A stretch of 64,000 nt of DNA from Maribacter vaceletii. Its GTDB lineage: Bacteria; Bacteroidota; Bacteroidia; Flavobacteriales; Flavobacteriaceae. Positions within the stretch are counted from its first letter, which is position 1; each line of letters begins with the position of its first letter. Below the pieces are notes generated by a model that saw only the letters and a program-made list of their open reading frames with translations, did no database searches and was not told the DNA's origin. The stretch covers positions 186,001 to 250,000 of the forward strand of contig NZ_RBIQ01000008.1 in assembly GCF_003634105.1 (NCBI RefSeq). The letters are read 5' to 3'. Shown piece by piece: positions 1 through 64,000 of the stretch. Both the position numbers and the translations under genes were made by a program.

Positions 1-1
1 T

Positions 2-256
2 GTCTCTTCTTATATTACAGAAAACACCTTGTTATCCGCAAATTTTTTTCCTGAAAAATCTTATGCCTTTCATGTAAAAGGAAAGGGGTTTATTAGGTAT
101 CAAATTAGAATGATGATGGGAGCATTACTACAAATAGGAAAAGGGGAGTTTTCTTTAGAACAACTTAAAACTAGTTTAACTTCTGAAGAGACCGCCCTAT
201 TAAAACATGTAGCTCCAGGTTCTGGTTTATTACTAAATAATTTGACTTTCAATTAA
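2..256 (+). CDS. truA: tRNA pseudouridine synthase A (TruA), C-terminal part
   Basis: The reading frame is open to the left edge, so only the last ~84 codons of the gene are present; the TTG at 29 is internal. The visible part carries the TruA C-terminal signature: GKGFIRYQIRMMMGALLQIG corresponds to the 'G.GFLRxMVRxIVGTLLxVG' strand-helix that closes the catalytic fold, followed by a GLLLNNLTF tail. TruA converts U38-U40 of the tRNA anticodon arm to pseudouridine. The catalytic Asp lies upstream of the window and cannot be checked. The alpha/beta hydrolase gene begins 7 nt after the stop, suggesting co-transcription. A TruA paralogue rather than the housekeeping enzyme is possible, because RYQIRMMMGAL is somewhat divergent from the usual RNMVRAIVGTL. 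Confidence 0.72.
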   Translation, partial: VSSYITENTLLSANFFPEKSYAFHVKGKGFIRYQIRMMMGALLQIGKGEFSLEQLKTSLTSEETALLKHVAPGSGLLLNNLTFN

Positions 257-263
257 AATTTTT

Positions 264-1061
264 ATGAAAAGATTAAAAAGAATACTACTTGTTATTGGTG
301 TTTTATACATTGCAATTACTGCATTAGCATATTATAATCAAGACAAACTTGTTTTTATGCCTTCTAAAATGCCTATGAATCATGAATATGATTTTTGCCA
401 ACCTTTTCAAGAATTTTGGTTAAATGCGGAAGATGGAGGGAAAATAAACGGAATCCATATTAAAAATAATTCTACCAAAGGTGTTGTACTTTATTTTCAT
501 GGAAACTCAGGGAATTTATCTCATTTAGGACATGTTGCAAATATGATTTCTAAAAAAGGCTATGATATTATTATGATAGATTATAGAACCTTTGGAAAGA
601 GTAGTGGAACTCTAACAGAAGAAGCTATTTATTCAGATTCAGATATGGTTTATACATATGCATTAGAAACCTATTCTGAAGATAAAATTATACTATACGG
701 AAGGTCTTTTGGTACAGGAGTAGCTTCTGCATTAGCGGCAAAAAATAAACCTTGTAAACTTATTTTAGAATCTCCTTTTTATAGCGCAGTTAGTTTAGGT
801 CAACATAGATTTCCGTTTTTACCAATAAATTGGTTATCTAAATTTAGATTCCCTTCTAATGAGTATATTAAAAAGAGTTCTTGTCCAATTTATATTTTCC
901 ATGGAAAAGATGATCGTGTTATTCCTTTTTCTTCGAGTAAAAAATTATTTGATGAAATTAAAGGCAATAATAAAAAGTTTTATACCATAGAAAATGCAGG
1001 CCATAATTATTTACAAGATTATAAAACCTTTAAAATGGGATTAACAGAAGCTTTACCATAA
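264..1061 (+). CDS. alpha/beta hydrolase, BEM46/ABHD13-like
   Basis: The 265-residue protein has an N-terminal hydrophobic segment (about residues 6-24), probably a membrane anchor. An alpha/beta hydrolase fold follows. The oxyanion HGNSGN is at about 79-84, the nucleophile elbow GRSFG has Ser148, the acidic residue is in HGKDDRV (Asp216 or Asp217), and the catalytic His247 is in NAGHNYL, so the triad is complete. The order and spacing match the ABHD13/BEM46 family of membrane-associated serine hydrolases. Substrates of this family are generally unknown; esterase or acyl-protein thioesterase activity is only a family-level guess. It sits 7 nt after truA and converges on cysM, whose stop lies 2 nt beyond its own. 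Confidence 0.85.
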   Translation: MKRLKRILLVIGVLYIAITALAYYNQDKLVFMPSKMPMNHEYDFCQPFQEFWLNAEDGGKINGIHIKNNSTKGVVLYFHGNSGNLSHLGHVANMISKKGYDIIMIDYRTFGKSSGTLTEEAIYSDSDMVYTYALETYSEDKIILYGRSFGTGVASALAAKNKPCKLILESPFYSAVSLGQHRFPFLPINWLSKFRFPSNEYIKKSSCPIYIFHGKDDRVIPFSSSKKLFDEIKGNNKKFYTIENAGHNYLQDYKTFKMGLTEALP

Positions 1062-1063
1062 AA

Positions 1064-1948
1064 TTATCCAAATATATCTGAAGATAAATACCTATCTCCG
1101 CGATCACAAACAATAGAAACTATTACCCCTTTTTCTAAAGTTGCTGCTAATTGTATTGCTGCGTATGCAGCACCACCACTACTAACACCAGAAAAAACAC
1201 CTTCTTCTTTTGCTAGTTTAATTGTGGTTTGTGTAGCCTGTTCTTGATTAACTTCCATAACCTTATCTATTTTGGATGCATCAAATATTTTTGGTAAATA
1301 TTCTTTTGGCCATTTACGTATTCCAGGAATTTTTGCTCCGTCCATGGGTTGTACACCTACAATTGTAACATTTGGGTTTTGTTCTTTTAAAAAAGTTGAA
1401 GTTCCCATAATAGTTCCTGTGGTACCCATGGCAGATACAAAATGTGTTATTTCTCCTTCAGTATCTTTCCAAATTTCAGGACCTGTAGTTTTATAATGCG
1501 CTTTCCAATTATCATTATTTGCAAATTGGTTTAACATTACATATCCTTCATTTGCAACTTTTGCATCTGCATAATCTCTTGCTCCTTCAATACCTACATT
1601 TGCACTAGTAAGTGTAACCTTTGCACCATATGCGCGCATGGTTTGCACTCTTTCTTTAGTAGAGTTTTCTGGCATAACTAATTCTATATCTAAACCATAA
1701 ACACCAGCTATCATAGCTAAAGCAATACCAGTATTACCACTAGTAGCTTCTATAAGTTTATCGTCCTTTTTTATAGTACCTGTTTCTAACCCATTCTTTA
1801 TCATATTATAAGCTGCACGATCCTTTACACTACCTCCAGGGTTATGACCTTCTAACTTAAAAAATAATTTAACATTTGGGTTTTGGTTTAGCACTCGTGC
1901 TTCTACAAGTGGAGTATTACCTATTAAATCTAGAATTGTTTTAGACAT
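1064..1948 (-). CDS. cysM: cysteine synthase (O-acetylserine sulfhydrylase), CysM type
   Basis: This pyridoxal-phosphate enzyme makes L-cysteine from O-acetylserine and a sulfur donor. The PLP lysine is Lys42 in GGSVKDRAA and the phosphate-binding motif TSGNTG is at about 69-74. The MRAYGA segment and the C-terminal IVCDRGDRYLSS are typical of the CysM branch rather than CysK; the length of 294 matches CysM (about 300). The gene overlaps the 3' end of the serine acetyltransferase gene by 8 nt, so cysE and cysM are translationally coupled in one minus-strand operon covering the two-step route from serine to cysteine. CysM enzymes can often use thiosulfate as well as sulfide, but that cannot be decided here. 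Confidence 0.93.
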   Translation of the reverse strand: MSKTILDLIGNTPLVEARVLNQNPNVKLFFKLEGHNPGGSVKDRAAYNMIKNGLETGTIKKDDKLIEATSGNTGIALAMIAGVYGLDIELVMPENSTKERVQTMRAYGAKVTLTSANVGIEGARDYADAKVANEGYVMLNQFANNDNWKAHYKTTGPEIWKDTEGEITHFVSAMGTTGTIMGTSTFLKEQNPNVTIVGVQPMDGAKIPGIRKWPKEYLPKIFDASKIDKVMEVNQEQATQTTIKLAKEEGVFSGVSSGGAAYAAIQLAATLEKGVIVSIVCDRGDRYLSSDIFG

Positions 1949-2732
1949 TTGGAAGTGTTTTTATTTTAATTTCGGGTGTGTGGTAAACCGTTGAATTTTC
2001 TGGTACAGAAGCAGTAATCCATGCATTACCACCAATAATGCTATTTTGGCCAATTATAGTATTACCACCTAAAATAGTAGCATTTGCATAAATTGTAACA
2101 TTGTCTTCTATAGTTGGGTGTCTTTTTGTTTTTTGTAAATTCTTTGCTACGTATAAACCACCTAATGTTACACCTTGGTAAATTTTTACATGATTCTTAA
2201 TTATTGCCGTTTCACCAATAACAATACCTGTACCATGATCTATATGAAAAGCATCTCCTATAGTTGCTCCAGGGTTTATATCAACTCCTGTTTGTCTATG
2301 CGCATATTCTGTCATTAATCTTGGTACTAAGGGGAAACCGGTGTTATACAATTCATGTGCTAACCTATAAATAGCAATAGCATAAAAACCAGGATAAGCC
2401 ATATATACCTCTTCTATAGATAAAGAAGCGGGGTCACATTCTACAGTTGCTTCTGCATCTATATTAAGTTTTTCTAAAATTCTAGGTAATTTTTCAACAT
2501 AATTATCCCAAACTTTTTTACAAGGTTTTTTAACTTCCCAACAAGCAAGGTTTACTAAAGCATCAAAATCTTTTTCTAATTGCTTTAAATTTTCTTCAAC
2601 TGGGGTATCAATATCAAAAAGAGTATAAAAAAGTCTATTCGTAAATTCTTCTACTTTTTCTTTTAACTGATATCTTAAGTTAGGTTGTTTTTTATGTTGA
2701 ATTATTTTATTTATTACAGATTCTAATTTCAT
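1941..2732 (-). CDS. cysE: serine O-acetyltransferase
   Basis: The enzyme transfers acetyl from acetyl-CoA to L-serine, the committed step to cysteine. The 263-residue protein has an N-terminal helical domain (about 1-130) and a left-handed beta-helix made of hexapeptide repeats (about 150-255). The family signature is clear: DINPGATIGDAFHIDHGTG, with His158 as expected catalytic residue, then GVTLGG and the repeated NATILGG-type turns. It is the first gene of the cysE-cysM pair and overlaps cysM by 8 nt. The C-terminal tail ends in IKTLPNV with no terminal Ile, so cysteine synthase complex formation through the classical C-terminal Ile looks unlikely. A TAnnTTTG box lies just upstream. Confidence 0.92.
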   Translation of the reverse strand: MKLESVINKIIQHKKQPNLRYQLKEKVEEFTNRLFYTLFDIDTPVEENLKQLEKDFDALVNLACWEVKKPCKKVWDNYVEKLPRILEKLNIDAEATVECDPASLSIEEVYMAYPGFYAIAIYRLAHELYNTGFPLVPRLMTEYAHRQTGVDINPGATIGDAFHIDHGTGIVIGETAIIKNHVKIYQGVTLGGLYVAKNLQKTKRHPTIEDNVTIYANATILGGNTIIGQNSIIGGNAWITASVPENSTVYHTPEIKIKTLPNV

Positions 2733-2750
2733 AGGTATAACTTAATACAT

Positions 2751-2758
2751 CAAAATTA
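2751..2758 (-). promoter_or_regulatory. Bacteroidota -7 box for cysE-cysM
   Basis: Read on the minus strand this is TAATTTTG, a perfect match to the Bacteroidota TAnnTTTG element, ending about 18 nt before the cysE start. I see no clear TTTG element at the usual -33 spacing, so the assignment rests on the -7 box and its position. Confidence 0.45.
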
Positions 2759-2826
2759 ACCAAATATTAAAGAGAATATTATTTTCAATGGTTAACTTTA
2801 GCATAAAATAACAACACCTAAGTCGA

Positions 2827-3507
2827 ATGTTAGATTCCATGATTACAAAACCTGTCTTTGATTTTTTAAAAGAATTAGATAAAAACAATAACAGAGAATG
2901 GTTTACAGAGAATAAAGAGGTTTTTAAAGAACACCAAACAACCATAAAGAATTTGGCCTCTATAGTTATGGAAAACTTAAATAAACATGACAAAATTGAA
3001 AAGTTGAAAGTTTTTAGAATATATAGAGATGTACGGTTTTCTAAAGACAAAACCCCTTATAAAGCTCATTTTTCTATATCTTTTGCTAGATCTGGAGCTA
3101 AATTAAGAGGAGGGTATTATTTACAAATAAAACCAGGAGATTCTTTTGTTGCTACTGGTTTTTGGGACCCTAATCCTGCAGATTTATTACGAATAAGAAA
3201 AGAATTAGAATTAGACGCTACCGAAATTAGAGAAATTATTGAAGCTCCTTCTTTTAAAAAAATATGGGGAGATGTAGTAGGCGACCAAGTAAAAACTTCA
3301 CCAAAGGGGTTTGATAAAACACACCCAAACATTGATTTAATTAAAAGAAAACAATATATTTTTATAAAGAAATTCTCAGATAAAGAAGTGCTTTCAAAGG
3401 ATTTTAGTACCATTATAGACAACTCTTATAAATCCATAAGACCCTTTTTTAATTTAATGAGTAGCATATTAACTACTAATTTAAATGGCGAATCTTTAGT
3501 GGATTAA
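2827..3507 (+). CDS. DUF2461 domain protein
   Basis: The 226-residue protein matches the DUF2461/TIGR02453 family. It shows FDFLKELDKNNNREWF near residue 11, then VFRIYRDVRFSKDKTPYKAH and GGYYLQIKPG, the conserved blocks of that family. No biochemical function is established for the family. An ATG at 2839 (giving MITKPVFDFL) is an equally good start, as homologues usually begin shortly before the FDFL block. The gene is divergent from cysE (94 nt between starts). Its last 12 nt overlap the convergent gene at 3496-3906. Confidence 0.85.
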   Translation: MLDSMITKPVFDFLKELDKNNNREWFTENKEVFKEHQTTIKNLASIVMENLNKHDKIEKLKVFRIYRDVRFSKDKTPYKAHFSISFARSGAKLRGGYYLQIKPGDSFVATGFWDPNPADLLRIRKELELDATEIREIIEAPSFKKIWGDVVGDQVKTSPKGFDKTHPNIDLIKRKQYIFIKKFSDKEVLSKDFSTIIDNSYKSIRPFFNLMSSILTTNLNGESLVD

Positions 3508-3906
3508 TGCTTTTTCCTCAAATACTAGTATTTGATCTTGTAGCCTTTTTATAACTAAATTCATCATACGTTTATTTAATGCAGATGAATCTTGTATATA
3601 AATAGCATATTCTTCTTCAGTAAAAGCGCCTATAATTATGCCCTTTAGTGAATTTCTAAATTTTATATCTTTTTGTATTGCATTTTCTATATAGAGTAAT
3701 CTCTTTTCTATAGAAAGTTCTTGAAACTTATTTTTATGTTTAGTTATGTAGTTTTTAAACACTGCTATAAGCAAACCATTCTGAAACTTTAACACAGGCC
3801 GTAATGTTTCATTTTGGAATCTTTCATTAAGACCCATGGTTTCATTTATTGCTGTTGTTGGTATATCTGGACGAATCTTTAAAAGGTATTGGGACCGATC
3901 TAACAT
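3496..3906 (-). CDS. conserved hypothetical protein (flavobacterial)
   Basis: The 136-residue protein begins with a conserved-looking block (RPDIPTTAINETMGLNERFQ, then ETLRPVLKFQNGLLIAVF). I recognise this as a small family found in flavobacteria, sometimes labelled 'glyoxalase' in databases, although I see no VOC fold signature or metal-ligand pattern. The remainder is charged and helical, with no signal peptide and no membrane segment. It converges on the DUF2461 gene with a 12-nt tail-to-tail overlap. Function unknown. Confidence 0.7.
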   Translation of the reverse strand: MLDRSQYLLKIRPDIPTTAINETMGLNERFQNETLRPVLKFQNGLLIAVFKNYITKHKNKFQELSIEKRLLYIENAIQKDIKFRNSLKGIIIGAFTEEEYAIYIQDSSALNKRMMNLVIKRLQDQILVFEEKALIH

Positions 3907-4276
3907 AATAATCCTATGTTTTTTTATAAAGGTAAAAGAAACCTTATCTTAAAATTCTTAAACTTAAATTAGTTTTTAACGTGGTTATGAACAAAACCTC
4001 TATTACTTTATCTTTATAATTATTAATAATAAAGGGAAGCCTACAAATAGATAACAAGATTTATAACTTGGAAAGAGCAAGGGTTAAAAAATATTCATTT
4101 TTTAATACATCAGAACTTAGAATTAGAATTTCCATTATTATCAGACTATTTTATTGCATAATTAAATAAAAGAATAGGGAGTAATTTAATTATTCCAAAA
4201 ACGATTAATATTTCTAATCCAAAGTTATTTTAGAATTTTATTCTTTTTTAATTTTACAAAAAAAAATATCTTGACT
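3907..4276. other. 370-nt gene-free stretch with a possible gene relic
   Basis: No intact gene is visible. On the plus strand 4050-4169 reads ITRFITWKEQGLKNIHFLIH followed by NLELEFPLL, which has protein-like composition but no start. The frame then runs into a stop. A shift of one base inside the T run near 4140 would continue it as a coherent peptide, so this may be a decayed gene fragment. I cannot name its family. Confidence 0.3.
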
Positions 4277-4669
4277 ATGAGGTTTCATACTAGAAAATGG
4301 GTAAAACCAGGAGATTTAAATGCAAATTCTACCTTATTTGGAGGTACCGTTTTAGCATGGATAGATGAAGAATGTGCATTATATGCTATTATTCAGTTAG
4401 AAAATAAAAGAGTAGTTACAAAATATATGTCTGAAATTAATTTTATGAGTTCTGCTGTTAAAGGAGATGTCATAGAAATTGGAATTGAAGTGGTAAAATT
4501 TGGAAAATCTTCACTTACTTTAAATTGTGAAGTTCGTAATAAAATGACCCATGAAACTATTGTTACTGTAGATAATATTATAATGGTAAATCTTGGTGAA
4601 AATGGGAAGCCAAAACCACATGGAAAAACAAAAATAGAATATGTAAAAGATAGGTTAGCTGTAGAGTAA
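4277..4669 (+). CDS. acyl-CoA thioesterase, YciA/BFIT hotdog family
   Basis: The 130-residue single hotdog-fold protein has the hexameric acyl-CoA thioesterase pattern. NANSTLFGGTVLAWIDEECA contains the Asn and Asp/Glu of the active-site helix; VVTKYMSEINFMSSAVKGD and EVRNKMTHETIVT follow in the usual order. It hydrolyses acyl-CoAs to free acid and CoA in the cytoplasm. I start it at the ATG at 4277 (MRFHTRKWVKP); the TTG at 4271 lies two codons earlier. A strong intrinsic terminator follows 44 nt after the stop, so the gene appears monocistronic. Confidence 0.85.
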   Translation: MRFHTRKWVKPGDLNANSTLFGGTVLAWIDEECALYAIIQLENKRVVTKYMSEINFMSSAVKGDVIEIGIEVVKFGKSSLTLNCEVRNKMTHETIVTVDNIIMVNLGENGKPKPHGKTKIEYVKDRLAVE

Positions 4670-4712
4670 TTATAGCTTATTATTCTATTTTTTACAATTA
4701 ATTTTCTTACGT

Positions 4713-4750
4713 ATAAAGGCATATTTTTTATGCCTTTATTTTTTTTATTT
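4713..4750 (+). terminator. intrinsic terminator after the thioesterase
   Basis: An 11-bp perfect stem (ATAAAGGCATA / TATGCCTTTAT) with a 5-T loop is followed by a long T run. Confidence 0.85.
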
Positions 4751-5010
4751 TTTTTTCTGCAATAAAATTTACGAATATAATATCTATGAAATACCAAAAA
4801 CATAGATAAAATACATGGTTTCAAAGGTTTTTTGACCAACAGATTTAGCCTTTTTACAACACTTTTTGGGTATTAGAGAACATTTTATTGTGAACTAAGC
4901 ATTATTATCAGAGTTTTAAGGATGTTAAGTTCTTTAAATATGTTGTTTACTATAAATGACAATTAACAAAAAATAGAGAATGTGACATTAAATATTAAAC
5001 CCATATTTTA
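4751..5010. other. upstream region of the signalling/glycan operon
   Basis: About 260 nt of AT-rich sequence without a convincing ORF. It must hold the promoter of the six-gene operon starting at 5011, but I find no good TTTG/TAnnTTTG pair. Confidence 0.4.
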
Positions 5011-6789
5011 TTGAAAACACAAGACCTACTTAATCAAATGTTACGTTTAGAAAATACGTTAAACGAATTTTCATTTGAAGAATTAAATACTAAAGAGGCT
5101 ACAAAGCTTAAAAAATCTTTTTTATCTTTTAAAAATAACTTAGAAACTAAAATTTTTGGTTCATTAGTATCTGCACATGTAGAGGACCAATTTTTAGATG
5201 TTAGAGATATAAAACCAAATACTTCTAATAACACAGACTCAGACGCTAATAAATTAATAGCCAATGTTAGTCATGAAATTAGGACACCATTAAATGGTAT
5301 TATTGGATTTGCTGATTTACTTAAAGAAAGTAAACTAAAAGGAGAGCAATTAGAGCAAGTAAATGCAATACAATCTGCTTCTTATTCTTTAATGGAAATA
5401 ATTAATGAACTTTTAGAATACTCTAAACTCTCTGCAGGTTTAGAAGAATTTGAAAGTGTAGACTTTAGCTTTCATGATTTAGTAAAAGATGTAGTTTATT
5501 TATGCCAAACCTTGAGTGCAAATAAAAATATAACTATACATACTAAAATTGATGAAGCAATACCAGAAACATTAATAGGGGATCCTTCTAAATTATCTCA
5601 AATTTTATTGAACCTTATTGGAAATGCAATAAAGTTTGTTGAAAATGGAGAAATTAAGGTTACTATTAATTTAAAAGAGCTAAAAGATAAAAAAAGTTTT
5701 GTCCTAGAATTTAGTGTTCAAGATACTGGTATTGGTATGACTAAAGAACAACTAAACCATATTTTTGATTCTTTTAAGCAAGCTGAATATGATACGTTTA
5801 CTAAATATGGAGGAACTGGTCTTGGATTAAGTATTGTAAAACAAATTATAGAAAAACTTGGCGGAACCATTCATGTTACAAGTAAGGTAAATATTGGAAC
5901 CACTTTTAGTTTTATACTCCCATATAAAGAAGGAAACGACTCTAAGGTTCCAAAGAAAAATAAAAACACTATAAACTTACAGAAAGGAAGACAGCTGGTA
6001 AATGGTACTCGCGTTTTAGTTTTTGAAGATAACCTTTTAAACCAACGTTTAATTGAACAACGTTTAACAACTTGGGGTTGTAAAGTGTATATAACAGATA
6101 GTGCTACTTATGGAATAAATATTCTGAAAAACAAAAAAATTGATATTGTTCTTATGGATTTAAGAATGCCAAATATGAATGGTTTTCAAATAACGGAACT
6201 CATAAGAAGTCATAAAAAGAATTATATCAAAGCGGTGCCAATTATTGCTTTATCGGCAGATTTTAGTATCCGGGATCAAGAACAATGTGCGGAACATGGA
6301 ATTAATGACTTTATCTTAAAACCCTATGCACCAGACGATTTATTAATAAAACTTGTAAAAAATAAAACCAAAATGATAACTATAGAAAAAGAACCAAAAG
6401 AATTTATAGAAGTTAAAAAAGAACTAGTTTCTAATAAAGAAATAGATCTAACTCCTATATGGCAAGAGTGCATGGGACAAATAGAATTGTTAGAAGAATT
6501 ATTATCGTTATATAAAAAAAATGCACAAGAATTTATTACTGTTGTAAAAACGCAATTAAAAAACAACGCCTTTGAGGAGGTTGGTTTAGCTGCTCATAAA
6601 ATTAAAGCTGGTTTGGCCATGTTACAAACAGAAAGTTTGTTAGAAATTATTGTGCAAATACAAAATAGTTGTAAAGACAACGTAGATAAAAAGCACCTTG
6701 AGTTTTTATATGGTAGATTTTTAATAGAATACCCTATGGTAGAAAAAGAATTAGATGTTGCTTTCGTGAAAATTAAAAGCAATCAATAA
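5011..6789 (+). CDS. hybrid sensor histidine kinase with receiver and HPt domains
   Basis: This 592-residue protein has no predicted membrane segment, so it is a cytoplasmic sensor. Domains in order: a charged N-terminal helix (1-80); HisKA with the phospho-accepting His88 in NVSHEIRTPL; HATPase with the N box (LLNLIGNAIKF), the G1 box (DTGIGM) and GGTGLGLSI; a receiver domain with DD-like acidic residues (FEDN) and Asp383 in VLMDLRMP; and a C-terminal HPt domain with His529 in AAHKIKAGL. It therefore contains a complete internal His-Asp-His phosphorelay ready to hand phosphate to a separate receiver. The next gene encodes exactly that, 6 nt downstream. I use the TTG at 5011; ATG 5038 (MLRLENTLNEF) is an alternative. 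The signal sensed is unknown. Confidence 0.93.
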   Translation: MKTQDLLNQMLRLENTLNEFSFEELNTKEATKLKKSFLSFKNNLETKIFGSLVSAHVEDQFLDVRDIKPNTSNNTDSDANKLIANVSHEIRTPLNGIIGFADLLKESKLKGEQLEQVNAIQSASYSLMEIINELLEYSKLSAGLEEFESVDFSFHDLVKDVVYLCQTLSANKNITIHTKIDEAIPETLIGDPSKLSQILLNLIGNAIKFVENGEIKVTINLKELKDKKSFVLEFSVQDTGIGMTKEQLNHIFDSFKQAEYDTFTKYGGTGLGLSIVKQIIEKLGGTIHVTSKVNIGTTFSFILPYKEGNDSKVPKKNKNTINLQKGRQLVNGTRVLVFEDNLLNQRLIEQRLTTWGCKVYITDSATYGINILKNKKIDIVLMDLRMPNMNGFQITELIRSHKKNYIKAVPIIALSADFSIRDQEQCAEHGINDFILKPYAPDDLLIKLVKNKTKMITIEKEPKEFIEVKKELVSNKEIDLTPIWQECMGQIELLEELLSLYKKNAQEFITVVKTQLKNNAFEEVGLAAHKIKAGLAMLQTESLLEIIVQIQNSCKDNVDKKHLEFLYGRFLIEYPMVEKELDVAFVKIKSNQ

Positions 6790-6795
6790 TAAGGC

Positions 6796-7161
6796 ATGAA
6801 AAAAAAAATATTACTTGCAGATGATGATGAACTTTTAATTTCTTTACTACAATTTAGACTTAAAAAAGAAGGCCATGAGGTAACTTTTGTGTCTAATGGT
6901 AAACAAGTAAAAGAATATCTAAATAACACCATTCCAGATGTTATTGTTAGTGATATTATGATGCCTTATTTCTCTGGAATTGAGTTAGTTGATTTTGTAA
7001 GAAATGAACTAAAATTAACCATACCAATAATAATAATTTCTTCCGCTGGTAATGAAGAAAATGTATTAAGCGCTTTTGAGTTAGGCGCAAACGATTTTAT
7101 ATCAAAACCATTTAGTCCAACAGAATTATTATTAAGAATAACCAAAGAATTAACTAAGTAA
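6796..7161 (+). CDS. single-domain response regulator
   Basis: This is a stand-alone CheY-like receiver of 121 residues. The acidic pocket is LLADDDE (residues 5-11), the phospho-acceptor is Asp53 in VSDIMMP, the switch residue lies in IIISSAG, and Lys is in FISKPFSP. It has no output domain, so it must act by binding a partner protein. It lies 6 nt after the hybrid kinase with its HPt domain and 12 nt before the HEAT-repeat gene. The simplest reading is that phosphate flows from the HPt domain to this regulator, which then binds a component of the glycan machinery encoded downstream, perhaps the HEAT protein. That last step is inference. Confidence 0.93.
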   Translation: MKKKILLADDDELLISLLQFRLKKEGHEVTFVSNGKQVKEYLNNTIPDVIVSDIMMPYFSGIELVDFVRNELKLTIPIIIISSAGNEENVLSAFELGANDFISKPFSPTELLLRITKELTK

Positions 7162-7173
7162 AACAACCCCCAA

Positions 7174-9639
7174 TTGTTAAGTATTAATACGCATAACCCC
7201 CGAGCGTTAATTACTGCGCCTAAAATTCACACAGATCTACTCTGGGATTTATCCTTTTTGTTTGTGGGGTTAGCTTTGCTATACTTTTTATTTATCTTTT
7301 ACTTTAGGAACAAATTATCTGCCAAAACAAAAAAGGTAACACAAAAAAAGAAAGACCTTTCTCCAATTATTAGTGAGTTTCTTTTTTTTGAAGAGGAAAG
7401 TTCTAAAGATGAAAAAACCAATTACATTCAATTAAAAATTGAAATAAGACAATTTTTAAAAGACACGTTTAATAGAAGAATATTATCTGAAGTATTATTA
7501 GATTTAAGTATAGATGTTTCTGGGAGCACTCAAAAATCTCTTTTTAAATTATATAAAGAATTAGACTTACATAAAGATGCCTATGCAAAGTTAGAAAGTT
7601 GGCGTTGGGAAATTGTCTCTAAAGGAATTTTAGAATTAACACAAATGCAAGTTTCAGAATCTTATGGTTTTATTATAAAACGTATAAATGATAAAAGAGG
7701 AACCATTCGTAAACAAGCGGAAATTGCAACAGTTACTTTAAAACATGAAGGCATTTCTTATTTTTTAGATTCTACTAGATATAAAATATCAGAATGGCAG
7801 CAATTAAAAATATTAGAAGTATTACGTAATAAAAAAGATTTTAATCCACCTAAATTTAAACAATGGTTAACTTCTAATAATAAATATGTTGTTCTTTTTT
7901 CATTAAGATTAATTAAGCATTATAACCAGAATGACGCAGAACTTTCTATCATAGAGTTAGTAAAACACAAGAATACACAAATAAAGCAAGAAGCTATTTT
8001 ATGTATTAAAGAATTTGGTTTTATGAGCGCTACAGATACTTTAAAATTAATTTTTTGGAATAGCTCTACCGATATAAAAATAACAATACTAAGTGCCCTG
8101 TCTGAAATTGGAAAAGAAGAAGATTTGCCTTTCTTAAATCAAATAGAAAATAAGGAACGTAACTTTTATGTAAAAAGCAAAGCGTTAAGCACTATAAACA
8201 GTATTGCTCCTGAAACTATTATGCCAACTCAAGAAATTGAAAAAAATATAGCGCATAATACTCCTGATGATATTATTACCTCCGAAGAACAAGATAGTTT
8301 AATAGAAGAAATACCTGAGAATGTAGTTATTAAAGATGCAGAAAATCCAAAAGAACATATGGAAAACATAGAAGATGAAATACTAAACGATTCTATTCAT
8401 GAACTAAGACAGGAAGAATTGGCTTTAGCTGTAAATTCTAATGATGAAGAATTTTTAAATAGGGCTATTTCTGATAGTTTAGACTTTCTTCCAATAGTAA
8501 CTGACGATGAAAATAAGATGGTTACTAACCAAGATAGTAAGCCAAAAGTAAATCCAGAAGATATTATTGTTAATTTTCAAAAGGTTGTTCCAACTAAAAG
8601 TACTAATATACAAGTGGAGTATTCTATTGTAACGCCTAACATAACAAATGAAATTTCTTCTTTAAATTTAGATTTTCTACCAATTGTTACTACTAAAGTT
8701 ATAGAAGAAAAACCTGTAGAAATAAACCCTTTAAATTTAGAAGTAATAGGAGAAGAAATTAGTATTGAAAAAAAAGAAGTTTTAAATGTAGATTTCTTGC
8801 CTGTTATTTATGATGTAATTAAAGAAGACAAAGAACCCCTATCTACGGTAGATATTGATATTTTAAATATCAAAAATATTCCTACTATTTCTGAAGAAAT
8901 TAGTAGTTCTAAAGAATTGATTTCTAAAGAAGAAAACTCAGAAGATACTATACTAGACATTAATATAGAATTAAATAATGAAAATAAGATAACTACTAAT
9001 ACTATTGTAGAAGAAGAATTCTCCATTCCTAAGGCCATATTCTCTGATAAAAGAGAATTAGAAATGTTATCTCTTTTAGAGGATTTAAATGAATTAGGAG
9101 ATGTTAGAGAAATTCCATTACTAGAAGAATATTTAGTAAAAGAAAAAGATGGTATTATAAGAGACCGTATTATAGAACTTTTAGAAAAATTTTATAAAGA
9201 ATTATCTACTACTAAAAAAGAAATAAAAATGGATGATGTTACAACAGAGACTTCGATACTTGAAGAGCTTTTTGCAAATACAGATACAGAATCTAAGCTT
9301 ATTTTATTAAATGAAATAGTTGCTGTTAGCGATAAAAAAGAATTAAAATTATTAATGGATTTAGTGGATGATGAAGATGAAAGAGTTAGAGAAAAAGCAA
9401 AAAAATGCTTAAAACAATTAAAAGCACAAATTGAAGCTAAAAATAAAGCTAATTCGCTCGAACCAATTCCGTTAGAGTATGCTTTCCTTGAAGACTATAA
9501 AGCAGAATTACAAAAAAATAATATTAATCCTTCTAAAATAAGTAATCTAGATATAGAAGAAGTTTCTACCATAACTAAAGAGCCTTCTTTCTTAGAACAG
9601 TTTTATTCTTTTTCCAGTAAACTCTTTGATAAATTTTAA
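7174..9639 (+). CDS. membrane-anchored HEAT-repeat protein
   Basis: The 821-residue protein has an N-terminal transmembrane helix (about 23-46), then cytoplasmic alpha-helical HEAT-like repeats (about 130-360). A long acidic, probably disordered linker (about 360-635) precedes a second HEAT block (about 640-765) and a C-terminal amphipathic tail. In the linker the short motif DFLP[IV][VI] occurs three times, starting at residues 437, 500 and 540. HEAT repeats are protein-binding scaffolds, so the protein probably connects the response regulator to the glycosyltransferase. The start is a TTG at 7174; no ATG lies before the membrane segment. The stop overlaps the start of the glycosyltransferase gene by one base (TAATG), indicating tight coupling. 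No enzymatic motif is visible. Confidence 0.85.
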   Translation: MLSINTHNPRALITAPKIHTDLLWDLSFLFVGLALLYFLFIFYFRNKLSAKTKKVTQKKKDLSPIISEFLFFEEESSKDEKTNYIQLKIEIRQFLKDTFNRRILSEVLLDLSIDVSGSTQKSLFKLYKELDLHKDAYAKLESWRWEIVSKGILELTQMQVSESYGFIIKRINDKRGTIRKQAEIATVTLKHEGISYFLDSTRYKISEWQQLKILEVLRNKKDFNPPKFKQWLTSNNKYVVLFSLRLIKHYNQNDAELSIIELVKHKNTQIKQEAILCIKEFGFMSATDTLKLIFWNSSTDIKITILSALSEIGKEEDLPFLNQIENKERNFYVKSKALSTINSIAPETIMPTQEIEKNIAHNTPDDIITSEEQDSLIEEIPENVVIKDAENPKEHMENIEDEILNDSIHELRQEELALAVNSNDEEFLNRAISDSLDFLPIVTDDENKMVTNQDSKPKVNPEDIIVNFQKVVPTKSTNIQVEYSIVTPNITNEISSLNLDFLPIVTTKVIEEKPVEINPLNLEVIGEEISIEKKEVLNVDFLPVIYDVIKEDKEPLSTVDIDILNIKNIPTISEEISSSKELISKEENSEDTILDINIELNNENKITTNTIVEEEFSIPKAIFSDKRELEMLSLLEDLNELGDVREIPLLEEYLVKEKDGIIRDRIIELLEKFYKELSTTKKEIKMDDVTTETSILEELFANTDTESKLILLNEIVAVSDKKELKLLMDLVDDEDERVREKAKKCLKQLKAQIEAKNKANSLEPIPLEYAFLEDYKAELQKNNINPSKISNLDIEEVSTITKEPSFLEQFYSFSSKLFDKF

Positions 9640-11069
9640 TGGATAGCGGTTTTTTCAATATTATTTTAGAATATATAAACATTGTTTTTTTCTTGTTTAC
9701 AGTTATTCTATTCTCATTTTTTACCGCAATGGGGTATTTATCTACCCGAAACACCATACACTACAAGAACAAAAATAGTTTTGGAGACATGTCAAAATTA
9801 ATGGCTTCTCCATTAGCACCAAGTATAACAATAATTGCTCCTGCCTATAATGAGGGAATGACAATTGTAGAAAATATTAGGTCTCTAATGTCATTAAAAT
9901 ATGTTAACTACGAGGTTATGGTGGTTAATGATGGAAGTAAAGATGATACGCTTCAAAAAATGATTGATGCTTATGACTTAGTAAAAATAGACCAAGAAAT
10001 AGACCCAAATTGGAAATCTAAACCTATTAGAGGCATTTATAAATCACCTCAAAGAGCATTTTCTAAATTAACTGTAATAGATAAAGAAAATGGCGGTAAG
10101 TCCGATGCTTTAAATACAGGCATGGCGTTATCTAAAAACAAGTATGTTGGCTGTATAGATGTAGATTGCCTTTTATTACCAGATGCATTATTACATGTTG
10201 TAAAATCTTTTTACCAACGTTCTGAAAAACGTGTTATTGCTGTTGGTGGGGTAATACGTGTCGCAAATTCTTGTGTTATACAAGGCGGACAGTTAGAAGA
10301 AATTAAATTACCAACAAATTGGTTGGCAAGGTTTCAATTATTAGAATATACACGTTCATTTATTTTAGGCAGAATGGCGTGGGGAAGAATAGATAGTTTA
10401 CTAATTATTTCTGGGGCATTTGGTTTTTTTGATAGAGAAATAGCATTAGCAGTAGATGGTTATGATACGAATACGGTAGGGGAAGACATGGAAATTGTTT
10501 TTAAGATGCGTAAGTACATGCACGAACGTAAAATACCATATACTGTAGAATACATACCAGACCCCTTATGCTGGACCGAAGTTCCAGAAGACTTAAAAAT
10601 ACTTGTAAACCAAAGAGATAGGTGGGCAAGAGGTAATTTAGAAACACTTTTTAAGCATAAAGAAATGTTCTTTAATCCCAAATTTGGAAAACTAGGTATG
10701 CTTAGTTATCCATATTGGTTTTTTTACGAATGGCTAGCTCCAATGCTAGAGTTTTTTGGAATGTTTACTATTATCCTTTTTTATTATTTAGGAATATTAA
10801 ACTGGGATTTCTTTATTGCAATTACCACTACGGTTTACGTTTTCTCTATCATGTTTTCTTTTTATGCTATCCTTTGGGATGTATATGCATATAATGAGTA
10901 TAAAAGAACAAAAGACATACTAATTCTTATGTTCTGTGCAATTATAGAACCTATTACTTTTCATCCAATAGTAGTATGGGCAGCAATACGTGGAAATTAT
11001 AAAAAACTGTTTAAAATTAAATCTGGCTGGGGATCTCAAGTTCGTAAAGGATTTGCAAAAGCCTCCTAA
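9639..11069 (+). CDS. processive-type family 2 glycosyltransferase (PgaC/BcsA-like)
   Basis: The 476-residue inner-membrane enzyme has one N-terminal membrane helix (about 8-32) and three or so C-terminal helices (about 350-415), with a GT-A domain between them. All hallmarks of processive GT2 synthases are present: NDGS at 97-100, DVD at 174-176, GED at 281-283, and QRDRW at 325-329 (the Q/RxxRW motif). Such enzymes polymerise a nucleotide sugar and thread the polymer through their own membrane channel, as in poly-GlcNAc, hyaluronan or cellulose synthesis. The sugar cannot be predicted. The neighbours (an outer-membrane TPR-barrel and a two-component pair) resemble the logic of the Pga system without PgaB or PgaD. 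Confidence 0.92.
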   Translation: MDSGFFNIILEYINIVFFLFTVILFSFFTAMGYLSTRNTIHYKNKNSFGDMSKLMASPLAPSITIIAPAYNEGMTIVENIRSLMSLKYVNYEVMVVNDGSKDDTLQKMIDAYDLVKIDQEIDPNWKSKPIRGIYKSPQRAFSKLTVIDKENGGKSDALNTGMALSKNKYVGCIDVDCLLLPDALLHVVKSFYQRSEKRVIAVGGVIRVANSCVIQGGQLEEIKLPTNWLARFQLLEYTRSFILGRMAWGRIDSLLIISGAFGFFDREIALAVDGYDTNTVGEDMEIVFKMRKYMHERKIPYTVEYIPDPLCWTEVPEDLKILVNQRDRWARGNLETLFKHKEMFFNPKFGKLGMLSYPYWFFYEWLAPMLEFFGMFTIILFYYLGILNWDFFIAITTTVYVFSIMFSFYAILWDVYAYNEYKRTKDILILMFCAIIEPITFHPIVVWAAIRGNYKKLFKIKSGWGSQVRKGFAKAS

Positions 11070-11071
11070 TA

Positions 11072-13420
11072 ATGCAAGTAGAAAAAAACATATCAAAAAA
11101 GGGTGCGCCAAAAAAGTTAAAGGACTTTATTCCAATGCTATTAACTTTCTTTGTGGCTCTTTTTGTGCTTTCTATCTATCAAAATCTAAGTCTGTATTTA
11201 AGTGGTGTTATAGATAGTGTTTTTAATAAAAGCTTTTTTCATTTGCTCCTTAACCATACAGGGTATGTAGCAATTACAGCATTAATCTTATCGTTCTTAT
11301 TTAATTATTTAGAAAATAAAAAAGCTGGCTTAGGTTATAGAGTAACCAGAATAATCTTACTACTTCTTATTGGTATAGAAGCTTTATTAATACAATATTA
11401 CATTCAGAATTATGAAATATTAGGAACAGGTATTCTTGGTATTTTTAAATCGGATACGGTAATTTATTCTTTACTACCAGTTATTGGTCTTTTACTTATT
11501 TGTTTTGCAATTTGTTATTATGTGCAAAAATTTACTGCAAAAACATATACGATTATTAGTAGAATGTATCCTGTTACGCTAATTTTATTTAGTTTGTTTT
11601 TAGCTACTTTATATGCTGATAAAAAACCAATTAATGAAAATAAAACACACCATTTAATTTCTAGTTTAAAGAATTATGTATTAGAAAATAACACGTATGA
11701 AGGAACAGCGGAATATCCACTTTTAAAAGACTATACAAAAGAAGATGTTTTATCCACCTATTTTAATATAAAAGAAGAAAAGCCAAATATATTATTTTTA
11801 GTCGTAGAAGGTTTAGGGTCCAATTTTATTGGGGATAAACCAGACTATAAAGGTTTTACACCATATTTGCAAGAGTTAACTAAAAAAGGGCTTTTTTGGG
11901 AAAACCATTTAAGTAATAGTGGAGAAAGTTTTGCTGCCATACCAAATATACTTGGGTCTTTACCTTTTGGACAAGAGGGCTTTACCAATTTAGATACTTA
12001 TACTAATAGAAATACTTTATACAGTATTCTTAAAAAAAATGGCTATGCTACTTCTTTTAATTATGGTGGTAATAGTGCTCTTAATTATATAGATAAGTTT
12101 TTAGATGAAGAACGTGTAGACCGTATTATAGATAAAAAAGTATTTAATGAAACTTATAGTTTACAAGAAAAAGATGCTGCCGGAATTTCTTTAGGATACC
12201 CAGATGCAGAATTATTTAAAAAATTTAACACTTCATTTTTTAGTACAAAAAAACCTAGGTTAGATTTTTTTGTAACACTTAGCACTAAAAATCCGTATGC
12301 TATTCCTAATGCAGAAAAGTATTTGCAAACGGTAGAAAAACAATTAGAGAATAAAAATCGATATACTAAAAGAGTCAGAAAAATAATTTCAAATAATAAA
12401 GAGCTATTTGCTAGTTTATTATATACAGATGGTGCTGTAAAATCGTTTATAGAAAATTATAAAACAAAACCAGAATATAAGAATACAATATTCATTATTA
12501 CGGGCACGCACAATAGTACCGATGTGCCACAAACTACTAATTTACAAAAGTATAAAGTGCCATTAATACTAATTAGCCCACTTTTAAAAACAACTAAAAA
12601 AATAAAATCGCTTACTTCACATGCAGATATTACACCTTCTTTAATTTCTTTTTTAGATGCTAATTATTCGTTAAAAGTACCAGCAAAAAATGCTTGGTTA
12701 GGAGATAATTTAGTACATAAAAATACATTTAAAATAGGTAAAGAAATACCTTTATTTAAAAGGAGAAATGCTATAGTAGATTATATAAGTGGTTCTAATT
12801 TTATTAGTAAGGGCAAAGTATATAAGTTGTATAAAGATTTAGACCTTTTAGAAGAAGAGGATTCTAGTAATAAAGACGCTATAAAAGAGAGGTTTCGTTA
12901 TTTTAAATCGGTGAATAAATATGTTACTGCCACTAATAAAATAATTCCTGAAGATTTATCTCTCTATGTAACAAAAACAAAAGAGTTTTCTAAACAAGAC
13001 CTAATTTGGGTAGAGAGTGTTTTTAATGATAAGGATTTTGATAATGCTTATGAAACTGCTCGTGAACTAGCTTTTAATAAAGAATGGGACCGCTCTTTAT
13101 TACTATGTAATTATATACTATCTAAAATACCAAGACATGCAGATACTGAAATTCTTGTTGGGAGAGTTTATGCATGGAAAAAAGAGTACAAAAATTCTAT
13201 TCAAGCGCTAGAAGAAGTTATTCGTAAATACCCAACCTATGAAGATGGTTATGCTGCTTTATTAGATGTATACTATTGGTCTAACAATAATGATAGAGTA
13301 CCAGAGATTCAAGAAATAATACAAGAAAACAATATTAGTTCTAAAGAAATAGCAGTTAAACTTTTAAGAGCAAATACCATACTGTCTAAAAATAAAGAAG
13401 TAGCAGAAATCAATTTTTAA
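11072..13420 (+). CDS. LTA-synthase-like (alkaline phosphatase superfamily) membrane protein with C-terminal TPR domain
   Basis: The 782-residue protein starts with five membrane helices (about 19-40, 58-80, 92-112, 130-152 and 165-182), followed by an extracytoplasmic sulfatase/LTA-synthase domain (about 237-550) and TPR-like helices (about 650-770). The first metal ligand looks conserved (Glu246 in VVEGLGS), and the nucleophile region is NSGESF (Ser283 or Ser286 where LTA synthases use Thr). The second metal site, normally a GDH-type motif, reads TGTH (477-480), with Asp replaced by Thr479. Family members transfer phosphoglycerol or phosphoethanolamine onto glycans, so a decorating role on the polymer made by the neighbouring GT2 is plausible, if the protein is still active. 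The stop overlaps the next start by one base. Confidence 0.82.
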   Translation: MQVEKNISKKGAPKKLKDFIPMLLTFFVALFVLSIYQNLSLYLSGVIDSVFNKSFFHLLLNHTGYVAITALILSFLFNYLENKKAGLGYRVTRIILLLLIGIEALLIQYYIQNYEILGTGILGIFKSDTVIYSLLPVIGLLLICFAICYYVQKFTAKTYTIISRMYPVTLILFSLFLATLYADKKPINENKTHHLISSLKNYVLENNTYEGTAEYPLLKDYTKEDVLSTYFNIKEEKPNILFLVVEGLGSNFIGDKPDYKGFTPYLQELTKKGLFWENHLSNSGESFAAIPNILGSLPFGQEGFTNLDTYTNRNTLYSILKKNGYATSFNYGGNSALNYIDKFLDEERVDRIIDKKVFNETYSLQEKDAAGISLGYPDAELFKKFNTSFFSTKKPRLDFFVTLSTKNPYAIPNAEKYLQTVEKQLENKNRYTKRVRKIISNNKELFASLLYTDGAVKSFIENYKTKPEYKNTIFIITGTHNSTDVPQTTNLQKYKVPLILISPLLKTTKKIKSLTSHADITPSLISFLDANYSLKVPAKNAWLGDNLVHKNTFKIGKEIPLFKRRNAIVDYISGSNFISKGKVYKLYKDLDLLEEEDSSNKDAIKERFRYFKSVNKYVTATNKIIPEDLSLYVTKTKEFSKQDLIWVESVFNDKDFDNAYETARELAFNKEWDRSLLLCNYILSKIPRHADTEILVGRVYAWKKEYKNSIQALEEVIRKYPTYEDGYAALLDVYYWSNNNDRVPEIQEIIQENNISSKEIAVKLLRANTILSKNKEVAEINF

Positions 13421-14646
13421 TGCAAGTACTAAAAACATACATTCTTATCCTATTTTGCTTTTGCAGTTTATTTATTGCTGCACAAGAGAAGGTTACGTAT
13501 TCTGGGGATCCAGACTCCTCTTTTTTTACTGCTAGGGAATTAGCTTTTGCAGGGAATAGAATTGCTGCTAGAGATACGCTTACTACGATTTTAAGTGCAT
13601 ACCCAGAATATACAGATGTTCGTGTTCTATTAGCAAAAACCCATACCTGGGATAAAGAATACGAAAGCGCAAGAAAACACTTTAATACTATAACTTCTAA
13701 AGAAAAGGAAATTAAAGAAGTTTGGGTAGCCGCTATTAATAATGAGTTGTATTCTGAAAATTATGCTACAGCTTTAGGTTTAGCAAATAAGGCTTTAAAA
13801 TATATTCCAAACGATGAGGATTTAGCAAAACAAAAACAATATGCAATAAACGGTATAACTGGTGTTACTGAAGAAGGGCAAGAATCTGAAATAGATACTA
13901 CTACAACTTCTTTAAAAAATCAATTTGGATTAACCAATAGCTTTGAGATTTTTGATGTTGTTTATGATCCTATGTTTTATTCTAGTATAGAGTATAAAAG
14001 AGAAACTCTTGCTGGACCTATTATTCCAAGAATAAATTATAGCAATAGGTTTGGTACTCACGGTTTACAATATGAACTAGATTTTTACCCTAAACTTTCT
14101 AAAAAAATTTACGGGTATTTAAATTATGGTTTTTCTAATGCACCAACTTTTCCTAAACATAGGGCAGGAGTAGAGGTATATGCTAATTACCCAAAAAATA
14201 TGGAACTTTCCTTAGGACTACGTTATTTAGACTTTAAATCTATAAAAGCAACTATTGCTACTGCAAGTGTTGGTTTATACTCTGGAAACTATTTCTTTTC
14301 TGCTAGACCTTATGTAACGACTATAAGCGATAATAATCTTGGATTTTCTGGAACTGTATTGGCTAGAAAATATTTAAGAGATAAGGATAATTATTTAGGT
14401 GTTATTGCTGGAGTTGGGTATGCATCAGAATTAAAACAATTACGAAACGCACAAGATGCTTTATTAGCAGAAACCGTATTGTATGTAGAATCGCAACAAG
14501 TACTTTTTGAATATCAATTTACAGGAAAAAAGAATCCTAATATTTATAAAACCAACTTAGGAGTAACACGGCAGGAGCTTATTTTTGAGCCAGGAAAATT
14601 CTTTTGGTCCGTGTCTGCAGGGATAACCTACCAGGTGAAATTCTAA
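13420..14646 (+). CDS. YaiO-type outer-membrane beta-barrel with N-terminal TPR domain
   Basis: The 408-residue protein begins with a signal peptide (residues 1-21, LFIAAQ cleavage region). A periplasmic TPR-like helical segment (about 32-145) follows, then about 230 residues of alternating strands rich in Tyr, Asn and Gly that end in SAGITYQVKF, a typical barrel C terminus with terminal Phe. The layout corresponds to YaiO-family outer-membrane proteins and is functionally reminiscent of PgaA (TPR plus barrel), the exporter of poly-GlcNAc. It is the last large gene of the operon. Its TPR segment shares the exact block TARELAF (37-43) with the TPR tail of the preceding protein. It probably forms the outer-membrane exit for the polymer. 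Confidence 0.85.
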   Translation: MQVLKTYILILFCFCSLFIAAQEKVTYSGDPDSSFFTARELAFAGNRIAARDTLTTILSAYPEYTDVRVLLAKTHTWDKEYESARKHFNTITSKEKEIKEVWVAAINNELYSENYATALGLANKALKYIPNDEDLAKQKQYAINGITGVTEEGQESEIDTTTTSLKNQFGLTNSFEIFDVVYDPMFYSSIEYKRETLAGPIIPRINYSNRFGTHGLQYELDFYPKLSKKIYGYLNYGFSNAPTFPKHRAGVEVYANYPKNMELSLGLRYLDFKSIKATIATASVGLYSGNYFFSARPYVTTISDNNLGFSGTVLARKYLRDKDNYLGVIAGVGYASELKQLRNAQDALLAETVLYVESQQVLFEYQFTGKKNPNIYKTNLGVTRQELIFEPGKFFWSVSAGITYQVKF

Positions 14647-14856
14647 CAAATGTAAAAATATTCGATGAACTGCATAGCACTATAACTCCCATTTATAAAG
14701 GGATTACAGCCAATTTTTACTTTCACAACAAAAGAAGTATAGTTATACCACAAAAATTGGATAGTACACCACAATTAATTGTTCTTAATTCTCGTTATAT
14801 ATATGTTTACAATGAAATTATAACCAAGTCCTAGTATTAATTAAACCTACATTAAT

Positions 14857-14955
14857 ATGCTTTATGATACCTACGGAGAAGAGTATTTAGCTTTCCTTCA
14901 AGATTTAAATGAAATATTAAGTATTAACGAATTGGTAGAATTAGACTTTATGTAG
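14857..14955 (+). CDS. micro-ORF A (32 residues), first of a tandem pair
   Basis: The ORF encodes 32 residues and contains EYLAFLQDLNEILSINEL. The next micro-ORF has the matching YLNFIQNLNEILVDYNINKL, so the two are related peptides in tandem. Each is preceded by the same 13-base leader TTAATTAAACCTA (14837-14849 here). No membrane segment and no Cys; acidic and amphipathic. It lies about 210 nt after the YaiO-type gene. I see no known family. Confidence 0.5.
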   Translation: MLYDTYGEEYLAFLQDLNEILSINELVELDFM

Positions 14956-14998
14956 TCTTTAATTAAACCTAAATGTATCACTAAAACCCCAACAAGTC

Positions 14999-15100
14999 AT
15001 GGCAAACAAGAATCAAGACAACACATCGTATTTAAATTTTATTCAGAATTTAAATGAAATTCTAGTAGATTATAATATTAATAAACTTACCTACTCTTAA
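14999..15100 (+). CDS. micro-ORF B (33 residues), second of a tandem pair
   Basis: The ORF encodes 33 residues, beginning MANKNQDNTS and sharing the pattern YLxFhQsLNEIL with micro-ORF A. The leader TTAATTAAACCTA recurs at 14959-14971, starting 4 nt after the stop of micro-ORF A. The bidirectional terminator at 15124 follows 24 nt after the stop, consistent with an expressed unit ending here. Confidence 0.5.
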   Translation: MANKNQDNTSYLNFIQNLNEILVDYNINKLTYS

Positions 15101-15123
15101 TAAAGGGTTTCAAAAAAATATAC

Positions 15124-15155
15124 AAAAAGACCGCTAATAGTAGCGGTCTTTTTTG
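15124..15155. terminator. bidirectional intrinsic terminator
   Basis: A 13-bp perfect stem (AAAAAGACCGCTA / TAGCGGTCTTTTT) with loop ATAG has T tracts on both strands. It ends the plus-strand micro-ORF unit and the minus-strand rpoD. Confidence 0.92.
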
Positions 15156-15165
15156 TTTTTAAATA

Positions 15166-16029
15166 TTAACCTAAATAGGTTTTTAATAGCTTACTTCTGG
15201 AGTTGTGGCGTAGTTTACGAATTGCCTTTTCTCGTATTTGGCGAACACGTTCTCTAGTTAAATCAAAAGTTTGGCCTATCTCTGCTAATGTCATAGAATG
15301 TTGGTCTCCAATACCGTAATATAATTTAACCACATCTGCTTCTCTTGGAGAAAGAGTGTCTAAAGCTCTATTAATTTCGGTATTTAAAGATTGTTGTAAT
15401 AATATCATATCCGGTCTTGGTGATTCACCTGCACGTAATACATCATATAAATTAGAATCTTCTCCCTCACGTAATGGGGCGTCCATGGAAACATGTCTAC
15501 CTGTATTTTTCATAGATTGTTTCACTTCAGAAACAGTCATTTCTAACTCGGTAGCAATTTCTTCTGGAGAAGGAGGTCTTTCATGCGATTGTTCTAAATA
15601 AGAAAAAGCTTTTTTAATTTTATTAATAGAGCCAATTTTATTTAAAGGTAAACGTACTACTCTAGACTGTTCTGCTAATGCTTGTAATATAGACTGTCTT
15701 ATCCACCATACGGCATAGGAAATAAATTTAAATCCTCTGGTCTCATCAAAACGTTTTGCGGCTTTTACAAGTCCTACATTTCCTTCATTTATTAAATCTG
15801 GTAATTTTAAACCTTGATTTTGGTATTGCTTTGCTACAGAAACAACAAACCTTAAGTTCGCATTTGTTAATTTTTCTAATGCTGCTTGGTCTCCTGTACG
15901 TATTAATTGGGCTAATTCTACTTCTTCACTTGCACTTATTAAATCAATCTTACTAATATCTTGCAAGTATTTATCTAATGATTTGGATTCACGATTAGTT
16001 ACCTGCTTGATAATTTTTAGTTGCCTCAT
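15166..16029 (-). CDS. rpoD: primary RNA polymerase sigma factor (RpoD/SigA)
   Basis: The 287-residue sigma-70 factor lacks region 1.1 and the long non-conserved insert, as is normal for the primary sigma of Bacteroidota. Regions are clear: 1.2 ([14 protein letters not shown]), 2.1-2.4 ([18 protein letters not shown] and [13 protein letters not shown]), 3, and 4.2 with helix-turn-helix ([20 protein letters not shown]). It directs RNA polymerase to TAnnTTTG promoters, several of which can be seen in this window. The upstream region holds two perfect dyad symmetries (16046-16063 and 16124-16138). The start [15 protein letters not shown] is the usual one for the family. Confidence 0.96.
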
Positions 16030-16045
16030 ATATTCGTGTGTTTTT

Positions 16046-16063
16046 AGTTCTTGTACAAGAACT
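16046..16063 (-). promoter_or_regulatory. 18-bp perfect palindrome upstream of rpoD
   Basis: AGTTCTTGTACAAGAACT is its own reverse complement and sits 17 nt before the rpoD start. It could be an operator or a short 5'-UTR hairpin. Placement is factual; function is inference. Confidence 0.5.
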
Positions 16064-16123
16064 CATAATACATTTTTATTATCTCTTTTCCAAACAGATG
16101 CATACTTAGTTATACATATTTTA

Positions 16124-16138
16124 TTACAAACTTTGTAA
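16124..16138. promoter_or_regulatory. second dyad upstream of rpoD
   Basis: TTACAAA-C-TTTGTAA is a perfect 7-bp inverted repeat around one base, about 95 nt before the rpoD start and 62 nt before the divergent gene at 16201. Confidence 0.3.
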
Positions 16139-16200
16139 ATCTCTGTAAGAAATCTAATAAATTAACAGAGTTGTTCTATTTTTGAAATTATTATAGAAAA

Positions 16201-16710
16201 ATGAGTAAAAGAGCCCTAACTGCCTATTTAAAGGATTTAAAAAAGAAAGAATTAGAAGAACAATTGGTAGACTTATACCAGCGGTTTCCTTTAGTGAAAG
16301 AATATTACGATTTTGTATTTAATCCTAAAGAAGATAAGTTAGTACAGGAGGCAAAAACTAAAATTGCAAACGAGTATTTTCCTGTAAAAAGAAAAAGACC
16401 CAAAGCGCGTAGGTCTGTAGCTCAAAAATATATTAAGCATTTTATAAAACTAGGTGTAGCTCCTTCTTTAATTGTAGATGTAATGCTTTTTAATTTAGAA
16501 ATAGCACAATCTTTTTCTTTAGAAAAAAATGTACCCGATTCTTTTTACAAAAGTATGTTAAACTCTTTTAAAGAAGCTTTGCAGTATGCTGCCTTACATG
16601 GTTTTGTAACCGAAAATAAAGAACGTATTGTAAAAATATATACGCTTACGCAAGAAAATAATTGGACCTTTTCCGAAGATTTCTCTAAAGCATTAGACCT
16701 TGTAGACTAG
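16201..16710 (+). CDS. DUF6155 family protein
   Basis: The 169-residue basic, all-helical protein begins MSKRALTAYLKDLKKKELEE and contains FPLVKEYYDFVFNP and RPKARRSVAQKYIKHFIKLG. I recognise this as the DUF6155 pattern found in Bacteroidota. No function is known for the family. It has no signal peptide or membrane segment. It is divergent from rpoD, with which it shares a 171-nt intergenic region. Confidence 0.8.
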   Translation: MSKRALTAYLKDLKKKELEEQLVDLYQRFPLVKEYYDFVFNPKEDKLVQEAKTKIANEYFPVKRKRPKARRSVAQKYIKHFIKLGVAPSLIVDVMLFNLEIAQSFSLEKNVPDSFYKSMLNSFKEALQYAALHGFVTENKERIVKIYTLTQENNWTFSEDFSKALDLVD

Positions 16711-16804
16711 AACTTTATCTCACTAATATTGTTTATAAATTATAACACAATTAAAAAAAATCTTCATTTTACAGGTATTTTTTCTTTTACCTACAAAAAA
16801 CTTA

Positions 16805-16812
16805 TAGTTTTG
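16805..16812 (+). promoter_or_regulatory. Bacteroidota -7 box for the helicase/GT1 pair
   Basis: TAGTTTTG matches TAnnTTTG and lies 45 nt before the TTG start at 16858. No clear -33 TTTG is visible at the usual spacing. Confidence 0.4.
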
Positions 16813-16857
16813 TAAGATTAGCATTTTACAATCTCAAACAAAACTACTAGCATACCT

Positions 16858-18369
16858 TTGGAGTATAAAAAGCATACAAAAGAGAAAAATCTCTACGATT
16901 ATCAAATAGAAGATTTAAATACCATTTTTGAGCATTTAAAGAATTCTAAGGATAACGAAAACCTGCTTTACCAATTACCTACGGGTGGCGGTAAAACCGT
17001 TGTATTTTCAGAAATTACCAAAAGGTACATTAATGAAATTAAGAAGAAAGTAGTAGTTCTTACCCATAGAATAGAACTTAGCGTACAAACTTCTTCTATG
17101 TTAGATGGGTTTGGGGTTAAGAACAAAATTATTAACAGCGAGGTTAAAGAGGTCATGGACCAAGACAATATAAGTTGTTATGTTGCTATGGTAGAAACCT
17201 TAAATAATCGCTTACAGGAAGAGAAAGTAAAAATTAGTAATATTGGCTTGGTTATTATAGATGAAGCCCACTACAATTCTTTCCGTAAATTATTTAAGTA
17301 TTTTGATGATGCTATCATATTAGGAGTTACTGCTACACCATTAAGTTCTAATATAAAGTTACCAATGAAAGATAACTACAGTAAACTTATTGTAGGTGAG
17401 TCTATATCTTCCTTAATTTCTAAAAACTTCCTGGCAAAAGCAAATGTTTATAATTACGATGTTAGTCTACAAAACTTAAAACTTGGTATTAATGGCGACT
17501 ATACAGTAAAATCTTCGGATGAATTATATGGGAATCAAAGCATGCTTACCAAGCTTTTAAATGGCTATACAGAGGTTGCTAAAGGTACTAAAACGCTTAT
17601 TTTTAATAATGGTATTAATACCTCTATTTATGTGTATGAAACCTTTAAAAAGGCAGGGTATAATATTAGACACTTAGATAATAAGAATAATGCCACGGAG
17701 CGTAAAGAAATACTAGAATGGTTTTCTAAAACACCAGATGCTATTTTAACATCGGTAAGTATCTTAACCACTGGTTTTGATGAACCTACGGTAGAAACTA
17801 TAATGCTAAATAGAGCCACTAGGTCGCTTACTTTGTATTTTCAAATGATAGGGCGTGGTTCTCGTGTATTGCCCAATAAGAAAGAGTTTACGGTAATAGA
17901 TTTTGGGAACAATGTTGCTCGTTTTGGTATGTGGAGTGCACCTATAGATTGGCAAGAGATATTTCATTTTCCAGATTTCTTTTTGGAAAATATTAAGAAC
18001 GATGAGGATATAGAAAGAGAATTTGTCTACGAAATGCCAAAATCTATAAAAGCAATGTTCTCCAAATCTAAAAATATAGAGTTTGATATTAAGGAAGAAT
18101 ACAAAAAAGTATTTGCTCAAGGCCTTAAATCTAAAATAGTATTAGAAAAAAGTATAGAACAACACGCTACTATTTGTGTTGAAAATGCAGAAGATGTTTT
18201 TGACGCTAGAATACTCGCCAAGCAACTAAAGGAAGAAATTAGTTTTAGAGTAAAACAATACTCATATTGTATTATGAACAATACAAAAAACTACAAAGAA
18301 TGGTTAGAGGAAGATTATGAGCGCAAGCTACGTTCAAATATTTCTAAAAAGTTTGCCGCAAAAATGTAA
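16858..18369 (+). CDS. DEAD/DEAH-box superfamily 2 helicase, copy 1
   Basis: The 503-residue helicase has Walker A LPTGGGKT (about 39-46), a DEAH box in VIIDEAHYNSF, motif III VTATP, motif V SILTTGFDEPT and motif VI QMIGRGSR. The overall order is that of the ResIII/Helicase_C family (RadD-like architecture) without any nuclease or methylase domain. The C-terminal ~130 residues are helical and charged. I use the TTG at 16858 (MEYKKHTKEK); no ATG is better placed. The GT1 gene follows after 6 nt. A close paralogue is at 49718-51280. A role in nucleic-acid repair or RNA processing is possible; nothing in the context decides it. Confidence 0.9.
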   Translation: MEYKKHTKEKNLYDYQIEDLNTIFEHLKNSKDNENLLYQLPTGGGKTVVFSEITKRYINEIKKKVVVLTHRIELSVQTSSMLDGFGVKNKIINSEVKEVMDQDNISCYVAMVETLNNRLQEEKVKISNIGLVIIDEAHYNSFRKLFKYFDDAIILGVTATPLSSNIKLPMKDNYSKLIVGESISSLISKNFLAKANVYNYDVSLQNLKLGINGDYTVKSSDELYGNQSMLTKLLNGYTEVAKGTKTLIFNNGINTSIYVYETFKKAGYNIRHLDNKNNATERKEILEWFSKTPDAILTSVSILTTGFDEPTVETIMLNRATRSLTLYFQMIGRGSRVLPNKKEFTVIDFGNNVARFGMWSAPIDWQEIFHFPDFFLENIKNDEDIEREFVYEMPKSIKAMFSKSKNIEFDIKEEYKKVFAQGLKSKIVLEKSIEQHATICVENAEDVFDARILAKQLKEEISFRVKQYSYCIMNNTKNYKEWLEEDYERKLRSNISKKFAAKM

Positions 18370-18375
18370 GCCAAT

Positions 18376-19614
18376 ATGAAGGCATTAAACATTTTAATTA
18401 TTGGGTTTGTATGGCCAGAGCCAACTACTACAGCTGCAGGCCAAAGAATGTTAGAGTTAATCCATTTTTTCTTAAAACAAGATTGTAACATTACTTTTGC
18501 AAGTACCGCAAAGAAGAATACATTTTCTTATCCACTAGACTCTTTAGGAGTTGCTCAAAAAGAAATTTCACTTAACGATTCAGGTTTTGATTTGTATTTA
18601 TCTGATAACAAGAAAGATATAGTAATTTTTGACCGCTATTTAACCGAAGAACAATTTGGTTGGCGTGTGGCAGAAAACAACCCAGAAGCACTTCGTATTT
18701 TAGATACCGAAGATTTACATTCGTTACGTAATACAAGAGAAAATGCTTTTAAAAAAGGAGTGCCGTTTACCATAGAAAATTGGAAAAATAATTCCGTTAC
18801 CAAAAGAGAAATTGCAAGTATATATAGATCCGATGTTTCTTTAATAATATCTTCCTATGAAATGCAATTATTAACAAAGGAGCTAAACATAAATAATAGT
18901 TTATTACACCATTTGCCTTTTTTACTCAAAGCTAAAAAGGTAAAGAAAATTCCTTTTGAAGAAAGAGAAGAATTTATTTGTATTGGTAATGGTAATCATG
19001 CACCAAATAAAGATGCGGTTATTTGGCTAAAAAAAGAAATATGGCCACTTATTCGTAAGCAATTACCAGAAGCTATGATTTCTATTTATGGCGGACACTT
19101 ACCAGAACAAATTCTGCAAATGCATAATCCTAATCAGGGTTTTTTAGTAAAAGGGTGGGCGCCAAGCGCTATAGAGGTTATGAGAAAAGCAAGAGTAAAT
19201 TTAGCACCATTACGTTTTGGAGCAGGTTTAAAAGGCAAACTTATAACTGCATTACAAGCAAATACCCCGAGTGTAACTACGGCAATAGGAGCAGAGGGGT
19301 TTAGTACAAAACATCTAGAATTAAATGGTACAATTGCCGAAACTGCAAAAACCATTGCCGCAGCTGCAGTTGAATTATATTCTTCTAAAGAAGCATGGAA
19401 TAAGGCACAAGAAAAGGGAGAAAAGCTTTTAAAAAAATTATCTAACAAGGAAAAAACCGAAAAAGAATTTTTTAAAAAAATAGAGGAAACTATACAGAAT
19501 TTACAGGAACACAGAAGCTCTAATTTTATAGGAGCAATGCTACAACAACACACTATGGCAAGCACAAAATATATGTCTAAGTGGATAGAAGCTAAAAATA
19601 AAAAAATAGAATAG
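18376..19614 (+). CDS. glycosyltransferase family 1-like protein
   Basis: The 412-residue GT-B fold protein starts with a Rossmann-type N-terminal domain (LNILIIGFVWPEPTTTAAGQ). Its C-terminal nucleotide-sugar domain has FICIGNGNHAPNKDAVIWLK, AMISIYGGHLPEQ, VKGWAPSAIEVMRKARVNLA and LRFGAGLKGKLITALQANTP. The last block corresponds to the GT4 'E/D..G.K..EAMA..P' motif. No membrane segment is seen. The family transfers sugars from nucleotide donors to cell-surface acceptors; the donor is unknown. It is 6 nt after the helicase gene, probably only through shared transcription. Confidence 0.87.
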   Translation: MKALNILIIGFVWPEPTTTAAGQRMLELIHFFLKQDCNITFASTAKKNTFSYPLDSLGVAQKEISLNDSGFDLYLSDNKKDIVIFDRYLTEEQFGWRVAENNPEALRILDTEDLHSLRNTRENAFKKGVPFTIENWKNNSVTKREIASIYRSDVSLIISSYEMQLLTKELNINNSLLHHLPFLLKAKKVKKIPFEEREEFICIGNGNHAPNKDAVIWLKKEIWPLIRKQLPEAMISIYGGHLPEQILQMHNPNQGFLVKGWAPSAIEVMRKARVNLAPLRFGAGLKGKLITALQANTPSVTTAIGAEGFSTKHLELNGTIAETAKTIAAAAVELYSSKEAWNKAQEKGEKLLKKLSNKEKTEKEFFKKIEETIQNLQEHRSSNFIGAMLQQHTMASTKYMSKWIEAKNKKIE

Positions 19615-19654
19615 TATCTTTAGTTCTTAATTTGATACTCTAAAACTAAAGAAT

Positions 19655-20020
19655 ATGAATAATCCGGTACAATGGTTAGAAATTGCTGCAACTAATATAG
19701 AAAGAGCAAAAGACTTTTACACAAGTGTTTTTAAGTTAGAATTTCAATTTATAGAAATGCCAGATAGTAAAATGTATATGTTTGGGGATCCAACAAAAGC
19801 AGGTTCTTCGGGTTGTTTGGTACAATCTAAAGAAAATATCCCAAGTACAAATGGTACTATTGTTTATTTCTCTTGTGAAGATGTTGCTACAGAGGCTGCT
19901 TTGGTAGAAAAAGCAGGTGGTAAACTAATTGTTCCTAAAACCGATATTGGAGAATTTGGTTTTTTTGCGCAGTGTATAGATACCGAAGGTAACAGAATAG
20001 GATTACACTCTAATAGTTAA
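19655..20020 (+). CDS. VOC family protein (glyoxalase/bleomycin-resistance fold)
   Basis: The 121-residue protein has two beta-alpha-beta-beta-beta modules. It begins NNPVQWLEIAATNIERAKDF, with YTSVFKLEFQ next and TIVYFSCEDV in the second module, ending CIDTEGNRIGLHSNS. It resembles the small VOC proteins often annotated as 'lactoylglutathione lyase-like', though the metal-ligand set of a true glyoxalase I is not convincingly present. Separated from menB by 35 nt on the same strand. Confidence 0.85.
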   Translation: MNNPVQWLEIAATNIERAKDFYTSVFKLEFQFIEMPDSKMYMFGDPTKAGSSGCLVQSKENIPSTNGTIVYFSCEDVATEAALVEKAGGKLIVPKTDIGEFGFFAQCIDTEGNRIGLHSNS

Positions 20021-20055
20021 AAAAATAAGCATAAAACTAAGATATATAATTACCC

Positions 20056-20895
20056 ATGAATACACCAGATTGGAAAGTAGCCAAAGAATTTGAAGATATT
20101 ACCTATAAAAAAAGCAACGGCGTAGCACGTATAGCTTTTAACAGACCTAATGTGCGTAATGCTTTTAGACCCAAAACAACCAGTGAACTTTTAGAAGCCT
20201 TTCATGATGCACAAGAAGATACAAGCATAGGTGTTGTTTTACTTAGTGCAGAAGGACCATCTACAAAAGATGGCGTGTATAGTTTTTGTAGTGGAGGTGA
20301 TCAAAAAGCACGCGGGCACCAAGGCTATGTTGGTAAAGATGGGTACCATAGATTAAATATTTTAGATGTACAGCGTTTAATACGCTTTATGCCAAAAGCA
20401 GTAATTTGTGTTGTTCCAGGTTGGGCTGTTGGTGGAGGCCATAGTTTGCATGTGGTTTGCGATATGACTTTAGCAAGTAAAGAACATGCTATTTTTAAAC
20501 AGACCGATGCCGATGTTACTAGTTTTGATGGTGGTTACGGTTCTGCATACCTAGCAAAAATGGTAGGCCAAAAAAAGGCAAGAGAAATTTTCTTTTTAGG
20601 AAGAAACTATTCTGCACAAGAGGCCCTTGAAATGGGAATGGTAAACGCTGTAGTTCCGCATGCAGAATTAGAGTCTACTGCATACCAATGGGCACAAGAA
20701 ATTTTAGAAAAATCGCCAACCTCTATAAAAATGCTAAAATTTGCAATGAATTTAACCGATGATGGTATGGTTGGCCAACAAGTATTTGCGGGAGAAGCTA
20801 CACGTTTAGCATATATGACCGAAGAAGCTAAAGAGGGGAGAGATGCATTTTTAGAAAAGCGTAAGCCTAATTTTGAGAAAAAATGGCTGCCATAA
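20056..20895 (+). CDS. menB: 1,4-dihydroxy-2-naphthoyl-CoA synthase
   Basis: This crotonase-fold enzyme cyclises o-succinylbenzoyl-CoA to 1,4-dihydroxy-2-naphthoyl-CoA in menaquinone biosynthesis. The 279-residue length fits. Diagnostic blocks: FCSGGDQKARG (about 82-92), the oxyanion-hole loop VPGWAVGGGHSLHVVCD (about 123-139), TDADVTSFDGGYGSAYLA (about 152-169), and the C-terminal GRDAFLEKRKPNF. These are specific to MenB rather than to general enoyl-CoA hydratases. No other men gene is in the window. Confidence 0.96.
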   Translation: MNTPDWKVAKEFEDITYKKSNGVARIAFNRPNVRNAFRPKTTSELLEAFHDAQEDTSIGVVLLSAEGPSTKDGVYSFCSGGDQKARGHQGYVGKDGYHRLNILDVQRLIRFMPKAVICVVPGWAVGGGHSLHVVCDMTLASKEHAIFKQTDADVTSFDGGYGSAYLAKMVGQKKAREIFFLGRNYSAQEALEMGMVNAVVPHAELESTAYQWAQEILEKSPTSIKMLKFAMNLTDDGMVGQQVFAGEATRLAYMTEEAKEGRDAFLEKRKPNFEKKWLP

Positions 20896-20927
20896 CTTTT
20901 TTATAAAACCTCCATTAAAATAGAGGT

Positions 20928-20953
20928 AAAACCCCTCATTTCAAGGGTTTTTA
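20928..20953 (+). terminator. likely terminator after menB
   Basis: A short stem AAAACCC / GGGTTTT with a 10-nt loop ends in T residues, 33 nt after the menB stop. A weaker hairpin (ACCTC / GAGGT, 20908-20927) precedes it. Confidence 0.5.
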
Positions 20954-21050
20954 AACGCTTCTTTTTTGTTATTTTTAACTTATTTTAAAGGAAACAAAAT
21001 ATAAGGAATTCTCGATATAACGAGTTTTGCCATTAATACTGAAATAATCC

Positions 21051-21635
21051 ATGAAATATTTAGCCCTCATTTTATTTTTGATTTTTATTGGTTGTAAAAA
21101 CGAGCCGAAAACCAAAACTGAAACTCAAGCGGAAACGACAATAGAAATGGAAACGGAAAATGGGATTGATAAATCAGTCTCTGAAATGTGGAACAACTAT
21201 ATTGAATCAAATCCTGAATTTTAAGATGAAGAAATTCCAGAATCTGATTTTTTTCATAATAATAGAGAAGATGCTAATCGACTTGCGGAATTAGCTCTGA
21301 ATGGAAAAAAGAAAGCTTCTTCAGGATTATATAGTTTGTATCAACAATATGAGGTTGATTTACCCAAAGTTGGGACGAAACAAATAATTACGGATTTTGA
21401 CGGCAAAGCGCGAGTGATAATAGAAAATAGAAGTGTGGACACAATTCCATTCAATAAAATTTCCGCTGAGTATGCCGAATTGGATATGGGAACGGATATC
21501 GAACCGCTAGAAAAATGGAAAAAAGCGCATTGGGACTTTTTTGAGAGCTTTTTAAAAGAAAGCGGAGAGAAACCGACCAAGGAAATGCTAATTGTTTACG
21601 TAAGATTTGATACAATCTGGACGGAAAAGTACTAA
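21051..21635 (+). pseudogene. ASCH-domain lipoprotein gene with an in-frame stop
   Basis: One continuous frame from ATG 21051 to the stop at 21635 is interrupted only by a TAA at 21222-21224. The first part (57 codons) is a lipoprotein-like N terminus (MKYLALILFLIFIGC) plus an acidic linker ending YIESNPEF. The second part reads DEEIPESDFFHNNREDANRL, then ALNGKKKASSGLYSLY, KVGTKQIITDFDGKARVIIE and KISAEYAELDMG, ending EKWKKAHWDFFESFL. This matches ASCH-domain proteins, a fold used for RNA or nucleotide recognition. A single AAA or GAA to TAA change would explain the break. The segment is visibly richer in G and C than its neighbours (many acg, cga and gcg codons), which suggests recent acquisition. 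A truncated downstream protein from TTG 21336 is possible but unlikely. Confidence 0.75.
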
Positions 21636-21723
21636 TGACAACAAACCCTAATCTTTAACTTGTGTAAACTATGTCTCTTTACGAACAATAAAAAAGACAA
21701 GTATAATAGCCAACAAAATAGAA

Positions 21724-22179
21724 ATGGAATCAATATTTAAAGCTTGGAAAACAAGTAGGAATCTATACTTAGAATATTTTGAAAAATACACATTAGAACA
21801 ATTAAATAAAATACCTGATGGGTTTAGCAATAATTTAATTTGGAATATTGGGCATATAATAGTTGCACAACAAGCATTGATTTACAAAGGATCCAACCTA
21901 AGTGGATACATCTCGGTAGAATTATATGGACTTTATAAGCCTGGTACAATACCTACTGGTCTTACTACAGAAACAGAAATAAAGGAACTTAAAACTTTAC
22001 TAATATCACTTATTGAAAAAACGGAGGTAGATTTTTATAATGGAAAATTCAACACCTACAATGAGAGAATGACTGGAACAGGCTTTCATTTAAGCTCCCT
22101 AATGGATGCTTTTGAATTCAATAATTATCACGAAGGCCTACATTTGGGGTGTATGACGAATATTAGAAAATTTGTATAA
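21724..22179 (+). CDS. DinB-family (YfiT-like) protein
   Basis: The 151-residue four-helix protein matches the DinB_2 pattern. The N-terminal helix is followed by LIWNIGHIIVAQQALIY, carrying the first metal-binding His, and the C-terminal helix NNYHEGLHLGCM carries the other two. The three His are placed as in the DinB/YfiT metal-site family, which includes thiol-transferases and stress proteins. The precise substrate is unknown. The Crp-family regulator follows after 18 nt, so the two may be co-transcribed. Confidence 0.88.
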   Translation: MESIFKAWKTSRNLYLEYFEKYTLEQLNKIPDGFSNNLIWNIGHIIVAQQALIYKGSNLSGYISVELYGLYKPGTIPTGLTTETEIKELKTLLISLIEKTEVDFYNGKFNTYNERMTGTGFHLSSLMDAFEFNNYHEGLHLGCMTNIRKFV

Positions 22180-22197
22180 CATAATTGTATAAATGAA

Positions 22198-22761
22198 ATG
22201 ACGCATCCTCTAAGAAAACATATAGAAGAAATAATTAGTGTTACAGATGAGGAGTTTACTTTTATACTTAGTCATTTTACAACCATAAAAAAGCGTAAAC
22301 ACCAATATATTGTTCAAGAAGGAGAAATTGTAAATAAAGAATATTGGATAATTAAAGGTTGCTTAAAAAGTTATTTTGTAGACAATGCCGGAAAAGAGCA
22401 TATTCTACAATTTGGTATGGAAAATTGGTGGATTACGGATTATGAATCTTTTGTAAACCAAACCAAATCTAAAACTTCTATAGACTGTATTGAGGATAGC
22501 GAATTGCTATATATTACTTTTGAGAATAGAGATAAACTAACCCAAAAAATGCACAAAATGGAACGTTTTTGGGCAAAAAAGAGTAAAATTGGTAGAATAT
22601 CACTTCAAAATAGAATCCTTTCATTATTAAAAAATTCTACTAAAGAAAAATATGATTTACTACTGGAACAATACCCAAAACTTTTTCAGCGTGTTCCTAA
22701 AAAAATGATTGCTTCTTACCTTGGTGTTTCTAGAGAAACGCTTAGTAGGTTAAATGAATAA
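22198..22761 (+). CDS. Crp/Fnr-family transcriptional regulator
   Basis: The 187-residue protein has an N-terminal cupin-like cyclic-nucleotide-binding domain (about 15-120; QYIVQEGEIVNKEYWIIKGC) and a C-terminal winged-helix HTH (KKMIASYLGVSRETLSRL, about 165-182). There are no Fnr-type Cys ligands. The cNMP-binding signature (GE..PRxA) is absent, as in many Bacteroidota members of this group, so the effector is unclear. A CRP-like inverted repeat TGTGA-N6-TCACT sits 18 nt after its stop and 80 nt before the tautomerase-SDR-NTF2 operon, which is its most likely target. Confidence 0.9.
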   Translation: MTHPLRKHIEEIISVTDEEFTFILSHFTTIKKRKHQYIVQEGEIVNKEYWIIKGCLKSYFVDNAGKEHILQFGMENWWITDYESFVNQTKSKTSIDCIEDSELLYITFENRDKLTQKMHKMERFWAKKSKIGRISLQNRILSLLKNSTKEKYDLLLEQYPKLFQRVPKKMIASYLGVSRETLSRLNE

Positions 22762-22779
22762 TCTAAAAACTTCCCTTAG

Positions 22780-22795
22780 TGTGATGTATATCACT
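22780..22795. promoter_or_regulatory. CRP-like operator
   Basis: TGTGATGTATATCACT reads TGTGA-N6-TCACT, one base from the perfect classical CRP/FNR-family dyad TGTGA-N6-TCACA. It lies between the regulator gene and the operon at 22875. Confidence 0.6.
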
Positions 22796-22874
22796 TTAAA
22801 GAAGTGACATACCTCCTTTCTAAAATTTAAGGTACTAACCACCTTTGTATGACTATTAATTTAATATATAAATT

Positions 22875-23072
22875 ATGCCATACATTAATATTAAAGTTAC
22901 TGATGAACAAGTAACTGATGAACAAAAAAGCCTTTTAATACAAGGTACTACACAACTTTTAGTAGATGTACTAAACAAAAACCCAAAAACAATACATATA
23001 GTTATTGATGAAGTTCCTATTAAAAATTGGGGTGTGAATGGAAAACAATATTTAGGAACAAAAAAATACTGA
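22875..23072 (+). CDS. 4-oxalocrotonate tautomerase family protein
   Basis: The 65-residue protein starts MPYINIKVTDE, so the mature N terminus is the catalytic Pro (Pro1 after Met removal). The IHIVIDEVPIKNWGVNGK block is typical of the small 4-OT subfamily. These enzymes interconvert enol and keto forms, for example of 2-hydroxymuconate-like dienols. It is the first gene of a three-gene operon (3 nt to the SDR). The in vivo substrate is not evident. The repeated VTDEQVTDEQ is a normal family segment, not a recent duplication. Confidence 0.9.
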   Translation: MPYINIKVTDEQVTDEQKSLLIQGTTQLLVDVLNKNPKTIHIVIDEVPIKNWGVNGKQYLGTKKY

Positions 23073-23075
23073 AAA

Positions 23076-23819
23076 ATGAAAAATAAAACAGTAATTATTA
23101 CAGGTGCATCTTCTGGTATTGGGAAAGAAATTGCAAAATACTTTATTGCTAAAGAAAGTAATGTGGTTATGAATTCTTCTAAAGAAGAAAATTTAAGAAA
23201 AACTTATGTGGAGTTTGGAGCTCCAAAAAATGCTGTTTTTTTAGCAGGAGATATTAGTAAACAAGAAACAAGTAAAAAACTGGTAGACTTAGCGTTAAAA
23301 GAGTTTAAAACTATTGATGTTTTAATTAATAACGCAGGAGTTTTTTCTCCTAAAGCCTTCTTAGAGGTAGAAGAACAAGATTTGGAACTTTACTGGAATA
23401 TAAATCTTAAAGGAACTTATTTTACTACACAAGCAGTTATCCCTTCCATGATAAAGCAACAAGATGGTTCTATTATAAATATAGGAACCGTTTTAGTAGA
23501 ACATGCCATAGATGGGTTTCCTGCATCCGCACCATTAACAAGTAAAGGTGCTATACATTCTCTAACAAGACAACTAGCAGCAGAATTTGGAAAAGACAAT
23601 ATAAGAGTTAATACCATTGCACCAGGAATTATTAGGAGTCCGCTACAAAGTAAAATAGGAATTGACGATGCCGATAGTTTGGCAGGTTTGCATTTATTAA
23701 ATAGAATAGGGGAAACACAAGAGATTGCAGAAGCTGCTTATTATTTAGCAACAGCAAATTTTATAACAGGAGAAACTATTAATGTTGCTGGCGGTCATAC
23801 CGTTGGGCATTCCATTTAA
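23076..23819 (+). CDS. SDR-family protein lacking the catalytic tyrosine
   Basis: The 247-residue Rossmann protein has the classical SDR cofactor motif TGASSGIG (residues 9-16) and NNAG (about 87-90). The active-site YxxxK motif is altered: the segment is SAPLTSKGAIHSL, so the position four residues before the Lys is Pro instead of Tyr. The Ser of the catalytic set is also not obvious (NIGTVLVEHA). The C-terminal NVAGGHT matches ordinary SDRs. It may be a redox-inactive or non-canonical member, perhaps a scaffold or an enzyme of different chemistry. It lies 3 nt after the tautomerase and 10 nt before the NTF2-like gene. Confidence 0.88.
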   Translation: MKNKTVIITGASSGIGKEIAKYFIAKESNVVMNSSKEENLRKTYVEFGAPKNAVFLAGDISKQETSKKLVDLALKEFKTIDVLINNAGVFSPKAFLEVEEQDLELYWNINLKGTYFTTQAVIPSMIKQQDGSIINIGTVLVEHAIDGFPASAPLTSKGAIHSLTRQLAAEFGKDNIRVNTIAPGIIRSPLQSKIGIDDADSLAGLHLLNRIGETQEIAEAAYYLATANFITGETINVAGGHTVGHSI

Positions 23820-23829
23820 AAGAAAAACA

Positions 23830-24198
23830 ATGTATAAAGAGAATATAAGACAAGTAGAAAATTTAATTACTAATTATTTTGAAGGAATTTTTTACGGAGA
23901 TATAGATAAACTAGAAAAATGCTTCCATAAAAATGTGTATATATATGGGGACATTAAAGGTTTAGATTATGAAAAAAGTGCTAAAGAATACTTAGAAGGT
24001 GTTGCTAATAGAAAAAGCCCCAAAGATTTAGATGAAATTTTTAAAATGAAAATTATAGGTATAGATATTATGGGGAAAGTTGCAATGGTAAAACTACATG
24101 TTCCTATGCTTGGCTATAATTATTATGATTATTTATCCCTTGTAAAAATTAAAGAGGAGTGGAAAATTACAAACAAGATTTTTACACATATAGAATAA
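23830..24198 (+). CDS. NTF2-like protein (lumazine-binding-like/SnoaL-type fold)
   Basis: The 122-residue cone-shaped alpha+beta fold protein begins MYKENIRQVENLITNYFEGI and contains HKNVYIYGDIKG, MVKLHVPMLGYNYYDYLSLV and EEWKITNKIF. This matches the Lumazine_bd_2/DUF4440-like group of NTF2 superfamily proteins, which bind or convert small hydrophobic molecules. I start at ATG 23830, 10 nt after the SDR stop; a longer frame from 23782 would run inside the SDR gene and is unlikely. Last gene of the operon before a large palindrome. Confidence 0.8.
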   Translation: MYKENIRQVENLITNYFEGIFYGDIDKLEKCFHKNVYIYGDIKGLDYEKSAKEYLEGVANRKSPKDLDEIFKMKIIGIDIMGKVAMVKLHVPMLGYNYYDYLSLVKIKEEWKITNKIFTHIE

Positions 24199-24216
24199 TA
24201 ACTTTTAGTAGTTAAT

Positions 24217-24254
24217 AATAGTAGCTTAGATATATATATATCTAAGCTACTATT
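24217..24254. terminator. 38-bp perfect palindrome, probable terminator hairpin
   Basis: The segment is exactly self-complementary over 38 bp, with an AT dinucleotide run at its centre and arms containing AATAGTAGCTTAGA. It begins 18 nt after the NTF2-like stop. It lacks a strong T tract, so termination would rely on the long stem. Confidence 0.65.
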
Positions 24255-24443
24255 GCTATTAAATAGATATCTTATTAACTTAGTTTTAAATTATTCTCAA
24301 ACTATTATTGTTGATTAATTAGAATCTATAAAATTGAAAAAAAACAGGAGATTTCAGTTGTATTCTATAGGAATTATAAAATTATTAAAAATGAAGTACG
24401 CTTATACTATAAGCAACTAGTCTAACAGAAACTATTATATTCT
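24255..24443. other. gene-free stretch before the VOC relic
   Basis: About 190 nt of AT-rich sequence with scattered short frames. It may contain the worn N-terminal half of the VOC gene whose C-terminal half is recognisable from 24444, but I cannot read it. Confidence 0.3.
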
Positions 24444-24613
24444 ATGAAAATTCATAAAAAAAATATATCTCCAGAAAATAATTATGAAGAACTAATTTCT
24501 GGAGCAACAGAATTTGAAGTCCTTATAGAAAATCCTTGGGGCAAAAAGTAGGCTACGTTATAGATACTAATAGGTTTTTAATAGAAATATGCATACCAAT
24601 TAAAACAGAATAA
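24444..24613 (+). pseudogene. VOC-family gene remnant with a one-base frameshift
   Basis: Frame 1 from ATG 24444 reads NNYEELISGATEFEVLIENP then WGKK and stops at 24549-24551. One base shifted, the sequence continues GYVIDTNRFLIEICIPIKTE to a TAA at 24611-24613. Joined at the A run (GGCAAAAAGTAGGC, where one extra A restores GKKVGY), this is the classical C-terminal module of a VOC/glyoxalase-fold protein (PWGxRVGYVxDPxGxLIEI). Only about half of a VOC protein is present. It lies just upstream of the FAD monooxygenase. Confidence 0.65.
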
Positions 24614-24633
24614 GTTACCAAATAAACTACATT

Positions 24634-25773
24634 ATGAGCAAAATTTTTGACATTATTGGAGCAGGAATAGGTGGGTTAACTACTGCAATAGCATTAGAAA
24701 GAAAAGGAATTAAAACAAGAATTTTTGAACAAGCAGATGAAATAAAACAAGTAGGAGCTGGTATTATTTTAGCCAATAATGCAATGCAAGTATATGACAA
24801 ATTGGGTTTAAGAAATATAATTGAAGAGAATGGAAATGCTATTTCTTCTATGAACATAACAAAGAAAAGTTTAAAACCGCTTTCTAAAATTGACTTGTCC
24901 TACTTTGAGCAAAAGCACAATACTAAAAATATTGCAATACATAGAGGAACCCTACAACAAATATTAATTAAAGAGTTAAAAACTACCAAAATATATTTAA
25001 ATCATAAACTAACTAAAATAGAAAAAACCGGAAATGATTATGATTTGAAGTTTTCTAATGGAGAAAAAATAAAATCTAACTATGTTATAGGAGCAGACGG
25101 ATTAAATTCTATGGTACGGAAAACTATATTCCCCAATACTAGCATTAGAAATGCAAATCAAATATGCTGGAGAGGAGTAACAGATTATGAATTGCCAAAA
25201 AAATATGGAAATGAATTAAATGAGGCTTGGGGAAAAACAGAACGTTTTGGATTTGTACAAATAGCAGAAAATAAAGTGTATTGGTATGCTTTAAAAGCAT
25301 TTAAAAAAGACAAAAATGAATTCTCTATTAAAGATTTAAACGCTTATTTTAAGGACTATAATATTATTATTAAAGAGTTAGTTCAAGAAACTAAGAAAGA
25401 ACATATAAATACCGCAGAGATATCAGATTTAAAACCTACGAACATTTGGCATAAAGAAAACGTTTGTTTACTAGGAGATTCTGCACATGCTACAACCCCA
25501 AATATGGGACAAGGAGCATGCCAAGCTATAGAAGATGCTTACGTGCTTTCTGAATGTATATCTAAATATGATGTAAATAAAGCTTTTTTAGAATATCAAA
25601 AAATAAGATTGCCCAAAGCACATCAAGTAGTCAAAGCCAGTTGGATGGTTGGAAAAATGGCTCATTTTTCCAACCCAGTATTAATTAGGTTACGTAATTT
25701 AATGTTACAAGTAACGCCATCATCTATTAATAAAAGGCAAAACGAGCAAATTTTTAAATTAGCTAAAATATAA
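24634..25773 (+). CDS. FAD-dependent monooxygenase (PHBH/UbiH-like)
   Basis: The 379-residue class A flavoprotein monooxygenase has the dinucleotide motif IIGAGIGGLTTAIALE (residues 7-22), the DG motif in VIGADGLNSMVR (about 151-162), and the GD motif in LLGDSAHATTPNMGQGACQA (about 280-299). These bind FAD and NAD(P)H. Such enzymes hydroxylate or epoxidise aromatic or conjugated substrates; close relatives include salicylate hydroxylase-like and tetracycline-inactivating TetX-like proteins, but substrate cannot be assigned from sequence. It is followed by a perfect-stem terminator, so it ends its own unit. Confidence 0.9.
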   Translation: MSKIFDIIGAGIGGLTTAIALERKGIKTRIFEQADEIKQVGAGIILANNAMQVYDKLGLRNIIEENGNAISSMNITKKSLKPLSKIDLSYFEQKHNTKNIAIHRGTLQQILIKELKTTKIYLNHKLTKIEKTGNDYDLKFSNGEKIKSNYVIGADGLNSMVRKTIFPNTSIRNANQICWRGVTDYELPKKYGNELNEAWGKTERFGFVQIAENKVYWYALKAFKKDKNEFSIKDLNAYFKDYNIIIKELVQETKKEHINTAEISDLKPTNIWHKENVCLLGDSAHATTPNMGQGACQAIEDAYVLSECISKYDVNKAFLEYQKIRLPKAHQVVKASWMVGKMAHFSNPVLIRLRNLMLQVTPSSINKRQNEQIFKLAKI

Positions 25774-25779
25774 ATACAA

Positions 25780-25815
25780 ACAAAAAGCTCTAAGATTAAT
25801 CTTAGAGCTTTTTGT
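25780..25815. terminator. bidirectional intrinsic terminator
   Basis: A perfect 36-bp palindrome with arms ACAAAAAGCTCTAAGATT and its complement gives T tracts on both strands. It serves the plus-strand monooxygenase and the minus-strand gene ending at 25837. Confidence 0.92.
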
Positions 25816-25836
25816 TAAAAATATAAGTAGGTGTAA

Positions 25837-26436
25837 TTATTTACCTCCGTCTAATATATCCTGCAACTGCTTAAGTTCCTCCCACTTACCATCTTGGGCT
25901 AGTTTAGCTTGTTCTGGCCAACTACCAGGCTTGTGCATTCTGTATCTAGGTCCTGCTTCTTTTATAATGGTTTCAAGAACAGAAACAGATGTGTTACTTA
26001 GCTTTTTAAAAGTTTCTATACCATTTTCTATTAAAATAGAAGAGAGTTTAGTACCAACTCCTTCAATCTTTTTTAAATCGTCTTTTTTAACTTTTTTTAC
26101 CGCTTTCTTTTTAACTGGTACTGTACTTAAATCTACAACACTATTTTCTATTCCTTCAAAAGGAGAAGATGTATAGCCATCAGCAGCACTATCATTAAAC
26201 CATCCCTTATTTTCACTTAAATAACGAAACTCATAACGTTTTCCATTTTCAAGTTTTACATTTTTTACAAAGGTATTTCCTTCTTTTTTCATTTGGCTTG
26301 CACTACTATTTGTTTGCCAATCATTAAAATCTCCTAATAATAAAATAGAAGAAGAACTAGGAGCTTCATGCTCTTCAATTATAAATTTTACTGTAGTATA
26401 GGAACTATTTTTTTTAATTTCTTTTGCTAATGCCAT
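25837..26436 (-). CDS. CBM48-like (AMPK/isoamylase early-set) plus helix-hairpin-helix protein
   Basis: The 199-residue protein fuses two small modules. Residues about 14-95 are a carbohydrate-binding CBM48/AMPK-beta-like early set domain (VKFIIEE, LLLGDFNDWQ, YEFRYLSENKGWFND). A Lys-rich linker (VKKKAVKKVKK) leads to a helix-hairpin-helix module (DLKKIEGVGTKLSSILIENG, about 118-137) and a tail (PGSWPEQAKLAQDGKWEEL) like that found in proteins with a helix-hairpin-helix next to ribosomal bL21-type tails. The first type of module normally binds glucans, the second DNA or protein. The role is unknown. Similar proteins occur in other flavobacteria. Confidence 0.75.
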   Translation of the reverse strand: MALAKEIKKNSSYTTVKFIIEEHEAPSSSSILLLGDFNDWQTNSSASQMKKEGNTFVKNVKLENGKRYEFRYLSENKGWFNDSAADGYTSSPFEGIENSVVDLSTVPVKKKAVKKVKKDDLKKIEGVGTKLSSILIENGIETFKKLSNTSVSVLETIIKEAGPRYRMHKPGSWPEQAKLAQDGKWEELKQLQDILDGGK

Positions 26437-26646
26437 TTTTTGTGCTATTTAATTTTTATTATAAAAGTAGTATAGAAATTATTGGTTTTTAAAAGTTTAT
26501 GTTACTAAATTGTTGTCTTTAGTTCAATTTATTATGTATTAATTTAAGAGTTACAGTATAAAGTCTATGTATTTTATTGAAAGGACTTGTGTAATTTTAG
26601 GAGGTTTGTTAGATGTAAATAAAATGATATTATAAAAAACTTAATC

Positions 26647-27009
26647 ATGACAACAACACCGGAACATGATACTCGCATTGCTACAATGACTTTTTCATCA
26701 GTTTACCCTCACTATATTGCAAAAGTGGAGAATAAAGGAAGAACAAAAGAAGAATTACACCAAGTAATTTCATGGTTAACAGGTTTTAATGGTAATAAAC
26801 TCCAAGAGTTAATAACTAAAAAGGTAACTTTTAAAGTTTTTTTTGAAGAAGCAAAACTTAATGCTCATGCAGATAAGATTAAAGGTGTAATTTGTGGTTA
26901 TAGAATAGAAAATATTGAAACTCCATTAACTAAACAAGTAAGGTATTTAGATAAATTAGTAGATGAATTAGCTAAAGGAAGAAAGATGGAAAAAATATTA
27001 AGAACGTAG
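26647..27009 (+). CDS. DUF2200 family protein
   Basis: The 120-residue protein matches DUF2200 across its length: RIATMTFSSVYPHYIAKVEN, then GRTKEELHQVISWLTGFN and CGYRIENIETPLTKQVRYLD. Function is unknown for the family. It has no signal peptide. A TAGGAGG stretch lies about 40 nt upstream, too far to act as its ribosome-binding site. It precedes the AraC gene by 85 nt. Confidence 0.85.
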   Translation: MTTTPEHDTRIATMTFSSVYPHYIAKVENKGRTKEELHQVISWLTGFNGNKLQELITKKVTFKVFFEEAKLNAHADKIKGVICGYRIENIETPLTKQVRYLDKLVDELAKGRKMEKILRT

Positions 27010-27093
27010 ATACTACTCGGTAAATGAGAGTACTTATTTAAGAATCTAGAATTTACTAATCAGTATAATTATTTATTTCTCTAAGTAGCTAAA

Positions 27094-27975
27094 ATGAAAA
27101 ACGAAATCCCAAAAGTATCTTTTGATGAAGAACATAAACTTCGTATTGAGGTTATGGATTTTAAACAGCTTTTAGTGAAATTAAAAAATAGCCAAATTAA
27201 CCATAACCCATTTGAGCCTCACAAAATTGAATTCTATGTAATAATAATAGTAACAAAAAATACTTATACCCATTTTGTAGATTTTACCTCCTATACTTTA
27301 AAAGAAGGAAGCGCATTATTTATAGCTAAAAATCAAGTACAATACTTTACAAATGATCTAAAAAAAGCAGAAGGTATTTGTATCATTTTTGATAGTTTTT
27401 TTGAAGACAAATCATACTATCTTTCTAAAAATTTAAAATTAAACAGGTTATTTAATTACCATATTGAAACTCCTCTGTTGCATTCAAAAGAAATGGGTAA
27501 GGATACTCTTATCAATATTGCACAACAAATGTATGTAGAATACCATTTTTCTAATACGTTCGCAAAGTCCGAAATGTTAAATGCAATGTTACAAATATTA
27601 CTCCTAAAAGCAGAAAGAGCTAAAGAATATCGTTCTATAAGTGGTATTAAAAATCAATGGTTAGAGACCTTTAGCTCCTTTAAGAATTTATTAGAAACAG
27701 ACTATGTAAATACAAGAAATTCAAAGGAATACGCTTCTAAATTATTCATTTCATATAAATTTCTTAATGATATTGTAAAACGCCTTACTGGAAAAACCGC
27801 TAAAACTTTTATTGATGATTTTGTTACTATGGAAATTAAGCGCTATTTAATATCCACCTCATTATCTGTAAAAGAAATTAGTTATAAAACTGGTTTTGAA
27901 GAACCAGCCAATATGGTTAAATTTTTCAAGAAAAATACTAATTTCACACCTCTTAAATTTAGACAAGCAGAATAA
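27094..27975 (+). CDS. AraC-family transcriptional regulator, copy 1
   Basis: The 293-residue protein has an N-terminal cupin-like effector domain (about 35-150; FVDFTSYTLKEGSALFIAKN, then QVQYF) and a C-terminal double HTH (about 190-290). The second helix-turn-helix is SVKEISYKTGFEEPANMVKF, the usual AraC signature. It is related to the AraC protein at 60803 (FISKNQIHYF matches FIAKNQVQYF). It sits directly upstream of the ABM/SnoaL lipoprotein and the operon to 32775, which it may control. The effector is unknown. Confidence 0.9.
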   Translation: MKNEIPKVSFDEEHKLRIEVMDFKQLLVKLKNSQINHNPFEPHKIEFYVIIIVTKNTYTHFVDFTSYTLKEGSALFIAKNQVQYFTNDLKKAEGICIIFDSFFEDKSYYLSKNLKLNRLFNYHIETPLLHSKEMGKDTLINIAQQMYVEYHFSNTFAKSEMLNAMLQILLLKAERAKEYRSISGIKNQWLETFSSFKNLLETDYVNTRNSKEYASKLFISYKFLNDIVKRLTGKTAKTFIDDFVTMEIKRYLISTSLSVKEISYKTGFEEPANMVKFFKKNTNFTPLKFRQAE

Positions 27976-28076
27976 CGCTTAGTTATACTTTTACCATTTT
28001 TACTATCATTTTGATAATGCATTTACTATAGAATTGCGAGAACTTTGCAGTATTAAATAACTAAATACATTATAAA

Positions 28077-29540
28077 ATGAAATATTTAAAACCAAGATTT
28101 TTATTCTTAATAATAGTTACATTAATTTTAAGTAGCTGTACTAGTGAAGCAAAGAATATTGAAACAGTATTAGAAGTAACTACTTTTAATTTAAAAACTA
28201 CAGCCAATGCATTAGAGTTTAATAAGATTGATGCTGTAATTGAAAACAATTATACAAGTAAACAGCCTGGTTTTATAAGACGCCAAAGTGGTGTAAATGA
28301 GCAAGGAAAATATGTGGTACTTGTTTATTGGAAAAGCTTAGCAGATGCTAAAGCTTCTATGAATAAATTTATGAGTGATTCTTCAGTTACTAACTACGCT
28401 TCTATGATTGAGGGAGAAAGCATGAAAATGTCTCGTTTCACCATTAATGATGCGTTTACAGCACCTACAAGTACCTTTACAGAGTTAATGACTTTTAATA
28501 CTAAAGAAGGTATTAATATTAAAGATTTTAATAAAACAAATAAAAAAGTAGAGACTAAATTTACGGTAAAACAAAAAGGATTTTTACAAAGAATTACTGG
28601 CTCTAATGAAAAAGGAGAACAAGTTGTTTTAGTTTATTGGGATACAAAAGAAAACTCAAATGCTGTAATTAATGATTTTATGAGTGCCCCAATAGCAAAA
28701 GAGTTTATGGGAATGATGGATCAATCTACAATAGATATGGTTCGTTATGAATCTCTTACTTCATTAAAAAATGTAACCCTATCCAATAAAGATAAAGTAG
28801 TTGCCTTATTAAACAGTTTTAATACAGGAGATCAGACCCCAATATCTTACATTAATCCAAAAAAATATATACAACATAATTTAGGAGTTGCAGATGGTTT
28901 AGAAGGATTTGGAGCAGTAATGCAACATGCACCAGAAGGAGGTTTTAAAGCAGAAGTTATTAGAGCTTTTCAAGATGAGGATTATGTATTTACACATACA
29001 AAATACGACTTTTTTGGCCCAAAAGCTGGTTTTGATATTTTCCGTTTTGAAGATGGTTTAATAGTAGAACATTGGGATAATTTGTTAGAAATTCAGAAAC
29101 CAAATCCAAGTGGAAGAACCCAATTTGATGGTGCAACTACAATTTCTAATTTAGATAAAACAGAAGTAAATAAAGGTATAGTAAGAGGTTTTATAGAGAA
29201 AGTACTATTAAATGGTGAAATGGATAAAGTATCTTCATTTATTAACCCAGAAAAATATATACAACACAATCCGGCTGTAGCAGATGGTTTAAGTGGTTTT
29301 GGAGAAGCAATGAAATATTTTGCAGAAAATGGTTTAGTTATGGAGTATGATAAACTTCATATGGTTCTAGGGCAGGGTAATTTTGTCTTAACTGTGAGTG
29401 AAGGTAAGTTTGGTAAAGGAGAGCACACCGCTTATTATGATTTATTTAGAATTGAAGATGGTCTTATTGTGGAGCACTGGGATGTTATTGCTCCTATACC
29501 ACCAAAATCTGAATGGAAAAATGAAAATGGCAAGTTTTAA
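28077..29540 (+). CDS. lipoprotein with two ABM-like and two SnoaL-like domains
   Basis: The 487-residue protein starts with a lipoprotein signal (LILSSC, Cys at about 21). Two tandem antibiotic-biosynthesis-monooxygenase-like modules follow. The first has KQPGFIRRQSGVNEQGKYVV and the second KQKGFLQRITGSNEKGEQVV, each followed by VLVYW. Then come two SnoaL-like polyketide-cyclase/NTF2 modules, with repeated blocks NPKKYIQHNLGVADGLEGFG / NPEKYIQHNPAVADGLSGFG and EDGLIVEHWD in both. Each fold therefore occurs twice in one polypeptide. ABM domains act on quinols or haem, and SnoaL domains bind aromatic or steroid-like molecules; whether these are active is unknown. The protein is exposed at the envelope. 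Confidence 0.85.
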   Translation: MKYLKPRFLFLIIVTLILSSCTSEAKNIETVLEVTTFNLKTTANALEFNKIDAVIENNYTSKQPGFIRRQSGVNEQGKYVVLVYWKSLADAKASMNKFMSDSSVTNYASMIEGESMKMSRFTINDAFTAPTSTFTELMTFNTKEGINIKDFNKTNKKVETKFTVKQKGFLQRITGSNEKGEQVVLVYWDTKENSNAVINDFMSAPIAKEFMGMMDQSTIDMVRYESLTSLKNVTLSNKDKVVALLNSFNTGDQTPISYINPKKYIQHNLGVADGLEGFGAVMQHAPEGGFKAEVIRAFQDEDYVFTHTKYDFFGPKAGFDIFRFEDGLIVEHWDNLLEIQKPNPSGRTQFDGATTISNLDKTEVNKGIVRGFIEKVLLNGEMDKVSSFINPEKYIQHNPAVADGLSGFGEAMKYFAENGLVMEYDKLHMVLGQGNFVLTVSEGKFGKGEHTAYYDLFRIEDGLIVEHWDVIAPIPPKSEWKNENGKF

Positions 29541-29562
29541 TTTAATTACAATATAAAATAAG

Positions 29563-29590
29563 GAGGTAAAAAAAACTCTTTTACCTCTTT
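29563..29590 (+). terminator. intrinsic terminator after the ABM/SnoaL lipoprotein
   Basis: Stem GAGGTAAAA / TTTTACCTC with a short loop, followed by TTTG, 22 nt after the stop. It may attenuate transcription into the downstream genes. Confidence 0.6.
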
Positions 29591-29643
29591 GTTTAATTTA
29601 TATTCTTCCATTTAAAAATCTATACAAACTAAAAATAACTTAT

Positions 29644-30393
29644 ATGAACTTTATTGAAGCTATTATTGCTGAAGATTACAGAAGTATTTTAACACAGTTA
29701 ACTGAAAGTGCACTATTAAACTTACAAACAGTAGGGGAATCAAAAGGTAAAGCACAAGGTATTGAGTTATTAAAAAGGCAAAATGAATATCTAAAAAAAG
29801 AGATTAAAGAAATTAAAGTTTTTAGAAAATTTGAAGATGATAAACACTTGGTAATTGAATATGATATTCTTTTACAGAATACTTTTGATTTGCCACTTGT
29901 AGTAATTTTAGTTAAAGAAGGGAATAAATATAGCCAAGTAAGAACCTATCATTCTGTATATCCTATTACTGAAGGTCATGTATTTAGAGCTTCCATTTTT
30001 AGTAAAGAAATACAACTTAAAGAACCTACAGAGGTTGTAAATTATTTTAAAGGAATAAGTAAAGGCTCAACAGAAGAAACTATGCAGACTTTATCTTTTG
30101 AAGACGATGTATATTTTAGAGAACCAGCAGGTTGGCGTTGGAATCATAAAACTAAAGGCGGACTTAGAGAACATTTTAATCATTTCTTCGCAGATGGTGG
30201 TGTTCCTTTAAAATTCCATAACTATATTTTTGATACTAATGAAGCAACATTCGCAGGAGAATATACATGCGATGTTTGGGGTTCTGCAACTTTTAAACCT
30301 CAAGCAGGAATATCTATTTACGATATAAATAAAAAAACAGGAAAAATAACAGGAATTAGAGTTTATGACAATGTAGATACAAACTATGTTTAA
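29644..30393 (+). CDS. two-domain NTF2/SnoaL-like protein
   Basis: The 249-residue cytoplasmic protein has no signal peptide. The N-terminal half (about 1-120) and the C-terminal half (about 125-249; FKGISKGSTEETMQTLSFED, then VYFREPAGW and TGIRVYDNVD) both look like cone-shaped NTF2-superfamily folds. The second half is the better match to SnoaL-type proteins. It lies between the duplicated ABM/SnoaL lipoprotein and the methyltransferase operon. Substrate unknown. Confidence 0.65.
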   Translation: MNFIEAIIAEDYRSILTQLTESALLNLQTVGESKGKAQGIELLKRQNEYLKKEIKEIKVFRKFEDDKHLVIEYDILLQNTFDLPLVVILVKEGNKYSQVRTYHSVYPITEGHVFRASIFSKEIQLKEPTEVVNYFKGISKGSTEETMQTLSFEDDVYFREPAGWRWNHKTKGGLREHFNHFFADGGVPLKFHNYIFDTNEATFAGEYTCDVWGSATFKPQAGISIYDINKKTGKITGIRVYDNVDTNYV

Positions 30394-30452
30394 AAATCTA
30401 TTATGTATGAGACAAAATTTACACATAAACATCTATTCAAAAAAATAAATTG

Positions 30453-31082
30453 ATGCATATTATACAAGATGAAAATATAAATGAGGTTTTGAATGAACTT
30501 TTTAAAGATGCAAAGAATGATCGTTTAAGAATGATGAAAAGCTTTGCTAAAAATCCTTTTAGAGCCATGAAACCTATAGATTTTAAAGAGGTATACCTTT
30601 CTATCTCTAAACACCAAGGAGAAGAATTAGTTTCCTTAATAAAGAAAAATAACTTAAAAAATATTGTAGAATTTGGCACTTCTTTTGGTATTTCTACACT
30701 CTTTTTAGCAGAAGGTGCTATACAAACAAAAGGTAGCATTATAACTACAGAATTAATAGAATCTAAAGCAAAAAAAGCTAAAGAAAACTTTAAAAAGGCT
30801 GGTGTAGATAACCTAATTGAAGTTAGAGAGGGTAATGCTTTAGAAACACTAAAAAGCTACAACAAACCTATAGACTTACTATTGTTAGATGGCTGGAAAG
30901 ATTTGTATTTACCTTTATTTAAAATGTTGGAGCCAAATTTTCATGAAAACACAATAGTGTATGTGGATAATGCAGATATGGCAGATTCCCAAGAATTTTT
31001 AAAATCGATAAGCAAAAATAATAACTACCAATTACAATCAAAATTTGATGGTAAAGTGGTATTAATTCATGTAAAAAAATAA
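30453..31082 (+). CDS. class I SAM-dependent O-methyltransferase
   Basis: The 209-residue Rossmann methyltransferase (Methyltransf_24/CCoAOMT-like) shows motif I VEFGTSFGISTLFLA (about 71-85), ITTELIESKAKKAKENF for motif II, and LLLLDGWKDLYLPLF with the metal- or substrate-binding Asp. An N-terminal helical cap carries RLRMMKSFAKNPFRAMKP. Such enzymes methylate hydroxyl groups of catechol-like small molecules. I start at ATG 30453, directly after a TTG at 30450. It is the first gene of a four-gene operon with gaps of 5, 1 and 10 nt. Confidence 0.87.
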   Translation: MHIIQDENINEVLNELFKDAKNDRLRMMKSFAKNPFRAMKPIDFKEVYLSISKHQGEELVSLIKKNNLKNIVEFGTSFGISTLFLAEGAIQTKGSIITTELIESKAKKAKENFKKAGVDNLIEVREGNALETLKSYNKPIDLLLLDGWKDLYLPLFKMLEPNFHENTIVYVDNADMADSQEFLKSISKNNNYQLQSKFDGKVVLIHVKK

Positions 31083-31087
31083 ATTAT

Positions 31088-31285
31088 ATGAGTCAAGTAG
31101 CAGCATGCCCCACTTGTGGCGGCAAATCCAAAATAAAAGAAAAAGAAGGAGTTATTATCTATGAAGCACTCCAAGACAAAGAAGTTCTAAAAAAGGTAGG
31201 ACAACTAAAAAAAGCAATGCAAATATTTAAAGACAAAGCAGAAGCCTTAGAAAAAGAGCTAGAAGAATTAAAATTAGCAAAATAG
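31088..31285 (+). CDS. small zinc-ribbon plus coiled-coil protein
   Basis: The 65-residue protein begins MSQVAACPTCGGKSKIKEKE, giving one CPxC knuckle and no second Cys pair, so a metal site would need two chains. The rest (about 30-65) is a charged heptad-like helix (KVGQLKKAMQIFKDKAEALE). It lies between the methyltransferase and the MsrQ-like gene with tiny gaps (5 and 1 nt). Unknown function; homodimerisation through the coiled coil is a plausible inference. Confidence 0.75.
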   Translation: MSQVAACPTCGGKSKIKEKEGVIIYEALQDKEVLKKVGQLKKAMQIFKDKAEALEKELEELKLAK

Positions 31286-31286
31286 A

Positions 31287-31916
31287 ATGGCATTTATAAA
31301 AAGAAATTATGGTTGGGTTTTAGTAACTATTTTAGCTAGTTTTCCTTTATTCATTTTATCAAATATGATTAGTGTTAGCTTTTTTAACGGATTAGCTATT
31401 ACTTTAGTAGAAAATGCCACTGGAGAGGGGAGAACCACTCTTGAAATGTTATATCATGTATCTGGAGAATTTGCTATAAGATGGATGACAGCGGTACTAA
31501 CATGCACACCCTTTTTTATTCTTTTTGGAGTAACTAATTTATATGTCAGACAAGCAATGGGTATTGCAACAGCAATTTGGAGTTTACTACACTTTATCAT
31601 TTTTATTTTGGCAGAAGGTCTTTTAGAAACATTTACCCAAGTAAACTATGTTGCAGGTTTTATAGCAGTATTAATTTTAATTCCATTGTTGCTTACCTCT
31701 AATCGAAAATCAATGAAATGGTTAAAAACTACATGGAAAAAATTGCAAAGTTTGGCCTATGTCGCTATTTTTTTGAGCCTATTACATGTGGCCATTTTAG
31801 AAAAAACATGGGTTATATATGCCATAATTGTAGGTGTTGGTTTTATAATTAGAACCCCAAAAGTGAAAGAAAAAATATTAGCATTTCGTAAAAAAAGAAA
31901 TGTAGCAAAACAATAA
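31287..31916 (+). CDS. ferric-reductase-like/MsrQ-like haem membrane protein
   Basis: The 209-residue polytopic protein has about six membrane helices. It follows the MsrQ/YedZ pattern: a first helix pair, GEFAIRWMTAVLTCTPFFIL, a helix with SLLHFIIF, and NRKSMKWLKTTWKKLQSLAY followed by SLLHVAIL. The two His in LLH contexts are candidate b-haem ligands. MsrQ donates electrons from the quinol pool to the periplasmic methionine-sulfoxide reductase MsrP, but no msrP gene is near, so this may serve a different partner. It is the third gene of the operon, 1 nt after the zinc-ribbon gene. Confidence 0.82.
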   Translation: MAFIKRNYGWVLVTILASFPLFILSNMISVSFFNGLAITLVENATGEGRTTLEMLYHVSGEFAIRWMTAVLTCTPFFILFGVTNLYVRQAMGIATAIWSLLHFIIFILAEGLLETFTQVNYVAGFIAVLILIPLLLTSNRKSMKWLKTTWKKLQSLAYVAIFLSLLHVAILEKTWVIYAIIVGVGFIIRTPKVKEKILAFRKKRNVAKQ

Positions 31917-31926
31917 TTCAAATAAC

Positions 31927-32775
31927 ATGAAAATAGCAGTTACATCCGCAAGTGGAAAATTAGGTGCATCTATAGTAAAACATTTAATTGCAGAAATTGG
32001 AAAAGAAAATGTTATTGGTATTGCCAGAACGGTAGAAAAAGCAAAACAATTAGGAGTTGAAGTTAGAAAAGGAGATTATAATCTTCGTGAGGATTTTAAT
32101 ACTGCTTTAAAAGGTATTGATACCGTATTACTTGTTTCTGGAATGGATGAACCTCAAAAAAGAATTGAACAGCATAGAAATGTCATTGAGGCTGCAAAAA
32201 ACAATGGGGTAAAAAAAATAGTCTATACAAGTATTGTTGGTGATAAAAATGAAAATGCCTTTAGTCCTGTTGTTCAAAGTAACAGGCAAACAGAAAAAGA
32301 TGTTCAAAACTCTGGATTAAATTGGATTATTGGTAGAAACGGGATTTATATTGAGCCAGACGTTGAATATATAGAAACGTATATAAAAGAAGGTGAAATT
32401 AGAAACTGTGCGGCAGATGGCAAATGCACATATACTAGTAGAATAGAACTAGGGTATGCGTATACCAAAATGTTACTAAATGAAAATTTAAACGGACAAG
32501 TATATAATCTTGTTGGGGAACCAATTACACAAAACCAATTAGCGGAATACATAAACCAAGCCTTTGATACAAATCTTATTTTTAATTCAGTTTCTGTAGA
32601 AGCATATGCTAAAGAAAGAAAAGAAGAATTGGGAGAATTTTTAGGCTCTGTTATTACAGGTATTTATGAAGGAATAAAGAATGGTGTAAATAACATTCCG
32701 TCCGATTTTGAAAAAGTTACAGGCCGAAAACATAAAAAGCCATTAGAATTGATAAAAGAGATAAAAGAACAATAG
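31927..32775 (+). CDS. NmrA-like NAD(P)-binding protein (atypical SDR)
   Basis: The 282-residue Rossmann-fold protein starts IAVTSASGKLGASIVKHLIA, a variant of the GxxGxxG motif of NmrA/QOR2-type atypical SDRs. KGIDTVLLVSGMD, KKIVYTSIVGDKNENAF, SGLNWIIGRNGIYIE and YNLVGEPITQNQLAEYINQA follow in the usual order. Relatives are NAD(P)H:quinone oxidoreductases or redox sensors. It is the last gene of the operon and is followed by a strong terminator. Confidence 0.9.
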   Translation: MKIAVTSASGKLGASIVKHLIAEIGKENVIGIARTVEKAKQLGVEVRKGDYNLREDFNTALKGIDTVLLVSGMDEPQKRIEQHRNVIEAAKNNGVKKIVYTSIVGDKNENAFSPVVQSNRQTEKDVQNSGLNWIIGRNGIYIEPDVEYIETYIKEGEIRNCAADGKCTYTSRIELGYAYTKMLLNENLNGQVYNLVGEPITQNQLAEYINQAFDTNLIFNSVSVEAYAKERKEELGEFLGSVITGIYEGIKNGVNNIPSDFEKVTGRKHKKPLELIKEIKEQ

Positions 32776-32806
32776 TGCCATCTCAAAATCATATCTATTA
32801 AAACTA

Positions 32807-32840
32807 AAAAGAGCCTTGTCAATTAAGACAAGGCTCTTTT
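32807..32840 (+). terminator. intrinsic terminator of the methyltransferase operon
   Basis: A 14-bp perfect stem AAAAGAGCCTTGTC / GACAAGGCTCTTTT with loop AATTAA. Confidence 0.92.
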
Positions 32841-33019
32841 ACGAGAACACTATATGAAAATGAAAAAATTTACTCTTTGTTTTTTAATTACATGGTAAAT
32901 ATATTTCTCATTTAGTTATTCTAAAAAGTTATGTTGCCACACAAGAGAAACTTGTGGTTATCTTCTTAAAAATTGTTGTTAGCAACTTACGTAACAGGTA
33001 AGATTTTATTGTAGGAATC

Positions 33020-34411
33020 TTAATCTATACTTTTTGCTATTCCACTTAAAAATGTATTAATATCAAAGATAGGGTCCTGCTCTAAACCAGTGCGAACTAC
33101 AACTAAATTTTTAGAAGGTATAATAAATACTCGCTGCCCTTGAAAACCATTTGCAGAATACATGTCTTTTGGAACATCAGGGAATTTACCCCCAGCATTT
33201 AACCAAAAATGAGCCCCATAGACACCGTCAGAATTTTTAGTTGGTTTTGTTATATACTTTACCCAATCTTTAGAGAATAGTTGTTTTCCATTCCAATTTC
33301 CATTATTTAAATATAACGTTCCAAACTTACCCCAATCTCTGGTTGTTGCCCAACCATAGGATGAACCTACATAATTACCTTCCATATCTGCTTCTAAAAG
33401 CATGGAGTTCATTCCAATTTTATCTATTAAAGCTTTATACGGGTAATCTAAATATTCTTGTCTTGAAGAGAATTGGTCTCTAAGAATACCAGAAAGTAGG
33501 TTGCTGGTTCCTGAAGAGTAATTCCATATTTCTGTTGGCTTTGCTATTGCTTTTTTATCTCTTTGGGCTTGTGTCATATCAGCATCTAAGTACAACATCT
33601 TAATAACATCAGATATTTTAGTATAATCTTCTTCCCATTCTAAACCACTTTGCATACGTAGTAAGTGGTTAATAGTAATATTTTTGCGTTCATCATTTTG
33701 CCATTCTGGAATAGAAGTAGAAGAGTTTATATTTATCTTACCTTCATGTTCTAATGTACCATATAATGTAGCTATAATACTTTTGGTCATAGACCAACCT
33801 AATATTGGCGTTTCTTTAGAAAAACCATCTGCATATTTTTCTGCTATAATCCTATTTTGGTGTAGCACAAGAACGGTTCTTGTTTTATGAACCTCTGGAT
33901 TGCTAAAAGCAAAATCTACCGCTTTGTTTAATTGTTTATAATCTACAGAGGTAAAAATAGTATCTAGAGGTTCATTATGTCCAAAAGGATAGAGTAGCGT
34001 ATCTATTACTTTATTTCTTTCCGGTTTTAATGTCATTTTAGAAGCATCAAAACTATCATTTACTAAAACACAACCCAAACCTTCTCTGTAAACAGTTTTG
34101 CGTTCCATTAGTCCAAAAACAGTAGCTGAACCAATTTTATCCTTTTCATTAAAAGTAACATCTGCCATTTTTATCAATGGCATATTGTTATCATTAGCCG
34201 TTATGGAAGCTACAGAACGCTTAGAAATAAGAGCGTTAGAGGTTAAATTTTTAGAGGCATACCCAGATATTATATTCAGTTTTGGGTAATTTACATATAT
34301 AGCAATTCCAATTATGATAATTAAGGCGAGTAAAATTCTCTTTATTATTTTCAAAAGTGTAGTTTTAGTTATTATCGTAAATTTAAAAAAAGAAATGATA
34401 CTAATAAGCAT
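33020..34411 (-). CDS. serine hydrolase, beta-lactamase class C/esterase family
   Basis: The 463-residue protein has an N-terminal membrane anchor or signal helix (about 17-40), an extra domain (about 45-155), and a class C beta-lactamase-like domain. The SxxK motif is SMTKS (Ser207, Lys210) and the second motif is YSSG. HFWLNAGGKFPDVP is in the place of the third-motif region, with NGFQGQRVFIIPSKNLVVV near the C terminus. The family includes D,D-peptidases, esterases and beta-lactamases, so a peptidoglycan or ester substrate in the periplasm is likely. The annotated start is 8 nt from the divergent 3D-domain gene at 34420; a start further in is possible. Confidence 0.87.
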   Translation of the reverse strand: MLISIISFFKFTIITKTTLLKIIKRILLALIIIIGIAIYVNYPKLNIISGYASKNLTSNALISKRSVASITANDNNMPLIKMADVTFNEKDKIGSATVFGLMERKTVYREGLGCVLVNDSFDASKMTLKPERNKVIDTLLYPFGHNEPLDTIFTSVDYKQLNKAVDFAFSNPEVHKTRTVLVLHQNRIIAEKYADGFSKETPILGWSMTKSIIATLYGTLEHEGKININSSTSIPEWQNDERKNITINHLLRMQSGLEWEEDYTKISDVIKMLYLDADMTQAQRDKKAIAKPTEIWNYSSGTSNLLSGILRDQFSSRQEYLDYPYKALIDKIGMNSMLLEADMEGNYVGSSYGWATTRDWGKFGTLYLNNGNWNGKQLFSKDWVKYITKPTKNSDGVYGAHFWLNAGGKFPDVPKDMYSANGFQGQRVFIIPSKNLVVVRTGLEQDPIFDINTFLSGIAKSID

Positions 34412-34419
34412 CTTCTAAT

Positions 34420-34854
34420 ATGTCTTTTTATTCTAAAATAACAGGTTTAAGTATTTTCATCTTCTTAGTAATTAGTTGTAAAAAAGCACCTAATAAAGAG
34501 GAATATATATGGAAGCCTTTTGAGGTTACTGCTACCGCATATAATTCTTTAGCATCGCAAACCTCTAGTACGCCTAATATTACAGCATGGGGAGATACTT
34601 TAGTACCTGGAATGAAATGTGTTGCAGTTTCTAGAAACTTAATTTCGCTAGGCATTACACATAACACACAAATAAAGATAGAAGGTTTAGAGGGCGTTTA
34701 TATTGTAAATGATAAAATGAATAAAAAATGGCGTAACAGAATTGATATTTATATGGGAGTAGATGTTGTAAAGGCTAAAGAGTGGGGAAAAAGGAAAAAG
34801 AAAATTTACTATCGTGTTAAAAAAGATTCTTTAAATACTAAATCAAAACAGTAA
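34420..34854 (+). CDS. 3D-domain lipoprotein
   Basis: The 144-residue protein has a lipoprotein signal (FIFLVISC, Cys at about 20) and a 3D domain (PF06725-like). The domain runs from VTATAYNSLASQTSSTPN through AWGDTLVPGMKCVAVSRNLI to VNDKMNKKWRNRIDIYMG. The domain name comes from three Asp; here the Asp residues of WGDTL, VNDKM and RIDIYMG are conserved. The fold is the double-psi barrel shared with MltA lytic transglycosylases. It overlaps the amidase gene by one base and probably acts on peptidoglycan at the outer membrane. Confidence 0.87.
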   Translation: MSFYSKITGLSIFIFLVISCKKAPNKEEYIWKPFEVTATAYNSLASQTSSTPNITAWGDTLVPGMKCVAVSRNLISLGITHNTQIKIEGLEGVYIVNDKMNKKWRNRIDIYMGVDVVKAKEWGKRKKKIYYRVKKDSLNTKSKQ

Positions 34855-35510
34855 TGAGGCGGCTTATTTTTATTTATTGTTTTTTTCTTTTTTCATGTTC
34901 GTCCACTATTAAAATCATAGATAAACCAATAGTTTTTGATGCAGAAAGAAAAAAACTAACTTTAGAATATTTAGAAAATAGATATGGGGTAGTACAAAAA
35001 GAGCCTAAAATTACCCCCAAAATAATAGTTTTGCATTGGACAGTGTTTTCTACTTTAGAAGCATCTTTTAATGCTTTTGAACCTTCTAAACTTCCTAATT
35101 GGAGACCAGATATTAAAAATGTAAGTGGTCTTAATGTTTCTTCACAGTTTATGGTAGACCGTAACGGAACTATTTATAGACTTATGCATGAAACCACCAT
35201 GGCAAGGCATGTAATTGGCTTAAACCATTGTGCCATTGGAATTGAAAATGTTGGTGGTGGTAAAGAACTACCATTAACTAAGGAACAGTTACAAGCAAAT
35301 ATAGATTTGATACATTATTTAAAAGAGAAATATCCAGATATAGATTTTCTTATAGGTCATTATGAATATACTAAGTTTGAAGGAACTCCACTCTGGTTAG
35401 AAAAAAATGCCAATTACCGAACTAAAAAAACAGATCCAGGTACTTTTTTTATGAAAAACATACGTGAGGCTACCCAAAATCTGGAGTTTAAAGAAATCCC
35501 TAATTTTTAA
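34854..35510 (+). CDS. N-acetylmuramoyl-L-alanine amidase (Amidase_2) lipoprotein
   Basis: The 218-residue protein carries a lipoprotein signal (FFLFSC, Cys about 15) and an AmpD/PGRP-like amidase_2 domain. The zinc ligands expected from the family are His in IVLHWTV (about 61), His in ETTMARHVIGLNHCAIGIEN, and the Asp of TDPGTFF near the C terminus. The enzyme cleaves the bond between N-acetylmuramic acid and L-Ala. It overlaps the upstream 3D-domain gene by one base and is 6 nt before the M14 peptidase, forming a three-gene peptidoglycan operon. Confidence 0.9.
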   Translation: MRRLIFIYCFFLFSCSSTIKIIDKPIVFDAERKKLTLEYLENRYGVVQKEPKITPKIIVLHWTVFSTLEASFNAFEPSKLPNWRPDIKNVSGLNVSSQFMVDRNGTIYRLMHETTMARHVIGLNHCAIGIENVGGGKELPLTKEQLQANIDLIHYLKEKYPDIDFLIGHYEYTKFEGTPLWLEKNANYRTKKTDPGTFFMKNIREATQNLEFKEIPNF

Positions 35511-35516
35511 TTTTAT

Positions 35517-36986
35517 ATGAAAAATTACATACTACCATTGCTTTTAAGTTTACTATCCGCTGTAACTTTTAGCCAAGAAAATGATATAACAGCCTCTTTG
35601 TATACTACATATGAAACCTATAAAGAAAAAATTTTAGCAAAGCGAAGAATAAAACAGGAAGACCTACAACCATTACTAACACATTATAAAAACGTTTCTG
35701 GTTTTACGGTCTCCAAAGTAGGTACATCTATTGCTGGTAGAGATTTATCTTTAGTAAGTTTAGGAACAGGGAAAACACAAGTGTTTTTATGGTCCCAAAT
35801 GCATGGCGATGAACCAACGGCAACACAAGCAATTTTTGATATTTTAAAATTTTTGGAAAGCCCTGATTTTAATGATGAAAAAGATGCTATTCTAACTAAT
35901 TTAACACTACATTTTCTTCCAATGCTAAATCCAGACGGAGCAGCATTGTACCAGCGTAGAAATTTATTAGGAATAGATATTAATAGAGATGCGCTGCGAT
36001 TGCAATCTCCAGAAGGTAAAACATTAAAACGAGTTAGGGACAGTCTTAAAGCAGATTTTGGATTTAATCTACATGACCAAAGCATTTATTACAATGCAGA
36101 AAGAACCAGAAAGCCAGCTACCATCTCTTATTTAGCACCAGCATATAATTATGAAAAAGATGTAAATGAGGTTCGTGCAAATGCCATGAAGGTTATTGTT
36201 TTTATGAATAGTATAATTCAAAAATACGCTCCAGGACAGGTAGCCAAATATAATGATGATTTTGAACCAAGAGCTTTTGGAGATAACATTCAAAAATGGG
36301 GGACAAGTACTATTTTAATAGAATCTGGGGGTTATAATAATGATATAGAAAAGCAAGAAATTAGAAAGCTTAACTATGTCTCCATCCTTTCTGCCATATA
36401 TAGTATAGCTACCCAAAACTTTAAAAATTTAGACATTACGGATTATGAAAAAATTCCAGAAAACGATAGAAAACTATTCGATTTAAAAATAGAAGGAGCA
36501 AAGTACATTTTAAATAATAAAGCGTATAAAATAGATGTTGGCATAAATCGCTTAGAAGTAAATACAGAAGATTACTCCGATTTTTGGTATAGTAGTAGAA
36601 TACTAGATCAAGGAGATTTATCTACCTATTATGGGTATGAAACTTTTAATGCAGCAGGATATACTTTAAAACAAGGAAAAGTGTATCCAAAACAAATAGC
36701 TACAATTAAAGAGGCATCTCACTTAAATTTTATTTCTCTTTTAAAAGAAGGGTATACACATCTTAGAATTTCTAAAATACCATACAAACAGCTTTCTTCT
36801 CCATTCCCTTTACATATTATAGGTTCTAAATTTATAATTTCAGATAAGTTATTTTTACAACCCGGTGTAAATCCTACTTTTCTTCTAGAGAAAAATGGTA
36901 AAAATAAATATGCTGTAATTAATGGTTTTTTAATTAATCTAGAAAATGGGGAGGGAGCTTTTAAAAATGCTATGATTTATAGATAA
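35517..36986 (+). CDS. M14-family zinc carboxypeptidase
   Basis: The 489-residue secreted protein has a signal peptide (residues 1-20, SAVTFSQ). The M14 metal ligands are His96 and Glu99 in MHGDEP and His186 in FNLHDQ; the substrate-binding NRD lies in GIDINRDAL (about 156-158), and the catalytic Glu is in ILIESGGYNND (about 278). The C-terminal ~150 residues are beta-rich and of unknown fold. The operon context suggests trimming of peptidoglycan peptides, in the manner of DacA- or MpaA-type M14 enzymes, although dietary peptidase activity cannot be excluded. Confidence 0.9.
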   Translation: MKNYILPLLLSLLSAVTFSQENDITASLYTTYETYKEKILAKRRIKQEDLQPLLTHYKNVSGFTVSKVGTSIAGRDLSLVSLGTGKTQVFLWSQMHGDEPTATQAIFDILKFLESPDFNDEKDAILTNLTLHFLPMLNPDGAALYQRRNLLGIDINRDALRLQSPEGKTLKRVRDSLKADFGFNLHDQSIYYNAERTRKPATISYLAPAYNYEKDVNEVRANAMKVIVFMNSIIQKYAPGQVAKYNDDFEPRAFGDNIQKWGTSTILIESGGYNNDIEKQEIRKLNYVSILSAIYSIATQNFKNLDITDYEKIPENDRKLFDLKIEGAKYILNNKAYKIDVGINRLEVNTEDYSDFWYSSRILDQGDLSTYYGYETFNAAGYTLKQGKVYPKQIATIKEASHLNFISLLKEGYTHLRISKIPYKQLSSPFPLHIIGSKFIISDKLFLQPGVNPTFLLEKNGKNKYAVINGFLINLENGEGAFKNAMIYR

Positions 36987-36993
36987 TGATTAG

Positions 36994-37161
36994 TTAGTAA
37001 CTAAATCGTATAGGGCTATCTATTCCATAAATAAGAAGCGCTGTATACATACCAATAATAAGTAGCAATACTACAGTAAATACTACTAGTATAATACTTC
37101 GTACTAGATTAGGGAAAAGACTTAATGCTGTTTTTTCAAAAATATCGTTTAGTACATCCAT
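36994..37161 (-). CDS. 55-residue single-pass membrane protein
   Basis: The ORF reads MDVLNDIFEKTALSLF, then a strongly hydrophobic helix SIILVVFTVVLLLIIGMYTA followed by LLIYGIDSP. It has one membrane helix with a cytoplasmic amphipathic N-terminal part. It is convergent with the M14 peptidase gene (7 nt between stops). No family recognised. A promoter is not obvious. The hydrophobicity pattern and full-length frame make it more credible than a random ORF. Confidence 0.6.
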   Translation of the reverse strand: MDVLNDIFEKTALSLFPNLVRSIILVVFTVVLLLIIGMYTALLIYGIDSPIRFSY

Positions 37162-37273
37162 AATCTTTCATTTTAGAATTTTTTATTTTGTTTTTAGGAT
37201 GTAGGTAGTTGTAGTTGTTTGGCTTCTCTATAATATAACAATTTATAAGATAAAAACCCTACCAATAGTATTA

Positions 37274-37304
37274 AAAAATAAAGGGGAAGCATTTGCTTCC
37301 CCTT
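37274..37304 (-). terminator. intrinsic terminator of the OmpA-family gene
   Basis: On the minus strand an 11-bp stem AAGGGGAAGCA / TGCTTCCCCTT is followed by TATTTTTT. Confidence 0.9.
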
Positions 37305-37326
37305 AGAAATAAAGTATATAAACTTT

Positions 37327-38157
37327 TTATAAATTATTCTCTGCATCTAATAAAGCAAAGAATTTATCTAAATTAGGAAGAATAACAATTTTGGTTCTTC
37401 TGTTTTTAGCTCTATTATCTCTAGTATCATTTTCTACTAAAGGTAAATAAGAACTTCTACCAGATGCAATTAATTTTGCAGGATCTACATTGTACTTGTT
37501 TTGAAGTATACGAACTACAGAAGTTGCTCTTTTTACACTTAAATCCCAGTTATCTTTGAACATTGCAGTATTAATGCTTCTAGCATCTGTATGGCCTTCT
37601 ACCATAACTTCCATACTAGATTCAGAATTAATAACTTCTGCTAACTTTGCTAAAACAGTATTTGCTTTACTACTTACTCTGTAGCTACCACTGTTAAAAA
37701 GTAATTTATCAGAAATATTAATCATAACTACTGTTTTGTCAATATTTACATCTACATCACCTTCTTCATCAGAAATAGATTTTTTTAATTTGTAAGAAAT
37801 TGCAAGGTTCATAGAATCTTGTAAAGTCTTAGCACCTGCCAATTTAGCTGGGTCTACATTTTTTAACGTAGCTCTCATTTTCTTTTTAGTGTTGTTGCTC
37901 ATAACAGCAATACCATCAACACTTGTCATTTGGCTATCGTTTATTTCTTTTAAAGAGCTAATTTTATTGTTATACTCTGTAACTCTAGCTTCAATTTTAG
38001 CCATTTTAGACTCTAATTCTTCTTTTTCTACTTGTGTTTTAGATAAAACACTTTTAGTGCTAGATAAATCGTTCTCTAAAGCAACATATTTCTTTTTAGA
38101 AACACATGAAGTTAATAATGCAACAGATAACGTACTTGTAATTAATAATTTTTTCAT
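37327..38157 (-). CDS. OmpA-family lipoprotein
   Basis: The 276-residue protein has a lipoprotein signal ending at Cys18 (LLTSCVSKKK), a coiled-coil region (about 22-75) and a C-terminal OmpA/MotB peptidoglycan-binding domain (about 150-265). The latter shows FNSGSYRVSSKANTVLAKLA, EVMVEGHTDARS and LIASGRSSYLPL with NRRTKIVILP. It anchors the outer membrane to the cell wall. The gene stands alone and is closed by its own terminator. Confidence 0.92.
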   Translation of the reverse strand: MKKLLITSTLSVALLTSCVSKKKYVALENDLSSTKSVLSKTQVEKEELESKMAKIEARVTEYNNKISSLKEINDSQMTSVDGIAVMSNNTKKKMRATLKNVDPAKLAGAKTLQDSMNLAISYKLKKSISDEEGDVDVNIDKTVVMINISDKLLFNSGSYRVSSKANTVLAKLAEVINSESSMEVMVEGHTDARSINTAMFKDNWDLSVKRATSVVRILQNKYNVDPAKLIASGRSSYLPLVENDTRDNRAKNRRTKIVILPNLDKFFALLDAENNL

Positions 38158-38303
38158 CTTCTTTTAAAAAATAGGTTTCCATATCTACGGTATTTTTTAG
38201 GATAAAGATGTTTTTAATCGATGTTTATTGCTAACCTATACTGTAAGCAACTGTTAAACAGTAATTTAATTTATATTTTTTTTGATAAGTTTTTTCATGA
38301 AAA

Positions 38304-38333
38304 CCAAAAAAAGGCTCTAAAAAAGAGCCTTTT
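38304..38333 (-). terminator. intrinsic terminator of the VWA lipoprotein gene
   Basis: On the minus strand a 10-bp stem AAAAGGCTCT / AGAGCCTTTT with a T5 loop is followed by T residues. Confidence 0.88.
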
Positions 38334-38358
38334 ACTATATAATATAATCGGTATTTCT

Positions 38359-39474
38359 TTAATTACATCCTCCTTTAAAGCCAGATGCATTAAACTTAGT
38401 TTGCACAGCTCCTTGCTTATTCCCGTTTCTAACCTGTATGGCTAAATTGTTTTCTCCACTGCCATCTCTCTTAGGGCTACAATATTCAAATAGATAAAAA
38501 CTATTTGCTTGTTCAGATACTTTAAAAGAAATATCATTAAAAGTATTTTCTAACTCTTCTTTATTGCTAGCAAAAACACTGGAAGTTTTTCCAATTTCGG
38601 TTAAAACATCCGTATCAATCTCCGCTCCTAAACCAATAGAGAAAAAAGAAATATTAGCATTAGCATCGGTTACCTTTTTAAGAGCAGCATCTTTTTCATA
38701 TCTAGATGCTTGATCCGTACCATCTGTAAATAATACTACGGATGATGCTCCAATAGTATTATTCTTAGTGCTTTGTTTTAAAACATCTTCTGCAATATTG
38801 GTTGCTTTTATAACCGCGCCATATAAATCTGTAGAGGGGTCATTACTTATGTCATCCGTAATAGCATCTACTGATCCGGTTAACTCTTGCTTATTAGAAG
38901 TTAATTCATTTAATAAGTGCAATTTATCTTCCCCATCAAACCAATAAATAGCCATTTTAAAAGATTCCTGTGTAGTTGCAGGCATTACATTGTCTATAAA
39001 ACTAATGGTTGCCAATTTTAATTCTTCTAAACTACTACTAAGAACACTATTACTTAAATCTAATACCAAAATGGTACTTGTGCTAAATATTTGTGAGTTT
39101 GGAGAAATTCTTGCAAAAGACTCTGATGTAGATATAGTATTAAAGCACGCATCATTTCTACCTTGTTCATAAATGGTAAATTGATCTGCTGTTAAACCAG
39201 GAACTGGTTTTCCATCCGTGTCTGATACTTTAAAGAAAATAGAAACTTTGCCTGGTAGCGTAGTAAATTCATCTTGAATAGATAAAACCAAATCACTTTC
39301 ATCTAAACCTAAACAGTCATCCACAGGTTTTCCCTTTCCTAAACCATCTCCAAGGTTTAAGTTTAAATTCACATCATCATCTGCATTTCCACATGAAATA
39401 GCTATAAAAAGTACAAAACATATACTTATAGCTTTTAAAACATTTTTCATTTTCATTAATTTTGAGTTCAACAA
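38359..39474 (-). CDS. von Willebrand factor A domain lipoprotein
   Basis: The 371-residue protein has a lipoprotein signal (FIAISC, about Cys28) and an Asp-rich linker. A VWA domain (about 125-330) follows: its MIDAS motif is DLSNS in LVLDLSNSVLSSS, and VLFTDGTDQ supplies the third metal-binding segment. The preceding segment (FKVSDTDGKPVPGLTADQF) looks like a small Ig-like module. The protein is exposed at the cell surface or periplasm. VWA domains mediate protein-protein contacts, so an adhesion role is possible but not proven. Confidence 0.88.
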   Translation of the reverse strand: MLNSKLMKMKNVLKAISICFVLFIAISCGNADDDVNLNLNLGDGLGKGKPVDDCLGLDESDLVLSIQDEFTTLPGKVSIFFKVSDTDGKPVPGLTADQFTIYEQGRNDACFNTISTSESFARISPNSQIFSTSTILVLDLSNSVLSSSLEELKLATISFIDNVMPATTQESFKMAIYWFDGEDKLHLLNELTSNKQELTGSVDAITDDISNDPSTDLYGAVIKATNIAEDVLKQSTKNNTIGASSVVLFTDGTDQASRYEKDAALKKVTDANANISFFSIGLGAEIDTDVLTEIGKTSSVFASNKEELENTFNDISFKVSEQANSFYLFEYCSPKRDGSGENNLAIQVRNGNKQGAVQTKFNASGFKGGCN

Positions 39475-39548
39475 GCAGAACGTAGGTTTTAGATATTAAG
39501 TATAGATACACGTAAATTATATGTTAAAGATTGTTAAAGAAACTTTGA

Positions 39549-39582
39549 TTTGCTTCTATTACTTTTATAAAAGTTTATTTTG
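39549..39582 (+). promoter_or_regulatory. candidate promoter of xdhC-mocA
   Basis: TTTG at 39549-39552 and TTATTTTG (one mismatch to TAnnTTTG) at 39575-39582 are separated by 22 nt. The predicted start of transcription is only a few bases before ATG 39592, so the mRNA may be nearly leaderless. Confidence 0.35.
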
Positions 39583-39591
39583 CTAGCTAGT

Positions 39592-40602
39592 ATGATACAT
39601 GAATTTAAAAATATAGTAGAAAGTAACAACCAAGCTAATAAAGAAGGATATAAAACGGTATTAGCGACTGTTGTTGCATTAGATGGTTCTTCTTATAGAA
39701 GACCTGGTGTACAAATGCTAATTTGGGAAAACGGCAAATTTACAGGAGCTGTTAGTGGTGGTTGTGTAGAAAAAGAAATTAAAAGGCAGGCTGCAACTGT
39801 TTTTTCTTCTGGAACCCCAAAAATTATGACGTATGATGGTAGGTTTAGACTAGGCTGTGAAGGTGTGTTGTACATATTAATAGAACCATTTAAACCTAGT
39901 CAAGAGTTTTTAGAGGTATTTGCCGCTACAATAAAAAATAGAAAAGGTTTTTCTCTAAGCTCTTATTACAATAAGAAAGATGGTGTAGATAATAACTACG
40001 GAACTTTATGTTTTATAGATAAGAAGACTTTTTCAATTCAAGGAAAACAAATCAATACTACTTCTCTTTTAGAATTCACACAAGAAATGGCTCCTAGTAA
40101 TAAGTTACTATTAATAGGAGCAGAGCATGATGCGGTACAGTTATGCTCTTTTGCTACTGCCTTAGGTTGGGATGTAACTATTATAACTTCTCCTTTAGAG
40201 GAAAAAGATATTTTGGATTTCCCTGGAGCTAAGAATTTAATTGCTGTAGAACCAGAAATGCTTAGTACGGAAAATATAGATACGCATACAGCTGTAATGT
40301 TAATGACACATAGTTATGCAAAAGATTTAAAATACTTATTAACTATAAGCACTACTTCTCCTATGTACCTTGGTACTTTAGGGCCTTTAAAAAGAAGAGA
40401 AAAGTTATTGCATGATTTTATGGAATATAAACCAGATGCAGATTTGGATTTTATGGAAAACATTCATGGCCCAGCTGGTTTGGATATAGGAGCAGAAACA
40501 CCCCAAGAAATAGCTATCTCTATTATGGCAGAGATTTTGGCAGTTGTTAGAGACAGAAAACCTATAATGCTTAAAGATAAAGTAAAAGGAATTCACCAAT
40601 GA
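39592..40602 (+). CDS. XdhC/CoxI-family molybdoenzyme maturation factor
   Basis: The 336-residue protein (from ATG 39592, MIHEFKNIVES) has the XdhC N-terminal domain (about 12-110, LATVVALDGSSYRRPGVQML, then GAVSGGCVEKEI) and a C-terminal Rossmann domain (about 165-330, KLLLIGAEHDAVQLCSFATA). XdhC proteins bind molybdenum cofactor, help its sulfuration and insert it into xanthine-dehydrogenase-type enzymes. The final 4 nt overlap the next gene, a MocA-like nucleotidyltransferase. The target molybdoenzyme is not in the window. Confidence 0.9.
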   Translation: MIHEFKNIVESNNQANKEGYKTVLATVVALDGSSYRRPGVQMLIWENGKFTGAVSGGCVEKEIKRQAATVFSSGTPKIMTYDGRFRLGCEGVLYILIEPFKPSQEFLEVFAATIKNRKGFSLSSYYNKKDGVDNNYGTLCFIDKKTFSIQGKQINTTSLLEFTQEMAPSNKLLLIGAEHDAVQLCSFATALGWDVTIITSPLEEKDILDFPGAKNLIAVEPEMLSTENIDTHTAVMLMTHSYAKDLKYLLTISTTSPMYLGTLGPLKRREKLLHDFMEYKPDADLDFMENIHGPAGLDIGAETPQEIAISIMAEILAVVRDRKPIMLKDKVKGIHQ

Positions 40603-41207
40603 GTATAGAACCCTCTACAGCTATTCTTATTCTTGCAGCAGGTGCATCTACTAGGATGAAAAATAAAATAAAGCAACTACTACCATGGAAAGAAAGTACA
40701 CTACTTGGTACTACGATAAAAGTTGCCAGAGAATCTAATGCCCAAGAAATTTTAGTGGTTTTAGGTGCTTATGCAAGTAAAGTGAGTCTAGAGTGTAAAA
40801 AACAAGAAGTAAAGTATACGATACACCCAAATTGGAAAAATGGTTTGGGCTCTAGTATTGCATTTGGTGTAAAACAAATACGAGCATTAGAAAATAAATA
40901 CCAAAACATTTTAATTTTACTAGCGGACCAACCTTATATTTCTACAGAATATATAAATGCGATGATAAGAGGTGCTAAGAATTCTAGCATTGTAGCTACT
41001 ACCTACGCACATGGTTTTGGTGTTCCTGCTTTATTTAGTAACAAATACTTTATAACCTTAGAAATGTTGCATAAAGATTTTGGTGCAAAAAAACTTTTAG
41101 AACAAGAAAAGCAAGAAGTTCAAAAATGTGAGAGTACTTTAAATACTTTAGATATTGATACTTTTGAAAGTTATTTGCAATTAGTTGCGCAAAAAAGACA
41201 AAAATAG
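40599..41207 (+). CDS. MocA/MobA-like nucleotidyltransferase
   Basis: The 202-residue GT-A-like nucleotidyltransferase begins with the nucleotide-binding block AILILAAGASTRMKNKIKQL (about 8-27). LLADQPYIS and HGFGVPALFS follow in the usual order of the MobA/MocA family. With XdhC next to it, the best reading is a molybdopterin cytidylyltransferase (MocA) that makes MCD for xanthine-dehydrogenase-type enzymes. The 4-nt overlap with xdhC indicates translational coupling. Confidence 0.87.
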   Translation: MSIEPSTAILILAAGASTRMKNKIKQLLPWKESTLLGTTIKVARESNAQEILVVLGAYASKVSLECKKQEVKYTIHPNWKNGLGSSIAFGVKQIRALENKYQNILILLADQPYISTEYINAMIRGAKNSSIVATTYAHGFGVPALFSNKYFITLEMLHKDFGAKKLLEQEKQEVQKCESTLNTLDIDTFESYLQLVAQKRQK

Positions 41208-41267
41208 TTCTCTTGCCTGTGTTTTATTACCATCTGTATGTCAGGGGATTATAGAGACAAAAACAAA

Positions 41268-41288
41268 AACCTCAGTTTTTGTGAGGTT
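41268..41288 (+). terminator. terminator-like hairpin after the mocA-like gene
   Basis: AACCTCA / TGAGGTT stem of 7 bp with a GTTTTTG loop; no clear T tract on the plus strand. Confidence 0.5.
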
Positions 41289-41432
41289 ATAAGTTTGCAC
41301 AATTATCTTAATACGCATACCTTTAGTAAGAATTATAATACGTTGTAGTTCGTCGAAAGCTGATGCTTTTGTACAATTTTTTTAGTAGTGCTATTGTTAT
41401 TTAAGGGTTACAAACCCCTAAAAAATAATATT

Positions 41433-41573
41433 ATGATTACTAAAAAGCTTTATCTTCTAGCAGCCTGTTTTTGTTTAGTTGCTTTAAATTATTCTTGTAC
41501 AGAAGAATCTACAGCAGAGACTGATGAAACCTATGGTGTTGCAAGGGATGAAATTGAAGAAAGAGATACTTAA
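41433..41573 (+). CDS. small lipoprotein, 46 residues
   Basis: From ATG 41433 the product is MITKKLYLLAACFCLVALNY followed by SCTEES and an acidic tail that ends EERDT. It has a signal peptide with a plausible lipobox Cys, so a mature peptide of about 25 residues would be tethered to the membrane. An ATG 45 nt earlier (41388) would give a longer N terminus and is less likely. Its 3' end overlaps the next gene by 26 nt. No family recognised. Confidence 0.55.
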   Translation: MITKKLYLLAACFCLVALNYSCTEESTAETDETYGVARDEIEERDT

Positions 41574-42069
41574 AGAACTTTTTAAAGCGGTGGCAATCAT
41601 TGCATTGTCATCGCTACCTTATATTCATGATGTTATTACTATTCGTGGAGGAGCCTTTCCTGCTTGGGTTCCTGATTGGGGCATTGAAGAATTTTTAACC
41701 AATTCTGAAGGTTATATTGCAGGATTTTCTTCTTATCGTGTTTTTATATACACTTTTTTAATACATCTTTTTGCTCATTTAGGCTATGTTGGTTGGTTTT
41801 TTGATGCTAAAGATAAATTATATCGTCCTTTTTTATTAGTTCCTGTCTCTCTTAGTTTATATCAAATTATACTAATTTTATTTGATTTTAGAAGCTCTGA
41901 TTTAAATGAACCACACATAAAAATAGTTTTAACTATAGCAATTAGTTCACTCTTAGCTATAAACTTCTTTTTTAATAATAAAAAAATACTATCAGAACAC
42001 TTTCTCAAACATAAAAATTCCCTCAAGACTAATAAAAAACCATTACAAACCAAAGAAAAAAACATATAG
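41548..42069 (+). CDS. integral membrane protein of unknown function
   Basis: The 173-residue protein (from ATG 41548, MKLKKEILKEL) has about four membrane helices: AVAIIALSSLPYIHDVI, YRVFIYTFLIHLFAHLGYVG, PFLLVPVSLSLYQIILILF and IKIVLTIAISSLLAINFFF. A Lys-rich cytoplasmic tail closes it. No recognised domain. It overlaps the small lipoprotein gene upstream and is 10 nt before the next hypothetical gene, so the three look like one transcript. Confidence 0.65.
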   Translation: MKLKKEILKELFKAVAIIALSSLPYIHDVITIRGGAFPAWVPDWGIEEFLTNSEGYIAGFSSYRVFIYTFLIHLFAHLGYVGWFFDAKDKLYRPFLLVPVSLSLYQIILILFDFRSSDLNEPHIKIVLTIAISSLLAINFFFNNKKILSEHFLKHKNSLKTNKKPLQTKEKNI

Positions 42070-42079
42070 TAAGCTAGCT

Positions 42080-42403
42080 ATGTACACAAACGGGACACAA
42101 TTTAACTTTGTAAAAGGCGCAGTAGGCGTTATAAACACTAAACTAGGAGAAACCTTAAAAAGACTTAATCAAATATTATATGGCGTTGTAGAAGCAAAGC
42201 CTTATACTTTTGATTGGGATTATATAATTAAAGAATATGAAGCTACCTGCGCAGGTGGTGATATAGATGAGTTTTGCTCTAGTTTTGTTCATGGCTACGC
42301 CATGATGAATAACTTTTTAAGCGACCATGCTATAAAAGAAGCTATGTATGTAGAGCTTAGAGCAAATTTAATTGCTAAAAGAGTAAGTGGAGAAATAGCA
42401 TAA
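42080..42403 (+). CDS. hypothetical protein, 107 residues
   Basis: A soluble, mostly helical protein (MYTNGTQFNFVKGAVGVINT and later FDWDYIIKEYEATCAGGDID), with two Cys in a CAGGDIDEFC segment. No known family. It follows the membrane protein by 10 nt on the same strand and is probably co-transcribed with it. Confidence 0.6.
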   Translation: MYTNGTQFNFVKGAVGVINTKLGETLKRLNQILYGVVEAKPYTFDWDYIIKEYEATCAGGDIDEFCSSFVHGYAMMNNFLSDHAIKEAMYVELRANLIAKRVSGEIA

Positions 42404-42455
42404 ATATGTAAATGCTAAACACACCAAATGATTAAAACATATTGGAGAACTGTTA

Positions 42456-42602
42456 TTAACTAACTAGTTCTTCATTTGTGTTATCTTCTGTAATGTCATA
42501 GTCTTGAAAAATACCACAAGAAATGTTTTCTTTAATTAAAGATTTTTCAGATTTTTTCTTGCTATTTAAAATAGCTTCTATTTCAGGAGAAAGATATTTC
42601 AT
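42456..42602 (-). CDS. small hypothetical ORF, 48 residues
   Basis: On the minus strand an intact frame reads MKYLSPEIEAILNSKKKSEK and then SLIKENISCGIFQDYDITED, ending NTNEELVS. It is acidic at the C terminus and has one Cys. It shows no signal peptide or membrane segment. The composition is protein-like, but there is no independent support. The pattern of a charged leader and a Cys-Gly core with an acidic tail could fit a small regulatory or precursor peptide; this is speculation. Confidence 0.4.
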   Translation of the reverse strand: MKYLSPEIEAILNSKKKSEKSLIKENISCGIFQDYDITEDNTNEELVS

Positions 42603-42832
42603 AATGCCTAAATTTTAAATTTCTATAAAAACGTTGTAATTATTACTTTGTTGTGTAATTCTTACATTTTTTTTCTTACAACGAATTAAATACAGTACAA
42701 TAGTACTTTCTTTTGTTGTTTTTATCTAACAATTTACAAATACTTTGTGATTTATTAACAGAAATTTATACTATCACCTATAAAAAACACACTTTTTTAG
42801 TTGAAAGTAACTAGTTCCTAGTTAAGTTGCTT

Positions 42833-43465
42833 CTATTCTACACCAAGCTGTTTTAATATATAATTTAATATCAACATCCAATTCATCTTTAATAATAAAG
42901 ATGCTGTAGGTATATTGTCATCTTCAATAGCAGCTATAATAGCCTCATGCTGATTGTCTGTTCTATTGTAAAAAAATTCGTTTTTCATAAACGCATTTTC
43001 ATAGAAAAAGATTCTTGTTTTTAAATCTGTCAAAACCTGTAGTGCTATATCATTTGTATAATATTTAGTAAGTAAGTTATGAAACTCAAAATCGGCATTA
43101 ATTCTAGAAATAGCATCTGGTGCATTTTCAAATACTATTTGTTGTTCTTTTAATCTTTCTATAGCTGTGGCAGAAAAATCACTATTCTCTATTGCCAAAA
43201 CTTCTAAATTGGCTACTAATTCATACAAATCACTAGCTTCTTTGGCATTTAATGCTGCAATTACAAAACCTCTATTTGGTATTGCTTTAATAATATTAGC
43301 TTGTTGTAATTGTGTTAATGCTTCTCTAATAGGGGTAACACTAACGTTTAATTTTCTTGCTAATGCAGCTAAATTAATTGTATTTCCTATTTGCAAATTA
43401 CCAAGCACCATTTGTTTAAGCAAATGTTCTCTAACCTGATCTCTTAATACTAGTTTTTGTGCCAT
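42833..43465 (-). CDS. GntR/FadR-type transcriptional regulator (FCD domain)
   Basis: The 210-residue protein has an N-terminal winged HTH (about 5-70; LAALARKLNVSVTPIREALT, then NRGFVIA) and an all-helical FCD-type ligand-binding domain (about 80-205), in which FEFHNLLTKYY and the His-containing helix near the C terminus are typical. FCD regulators respond to small carboxylates or sugars and usually bind TnGTnnnACnA-type dyads. One such dyad (ATCGTATACGAT) lies 16 nt upstream of the start, pointing to autoregulation. Confidence 0.9.
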   Translation of the reverse strand: MAQKLVLRDQVREHLLKQMVLGNLQIGNTINLAALARKLNVSVTPIREALTQLQQANIIKAIPNRGFVIAALNAKEASDLYELVANLEVLAIENSDFSATAIERLKEQQIVFENAPDAISRINADFEFHNLLTKYYTNDIALQVLTDLKTRIFFYENAFMKNEFFYNRTDNQHEAIIAAIEDDNIPTASLLLKMNWMLILNYILKQLGVE

Positions 43466-43481
43466 TATACAAAGATAACGT

Positions 43482-43493
43482 ATCGTATACGAT
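43482..43493 (-). promoter_or_regulatory. palindromic operator upstream of the GntR gene
   Basis: ATCGTATACGAT is an exact 12-bp palindrome with a GTATAC core, the core seen in many FadR/FCD-family operators. It begins 16 nt before the GntR start codon and could also serve the divergent lipoprotein gene at 43586. Confidence 0.6.
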
Positions 43494-43585
43494 TTTATGA
43501 TAGTAATGTTATCGAAAATGAATAATATAAAACACTAAAAACCAAAAAAGTACGTTTGACTCCCGTAACCTAAATTTATTTTAAA

Positions 43586-44389
43586 ATGAAAAAATTACTT
43601 AAAAATGTAAAAATTATAGCTACTCTTGCTTTAGTAGTATCTATATTTAATAGCTGTAGTGATGATACAGATAGTAGTACTGACAATTCTATTGAAAAAG
43701 AAGAGATTACTTCTGTATTAGCTGCTGAAGGAGTTTCTAATGTAGCAGACACTATTATTACTGATTTATTTGCCGAAAATGGTACTTCTGGAAAACAAGG
43801 AACTTCAAACAAGACATCGGAATGTCATTCTATTGTTTTTAATGAAAATGGATATACTGCCACTTTTAATAATTGTGTTTTAAACGGAACAGATAATGTA
43901 AATGGTAGTGTAGATATTACTTTTAGTGTTGAAAATGAAATAATTACGTATACAGCAACCTATGACGCTTTTTATGTTGGAGATATTAAGATAGATGGAA
44001 CTAAAAGCTTTACAGTAAGTTCATCAACTATGCAATCTGAGGTTTCTTTTACGGTTCTTAATGCTATTACAATAGTTATGGCTGATGGTTCGGTTGTTTC
44101 TGAAAATGGAACAAAAACAGTTCGTTTAACTACTGGTGCAACAGACGCAACAAGTACTTTTACTGTAGAGGGTGATTGGACCCTAAAAGTAGATGAAACT
44201 ACGTATGCTATAGTAGTGCAAAATACTCTAGAAGGAAACTTAGCTTGTGAGCATTTTACTGCAGGTATAATGAGTTTAAGTAAAAACGGATTACTTGTAA
44301 AAGTTAATTTTGGAGAAGGTACATGTGACGCTAATGCTACGGTTATTTATCCAAACGGAATTACAGAAGATATTTTATTAAACGAGTAA
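43586..44389 (+). CDS. lipoprotein of unknown function
   Basis: The 267-residue protein has a lipoprotein signal (VVSIFNSC, Cys at about 24) followed by a Ser/Thr/Asp-rich linker (SDDTDSSTDNS) and a beta-rich domain. Regular strands such as CHSIVFNENGYTATFNNCVL and FTVEGDWTLKVDETTYAIVV, plus four Cys that may form two disulfides, are visible. No known family. It is divergent from the GntR gene and shares its upstream region. Confidence 0.7.
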   Translation: MKKLLKNVKIIATLALVVSIFNSCSDDTDSSTDNSIEKEEITSVLAAEGVSNVADTIITDLFAENGTSGKQGTSNKTSECHSIVFNENGYTATFNNCVLNGTDNVNGSVDITFSVENEIITYTATYDAFYVGDIKIDGTKSFTVSSSTMQSEVSFTVLNAITIVMADGSVVSENGTKTVRLTTGATDATSTFTVEGDWTLKVDETTYAIVVQNTLEGNLACEHFTAGIMSLSKNGLLVKVNFGEGTCDANATVIYPNGITEDILLNE

Positions 44390-44402
44390 AATATAGTAAT
44401 AT

Positions 44403-44442
44403 AAAAAGAAAAGGCTTCGTAACTACGAAGCCTTTTCTTTTT
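44403..44442. terminator. bidirectional intrinsic terminator
   Basis: A perfect 19-bp stem (AAAAAGAAAAGGCTTCGTA and its complement) with loop AC. It ends the lipoprotein gene on the plus strand and overlaps the stop of the minus-strand cytochrome gene. Confidence 0.95.
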
Positions 44443-45904
44443 ATAAAGTTTTTAAATACTCCAGTACAGCTTTACGCTCCTCATCTGAGAATTTATCTCC
44501 AAATCGGTGTCCGCCATTACCATAACCTTTTAATGTGGTATCATAGGTGTTTTTATCTGTTTGACTACTTTCTACGGTATAATTCCACCCTAATTTCACA
44601 TAGTCGTAATCGTTAGTATTGAAAGTCCTTTTCCAAAACTTAGGTCTTTCTTTACTATGTAGCATATCTTCTAAAGTTGGCACAGAGGCATTATGCAAAT
44701 ATGGTGCTGTAGCCCAAATTCCATCTAAAGGAGGAGCTATATAACCACCTTCAGGAGTTAATATTAAAGGGTCCGTAGTACTACCAAACCAGCCAGTATT
44801 AAACCAATCAAAAAAATAAGTACTTTCCTCTGTTACGGTAGTATAGTGGTTAGATAATTCGGGGTCCGTTTCTACACTCTCTAAAGCTACTAATAGGTTA
44901 GGGTAAGCACCATTTTCTCCATACGTTCCATGACAAGTAGCGCAAGTACCATTAAATAATTCTTTTCCAGTGGTTGCTAATTGCTCATTTATAGCTTCGG
45001 GATACTTTGGAGCTTCTAAAGTTTCTATATATGCTAAAACATCTACCGTATTTTCGTCTAACTCTGCTGCTTTAGTAACATCTGTAAGAGTAAGCATACT
45101 TGCACCAATCATAGATTTACAAAAATCTAATCTTCCCATGGCGTTATAGAAAATAGCGTTTTTCTTTTTTAATAACCACCAAGCAGGAACATCGGTTGGT
45201 ATAACTTCATCTGGTAATTCTACATAAGGTTCATTAGACCAAGCAAGCGTATTTTTATCTCTATGAGAAACCAAAACTTCTGCAATTTTATTTGCGGTAT
45301 TTACCCCTCTACTTTTAGTAATTGTTTTAGGAGCTATGGCTTCAATACTTTTTCTAAATTGGTCATAGGCTTCCCATTCTTCACTATCTGCTCCATAAAC
45401 AAAAGGAATGGCAACATTTAATGTTTGTGTTTGGATTGCTCGGTTAACCGTAAAATCAGAATCATGACTACCCAAACCAATTATGTATTCGTTATTTATT
45501 CTAGAAGAATGACAATTTAAACAATTAGGAGCAACAACACGCACCCCATTACTAGCTGTGACTGCAGTATAATCATAAGGAATTACAGCATTGTCTCCTG
45601 TTCTATTTAATACATTACTTGTGTCTTCTCCATTCCCTTGTACAAAGGCATTATACGGAACTCCAGAACTCATATAATTACCAGATAATAAATACTCTTT
45701 ACCGGCTTCTGCATTACCATTTCGTTGTTCAGAAAAAGGTATTGGTTGGGTTTTTATAACCACAGTTTCTTCTTCTGGTTCTTTATCTATTATTACTTCG
45801 GATGCACTATCACTAGAACAAGACAATAGACATAGTTTTACAGAAAAAATAATTCCTAGTAAAAATATATTCTTTCTACTTTTTAAAAAATTAAAAATCT
45901 TCAT
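44441..45904 (-). CDS. dihaem cytochrome c lipoprotein (RoxA/peroxidase-like)
   Basis: The 487-residue periplasmic or outer-membrane protein has a lipoprotein signal (KLCLLSC). Two c-type haem motifs are present: CLNCH in VVAPNCLNCHSSR (about 140) and CATCH in NGTCATCHGTYG (about 330). The C-terminal block YIAPPLDGIWATAPYLHNAS followed by VPTLEDMLHS is characteristic of the RoxA/di-haem cytochrome c peroxidase-like group, in which the ATAPYLHN loop lies near the haem. Function may be peroxidase or oxygenase. The stop lies within the bidirectional terminator. Confidence 0.87.
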   Translation of the reverse strand: MKIFNFLKSRKNIFLLGIIFSVKLCLLSCSSDSASEVIIDKEPEEETVVIKTQPIPFSEQRNGNAEAGKEYLLSGNYMSSGVPYNAFVQGNGEDTSNVLNRTGDNAVIPYDYTAVTASNGVRVVAPNCLNCHSSRINNEYIIGLGSHDSDFTVNRAIQTQTLNVAIPFVYGADSEEWEAYDQFRKSIEAIAPKTITKSRGVNTANKIAEVLVSHRDKNTLAWSNEPYVELPDEVIPTDVPAWWLLKKKNAIFYNAMGRLDFCKSMIGASMLTLTDVTKAAELDENTVDVLAYIETLEAPKYPEAINEQLATTGKELFNGTCATCHGTYGENGAYPNLLVALESVETDPELSNHYTTVTEESTYFFDWFNTGWFGSTTDPLILTPEGGYIAPPLDGIWATAPYLHNASVPTLEDMLHSKERPKFWKRTFNTNDYDYVKLGWNYTVESSQTDKNTYDTTLKGYGNGGHRFGDKFSDEERKAVLEYLKTL

Positions 45905-46414
45905 GGAATAATTTTAAATTCTAATCCCTAAAAATACACTATAATTAAACGAGTCTATTTTTCAATAGATATTATGTTACTATTTATCGATTAATAACAT
46001 TTTAAAGTTCATTTAGGTTAGCTTTTCACTAAATAATTGCAACATTCCAAACCTGTCTTAATTAGTTAAATAACCAATATAGTAAAAGTAGTAATAATAT
46101 ATTGTAAAAATATGTATGTCAAACACTTACAACATGCAAAAAAGAATTTTTCATTTTCATATGCGGAATTAAAATTTGGATCAAAGTATTTAAAATCGAA
46201 TACTTATAGGTTTCATTACTATTTTTTTACACACAATTCTTTTAAAAATTTGCTAGAAATAGTATCTTTACAGCAGGTTTAATGTAATATACACATCAGT
46301 AAATTACATTTATTAGGGTTAATTTTTTTCTGATTAAATTTTTTAGCACTCTTCAAGTAATTATTTTATTTCACATTAAGCCATATAACTAATTCCCTAA
46401 CTTAATAAGTAATA
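45905..46414. other. 510-nt gene-poor region before the cold-shock gene
   Basis: The region is AT-rich. The only notable frame is 46112-46282 (56 codons, MYVKHLQHAKKNFSFSYAEL onward), which has no family and could be chance. TATCTTTA at 46264-46271 is one base from a -7 box and may belong to the downstream cold-shock gene, which would then have a long leader of about 140 nt. Confidence 0.3.
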
Positions 46415-46873
46415 ATGGCAAAGTCGCAACAAACGTTTAATAAAAGTGAAAAAGAAAAAAAGCGTTTAAAAAAACGTGAAGAAAAAAGAAAAAAAATGCT
46501 TGCTCGTAAAGAAGAAGCAAAAGAAAATGGAAAAAAAGGTATTCCAATGGCTTATGTAGATTTTAATGGAAACCTTGTAGATACTCCGCCAGACCCATCT
46601 ATGAAAGTAGAAATTGAAGCAGAAGATATTGTTTTAGGTATTCCTAAAAAAATAGAAGGGGAAGAAGAAGAATTTGACCCAGTACGTAATGGTAAAGTAT
46701 CTTTCTTTGATACCTCTAAAGGATTTGGTTTTATCATAGATTCTGATAATCAAGAGAAGTATTTTTGCCACGTTAGCGGTTTAATAGATGAAATTGCTGA
46801 AAATGATAAAGTTTCTTTTGAATTAGAAAAAGGAATGAAAGGGATGAATGCTGTACGAGTAAAGAAAATTTAA
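46415..46873 (+). CDS. cold-shock domain protein
   Basis: The 152-residue protein has a very basic N-terminal region (about 1-35, with KKRLKKREEKRKKMLARKEE) and an acidic linker. A cold-shock/S1-like OB domain (about 84-150) follows: GKVSFFDTSKGFGFIIDSDN carries RNP1, and KYFCHVSGL corresponds to RNP2. It binds single-stranded RNA or DNA and may act as an RNA chaperone. The basic tail is larger than in the standard 70-residue Csp proteins and should help RNA binding. Confidence 0.9.
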   Translation: MAKSQQTFNKSEKEKKRLKKREEKRKKMLARKEEAKENGKKGIPMAYVDFNGNLVDTPPDPSMKVEIEAEDIVLGIPKKIEGEEEEFDPVRNGKVSFFDTSKGFGFIIDSDNQEKYFCHVSGLIDEIAENDKVSFELEKGMKGMNAVRVKKI

Positions 46874-46920
46874 TTACATAGAAGTAACATACGTTATTAT
46901 TGTTACAGAAATAATATACT

Positions 46921-46953
46921 AAAGGTGGTAATTTTATATTACTGCCTTTTTTG
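46921..46953 (+). terminator. intrinsic terminator after the cold-shock gene
   Basis: Stem AAAGGTGGTAAT / ATTACTGCCTTT (two G-U pairs) with a short loop and a T tract. Confidence 0.8.
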
Positions 46954-47006
46954 TTTTATAATTGCATTGAATTGTAAATTCACGTTTCAAAATAAATATA
47001 CTATCC

Positions 47007-49547
47007 ATGAAAAAATTTATTCCAATAATTATAGCCTTATTAGTTGTCATATCTTCTTATGGTCAAAAAGAATTAACAACTAACCTTAAACGAGAAATAG
47101 ATTTTAATTTTGATTGGAAATTTAAATTACAAAAAGACACTACTTCACTAAAGAAAACACCTTTAAATGATGAAGATTGGCGAGATATTAGATTGCCACA
47201 TGATTGGAGTGTAGAAATGTCTTTTAGTGAATCTTTAGAAGGAGCTACAGGATATTTACCTGGTGGAGTAGGTGTATATCAAAAACATTTTAAAACCCCT
47301 GCTAAGAAATCAGAAAAGAATACCTATATCTTATTTGATGGAGTTTATAATAATGCTACATTTTGGTTAAATGGTAAATTACTTGGAGAAAACCCTTATG
47401 GATATTCTCCTGTTTATTTTGATATAACAAATGCTTTAAATGAAGGAGGGCAAGAGAACGTTCTAACGGTTCATGTAGACCACTCTCGTTATGTAGATAG
47501 CCGTTGGTATACCGGTAGTGGTATATATAGAAACGTAAAATTGGTAACTCTTAATAAATTGCATATTCCAATCTGGGGAACTTATCTTACTACACCAGAA
47601 ATAAGCAAAGAAGAGGCTAAAGTGTCTATTGCTGTAACTGTAGAAAATAAAGAAGAATTCAACAATAAATTTGAGCTTTCTACAAAAATAATAGACAAAA
47701 ATGGAAATAAAGTAGCTTTAAAAACAGATAGTAAATTAAAACTTAAAAAAGGCTCTAAAAGTACTTTTAATCAAGAAATAATAGTAGTAAATCCAGAACT
47801 ATGGGATACCGAAAATCCTACTATGTATAAGGCAGTAACTTCTATTAGTAAAAATGGAGAAATTATAGATGAGTATACTACTCCTTTTGGCATAAGAAGT
47901 TTACATTTTGATGTAAAATCTGGTTTTTATTTAAATGGAGTAAATACAGATGTAAAAGGAATTTGTATTCATCATGATGGAGGTTTAGTAGGTGCAGCTG
48001 TCCCAGAAGGAGTTTGGAGACGTAGATTTAAAATACTAAAAGCAGCTGGTGTAAATGCCATTAGAACTTCTCACAACCCTTTTTCTGAAGAATTTTTGAA
48101 TTTGTGTGATGAAATGGGAATTTTAATCCAGAATGAAGTTTTTGATGAATTAGATTACCCAAAAGATAAAAGACAAAATTACCATGATAGGCATAATGAT
48201 TATATTTCTCGTGGCTATACAGAACACTTTCAAAAATGGGGAAAAAGTGATTTAACTCGTACGCTTTTAAGAGATAGAAACCACCCAAGTGTATTTCAAT
48301 GGAGTGTAGGTAATGAAATTGAATGGACGTATTTACATTATAGATATGTTACAGGTTTTTGGAAAGACCCTAACGACCCACAAAAATCTGGAAAATACTG
48401 GGGAAGTGCTCCTATGTTTAGTCCTGAGGAAATGAAAAAAAGATATGAAGCTTCTAAAAAAGGAGAATATATTTTAGCAGAAACAGCAAAAAAAGTAAAT
48501 GGTTGGATTAAAGAATTAGATCCTAGTAGAGTAACTACAGCAAATTTAGTTGTTCCACAAACAAGTCTAGTAAGTGGTTATGCGGATGCTGTAGATATAG
48601 CAGGGTTTAGTTACAGAAATAAAGATATTCCATGGGCATTAGAACATTTCCCGAATAAACAAATTACAATAAATGAAAACCCAGGTACTTGGGATGACTG
48701 GAAACAAGTGATTGAAAATCCAGGGATATATAGCATTTTTATGTGGACAGGGATTGATTATATGGGAGAACGCGATGGGGATTGGCCAGCCAAAAGTGGA
48801 TGGGGAGATATGTTAGATTTAGCTGGATTTAAGCTTCAAGGTTGGAATTACTTTAAAAGCATATGGGTAAACAAACCCCATATATCATTAGGTACGGTGC
48901 CTTTAGCAGATTCTGGTTTTAAAGAAAGTGGTTTTTCGGCACAGCAATTACCTGAAAATGCGGCAGCATACAAATGGAGAGATACCAATACACATTGGAA
49001 TTATAAAGAAGGAGAAACTGTAGTGGTAGAGGTATGTTCTAACTATTCTATTGTAGAATTATTTATAAATGGACGTTCTTTAGGAAGGCGTAGTATGTCT
49101 GAAAGTCCAGACCGTTTATTTAGATGGACTATACCTTATGAAGCTGGTACATTAACTGCAAAAGCAGGTTTTGATGGTAGCGAAATTACAGCAGAAATAG
49201 AAACTACTACTAAACCAGTTGCGTTTACTTTAACAGCAGATAAAACCAACCTAAAATCTGACGCCTATGATGTTTCTCATCTAATTGTTGAATTGGTTGA
49301 TGAAAAGGGAAGAGTAGTAAAGACTGAAAATGCTAAAATTGAATTTGAAATACAAGGCCCAGCTATATTATTAGGAGTAGATAATGGCGCAAGAGAAAAT
49401 ATTCAAGATTTTCAATCCAATACAATAGTTACAGCAAAAGGGCATAGTTTAGCAATTATACAATCTACTAAAGAATCCGGTAAAATTAAAGTCATTGCTA
49501 AATCAGAACTTTATGGTACTCAAGAAATTATAATTAATTCAAACTAA
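47007..49547 (+). CDS. glycoside hydrolase family 2 (beta-galactosidase/glucuronidase-like)
   Basis: The 846-residue secreted enzyme begins with a signal peptide (residues 1-19, VISSYGQ). Domains in order: a jelly-roll sugar-binding domain with RLPHDWSVEM and WYTGSGIYRNV; an Ig-like domain; a TIM barrel with GICIHHDGGLVGAAVPEGVW, NAIRTSHNPFSEEF and the acid/base Glu in VGNEIEWTY; and C-terminal Ig-like domains (DUF4982-like and a Big-type module). The nucleophile is expected near ITINENPGTWDDW. It attacks beta-linked galactosides, mannosides or glucuronides; specificity cannot be read. No SusCD pair is adjacent. Confidence 0.9.
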   Translation: MKKFIPIIIALLVVISSYGQKELTTNLKREIDFNFDWKFKLQKDTTSLKKTPLNDEDWRDIRLPHDWSVEMSFSESLEGATGYLPGGVGVYQKHFKTPAKKSEKNTYILFDGVYNNATFWLNGKLLGENPYGYSPVYFDITNALNEGGQENVLTVHVDHSRYVDSRWYTGSGIYRNVKLVTLNKLHIPIWGTYLTTPEISKEEAKVSIAVTVENKEEFNNKFELSTKIIDKNGNKVALKTDSKLKLKKGSKSTFNQEIIVVNPELWDTENPTMYKAVTSISKNGEIIDEYTTPFGIRSLHFDVKSGFYLNGVNTDVKGICIHHDGGLVGAAVPEGVWRRRFKILKAAGVNAIRTSHNPFSEEFLNLCDEMGILIQNEVFDELDYPKDKRQNYHDRHNDYISRGYTEHFQKWGKSDLTRTLLRDRNHPSVFQWSVGNEIEWTYLHYRYVTGFWKDPNDPQKSGKYWGSAPMFSPEEMKKRYEASKKGEYILAETAKKVNGWIKELDPSRVTTANLVVPQTSLVSGYADAVDIAGFSYRNKDIPWALEHFPNKQITINENPGTWDDWKQVIENPGIYSIFMWTGIDYMGERDGDWPAKSGWGDMLDLAGFKLQGWNYFKSIWVNKPHISLGTVPLADSGFKESGFSAQQLPENAAAYKWRDTNTHWNYKEGETVVVEVCSNYSIVELFINGRSLGRRSMSESPDRLFRWTIPYEAGTLTAKAGFDGSEITAEIETTTKPVAFTLTADKTNLKSDAYDVSHLIVELVDEKGRVVKTENAKIEFEIQGPAILLGVDNGARENIQDFQSNTIVTAKGHSLAIIQSTKESGKIKVIAKSELYGTQEIIINSN

Positions 49548-49672
49548 TTAAGTAATTTAATACTATAAAAGTTTTTTAGATACACCTATATATAATTTAT
49601 AAATGGTGAAACTACCAATTGTCTTAATTTTTAGACATTTAAACAAAAAGGAACAGAGTTTTTATTAAAAAA

Positions 49673-49705
49673 TTGGGCAAAACCCTATAAAAGGCCGTAA
49701 TTTTG
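49673..49705 (+). promoter_or_regulatory. Bacteroidota promoter of the second helicase gene
   Basis: TTG at 49673-49675 and the perfect -7 box TAATTTTG at 49698-49705 are separated by 22 nt. The box overlaps the TTG that begins the longest frame, so translation must start downstream (ATG 49718 or 49727). Confidence 0.6.
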
Positions 49706-49717
49706 CAGTCCCGAGAA

Positions 49718-51280
49718 ATGAAAGGTATGGCAAACTTATCACACGAAGTACAAGAAAAAAAGACAGATAAAGAACTTTATAGCTATCAGAAAGGAGCAAT
49801 AGACCAAGTTTTTGAAAAATTTGATAGTGCTCCCGATGATTACCATCTTCTTTACCAGCTACCAACAGGTGGAGGTAAAACAGTAATATTTTCAGAACTG
49901 GTTAGGCAATACTTAAAAAACCACAATAAGAAGGTTTTAGTAATGACACACCGTGTAGAACTTTGTAACCAAACCTCTAAAATGCTTACGAGCTTTGGGG
50001 TGGTAAACAAAGTGGTTAATAGTACTGCTAACCTTGAGGACCAGGACGAATACGTTTGTTTTGTGGCAATGGTTGAAACTTTAAATAACAGGTTAAATGA
50101 TGATATGTTAGATATATCAGACGTTGGATTGGTTATTATTGATGAAGCCCACTATAACTCGTTTAATAAATTATTTAAGTTCTTTAATAATTCTTTTATA
50201 CTTGGTGTTACAGCAACACCACTAAGTTCTAACAAGAACTTACCAATGAAAGATAATTATGATGAGTTAATTGCAGGAGAGAGTATTGGTTCGCTTATAG
50301 AAAATGAGTTTTTAGCAAAAGCAGAAGTTTTTCAGTATGATATGGGACTTACTTCTTTAGAAGTTGGTTCTAATGGAGATTATACCGTTAAATCCTCTGA
50401 AGATTTATATTCTAGCCCTGCCATGTTAGAAAAGCTTTTAGATGCCTATAAGAAGCACTCTAAAGGTAAAAAAACACTTATTTTTAATAATGGTATTAAT
50501 ACCTCTATACATGTGTATCATACTTTTGATGCTGCAGGTATACCGGTAAGGCATTTAGATAATACCGCTACTAAAAAACAACGAAAAGAAATTCTTAATT
50601 GGTTTAAAGAAACACCAGATGCTGTATTAACATCGGTTAGTATTTTAACTACTGGTTTTGATGAACCTACTATAGATACTATTATATTAAATAGAGCAAC
50701 AAAATCACTTACTCTATATTACCAAATGATTGGTCGTGGTTCTCGTATTTTAAATAACAAATCTACTTTTAAGGTTATTGATTTAGGAAATAACTATTAC
50801 AGATTTGGACCATGGGGAGCAGATTTAGATTGGCAAACTATATTTAATAATCCTAATTTCTACATGGATAGATTGCAGGATGATGATGATATTGAAGCTA
50901 ATTTTAGACATGAAATGTCTGAAGAGGTTAGAGCAGAATTTCCTAAATCTAAAGAGGTTTATTTTGATATAAAAGCAACCTATATTAGTGCAACTTCTAA
51001 TGGAGAGTCCTCTAAAGTTGTTTTAGAGCGTTCTATTGCACAACACGCATATATTTGTATAGAAAACAGTGAAGATGTTTATGATGCTTTAGGCTTAGCT
51101 AAATTACTTGCAGAAGATATAAACAATAGAATACAAACCTATGCTAAATGTATAAGCAGAAGTACTTTTAATTTTTTACATTGGTTAAAAGACGATTATA
51201 AAAAGAAATTAAATGCTTATTTAAGAGCAAATTTTGATACGGTCTTTGAAGATATTCATGGTTACCCACCAGAAGATTAA
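49718..51280 (+). CDS. DEAD/DEAH-box superfamily 2 helicase, copy 2
   Basis: The 520-residue helicase is a paralogue of the gene at 16858. It has Walker A LPTGGGKT, DEAH in VIIDEAHYNSF, VTATP, KTLIFNNGINTSIHVYHTF, SILTTGFDEPT and QMIGRGSR in the same order and spacing. The Bacteroidota -7 box at 49698-49705 excludes a start at the earlier TTG, leaving ATG 49718 or ATG 49727. The C-terminal region diverges most between the copies. No partner gene is adjacent. It is closed by a strong terminator. Confidence 0.9.
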   Translation: MKGMANLSHEVQEKKTDKELYSYQKGAIDQVFEKFDSAPDDYHLLYQLPTGGGKTVIFSELVRQYLKNHNKKVLVMTHRVELCNQTSKMLTSFGVVNKVVNSTANLEDQDEYVCFVAMVETLNNRLNDDMLDISDVGLVIIDEAHYNSFNKLFKFFNNSFILGVTATPLSSNKNLPMKDNYDELIAGESIGSLIENEFLAKAEVFQYDMGLTSLEVGSNGDYTVKSSEDLYSSPAMLEKLLDAYKKHSKGKKTLIFNNGINTSIHVYHTFDAAGIPVRHLDNTATKKQRKEILNWFKETPDAVLTSVSILTTGFDEPTIDTIILNRATKSLTLYYQMIGRGSRILNNKSTFKVIDLGNNYYRFGPWGADLDWQTIFNNPNFYMDRLQDDDDIEANFRHEMSEEVRAEFPKSKEVYFDIKATYISATSNGESSKVVLERSIAQHAYICIENSEDVYDALGLAKLLAEDINNRIQTYAKCISRSTFNFLHWLKDDYKKKLNAYLRANFDTVFEDIHGYPPED

Positions 51281-51298
51281 ATTTTCGGTATAAAATAT

Positions 51299-51334
51299 AA
51301 AAGCTCCTTTGTAAAGATTCAAAGGAGCTTTTTT
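51299..51334 (+). terminator. intrinsic terminator of the second helicase gene
   Basis: A 13-bp perfect stem AAAAGCTCCTTTG / CAAAGGAGCTTTT, then a T tract. Confidence 0.93.
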
Positions 51335-51436
51335 GTTTTTAGCATTTTTCTAACATATTTTAAAATAATTTACATATTAGGATATATTTTATGTAATTTT
51401 CATTTTTTCAGTTAAAAAATAACCAATAATTACCAT

Positions 51437-52429
51437 ATGCATTCATTCAGTATCCAAGAGATAAACACTATTTTATCTGGAGAATTAATAGGAGATACTT
51501 CTAAAAAAATTACAGGACTAAATCAATTAAAAAACGCTACTCCAAATCAAATAACTTTTATTGGGAGTAAAAAACATACATCCCATTGGAAAGACTCTAA
51601 GGCATGTGCTGCAATAGTTAGTGAAAACATCAAAGTAGAAGCTAAAGAAAACCAAGCGGTTATTAAAGTAAAGTGTGCAGATTTAGCAATGGCTAAATTA
51701 TTAGGTGTTTTTAGCCCAGAGCCACCTGTGTTTGAAATTGAAATACACCCTACAGCGGTTATTCATGAAACTGCTACTATTAGTAAAGGAGCACAAATTG
51801 GAGCAAATAGCTATATTGGAAAAAATGTTAACATTGCAGAAGGCGTAATAGTATATCCTAATGTTAGTATTTTTGATGATTCTGAAATTGGTGCAAATAC
51901 AACCATTTGGTCTGGAACCGTAATTAGAGAGCGTTCTATAATTGGTGCGCATTGTATTTTTCATAATAATGTAAGTATTGGTGCAGATGGTTTTGGATAT
52001 AGACCAAGTGAAGACGGTAGAGGCCTAGTTAAGATTCCACATATTGGTAATGTTGTAATTGGTAATTATGTGGAAGTTGGTGCTAATTCTTGTATAGACA
52101 GAGGCAAATTTAGCTCTACCATTCTTGGAGACGGCTGTAAAATAGATAATCTAGTACAAATAGGTCATAATTGTGTCTTAGGTCGTTGTTGCATCATGGC
52201 TGGGAGTAGTGGCTTGGCTGGTTCTGTAACTTTGGGAGACGGGGTAATAATAGGAGGTAGCGCCTCAATAAATGACCATACAACTATACACGCTGGTGCA
52301 AAAGTAGGTGCTGGTTCTGGTGTGGTTAGTGATGTTCCTGCTGGTAAAACAGTTTTAGGATATCCTGCTTGTGATTCTAGAGATATGCTTAAACAATGGG
52401 TAGCACTTAGAAGACTGGTTCATAAATAG
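51437..52429 (+). CDS. lpxD: UDP-3-O-(3-hydroxyacyl)glucosamine N-acyltransferase
   Basis: LpxD adds the second acyl chain to UDP-glucosamine in lipid A biosynthesis. The 330-residue protein has the N-terminal uridine-binding domain (about 1-95) and a left-handed beta-helix of hexapeptide repeats (about 105-300). The catalytic His is in QIGHNCVLG, with FHNNVSIGADGFGYRPSEDG and AGSSGLAGSVTLGDG giving the typical LpxD sequence. The gene stands alone, without lpxA or fabZ, so it may be the second LpxD-like enzyme that many flavobacteria carry. Confidence 0.9.
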   Translation: MHSFSIQEINTILSGELIGDTSKKITGLNQLKNATPNQITFIGSKKHTSHWKDSKACAAIVSENIKVEAKENQAVIKVKCADLAMAKLLGVFSPEPPVFEIEIHPTAVIHETATISKGAQIGANSYIGKNVNIAEGVIVYPNVSIFDDSEIGANTTIWSGTVIRERSIIGAHCIFHNNVSIGADGFGYRPSEDGRGLVKIPHIGNVVIGNYVEVGANSCIDRGKFSSTILGDGCKIDNLVQIGHNCVLGRCCIMAGSSGLAGSVTLGDGVIIGGSASINDHTTIHAGAKVGAGSGVVSDVPAGKTVLGYPACDSRDMLKQWVALRRLVHK

Positions 52430-52524
52430 ACTTTTTTCTTCTATTTTTTTTGATTTCTTACTCTTAATTAATCTTGGAGCAATTATATCTTTTTATTTGT
52501 GTAATGTAACACTATAAATGTAGC

Positions 52525-52532
52525 TATCTTTG
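52525..52532 (+). promoter_or_regulatory. Bacteroidota -7 box for the DEAD-box gene
   Basis: TATCTTTG fits TAnnTTTG exactly and ends 14 nt before ATG 52547. A TTTG at 52496-52499 lies 25 nt upstream, slightly beyond the usual spacing. Confidence 0.5.
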
Positions 52533-52546
52533 CCAAAATTTAGTGT

Positions 52547-53902
52547 ATGCAATCTTTTGATGATTTTAAAATAGGAACGCCATTACGCAATGCAATTGCA
52601 GACATGGGGTTTACCCAACCAACACCAATACAATCTAAAGCTTTTCCTGTAATTATGTCGGGTAAAGATATGATTGGTATTGCACAAACTGGAACAGGAA
52701 AAACCTTTGCATATATGCTTCCTGTACTAAACACATTGCCGTATTCAGAAGATATTCATCCTAAAGCTTTAGTCATTGTTCCTACTAGAGAATTAGTATT
52801 ACAAGTAGTAGAAGAGATAGAAAAATTTACCAAATATAAGAACGTAAGAACCTTAGCGGTGTATGGTGGCACCAATATAAATACCCAAAAAATGGCAGTA
52901 ATGCAGGGTGCAGATATTATTGTAGCTACACCAGGGCGTTTATATGATTTAGTCCTTAGTAGAGCTTTACAGCTTAAAATGATTAAAAAATTGGTGATAG
53001 ATGAAGTGGATGTAATGCTAGATTTAGGTTTCCGTTTTCAGCTAACAAATATTATGGATTTGCTTCCAAAGAAAAGGCAAAACATAATGTTCTCCGCAAC
53101 CATGACTAGTGAAATTGAAAGCCTAATAACCAATTTCTTTAAAGATACGCAGAAAGTATCTGTGGCATTAAGTGGCACACCATTAGAAAACATTACACAA
53201 AGTTGTTATGAAGTGCCTAATTTTTATACCAAAGCAAATCTTTTGGTAGACCTTCTTCAAGATGCAGAAGTTTTTCATAAAGTGTTAGTATTTGTTTCTA
53301 ATAAAAAAAGTGCAGACCGTTTGTTTGCGGTTTTAGAAGATATTTATAGTGAAGAAATTTGTTTAATTCACTCTAACAAAACACAAAATTATAGAATACG
53401 TTCTATTCGCCAGTTTGATGAAGGTAAAAACCGAATATTGGTAACTACAGATGTTATGGCGCGTGGTTTAGATTTAGAGGAGATATCTCATGTTATAAAT
53501 TTTGACACCCCATCTTTTCCCGAAAACTATATTCATAGAATTGGTAGAACAGGTAGGGCAGAGAAAAAAGGAAATGCTTTACTGTTCTATACTCCAAAAG
53601 AAGCAGAAGATAAAGAGGCAATAGAGAGTCTTATGGATTTTTCTATTCCAAACATACCCTTTCCAGAACATGTAGAAATTTCTGAAAAGAAAACTCCAGA
53701 AGAAAAGCCAAAAGTGATGGAGCCTAATAATCCTATTAAAATTAAGGATGAAGATATTCCAGGTGCCAGTTTTCATGAGAAATCAGAAAAAAACAAGAAA
53801 ACAAACCAAGGAGGTTCTTACAAAAGAACTATAGAAAAGAAATACAAAAAGAGAAAAACAAAAGGAGATAAAAACTATAACAAAAGAAACAAACGTAAAT
53901 AG
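52547..53902 (+). CDS. DEAD-box RNA helicase (motif II DEVD)
   Basis: The 451-residue helicase shows the Q motif (FTQPTPIQSKAF), motif I AQTGTGKT (about 46-53), Ia PTREL, motif II IDEVDVMLDLGF, motif III SAT in MFSATM, motif V RGLDLEEISHVINFD and motif VI HRIGRTGRAEKKG. Motif II is DEVD instead of DEAD. The C-terminal ~75 residues are a Lys-rich tail (KKYKKRKTKGDKNYNKRNKR) that probably binds RNA. It likely works in ribosome biogenesis or RNA decay, especially in cold. Confidence 0.93.
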   Translation: MQSFDDFKIGTPLRNAIADMGFTQPTPIQSKAFPVIMSGKDMIGIAQTGTGKTFAYMLPVLNTLPYSEDIHPKALVIVPTRELVLQVVEEIEKFTKYKNVRTLAVYGGTNINTQKMAVMQGADIIVATPGRLYDLVLSRALQLKMIKKLVIDEVDVMLDLGFRFQLTNIMDLLPKKRQNIMFSATMTSEIESLITNFFKDTQKVSVALSGTPLENITQSCYEVPNFYTKANLLVDLLQDAEVFHKVLVFVSNKKSADRLFAVLEDIYSEEICLIHSNKTQNYRIRSIRQFDEGKNRILVTTDVMARGLDLEEISHVINFDTPSFPENYIHRIGRTGRAEKKGNALLFYTPKEAEDKEAIESLMDFSIPNIPFPEHVEISEKKTPEEKPKVMEPNNPIKIKDEDIPGASFHEKSEKNKKTNQGGSYKRTIEKKYKKRKTKGDKNYNKRNKRK

Positions 53903-53940
53903 GTTTCTATTTTTTAAAATAGTTTTATTGGATATATTTT

Positions 53941-55494
53941 ATGAGTGATAAAGAAGATATAGAAAACTCGAATAGTATTAGTGAGTCCGAAATAGATAAA
54001 TGTATTTCTGTTTTAGAACATTTAATTAATAATACGGATGAGATTTTTGAAATTTCTAAAGAGAAAAGAACCGCTTTATTAAAAGCTTCGGGTAAACTAT
54101 CTAGACCTAGTAGAGAGGAATTTTCTAGAAGAAAAAAAGATGCTAAAAAAGCACAAAAAAGAAAACAAGCTGCAAGAGATAAAAACGCCCGTAAAGTAAC
54201 CGGAATACGTAGTGCTAGAGAGTCTGTAGTTTTTGTAGCTCCTAAACTATTACCAGAAGCGGAGCTTAAAGAAAAAGACCTACAGGAATTAGAATCTCCT
54301 AGAAACTGCTATGTATGTAAAACACTTTTTACACAATTACATCATTTTTATGATACTATGTGTACCGAATGTGGTGATTTTAATTATGCAAAACGTTTTC
54401 AAACTACTGATTTAGCAGGACAAGTAGCGGTTATTACCGGTTCTAGACTAAAAATAGGATATCATATAACCCTTATGCTTTTACGCGCAGGAGCAACCGT
54501 TATAGCTACCACACGTTTTCCTGTAGATTCTGCCTTACGTTTTTCTAAAGAAGAAGATTTTACGCAATGGGGGCATCGATTAAAAATTCACGGATTAGAT
54601 TTAAGACATATTCCTAGTGTAGAAATCTTCTGTAATTTTATAGAACAAAAATATGAACGCTTAGATATCTTAATAAATAATGCAGCACAAACAGTTCGTA
54701 GACCAGCAGGTTTTTATAAACATTTAATGCCTAATGAAGAATTGTCTATAGAAGAGTTGCCTAAATATGCGGCGGACTTGTTACAAGACCATGCCAATTG
54801 TTTAACAGAACTAAAGCAATTAAGAACTACTGCTTCTCCAAACCAGAATATGCCTGTAACTTGGCATGGCCCAGAACCTGGTATTGGTATCCGCGCTTCT
54901 GCAAAATTATCACAAATACCGTATAGTTTTGACAATTCATTACAAGCGCAAGAAGTGTTTCCTGAAGGCGAGTTAGATGCCGATTTACAACAAGTAGATT
55001 TGCGTAAAACCAATAGTTGGAGGCTTAAATTAGGAGAAATAGAAACTACCGAAATGATAGAGGTGCAATTAGTAAATTCAGTTGCTCCTTTTGTACTTTG
55101 TAATCGTTTGTCTGAGGTAATGAAGAAAGATAATACAGGTAAAAAGCATATCATAAATGTTTCTGCTATGGAAGGTAAATTCCATCGATTCTTCAAAGAA
55201 GATAGGCACCCGCATACCAATATGGCAAAAGCTGCTTTAAATATGCTTACACATACTGCTGCTGGTAGTTTGGCTAAAGATGGTATATATATTAACGCAG
55301 TAGATACGGGTTGGGTTACCGATGAAGACCCTGTAGAATTAGCCAAGAAAAAAGAAGAATTGCATGATTTTCAACCTCCTTTAGATATTGTAGATGGTGC
55401 TGCTAGAGTAATGGATCCTTTAATAGATGGTATTAACACTGGAAAACACTGGTCTGGAAAATTCTTAAAAGACTACCGACCTATAGATTGGTAA
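53941..55494 (+). CDS. SDR-family protein with N-terminal zinc-ribbon region
   Basis: The 517-residue protein has a charged N-terminal helix region (about 1-110) and a Cys-pair segment ([20 protein letters not shown] followed by ECGDF, about 122-146) that looks like a zinc ribbon. A Rossmann SDR domain then covers about 150-515. The cofactor loop is [15 protein letters not shown] instead of TGxxxGIG, and [13 protein letters not shown] is the NNAG-like block. At the active site the segment [13 protein letters not shown] has Thr where the catalytic Tyr is expected four residues before the Lys. Related proteins occur in other bacteria. The reaction is unknown. The MBL-fold gene begins 1 nt after the stop. 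Confidence 0.85.
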
Positions 55495-55495
55495 A

Positions 55496-56629
55496 ATGAA
55501 GAAAAAAATAGTTAAATTTTTTAAACGTATGCTTGCAGGTATTGGAATAACACTTATTGTTATAGGTATTGGTATAACTTTATTCGTGAATTTAAGTCCA
55601 GAATTTGGAGGTTCTCCTTCCAAAGAACAAAAAGAAAAATTTGCAGCCTCTAGTAATTATAAAAAAGGAACATTTATAAATTTGGGAGATGTAAAAATGA
55701 ATATGAATTTTAGCAATTTTACCAAAATGCTGAAACTATATTTTAGCCCACAACCAAACACAATTCCTAAAAAGGATATTACAGTCCAAAAAATTGACTC
55801 TGTTGCAATTGTAGATTATAAAGAACAGACTAGACTAGTTTGGTTTGGACATTCTACTTTTTTATTGCAAATGAATACTAAAAATATCCTAATAGATCCT
55901 ATGTTTGGGAAGGTTCCTGCACCACATCCATTATTAGGAAATAATAGATTTAGTAAAGAACTACCTATAGAAATAGAAAAATTACCAAAGATTGATGCTG
56001 TTATACTATCTCATGACCATTACGATCATTTGGATTATGGTTCTATTCAAAAGTTAAAAGGGAAGGTTTCTCATTTTTATACGCCTTTAGGAGTAGGTGC
56101 ACATTTACAGGCCTGGGGAATACCAAAAGAAAATATTACAGAACTAGATTGGTGGCAAGAAAATACTTTAGACGATTTAAAATTAGTTTGTACTCCCGCA
56201 CAACATTTTTCTGGAAGAGGGCTTAACGACCGTGGAACTACGTTATGGAGTTCATGGGTTATACAATCTTCTACAGAAAACATATTCTTTAGTGGCGATA
56301 GTGGTTATGGGCCTCATTTTAAAGAGATTGGAACTAAATATGGCCCTTTTGATATAGGATTACTAGAATGCGGACAATATAATAAGTTATGGAGTGAAAT
56401 TCATATGATGCCCGAAGAAACCGCACAAGCTGGTATAGATATTAAAGCAAAAACTATTATGCCAATACATTGGGGTGCTTTTAAACTTGCTATGCATTCA
56501 TGGACAGACCCTGTAGAACGTATTTTAAATAAGGCAAACGAACTAAAAATAAATACGATAGTACCGCAAATAGGAGAACCAATTTATTTAAAAGAAAATC
56601 CTAAGAACTCTCTTTGGTGGAAAAATTAA
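55496..56629 (+). CDS. MBL-fold metallohydrolase, NAPE-PLD/RomA-like
   Basis: The 377-residue protein has an N-terminal membrane helix (about 12-32). The beta-lactamase fold carries the zinc motif SHDHYDHLDYG (about 170-180; HxHxDH pattern), preceded by WFGHSTFLLQMNTKNILIDP. CTPAQHFSGRGLNDRG gives another His, FSGDSGYGPHF the bridging Asp, and MPIHWGAFKLA the last His. This arrangement matches N-acyl-phosphatidylethanolamine phospholipase D-like bacterial hydrolases. The natural substrate is unknown. The 3' end overlaps the convergent pseudouridine synthase gene by 29 nt. Confidence 0.9.
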   Translation: MKKKIVKFFKRMLAGIGITLIVIGIGITLFVNLSPEFGGSPSKEQKEKFAASSNYKKGTFINLGDVKMNMNFSNFTKMLKLYFSPQPNTIPKKDITVQKIDSVAIVDYKEQTRLVWFGHSTFLLQMNTKNILIDPMFGKVPAPHPLLGNNRFSKELPIEIEKLPKIDAVILSHDHYDHLDYGSIQKLKGKVSHFYTPLGVGAHLQAWGIPKENITELDWWQENTLDDLKLVCTPAQHFSGRGLNDRGTTLWSSWVIQSSTENIFFSGDSGYGPHFKEIGTKYGPFDIGLLECGQYNKLWSEIHMMPEETAQAGIDIKAKTIMPIHWGAFKLAMHSWTDPVERILNKANELKINTIVPQIGEPIYLKENPKNSLWWKN

Positions 56630-57221
56630 TTTCTAATAAAGTAGAATTGTCTAGTGGTGCTACTGCACCAGGTATCATATTTTCTAAATAAACATCTCCA
56701 ATTCTAACACGAATTAGTCTAAGTGTAGGAAATCCAACTGCTGCCGTCATTTTACGTACTTGTCTAAATTTACCTTCTTTTATAATTATACGTACCCATG
56801 AGTTTGGGCGGTGTCTTCCTAATCGTATTGCTGCATTTGGTAAAGGCATTTCTGGAAGTTCTATTTGTTTTTGAACCTTACAAGGCTTGGTTATATATTT
56901 TTTACCTGAAAAACCTATTTCAACACCTTGTATAAGTTTTGCAATAGCCTCCTCTGTTATTTCACCATCTAATTGTGCTAAATATTCTTTTTCAATTCCA
57001 GATTGGTTTATAGTATCACTCCATTTACCATTGGTAGTTAGTAATAATAAACCTTCCGATTTTTCATCTAATCTACCTACTGGCATAATTCCATCAGGAA
57101 AATCATATAATTCTCCTAAAAAGCTTTTTTTTCTAGTCTGTTTCTCATTGTTAGATACAAACTGACTAAGAACACCATAGGGCTTGTAAAGTTTTAAAAA
57201 AATATCTTCTTTTCGTATCAT
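56601..57221 (-). CDS. pseudouridine synthase, RsuA/RluE family
   Basis: The 206-residue protein has the RsuA/RluB/RluE catalytic motif GRLDEKSEGLLLLT (Asp is the nucleophile, about 55), with KLYKPYGVLSQF before it and GKFRQVRKMTAAVGFPTLRL near the C terminus. There is no N-terminal S4 domain, which favours the RluE branch (23S rRNA) over RsuA or RluB. It converts a specific rRNA uridine to pseudouridine. Convergent with the MBL gene, with a 29-nt overlap of coding regions. Confidence 0.9.
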   Translation of the reverse strand: MIRKEDIFLKLYKPYGVLSQFVSNNEKQTRKKSFLGELYDFPDGIMPVGRLDEKSEGLLLLTTNGKWSDTINQSGIEKEYLAQLDGEITEEAIAKLIQGVEIGFSGKKYITKPCKVQKQIELPEMPLPNAAIRLGRHRPNSWVRIIIKEGKFRQVRKMTAAVGFPTLRLIRVRIGDVYLENMIPGAVAPLDNSTLLEINFSTKESS

Positions 57222-57322
57222 AAATTAAAGCATCAAATTTCAACAATTAATTTAATAAATACTTATGTTTTTATAATAGGATCATTTCTGGCCTAAATCT
57301 TATGATTTACTTTGTAATTTTA

Positions 57323-57409
57323 CTCGATAATCGAGATTTAAATGCTCCGAGGCTTGCCTCGAAATAAAAATTAGTTTCCTAAAAAATGCCTCGTGGGCTT
57401 GCCCCAAGG
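57323..57409. repeat. cluster of three small hairpins (REP-like)
   Basis: Three consecutive dyads are visible: CTCGAT-A-ATCGAG (57323-57335), CGAGGC-TT-GCCTCG (57348-57361), and CCTCGTGGGC-TT-GCCCCAAGG (57389-57409, with a bulge and a mismatch). The last two share the core GGCTTGCC and the ATGC lead-in, so they look like diverged copies of one repeat unit. GC content here is clearly above that of the surroundings. Confidence 0.6.
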
Positions 57410-57434
57410 TAGTATACTAGACCATAATATTTAT

Positions 57435-58559
57435 ATGAAAAAATCAAACTACTCTAAAAGATACGTATTTGCCTTAGCATTTTTTATTTTAATAAGTTCT
57501 TGTAGAGCCCCTAAATCTATAGAGATTGATACCTCAAATGTATTAGTAATCTCTCCTAACCAAGAACATGTCTCTTATGAAGGAAGAATCTTAAGTAACA
57601 AAGCAGAAAATGCTAAAGAAATATATTGGCCTGGCTCCTCTATACGCTTAAATTTTATAGGTACTGCAGCTAAAGCTATTTTAGAAGACCAAAATGGAAC
57701 AAATTATTACAATGTGATAATAGATGGCGTTTTCTCTAAAAAAATTCATTTAGAGAAAGGCAAAAAAGAATATATTCTTGCTACAGATTTGAAAAATGAA
57801 AAGCATACGGTAGAGTTGCATAAGAGAAATGATTGGACCTATGGAAAAACTTTATTCTATGGTTTTAATATAAAAGGCGAAAAAACCCTACCTACTACTA
57901 AAAAAGACCTTTTTATAGAATTTTATGGAAATTCTATTACGGTAGGCTATGGTAATGAAGATTATTCTGGAGATGATTCTTCTTCTGGAGAAGTATCTAA
58001 CAACTACTATTCTTATGCGGCAAGAACTGCTAGAAATTTAAATGCAGAATATAGTTGTATAGCTCTAAGCGGAATAGGTTTAAAAGTAAGCTGGTTTAAT
58101 AGAATAATGCCCGAAATGTATGATGCTCTTAATCCTGAGGACAGCATAACAAGGTGGAATTTTAATAAAAGACAACCAGATGTTGTAGTAATTAATCTTT
58201 TGCAAAATGATTCTTGGATTGTAAACAAACCTACTAATGAAGAGTTTATTCGTCGTTTTGGAAAAAATGCTCCATCAGAACAAGAATATATAGATGCTTA
58301 TGTAGATTTTATAAATAAAATAAAAGGGCATTACCCTAATACTAAAGTAGTATGTTATATGGGGAATATGGATATTACAAAACCAGGTTCTATTTGGCCT
58401 ACTAGAGTAGCCAAAGTAGTTGCTAAATTTCCAAAAAATGTATACATGACAACCGCTCCATATATAGATACGCAAGGATTGGGACACCCTAAAATAGATG
58501 ATCATAAAGTATCGGCTGATATTCTAACCTCTTTTATAAAAAAGGAAGTTTTAAAATAG
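57435..58559 (+). CDS. SGNH/GDSL-type esterase, CE2-like lipoprotein
   Basis: The 374-residue lipoprotein (from ATG 57435, signal LISSC) has an N-terminal jelly-roll (about 30-145, WPGSSIRLNFIGTAAKAIL) and a C-terminal SGNH hydrolase domain. The nucleophile block is FIEFYGNSITVGYGNED, with Ser in the family position, and the His is in GLGHPKIDDHK near the C terminus. The two-domain layout matches carbohydrate esterase family 2 (acetyl xylan/glucomannan esterases). It would remove acetyl groups from plant or algal polysaccharides. The REP-like repeat lies directly upstream. Confidence 0.9.
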   Translation: MKKSNYSKRYVFALAFFILISSCRAPKSIEIDTSNVLVISPNQEHVSYEGRILSNKAENAKEIYWPGSSIRLNFIGTAAKAILEDQNGTNYYNVIIDGVFSKKIHLEKGKKEYILATDLKNEKHTVELHKRNDWTYGKTLFYGFNIKGEKTLPTTKKDLFIEFYGNSITVGYGNEDYSGDDSSSGEVSNNYYSYAARTARNLNAEYSCIALSGIGLKVSWFNRIMPEMYDALNPEDSITRWNFNKRQPDVVVINLLQNDSWIVNKPTNEEFIRRFGKNAPSEQEYIDAYVDFINKIKGHYPNTKVVCYMGNMDITKPGSIWPTRVAKVVAKFPKNVYMTTAPYIDTQGLGHPKIDDHKVSADILTSFIKKEVLK

Positions 58560-58610
58560 CTTAAAATTCTATTGTTTCCTAAAATTACCCTACTTACTCC
58601 TTATTCTACC

Positions 58611-58620
58611 GTGTATACAC
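58611..58620. promoter_or_regulatory. candidate operator upstream of the SDR-CMD-oxidase operon
   Basis: GTGTATACAC is an exact 10-bp palindrome with the GTATAC core, 46 nt before the SDR gene. TAATTTTA (58635-58642) just downstream is one base from a -7 box. Confidence 0.4.
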
Positions 58621-58666
58621 TTACAGCTTGTTCTAATTTTACAGTATAAAATTAAAACAAAATAGT

Positions 58667-59416
58667 ATGAAAAAAAGTGCATTAATTATAGGAGGAAGTA
58701 GTGGAATAGGAAAAGCTACAGCAAAAAAGTTATTATCACAAGGGGTTCAGGTACATGTAGTAGGTACCAATGAAGTAAAACTAAGCAATTTTGCTAAAGA
58801 AGAAAGTGGTTCTTTAGAAACACATAAGGTAGATATTACAAATACGAATGCTGTTCAAGAGCTTATTTCTAAAATAAACAAATTTGATAACTTAGATTAT
58901 TTAGTAAACGCATCTGGTGTTTTTGGGCCTAAAGCTTTCTTAGACCATACAGAAGAAGATTATAACACCTATTTAGATTTAAATCGTGGGTTCTTTTTTA
59001 TTACACAAGCCGCTGCAAAAAAGATGGCAGCAACAAAAGGTGGATCAATCGTAAACGTTGGTTCTATGTGGGCAAAACAAGCTGTAAAAGCAACACCTTC
59101 TAGCGCATATTCTATGCAAAAAGCAGGATTACATAGTCTTACACAACATTTAGCAATGGAACTTGCAGATAGTAATATTAGAGTAAATGCAGTATCTCCT
59201 GCAGTAGTACAAACACCTGTTTATGAAAGTGTTTTTGGAGGTAAAGAAGAGGCTCATGAAGCGTTACAAGGTTTTCATGCTTTTCATCCAATTGGAAGAA
59301 TAGGTACATCTGAAGATATAGCAAATACAATATCTTATCTTTTATCTGATGATGCTGCATGGGTAACTGGTGCTATTTGGGATACAGATGGTGGTGTAAT
59401 GGCTGGAAGAAACTAA
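58667..59416 (+). CDS. short-chain dehydrogenase/reductase
   Basis: The 249-residue classical SDR is complete. It has [12 protein letters not shown] for cofactor binding (about 8-19), NASG in place of NNAG, the catalytic Ser in IVNVGSMWA, and YSMQK with Tyr and Lys (about 150-154). The C terminus reads DTDGGVMAG. It is expected to oxidise or reduce a small alcohol or ketone with NAD(P)H. First gene of a four-gene operon (27 nt to the next). Confidence 0.92.
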
Positions 59417-59443
59417 TTTTTTTAACTAAAAAAGTCTTGTATT

Positions 59444-59743
59444 ATGTACGATATGAAACATTTAAATAAATTGGGCGATTTAGGTAAAAATGCTGAAATT
59501 GCAATGAAAGCTTTTCAAGAATTTGACAAAGTAGCATTAGAAGATGGTGCTATTCCTAAAAAATATAAAGAATTAATTGCTATTGCTGTGGCATTAACCA
59601 CACAGTGTCCTTATTGCCTAGAAATTCATGAGAAAAAAGCAGAAGATGCTGGAGCAACTAAAGAAGAACTAGCTGAAGTTACTTTTATTTCGGCGGCTTT
59701 AAGAGCTGGTGCAGCAGTAGTTCACGGTACACATATTATGTAA
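59444..59743 (+). CDS. carboxymuconolactone decarboxylase (AhpD-like) family protein
   Basis: The 99-residue helical protein contains the AhpD signature: TTQCPYCLEIHEKKAEDAG, with the redox CxxC and the His four residues later. GATKEELAEVTFISAALRAG completes the helix pair. Members with CxxC act as thiol-dependent peroxidase partners; members without it are decarboxylases. The CxxC favours the peroxidase or thiol side. It lies between an SDR and a flavin amine oxidase. Confidence 0.9.
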   Translation: MYDMKHLNKLGDLGKNAEIAMKAFQEFDKVALEDGAIPKKYKELIAIAVALTTQCPYCLEIHEKKAEDAGATKEELAEVTFISAALRAGAAVVHGTHIM

Positions 59744-59750
59744 TATTTGC

Positions 59751-60791
59751 ATGAAAAAAAATAAATATGTTATTATAGGAAGCGGAGTCTCGGGCTTATT
59801 AACAGCAAATAAACTGTTACAAGCAGGAGAGTCCGACTTTCTTATTTTAGAAGGTAGAGATAGAATAGGAGGTAGGGTTTATACTGATACTAGTATAGAT
59901 GTAGGCGCTACTTGGTTTCAAGGGCATCATGTGTATTTATCTCAATTGCTTAAAGAGCTTACTATTCCAAGTTTTGATCAATATAGTGATGGTAAAAGTG
60001 TACTAGTATATAATTCTATGGCTCCTGCTCATTATTTTAAAACAGATACTTCTGGTCCCAGTGCACAAAGAATTGTTGGAGGATCAATTTCTTTAATAAA
60101 TGTATTAGCTGAAAAAGTAAAGGATAAAATAATTTGCAATTGCAAAGTAAAACAACTAACAGAAAAAGAAGATACTATTGTAATTGAAACTAATACAAAT
60201 ACTTTTATAGCATCTAAAGTAATTAGTACTATTCCACCAAAATTAGCTACGAGTTTAAAATATACTCCGGAATTACCCAAAGATTTAAAAAAGGTAATGG
60301 ATAAAACACATACCTGGATGAGTAATGCCATAAAAGTTGGCATATCATTTAAAACTCCTTTTTGGAGAACCAAAGGTTTTTCTGGTACTGTTATTGGCCA
60401 AATTGGGCCTGTAATAGAATTATATGACCATTCTAATGCAGATAATACGGAGTTTAGCTTAATGGGTTTTGTAAATGAAGGTTTAAGAGGCACTTCTCCA
60501 GAGAAAAGAAAATCCCGAATTCTTAAATACTTAGAAACGTATTTAGGGGAAGAAATAAGAGAATATACAAACTATATAGAAAAAGATTGGTCTAAGGATA
60601 GATGTACTGCTTGCCAACACTTAAACTCTGTCTACATGAGCCCTGAGTATGGTAATAAAGTTTTTAATTCTACCTATTTTAATAACAAATTACTATTTTC
60701 GGGTACAGAAACTTCGGCTCATTATGGCGGATATTTAGAAGGTGCTGTTTATAGCGGTTTACAAGCAGCTAAAGTAATAATGCAAGAATAA
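59751..60791 (+). CDS. FAD-dependent amine oxidase-like protein
   Basis: The 346-residue flavoprotein has the FAD-binding VIIGSGVSGLLTANKLLQAG (about 8-27), the GRDRIGGRVYT block and DVGATWFQGHH. Its C-terminal SGTETSAHYGGYLEGAVYSG is the typical second flavin motif of monoamine oxidase/phytoene-desaturase-like proteins. It is somewhat shorter than most monoamine oxidases (about 450). Substrate not predictable. It follows the CMD gene by 7 nt and precedes the AraC gene by 11 nt. Confidence 0.9.
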   Translation: MKKNKYVIIGSGVSGLLTANKLLQAGESDFLILEGRDRIGGRVYTDTSIDVGATWFQGHHVYLSQLLKELTIPSFDQYSDGKSVLVYNSMAPAHYFKTDTSGPSAQRIVGGSISLINVLAEKVKDKIICNCKVKQLTEKEDTIVIETNTNTFIASKVISTIPPKLATSLKYTPELPKDLKKVMDKTHTWMSNAIKVGISFKTPFWRTKGFSGTVIGQIGPVIELYDHSNADNTEFSLMGFVNEGLRGTSPEKRKSRILKYLETYLGEEIREYTNYIEKDWSKDRCTACQHLNSVYMSPEYGNKVFNSTYFNNKLLFSGTETSAHYGGYLEGAVYSGLQAAKVIMQE

Positions 60792-60802
60792 CTCTATTAG
60801 TA

Positions 60803-61678
60803 ATGAGTAAAATAAAGCAATACCACTTACATAAAGAAAATCCCGAAAAGTTACAATTTGGGGTGTATGATTTAGAAAGCTATTTAGAATATAGTGGTTC
60901 ACATGCTTTAAAAGCCCATTCGCATAGTTATTATCAAATTATATGGATGCAGAATTCAGGTGGCACACATTATATTGATTTTAATGGATACCCTGTAAAA
61001 GAAAATTCATTGTTTTTTATTAGTAAAAATCAAATTCACTATTTTGATGGTAAAGCAAATCATAAAGGTGTTTTAATACATTTTAATGACAGTCTTTTTA
61101 AACCTACCGATTTGGATATTTTTTTAAAATACCAAGTATTTAATAATTATGAAAGACCATCGTACTGTTTAAAAGAAGAGTCTCTTGCTTTGGTTAATTC
61201 CTATATAGATTTAATTAATCTTGAGCTAAATAATGAAAATGCATTTGGGTATCAAGAAGTTATAAGGTCTTTAGTAAAATCTTTATTAGTTATTTTAGAA
61301 CGTGTTCATAATAAAGAAAACACTTCAGATGTTGGTTTAAACCATCCATATACTAATCAATACATTCAATTTAAAGAACTTATTGAAACCTACTATAATC
61401 AGAAATATAAACTTACAGAATATGCATCTCTTTTAAATACATCTACAAAAACATTAACTACTATAACCAAAACCATGGCAAATACATCGCCCGCTGCTTT
61501 AATAGCCGAGCGGATTATTTTAGAAGCCAAACGTTTACTTGCATTTACCCCTTTAAAAATAAATGAAATTGGGTATAAACTTGGTTTTGATGATGTTTCT
61601 TACTTTGTAAAATATTTTAAAAGGCACCTGAATCAATCTCCAACAGAATATAGAAATCTATTAGAGAAAAATAAATAA
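60803..61678 (+). CDS. AraC-family transcriptional regulator, copy 2
   Basis: The 291-residue protein has an N-terminal cupin domain (about 20-120; HSHSYYQIIWMQNSGGTHYI) and a C-terminal double HTH (about 190-290), including INEIGYKLGFDDVSYFVKYF. It is the last gene of the operon, so it probably controls its own operon in response to the substrate. It is a paralogue of the regulator at 27094. Confidence 0.92.
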   Translation: MSKIKQYHLHKENPEKLQFGVYDLESYLEYSGSHALKAHSHSYYQIIWMQNSGGTHYIDFNGYPVKENSLFFISKNQIHYFDGKANHKGVLIHFNDSLFKPTDLDIFLKYQVFNNYERPSYCLKEESLALVNSYIDLINLELNNENAFGYQEVIRSLVKSLLVILERVHNKENTSDVGLNHPYTNQYIQFKELIETYYNQKYKLTEYASLLNTSTKTLTTITKTMANTSPAALIAERIILEAKRLLAFTPLKINEIGYKLGFDDVSYFVKYFKRHLNQSPTEYRNLLEKNK

Positions 61679-61733
61679 ATTTCTAAAAAAACTCTACAGC
61701 AATTACCTTTTACTTATAAAGTATAATTAACTC

Positions 61734-64000
61734 TTAAAATGAATAGCTTAATTGTACCATACTTGCTCTTGGTAATACAGGAACTACTACAAAACTTGCA
61801 TCTGGATTATCTTGAATAAATTCCTTAGTTACACCATTAGCACTAGCTCCAAAACTATTAGCTCCAAAGAAATTAGCCAAACCTTCTGAATTAAACAAGT
61901 TTGTAATTAAAAGGTTAGCTTCCAAATTCTTTGTAATAGAATATCCTGCTCCAAAATTAAAAATACTATACGAATCTAATTGAAAAGCATTGGCTACATT
62001 CCCCTCTCTTTTACCCATGAATTGCCATTTTAGAAAGGTGTTGAATTTATTATTATCATAAGCTGTACCTAGATTAAACATGCTTGTTGGGTTAAATGGT
62101 AAATTATTACCAGAATAATCTAGGATTGTATCATCATCTGTGGCAACAGAACCTGCTGCATCATAAACTTTCCAATTGGTAGCTTCTGCTTTTTGTATAG
62201 TTCCACCAAAAGAGAAATTTAAATTAGTACTAAGAGAATATGCAGCTTCCCATTCTAATCCAATAGTAGTGGAAGTATTAAATTGAACAGGGGAATAGAA
62301 AACAGTATTTGTATCTTCATCAAACTCGAAATTTGAAGACCCTATATCACTTAACTGACTCCAAAATGCGGTAGTTTGGAGCGAGAAATTTTGCGCATTC
62401 CATTTTAATCCTAACTCTGCTTGATTAATTTTTTGTATTTCTCCTTTATTTGGAATTTCTATATTAGAAAAATTGTTAAAGTAATAGTTTAACTCCGGAG
62501 CTTTGTTTCCTCTAGAAAACCTAGTAAATAGGGACATTTTATCTGATAAAGAATAGTTTATACCTAAAGAATAAGAAAGGTATTTATAATTAAAATCAAA
62601 AGTATCTTGTTCGCCTGTTGGTGTATTTACACTATTATCATAGCTAGTTGTTGCATCCCCATCTATTCCTCCTGGAGTAATAAAAGGAGCATACCTATCT
62701 TTAATACCATCATGATTAATAGTTTCCCATCGCAAACCTATATCAAACTCTAATTTATCATTTAAAATAAAACGGTCACTTGCAAAAGCTGCAAATTGAC
62801 TAACATCTGCTCTTGCATTTACAAAAAACAATCCTCCATAATTACTTAACCCATTAGCATCTGATAACGCCTCTATAGGGACATTAGGGTTTTCTAATGT
62901 TACTTGCAACATTCTTGGGTTAGGTTCATAAGTTACAAAACCAAATGTTCCTTGTGTAAAAGTTTCTGTATTTGCCAACCCTAAAGCTACACCAAAGTTT
63001 ATATCATGTTTTTCTAGCTGTTTTCTAATAGTAAGTTGGTCTATAAATTCTTTAGAAGTATTGTCTTTATACCAAGCAGAAGTTCCCATTATAGCATCGT
63101 TTGGTAAAGTGCCTTCTCCAATATATTGAAAAGATTCCCCTGCTAAAATGCCACTGTTATCTACACGAGCCAATTCTTGACCAGATGTTGCTTCTTTAAA
63201 AACAACTTGCCCAATAGGGAAGGGGGATCCAGTTATAAAATATGCTAAAGGATTACTTAAAGAAACAAAAGCATTACTTATACTGGTTTGCCAGTTTGCA
63301 ATTTTATTAGAAAATTTACCATTATTATGAATAGACCAATTGTTGCCTAATTCTTGATTTATGTCTAATCCAAAAGAAATGTCTTGCACTTTTACCCCTT
63401 GCGAAGGATCAAAACTATTGGTTTTGTTTTCCGAGATAAATCTGCCATCAGGTATGGTGCCATTATATGCAGGCATTAATAAGGCGGTAGAATTAAAGTC
63501 TTGCCCAAATGCTGCTTGTGGCTCTTCCCAATTAGTTGCAGCTACACCAGTATATCTATTTGTATTATCGCTAAGGACTTTTCCATAAAATTTAATAGAA
63601 CCCTTTTTGGTCTTTTTTATAAGATTGTATTTTATTTGTCCTCCTTTTCCAAAAGTAAAATCGGTATCTCTAATTCCTTGATCTCTTCTATAATGTCCGC
63701 CAAAATTAAAATACCAATTATTACCAAGTGTTCCGCCAATAGTACCTTCTACTTTATATAAATTATTATCGTTGCCTTGTAAATTACTCCCCAATCTAAT
63801 TTTTCCGGATAGTTTTTCATGAACTCCTTGAGATATAAAATTATAGATACCACCAGGTGCATTTAATGCAGTAATGGCACTACTTCCGCCAGTAACAGCT
63901 TCTACTCTTTCTGTTGTTATGTCTACTCTATGAAATAGGTCTGGGCCATAATACGAGTGCTGTACTAAACTAACAGGTAAACCATCTTCTTGTAAAGATG
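61734..64000 (-). CDS. TonB-dependent receptor, C-terminal part (runs off the window)
   Basis: The frame on the minus strand is open to the right edge; at least 754 residues are visible. The beginning of what is visible is the plug domain (QEDGLPVSLVQHSYYGPDLF, then VEAVTGGSSAITALNAPGG), followed by a beta-barrel with repeated strands. It ends in RASMVQLSYSF, with the terminal Phe of outer-membrane barrels. It transports a ligand across the outer membrane with energy from TonB-ExbBD. The ligand cannot be assigned. No SusD-like partner is visible on the window side. The N terminus lies beyond 64000, so the TTG near 63794 is internal. Confidence 0.93.
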   Translation of the reverse strand, partial: SLQEDGLPVSLVQHSYYGPDLFHRVDITTERVEAVTGGSSAITALNAPGGIYNFISQGVHEKLSGKIRLGSNLQGNDNNLYKVEGTIGGTLGNNWYFNFGGHYRRDQGIRDTDFTFGKGGQIKYNLIKKTKKGSIKFYGKVLSDNTNRYTGVAATNWEEPQAAFGQDFNSTALLMPAYNGTIPDGRFISENKTNSFDPSQGVKVQDISFGLDINQELGNNWSIHNNGKFSNKIANWQTSISNAFVSLSNPLAYFITGSPFPIGQVVFKEATSGQELARVDNSGILAGESFQYIGEGTLPNDAIMGTSAWYKDNTSKEFIDQLTIRKQLEKHDINFGVALGLANTETFTQGTFGFVTYEPNPRMLQVTLENPNVPIEALSDANGLSNYGGLFFVNARADVSQFAAFASDRFILNDKLEFDIGLRWETINHDGIKDRYAPFITPGGIDGDATTSYDNSVNTPTGEQDTFDFNYKYLSYSLGINYSLSDKMSLFTRFSRGNKAPELNYYFNNFSNIEIPNKGEIQKINQAELGLKWNAQNFSLQTTAFWSQLSDIGSSNFEFDEDTNTVFYSPVQFNTSTTIGLEWEAAYSLSTNLNFSFGGTIQKAEATNWKVYDAAGSVATDDDTILDYSGNNLPFNPTSMFNLGTAYDNNKFNTFLKWQFMGKREGNVANAFQLDSYSIFNFGAGYSITKNLEANLLITNLFNSEGLANFFGANSFGASANGVTKEFIQDNPDASFVVVPVLPRASMVQLSYSF

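Follow-up and report, generated by a model that had tools for sequence, protein, structure and literature searches.

In those synthase-dependent exopolysaccharide systems that have been studied in depth, the main switch is c-di-GMP, a common though not universal arrangement. Synthases of the OpgH type have a partner with the LTA-synthase fold, and a membrane protein of the same fold, YejM/PbgA/LapC, which is not known to carry TPR, is used for control or binding. The Bcs type II system of E. coli, responsible for phosphoethanolamine cellulose (BcsA, BcsG and BcsC), is described as comprising a synthase, a nearby membrane-anchored periplasmic transferase and a TPR-barrel exporter (PMC11379886). 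The window analysed here, a stretch of 64,000 nucleotides from Maribacter vaceletii, carries a conserved and apparently undescribed gene set of a marine flavobacterium, whose products probably synthesise a sugar polymer and export it to the cell surface.

Gene content of the array

ORF calling on the window placed six ORFs at 5011–14646, all on the + strand, with stop-to-next-start gaps of 6, 12, −1, 2 and −1 nt, in order. The features of the array, together with two small genes downstream, are as follows:

5011–6789, + strand: hybrid histidine kinase (HisKA, HATPase_c, receiver and Hpt by profile search)
6796–7161, + strand: stand-alone receiver, a CheY-like response regulator (Response_reg match)
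7174–9639, + strand: membrane-anchored HEAT-repeat protein (HEAT_2 match; one N-terminal hydrophobic segment, residues 26–44)
8482–8499, + strand: linker motif copy 1, DFLPIV (HEAT protein residues 437–442; motif enrichment analysis)
8671–8688, + strand: linker motif copy 2, DFLPIV (residues 500–505)
8791–8808, + strand: linker motif copy 3, DFLPVI (residues 540–545)
9639–11069, + strand: GT2 polysaccharide synthase (GT2 profile match)
11072–11716, + strand: LTA-synthase-like protein, N-terminal membrane region (five hydrophobic segments)
11744–12766, + strand: LTA-synthase-like protein, PF00884-fold domain with degenerate catalytic site (profile, alignment, fold)
12989–13396, + strand: LTA-synthase-like protein, C-terminal TPR region (resembles the TPR region of the YaiO gene)
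13420–14646, + strand: signal peptide, TPR and YaiO outer-membrane barrel (TPR_19, PF19413; 14-strand model, residues 168–407)
14857–14955, + strand: microprotein P1, 32 aa (conserved beside the operon; candidate member)
14999–15100, + strand: microprotein P2, 33 aa, paralogue of P1 (conserved beside the operon; candidate member)

The coordinates and gaps match the six same-direction genes, spaced by −1 to 12 nt, that an earlier note on this DNA had described, and the domain order it had given was recovered by profile search, with the Hpt domain and the TPR of the LTA-synthase-like protein below threshold. Its author knew of no described system with this gene set, and no description of the six-gene system was found in the open-licence literature searched by titles and listings. 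The array is not a product of chance, since its order and close spacing recur in related genomes.

Distribution and gene neighbourhoods in Bacteroidota

A homologue of the synthase was found in 58 of 199 genomes of the family and in 94 of 395 genomes of the phylum, and the six-gene order is kept in 25 of 29 close-kin neighbourhoods. The earlier note had named restriction of the order to one strain as an outcome that would refute its proposal; the order proved instead to be widespread among kin. With synthase homologues and gene order found in many relatives, an array unique to one strain was rejected.

Neighbourhoods were counted in 127 distinct loci of 139 (eight were dropped for having fewer than three ORFs on a side, and four more as the same sequence fetched twice). 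The HEAT gene lies directly upstream of the GT2 gene on the same strand in all 127 loci, a single-domain receiver within four ORFs of GT2 in 113, and a YaiO barrel within the same distance in 116; none of the three was found among 499 ORFs more than six places away, which served as a background control. The modification domain, the kinase and the gene order are the variable parts: the receiver directly precedes the HEAT gene in 87 of the 127 loci, some loci have it downstream of the barrel, and YaiO stands between receiver and HEAT in several Flavobacterium loci. A HEAT gene upstream of GT2 was not detected in three of ten further loci from the phylum (L209, L211 and L212). What is most constant in the system is therefore the HEAT and GT2 pair rather than the full set of six genes. 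Among the best 80 of 423 GT2 relatives, those with an adjoining HEAT gene come from Flavobacterium, Chryseobacterium, Pedobacter, Sphingobacterium and others, and because HEAT-flanked relatives of the synthase occur in so many genera, one worked example would annotate many genomes. Below, class A denotes the window's clade, separated from the other loci by our own split according to identity.

Synthase and HEAT protein

In the GT2 synthase, presumably of the processive type judging by its motif, residues D174, D176, E282, D283, Q325, R326, R328 and W329 are invariant in 28 aligned rows. It is the slowest-evolving protein, with dN/dS values of 0.010, 0.010 and 0.017 where the synonymous distance could be used, which was so in three pairs (window/L063, L092/L093 and, for the most part, L099/L103), and of 0.041 in L090/L102, a pair near synonymous saturation for which the HEAT comparison was ignored on account of non-matching ORFs; L087/L101 and L068/L096 are saturated. 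The protein falls below the cut-off of every NCBIfam model among the matches listed (25 of 26), including the best synthase model, PgaC_IcaA (143.2 bits versus a cut-off of 422.3), and CelA (32.1 versus 699.1), and for this reason both its polymer and its processivity are given here as presumptive.

The HEAT protein has an N-terminal HEAT domain, a long variable linker and a C-terminal HEAT region. Its hydrophobic segment is followed by Lys/Arg in the window; an N-terminal segment of this kind occurs in 124 of the 127 loci, and Lys/Arg are richer on the C-terminal side in 118 of these 124, which puts the HEAT protein in the cytoplasm. The core of the linker motif was taken from the window and the last two positions of the final pattern were set after kin had been inspected; three of the 43 copies come from the window itself.

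Phosphorelay and microproteins

The kinase, whose TTG start at 5011 is uncertain, has no hydrophobic segment and no recognised sensor domain according to profile search and a hydrophobicity scan. Its Hpt match is sub-threshold (22.8 bits versus a cut-off of 24.6), with the Hpt histidine present. All three phospho-acceptors of the kinase, H88, D383 and H529, are present and, together with D53 of the stand-alone receiver, which is conserved in at least 93% of 52 aligned rows, make up the H, D, H, D series of a phosphorelay. Of 20 operon kinases examined, all retain the receiver Asp and the Hpt His, and 19 retain the first His.

Genome G050 lacks every gene from the receiver to the barrel; its kinase persists as a full-length ORF in which neither His (the first and that of Hpt) nor the receiver Asp is left. 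Such a kinase, deprived of its three phospho-acceptors in a genome without the glycan genes, ties the relay to the operon, an argument that comes from this one genome. Genome G057, likewise without a GT2 match at E ≤ 1e-40, has in another place a kinase 40% identical to that of the window, with a PAS domain, which keeps the first His and the receiver Asp and is perhaps a paralogue.

P1 and P2 are both present in 30 of 30 class A genomes sampled. They are also found unaltered in G050, despite its missing glycan genes and decayed kinase, and may therefore serve a purpose other than that of the operon. Since P1/P2 matches in G057, G077 and G021 arise by construction when the genomes' own rows seed the alignment, the fair count uses an alignment without these rows.

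Outer-membrane barrel

Membership of the barrel protein in the YaiO family is indicated by PF19413 (218.1 bits, cut-off 23.9) and TIGR04390 (190.3 bits, cut-off 32). Among the 50 Foldseek matches listed for the barrel model, the two lowest E-values belong to BcsC, followed by the polysaccharide secretin 4y25; PelB and AlgE are also present. TPR and barrel are both found, as in BcsC, but the TM-scores are low (0.24–0.33 for BcsC) and the highest in the list are those of ordinary E. coli porins (2x9k, 0.41/0.57; OmpG, 2wvp, 0.39/0.57), so the model is no proof of an exporter. A gene for a membrane GT2 synthase next to one for a TPR/barrel protein of the outer membrane is the arrangement of synthase-dependent exopolysaccharide systems. 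Among the 40 titles listed, out of 49 open-licence papers naming YaiO, none dealt with a polysaccharide system of Bacteroidota. A plasmid search for the barrel returned two weak matches.

LTA-synthase-like protein

ORF 11072–13420 encodes the LTA-synthase-like protein, in which profile search found a PF00884 domain and, below cut-off, TPR. The domain has an alkaline-phosphatase/LtaS fold (Foldseek 2w8d, E 9.2e-17, TM 0.71 by target length), and the closest solved folds are of the LtaS type (2w8d, 3lxq, 4uoo and 2w5r). The catalytic set of LTA synthases, consisting of an acidic ligand, a Thr/Ser nucleophile and an Asp–His pair, is incomplete: E246, Ser286 and H480 are kept, the metal-ligand Asp is replaced by T479, and a conserved Arg by E285. 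Judging from these residues, the protein is probably catalytically dead in the window.

Outside class A, the catalytic site is intact in each of the 40 homologues examined, of which nine are fused to GT2. Within class A, the site is degenerate in 17 of 30 genomes. The class A catalytic rows comprise 15 intact and 23 degenerate ones (14 and 22 distinct, L071/L097 and L081/L100 being duplicated species), and some of the 23 degenerate rows, a set to which the window's row with its Ser286 also belongs, have L, I, N, P or G at the nucleophile position. The proteins of L079 and L088 have lost the catalytic domain and kept the TM and TPR regions, and L075 and L091 have no LTA-synthase-like gene between GT2 and YaiO. 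The degenerate domain is under purifying selection (dN/dS 0.124 in window/L063 and 0.060 in L092/L093); in L090/L102, near saturation, the values are 0.070 for the catalytic domain and 0.051 for the TPR.

In 'quick' trees, that of the other operon proteins nests the intact clade inside the degenerate ones, with two changes between intact and not intact. The catalytic-domain tree sets the intact clade apart, with one change, and the TM plus TPR tree requires two. Holding the 24 not-intact class A rows together was not rejected (p-AU 0.479), the constraint including L079 and L088 with the domain deleted and L091 with the gene absent, and excluding L064 and L075.

Proposed mechanism and alternatives

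No GGDEF match was found in the whole genome of the window organism (99.81% complete), and GGDEF matches occur in 8 of 14 control genomes. This strengthens the proposal of the earlier note that control proceeds here without c-di-GMP, the action of the relay on HEAT or GT2 being conjectural. Such a genome raises the question of how these bacteria switch a polysaccharide synthase, which the operon makes testable, its receiver, HEAT protein and synthase being neighbours that can be co-expressed.

Our tentative reading, to which we give nearly even chances, is a synthase-dependent polysaccharide system of Bacteroidota gated by a phosphorelay through HEAT, with export by a TPR-barrel and with the LTA-synthase-like domain as a pseudoenzyme. 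GT2 would polymerise the sugar and extrude the chain through the inner membrane, and the TPR-bearing YaiO barrel would carry the polymer across the outer membrane. A dedicated phosphorelay could serve as the switch, running from H88 to D383 and H529 of the kinase and on to D53 of the stand-alone receiver. Since no output domain is present in this receiver, its phosphorylated form would most likely work through direct contact with the membrane-anchored HEAT protein. The latter, a near-constant partner of the synthase, may gate or position GT2, and the HEAT–receiver switch would then do the job of c-di-GMP in the Bcs, Pga, Alg and Pel systems. The chain probably receives a phospho-group, in most Bacteroidota with the system, from an LTA-synthase-fold enzyme that is sometimes fused to GT2; in the lineage of the window, the pseudoenzyme would most likely link membrane and periplasm, its TPR region facing that of the barrel protein. 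A bolder version, which we regard as rather doubtful, is a phylum-wide synthase class switched allosterically by a phosphorylated CheY-like receiver via a HEAT adaptor replacing c-di-GMP; in the Maribacter-like clade, the repeated DFLPIV-type linker motifs could act as docking sites gathering several receivers or synthases, and the dead modifying enzyme could be kept as a TPR bridge to the barrel.

It is unlikely that the relay leaves HEAT and GT2 alone and that the co-transcribed receiver signals to another process, such as transcription or gliding. The receiver is absent or more than four ORFs away in 14 of the 127 loci and lies beyond the barrel in others, as such a role would allow, but its predominant position immediately before HEAT and its loss from G050 together with the glycan genes, accompanied by loss of the kinase acceptors, argue for action within the operon. 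Retention of the GT2 product in the envelope as a periplasmic glucan or glycolipid (cf. OpgH/OpgB), with the barrel serving another purpose, appears quite improbable: the pairing of OpgH-type synthases with an LTA-synthase-fold partner, the 11 of 127 loci without YaiO within four ORFs and a barrel model as porin-like as secretin-like are consistent with it, whereas the proximity of YaiO to the synthase in the other 116, its insertion between receiver and HEAT in Flavobacterium and the lowest E-values of BcsC point to export.

The claim of the earlier note that the glycan of the window organism is modified by the LTA-synthase-like protein found no support, given the degenerate site and the absence of the domain from the operon in some kin; an active modifier was rejected as the default reading, and what stands of that interpretation is the conservation of an operon in which synthase and exporter genes are joined by phosphorelay genes and HEAT. 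That the protein is an active transferase in this organism too is very unlikely. The LtaS-like fold, the retained E246, S286 and H480, which leave room for residual activity, the purifying selection and the intact residues of all homologues examined outside the clade speak for it; against it stand Thr479 and Glu285 at the positions of the metal-ligand Asp and the conserved Arg, the replaced nucleophile in some relatives, and the deletions and gene absences in L079, L088, L075 and L091. The clade offers a natural series with the modification domain intact, degenerate, deleted or absent, complemented by synthase–transferase fusions and by a kinase without phospho-acceptors where the operon is missing.

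Comparison with known systems

YejM/PbgA/LapC structures (6xlp and 6v8q) are among the fold matches of the LTA-synthase-like protein, but its NCBIfam score is 28 versus a cut-off of 825, its context differs and it has TPR. It resembles LtaS/OpgB in that LtaS-type structures are its closest folds and that the catalytic residues are complete in the homologues examined from the rest of the phylum; it differs in lacking the metal-ligand Asp, in its C-terminal TPR region and in its score with the OpgB-type model (30.8 bits versus a cut-off of 572).

In the E. coli yaiO-yaiX-yaiP-yaiS locus, the YaiO barrel gene likewise lies close to modification genes and to yaiP, which encodes a putative glucosyltransferase. 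However, yaiO of E. coli, at 774 bp versus 1227 in the window, is too short for a TPR and barrel of the window's size, an acyltransferase fragment and a putative deacetylase occupy the place of the LtaS-type protein, and no HEAT or phosphorelay gene is present in the stretch shown. Pga/Ica systems share the best NCBIfam synthase model and a TPR-barrel protein as the putative exporter, whereas here the synthase misses the equivalog cut-off, no deacetylase (PgaB/IcaB) is encoded among the six genes of the array, and the genome lacks a GGDEF match.

Unlike in Bcs, no PilZ match was found in the six proteins, neither BcsB nor a cellulase is encoded in the array, and GT2 scores far below the CelA cut-off; BcsC has 19 TPRs and 16 strands, compared with few TPRs and a 14-strand model for the barrel protein of the window. 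As in Bcs type II, the array combines a synthase, a membrane-anchored LtaS-type protein and TPR with an outer-membrane barrel; in the window, the LtaS-type domain is degenerate, and a HEAT protein and a phosphorelay are added.

Gene content and neighbouring microproteins

The array of six + strand genes described in the earlier note (5011-14646) is present as stated among the ORFs of the window. Domain scans revealed HisKA, HATPase and receiver domains and a weak Hpt in the first protein, a hybrid kinase. By the same scans, the next genes encode a stand-alone receiver, a HEAT protein, a GT2 protein and a membrane protein that combines a PF00884 domain with TPR at its C-terminus (the LTA-synthase-like protein); the last encodes a TPR-YaiO protein. 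No hydrophobic segment was found in the kinase; the HEAT protein has a single one close to its N-terminal end, with basic residues after it. There are five in the LTA-synthase-like protein and one in the YaiO protein, N-terminal and consistent with a signal peptide. Two microprotein genes lie 3' of the barrel gene:

14857-14955, + strand: microprotein P1, 32 aa, between the barrel gene and rpoD
14999-15100, + strand: microprotein P2, 33 aa, between the barrel gene and rpoD

P1 and P2 are paralogous, with a common core YLxFhxxLNEIL and pN/pS values of 0.096 and 0.243, synonymous sites being close to saturation, and matched neither Pfam at E 0.1 nor NCBIfam at E 1. Both occur in all 30 family-sample genomes of the close-kin group defined by GT2 identity (class A). 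Elsewhere in the 199 family genomes, matches were detected in G050, G057, G077 and, weakly, G021, while that in G052 is probably due to chance; P1 matched 5 of 296 phylum genomes, all five within the family. Many of 24 microprotein genes from the window and its kin carry a candidate AAACC-type element up to about 15 nt 5' of the start codon. Two other similar ORFs of the window (16858-18369 and 49703-51280), presumably helicase-like, both contain the motif LPTGGGKTV(V/I)FSE.

Distribution and conservation of gene order

With the GT2 protein as query, 58 of the 199 Flavobacteriaceae genomes matched at E <= 1e-40, 30 with a close class A copy (73-100% identity) and 28 with divergent copies only (34-52%). 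In Bacteroidota, 94 of 395 genomes matched the GT2 profile A1 at E <= 1e-90. Named loci among the best 80 of 423 relatives include Maribacter, Kriegella, Pareuzebyella, Eudoraea, Flavobacterium, Chryseobacterium, Empedobacter, Sphingobacterium, Pedobacter, Chitinophaga and Algoriphagus, together with two Neomarinimicrobiota MAGs.

The same gene order, which the earlier note proposed to seek in other Bacteroidota, does recur: apart from the window, 29 class A neighbourhoods (L063-L091) were compared, and 25 have the six labels in order. Of the other four, L064 has no receiver that was found, L090 gave no kinase match, and in L075 and L091 GT2 and YaiO have no LTA-synthase-like gene between them. 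Five of the 25 (L065, L066, L071, L072 and L074) have a short or split kinase, and two (L079 and L088) an LTA-synthase-like gene without the catalytic domain. Intergenic gaps are mostly a few bases, and rpoD follows the barrel gene at most one ORF away in 28/29.

Across 127 distinct loci of all classes (out of 139), HEAT lies immediately upstream of GT2 in every case, and in 87 the gene just before HEAT is the receiver. A receiver was found no more than four ORFs from GT2 in 113, and YaiO in 116. The modification domain (PF00884) is present in 71 loci, nine of which have it fused to GT2, and a kinase was found in 64. None of 499 ORFs more than six places away scored as a single-domain receiver, HEAT or YaiO. 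Among ten further phylum loci, several chosen for odd ORF sizes, HEAT was upstream in seven and was not found there in L209, L211 and L212.

The modification domain

Catalytic residues were scored in an alignment of 78 domains with LtaS-type structures, and the ligand and nucleophile residues of LtaS, as the yardstick; an intact site has an acidic ligand, a Ser/Thr nucleophile and Asp-His. All 40 non-class-A domains are intact, including all nine GT2 fusions examined, while class A rows comprise 15 intact and 23 degenerate ones, the window's among the latter, counts that include two species twice, one per group. By genome, 17 of the 30 class A members of the family sample are degenerate and nine intact; two (L079, L088) have deleted the catalytic domain, retaining TM and TPR, and two (L075, L091) have nothing of this kind between GT2 and YaiO. 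The window protein retains E246, S286 and H480, with T479 replacing Asp and E285 replacing the Arg preceding the nucleophile; such a degenerate site speaks against the role of glycan modifier that the earlier note gave the protein in this organism. The natural fusions with intact residues are L054, L117, L119, L120, L124, L126, L131, L138 and L141; L213, L214 and L215, outside the catalytic-residue count, are also fusions.

The fold is confidently predicted by AlphaFold2 (mean pLDDT 85.8, pTM 0.81). The degenerate domain remains conserved (dN/dS 0.124 in the pair window/L063, 0.060 in L092/L093) but looser than the TPR (0.065 and 0.019), and the order is reversed in the intact pair L099/L103 (0.044 for the domain, 0.062 for the TPR). 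The values fit a protein kept for shape rather than chemistry, three pairs being a small sample. Profiles of the TPR region of the LTA-synthase-like protein and of that of the YaiO protein matched each other's sequences, which suggests one TPR on each membrane.

Signalling, proposed export and alternative interpretation

No GGDEF match was found in the window's genome, while 8 of 14 control genomes were positive. All phosphorelay acceptor residues are present in the window. Among 20 operon kinases longer than 500 aa (the window and 19 chosen loci), all conserve the receiver Asp and the Hpt His, and 19 the first His, the exception being L089. In one genome, G050, the corresponding site between thioesterase and rpoD lacks all five genes from the receiver through to the barrel, and the kinase that remains (L205, 7436-9208) is a full-length 591-aa ORF with first His, receiver Asp and Hpt His all replaced; the microproteins beside it are unaltered. 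The class A HEAT linker, otherwise fast-evolving, repeats the motif [DN][FYI][LI]P[ILVF][VIT], which may for this reason be a docking site: 43 copies in 39 linkers, 29 having at least one, against a mean of 0.085 and a maximum of 2 in 200 shuffles, the pattern having been fixed only after kin sequences were inspected.

We tentatively favour, at just under an even chance, a synthase-dependent polysaccharide system in which the phosphorylated receiver acts on the synthase via HEAT: the receiver would contact the HEAT protein, which would gate the GT2 synthase, and the polymer would be exported. The sequence data themselves show gene content, its conservation, patterns of decay and an absence of GGDEF matches. 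An envelope glycan, with the GT2 product staying in the envelope, appears improbable, although two observations strengthen it and weaken the favoured reading. One is that G057, lacking a GT2 match, has elsewhere in its genome a related PAS-domain kinase, possibly a paralogue, that retains the first His and receiver Asp, which counts against the argument from kinase decay in G050. The other is the barrel model (mean pLDDT 87.8, pTM 0.56), with 14 strands and seven TPR-type helices beyond the N-terminal helix. By Foldseek E-value, E. coli BcsC ranked first, 4y25 ('Bacterial polysaccharide outer membrane secretin', which we take to be PgaA) third, with PelB at rank six and AlgE at rank 46; TM-scores were all low and, among the hits listed, highest with ordinary porins (2x9k, 2wvp OmpG), so the predicted structure shows a barrel with TPR rather than an exporter.

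Comparison with known systems

By the profile tests applied, the operon proteins did not score as members of the Bcs or Pga families. The pEtN cellulose system has a synthase, a membrane transferase at the synthase and a TPR-barrel (PMC11379886), and the plan of the operon is similar. A literature search on the product of the E. coli yaiO locus found nothing pertinent among the matches listed. That locus also contains a gene for a putative glucosyltransferase and further modification genes, so the pairing of YaiO with a glycosyltransferase is wider than this operon.
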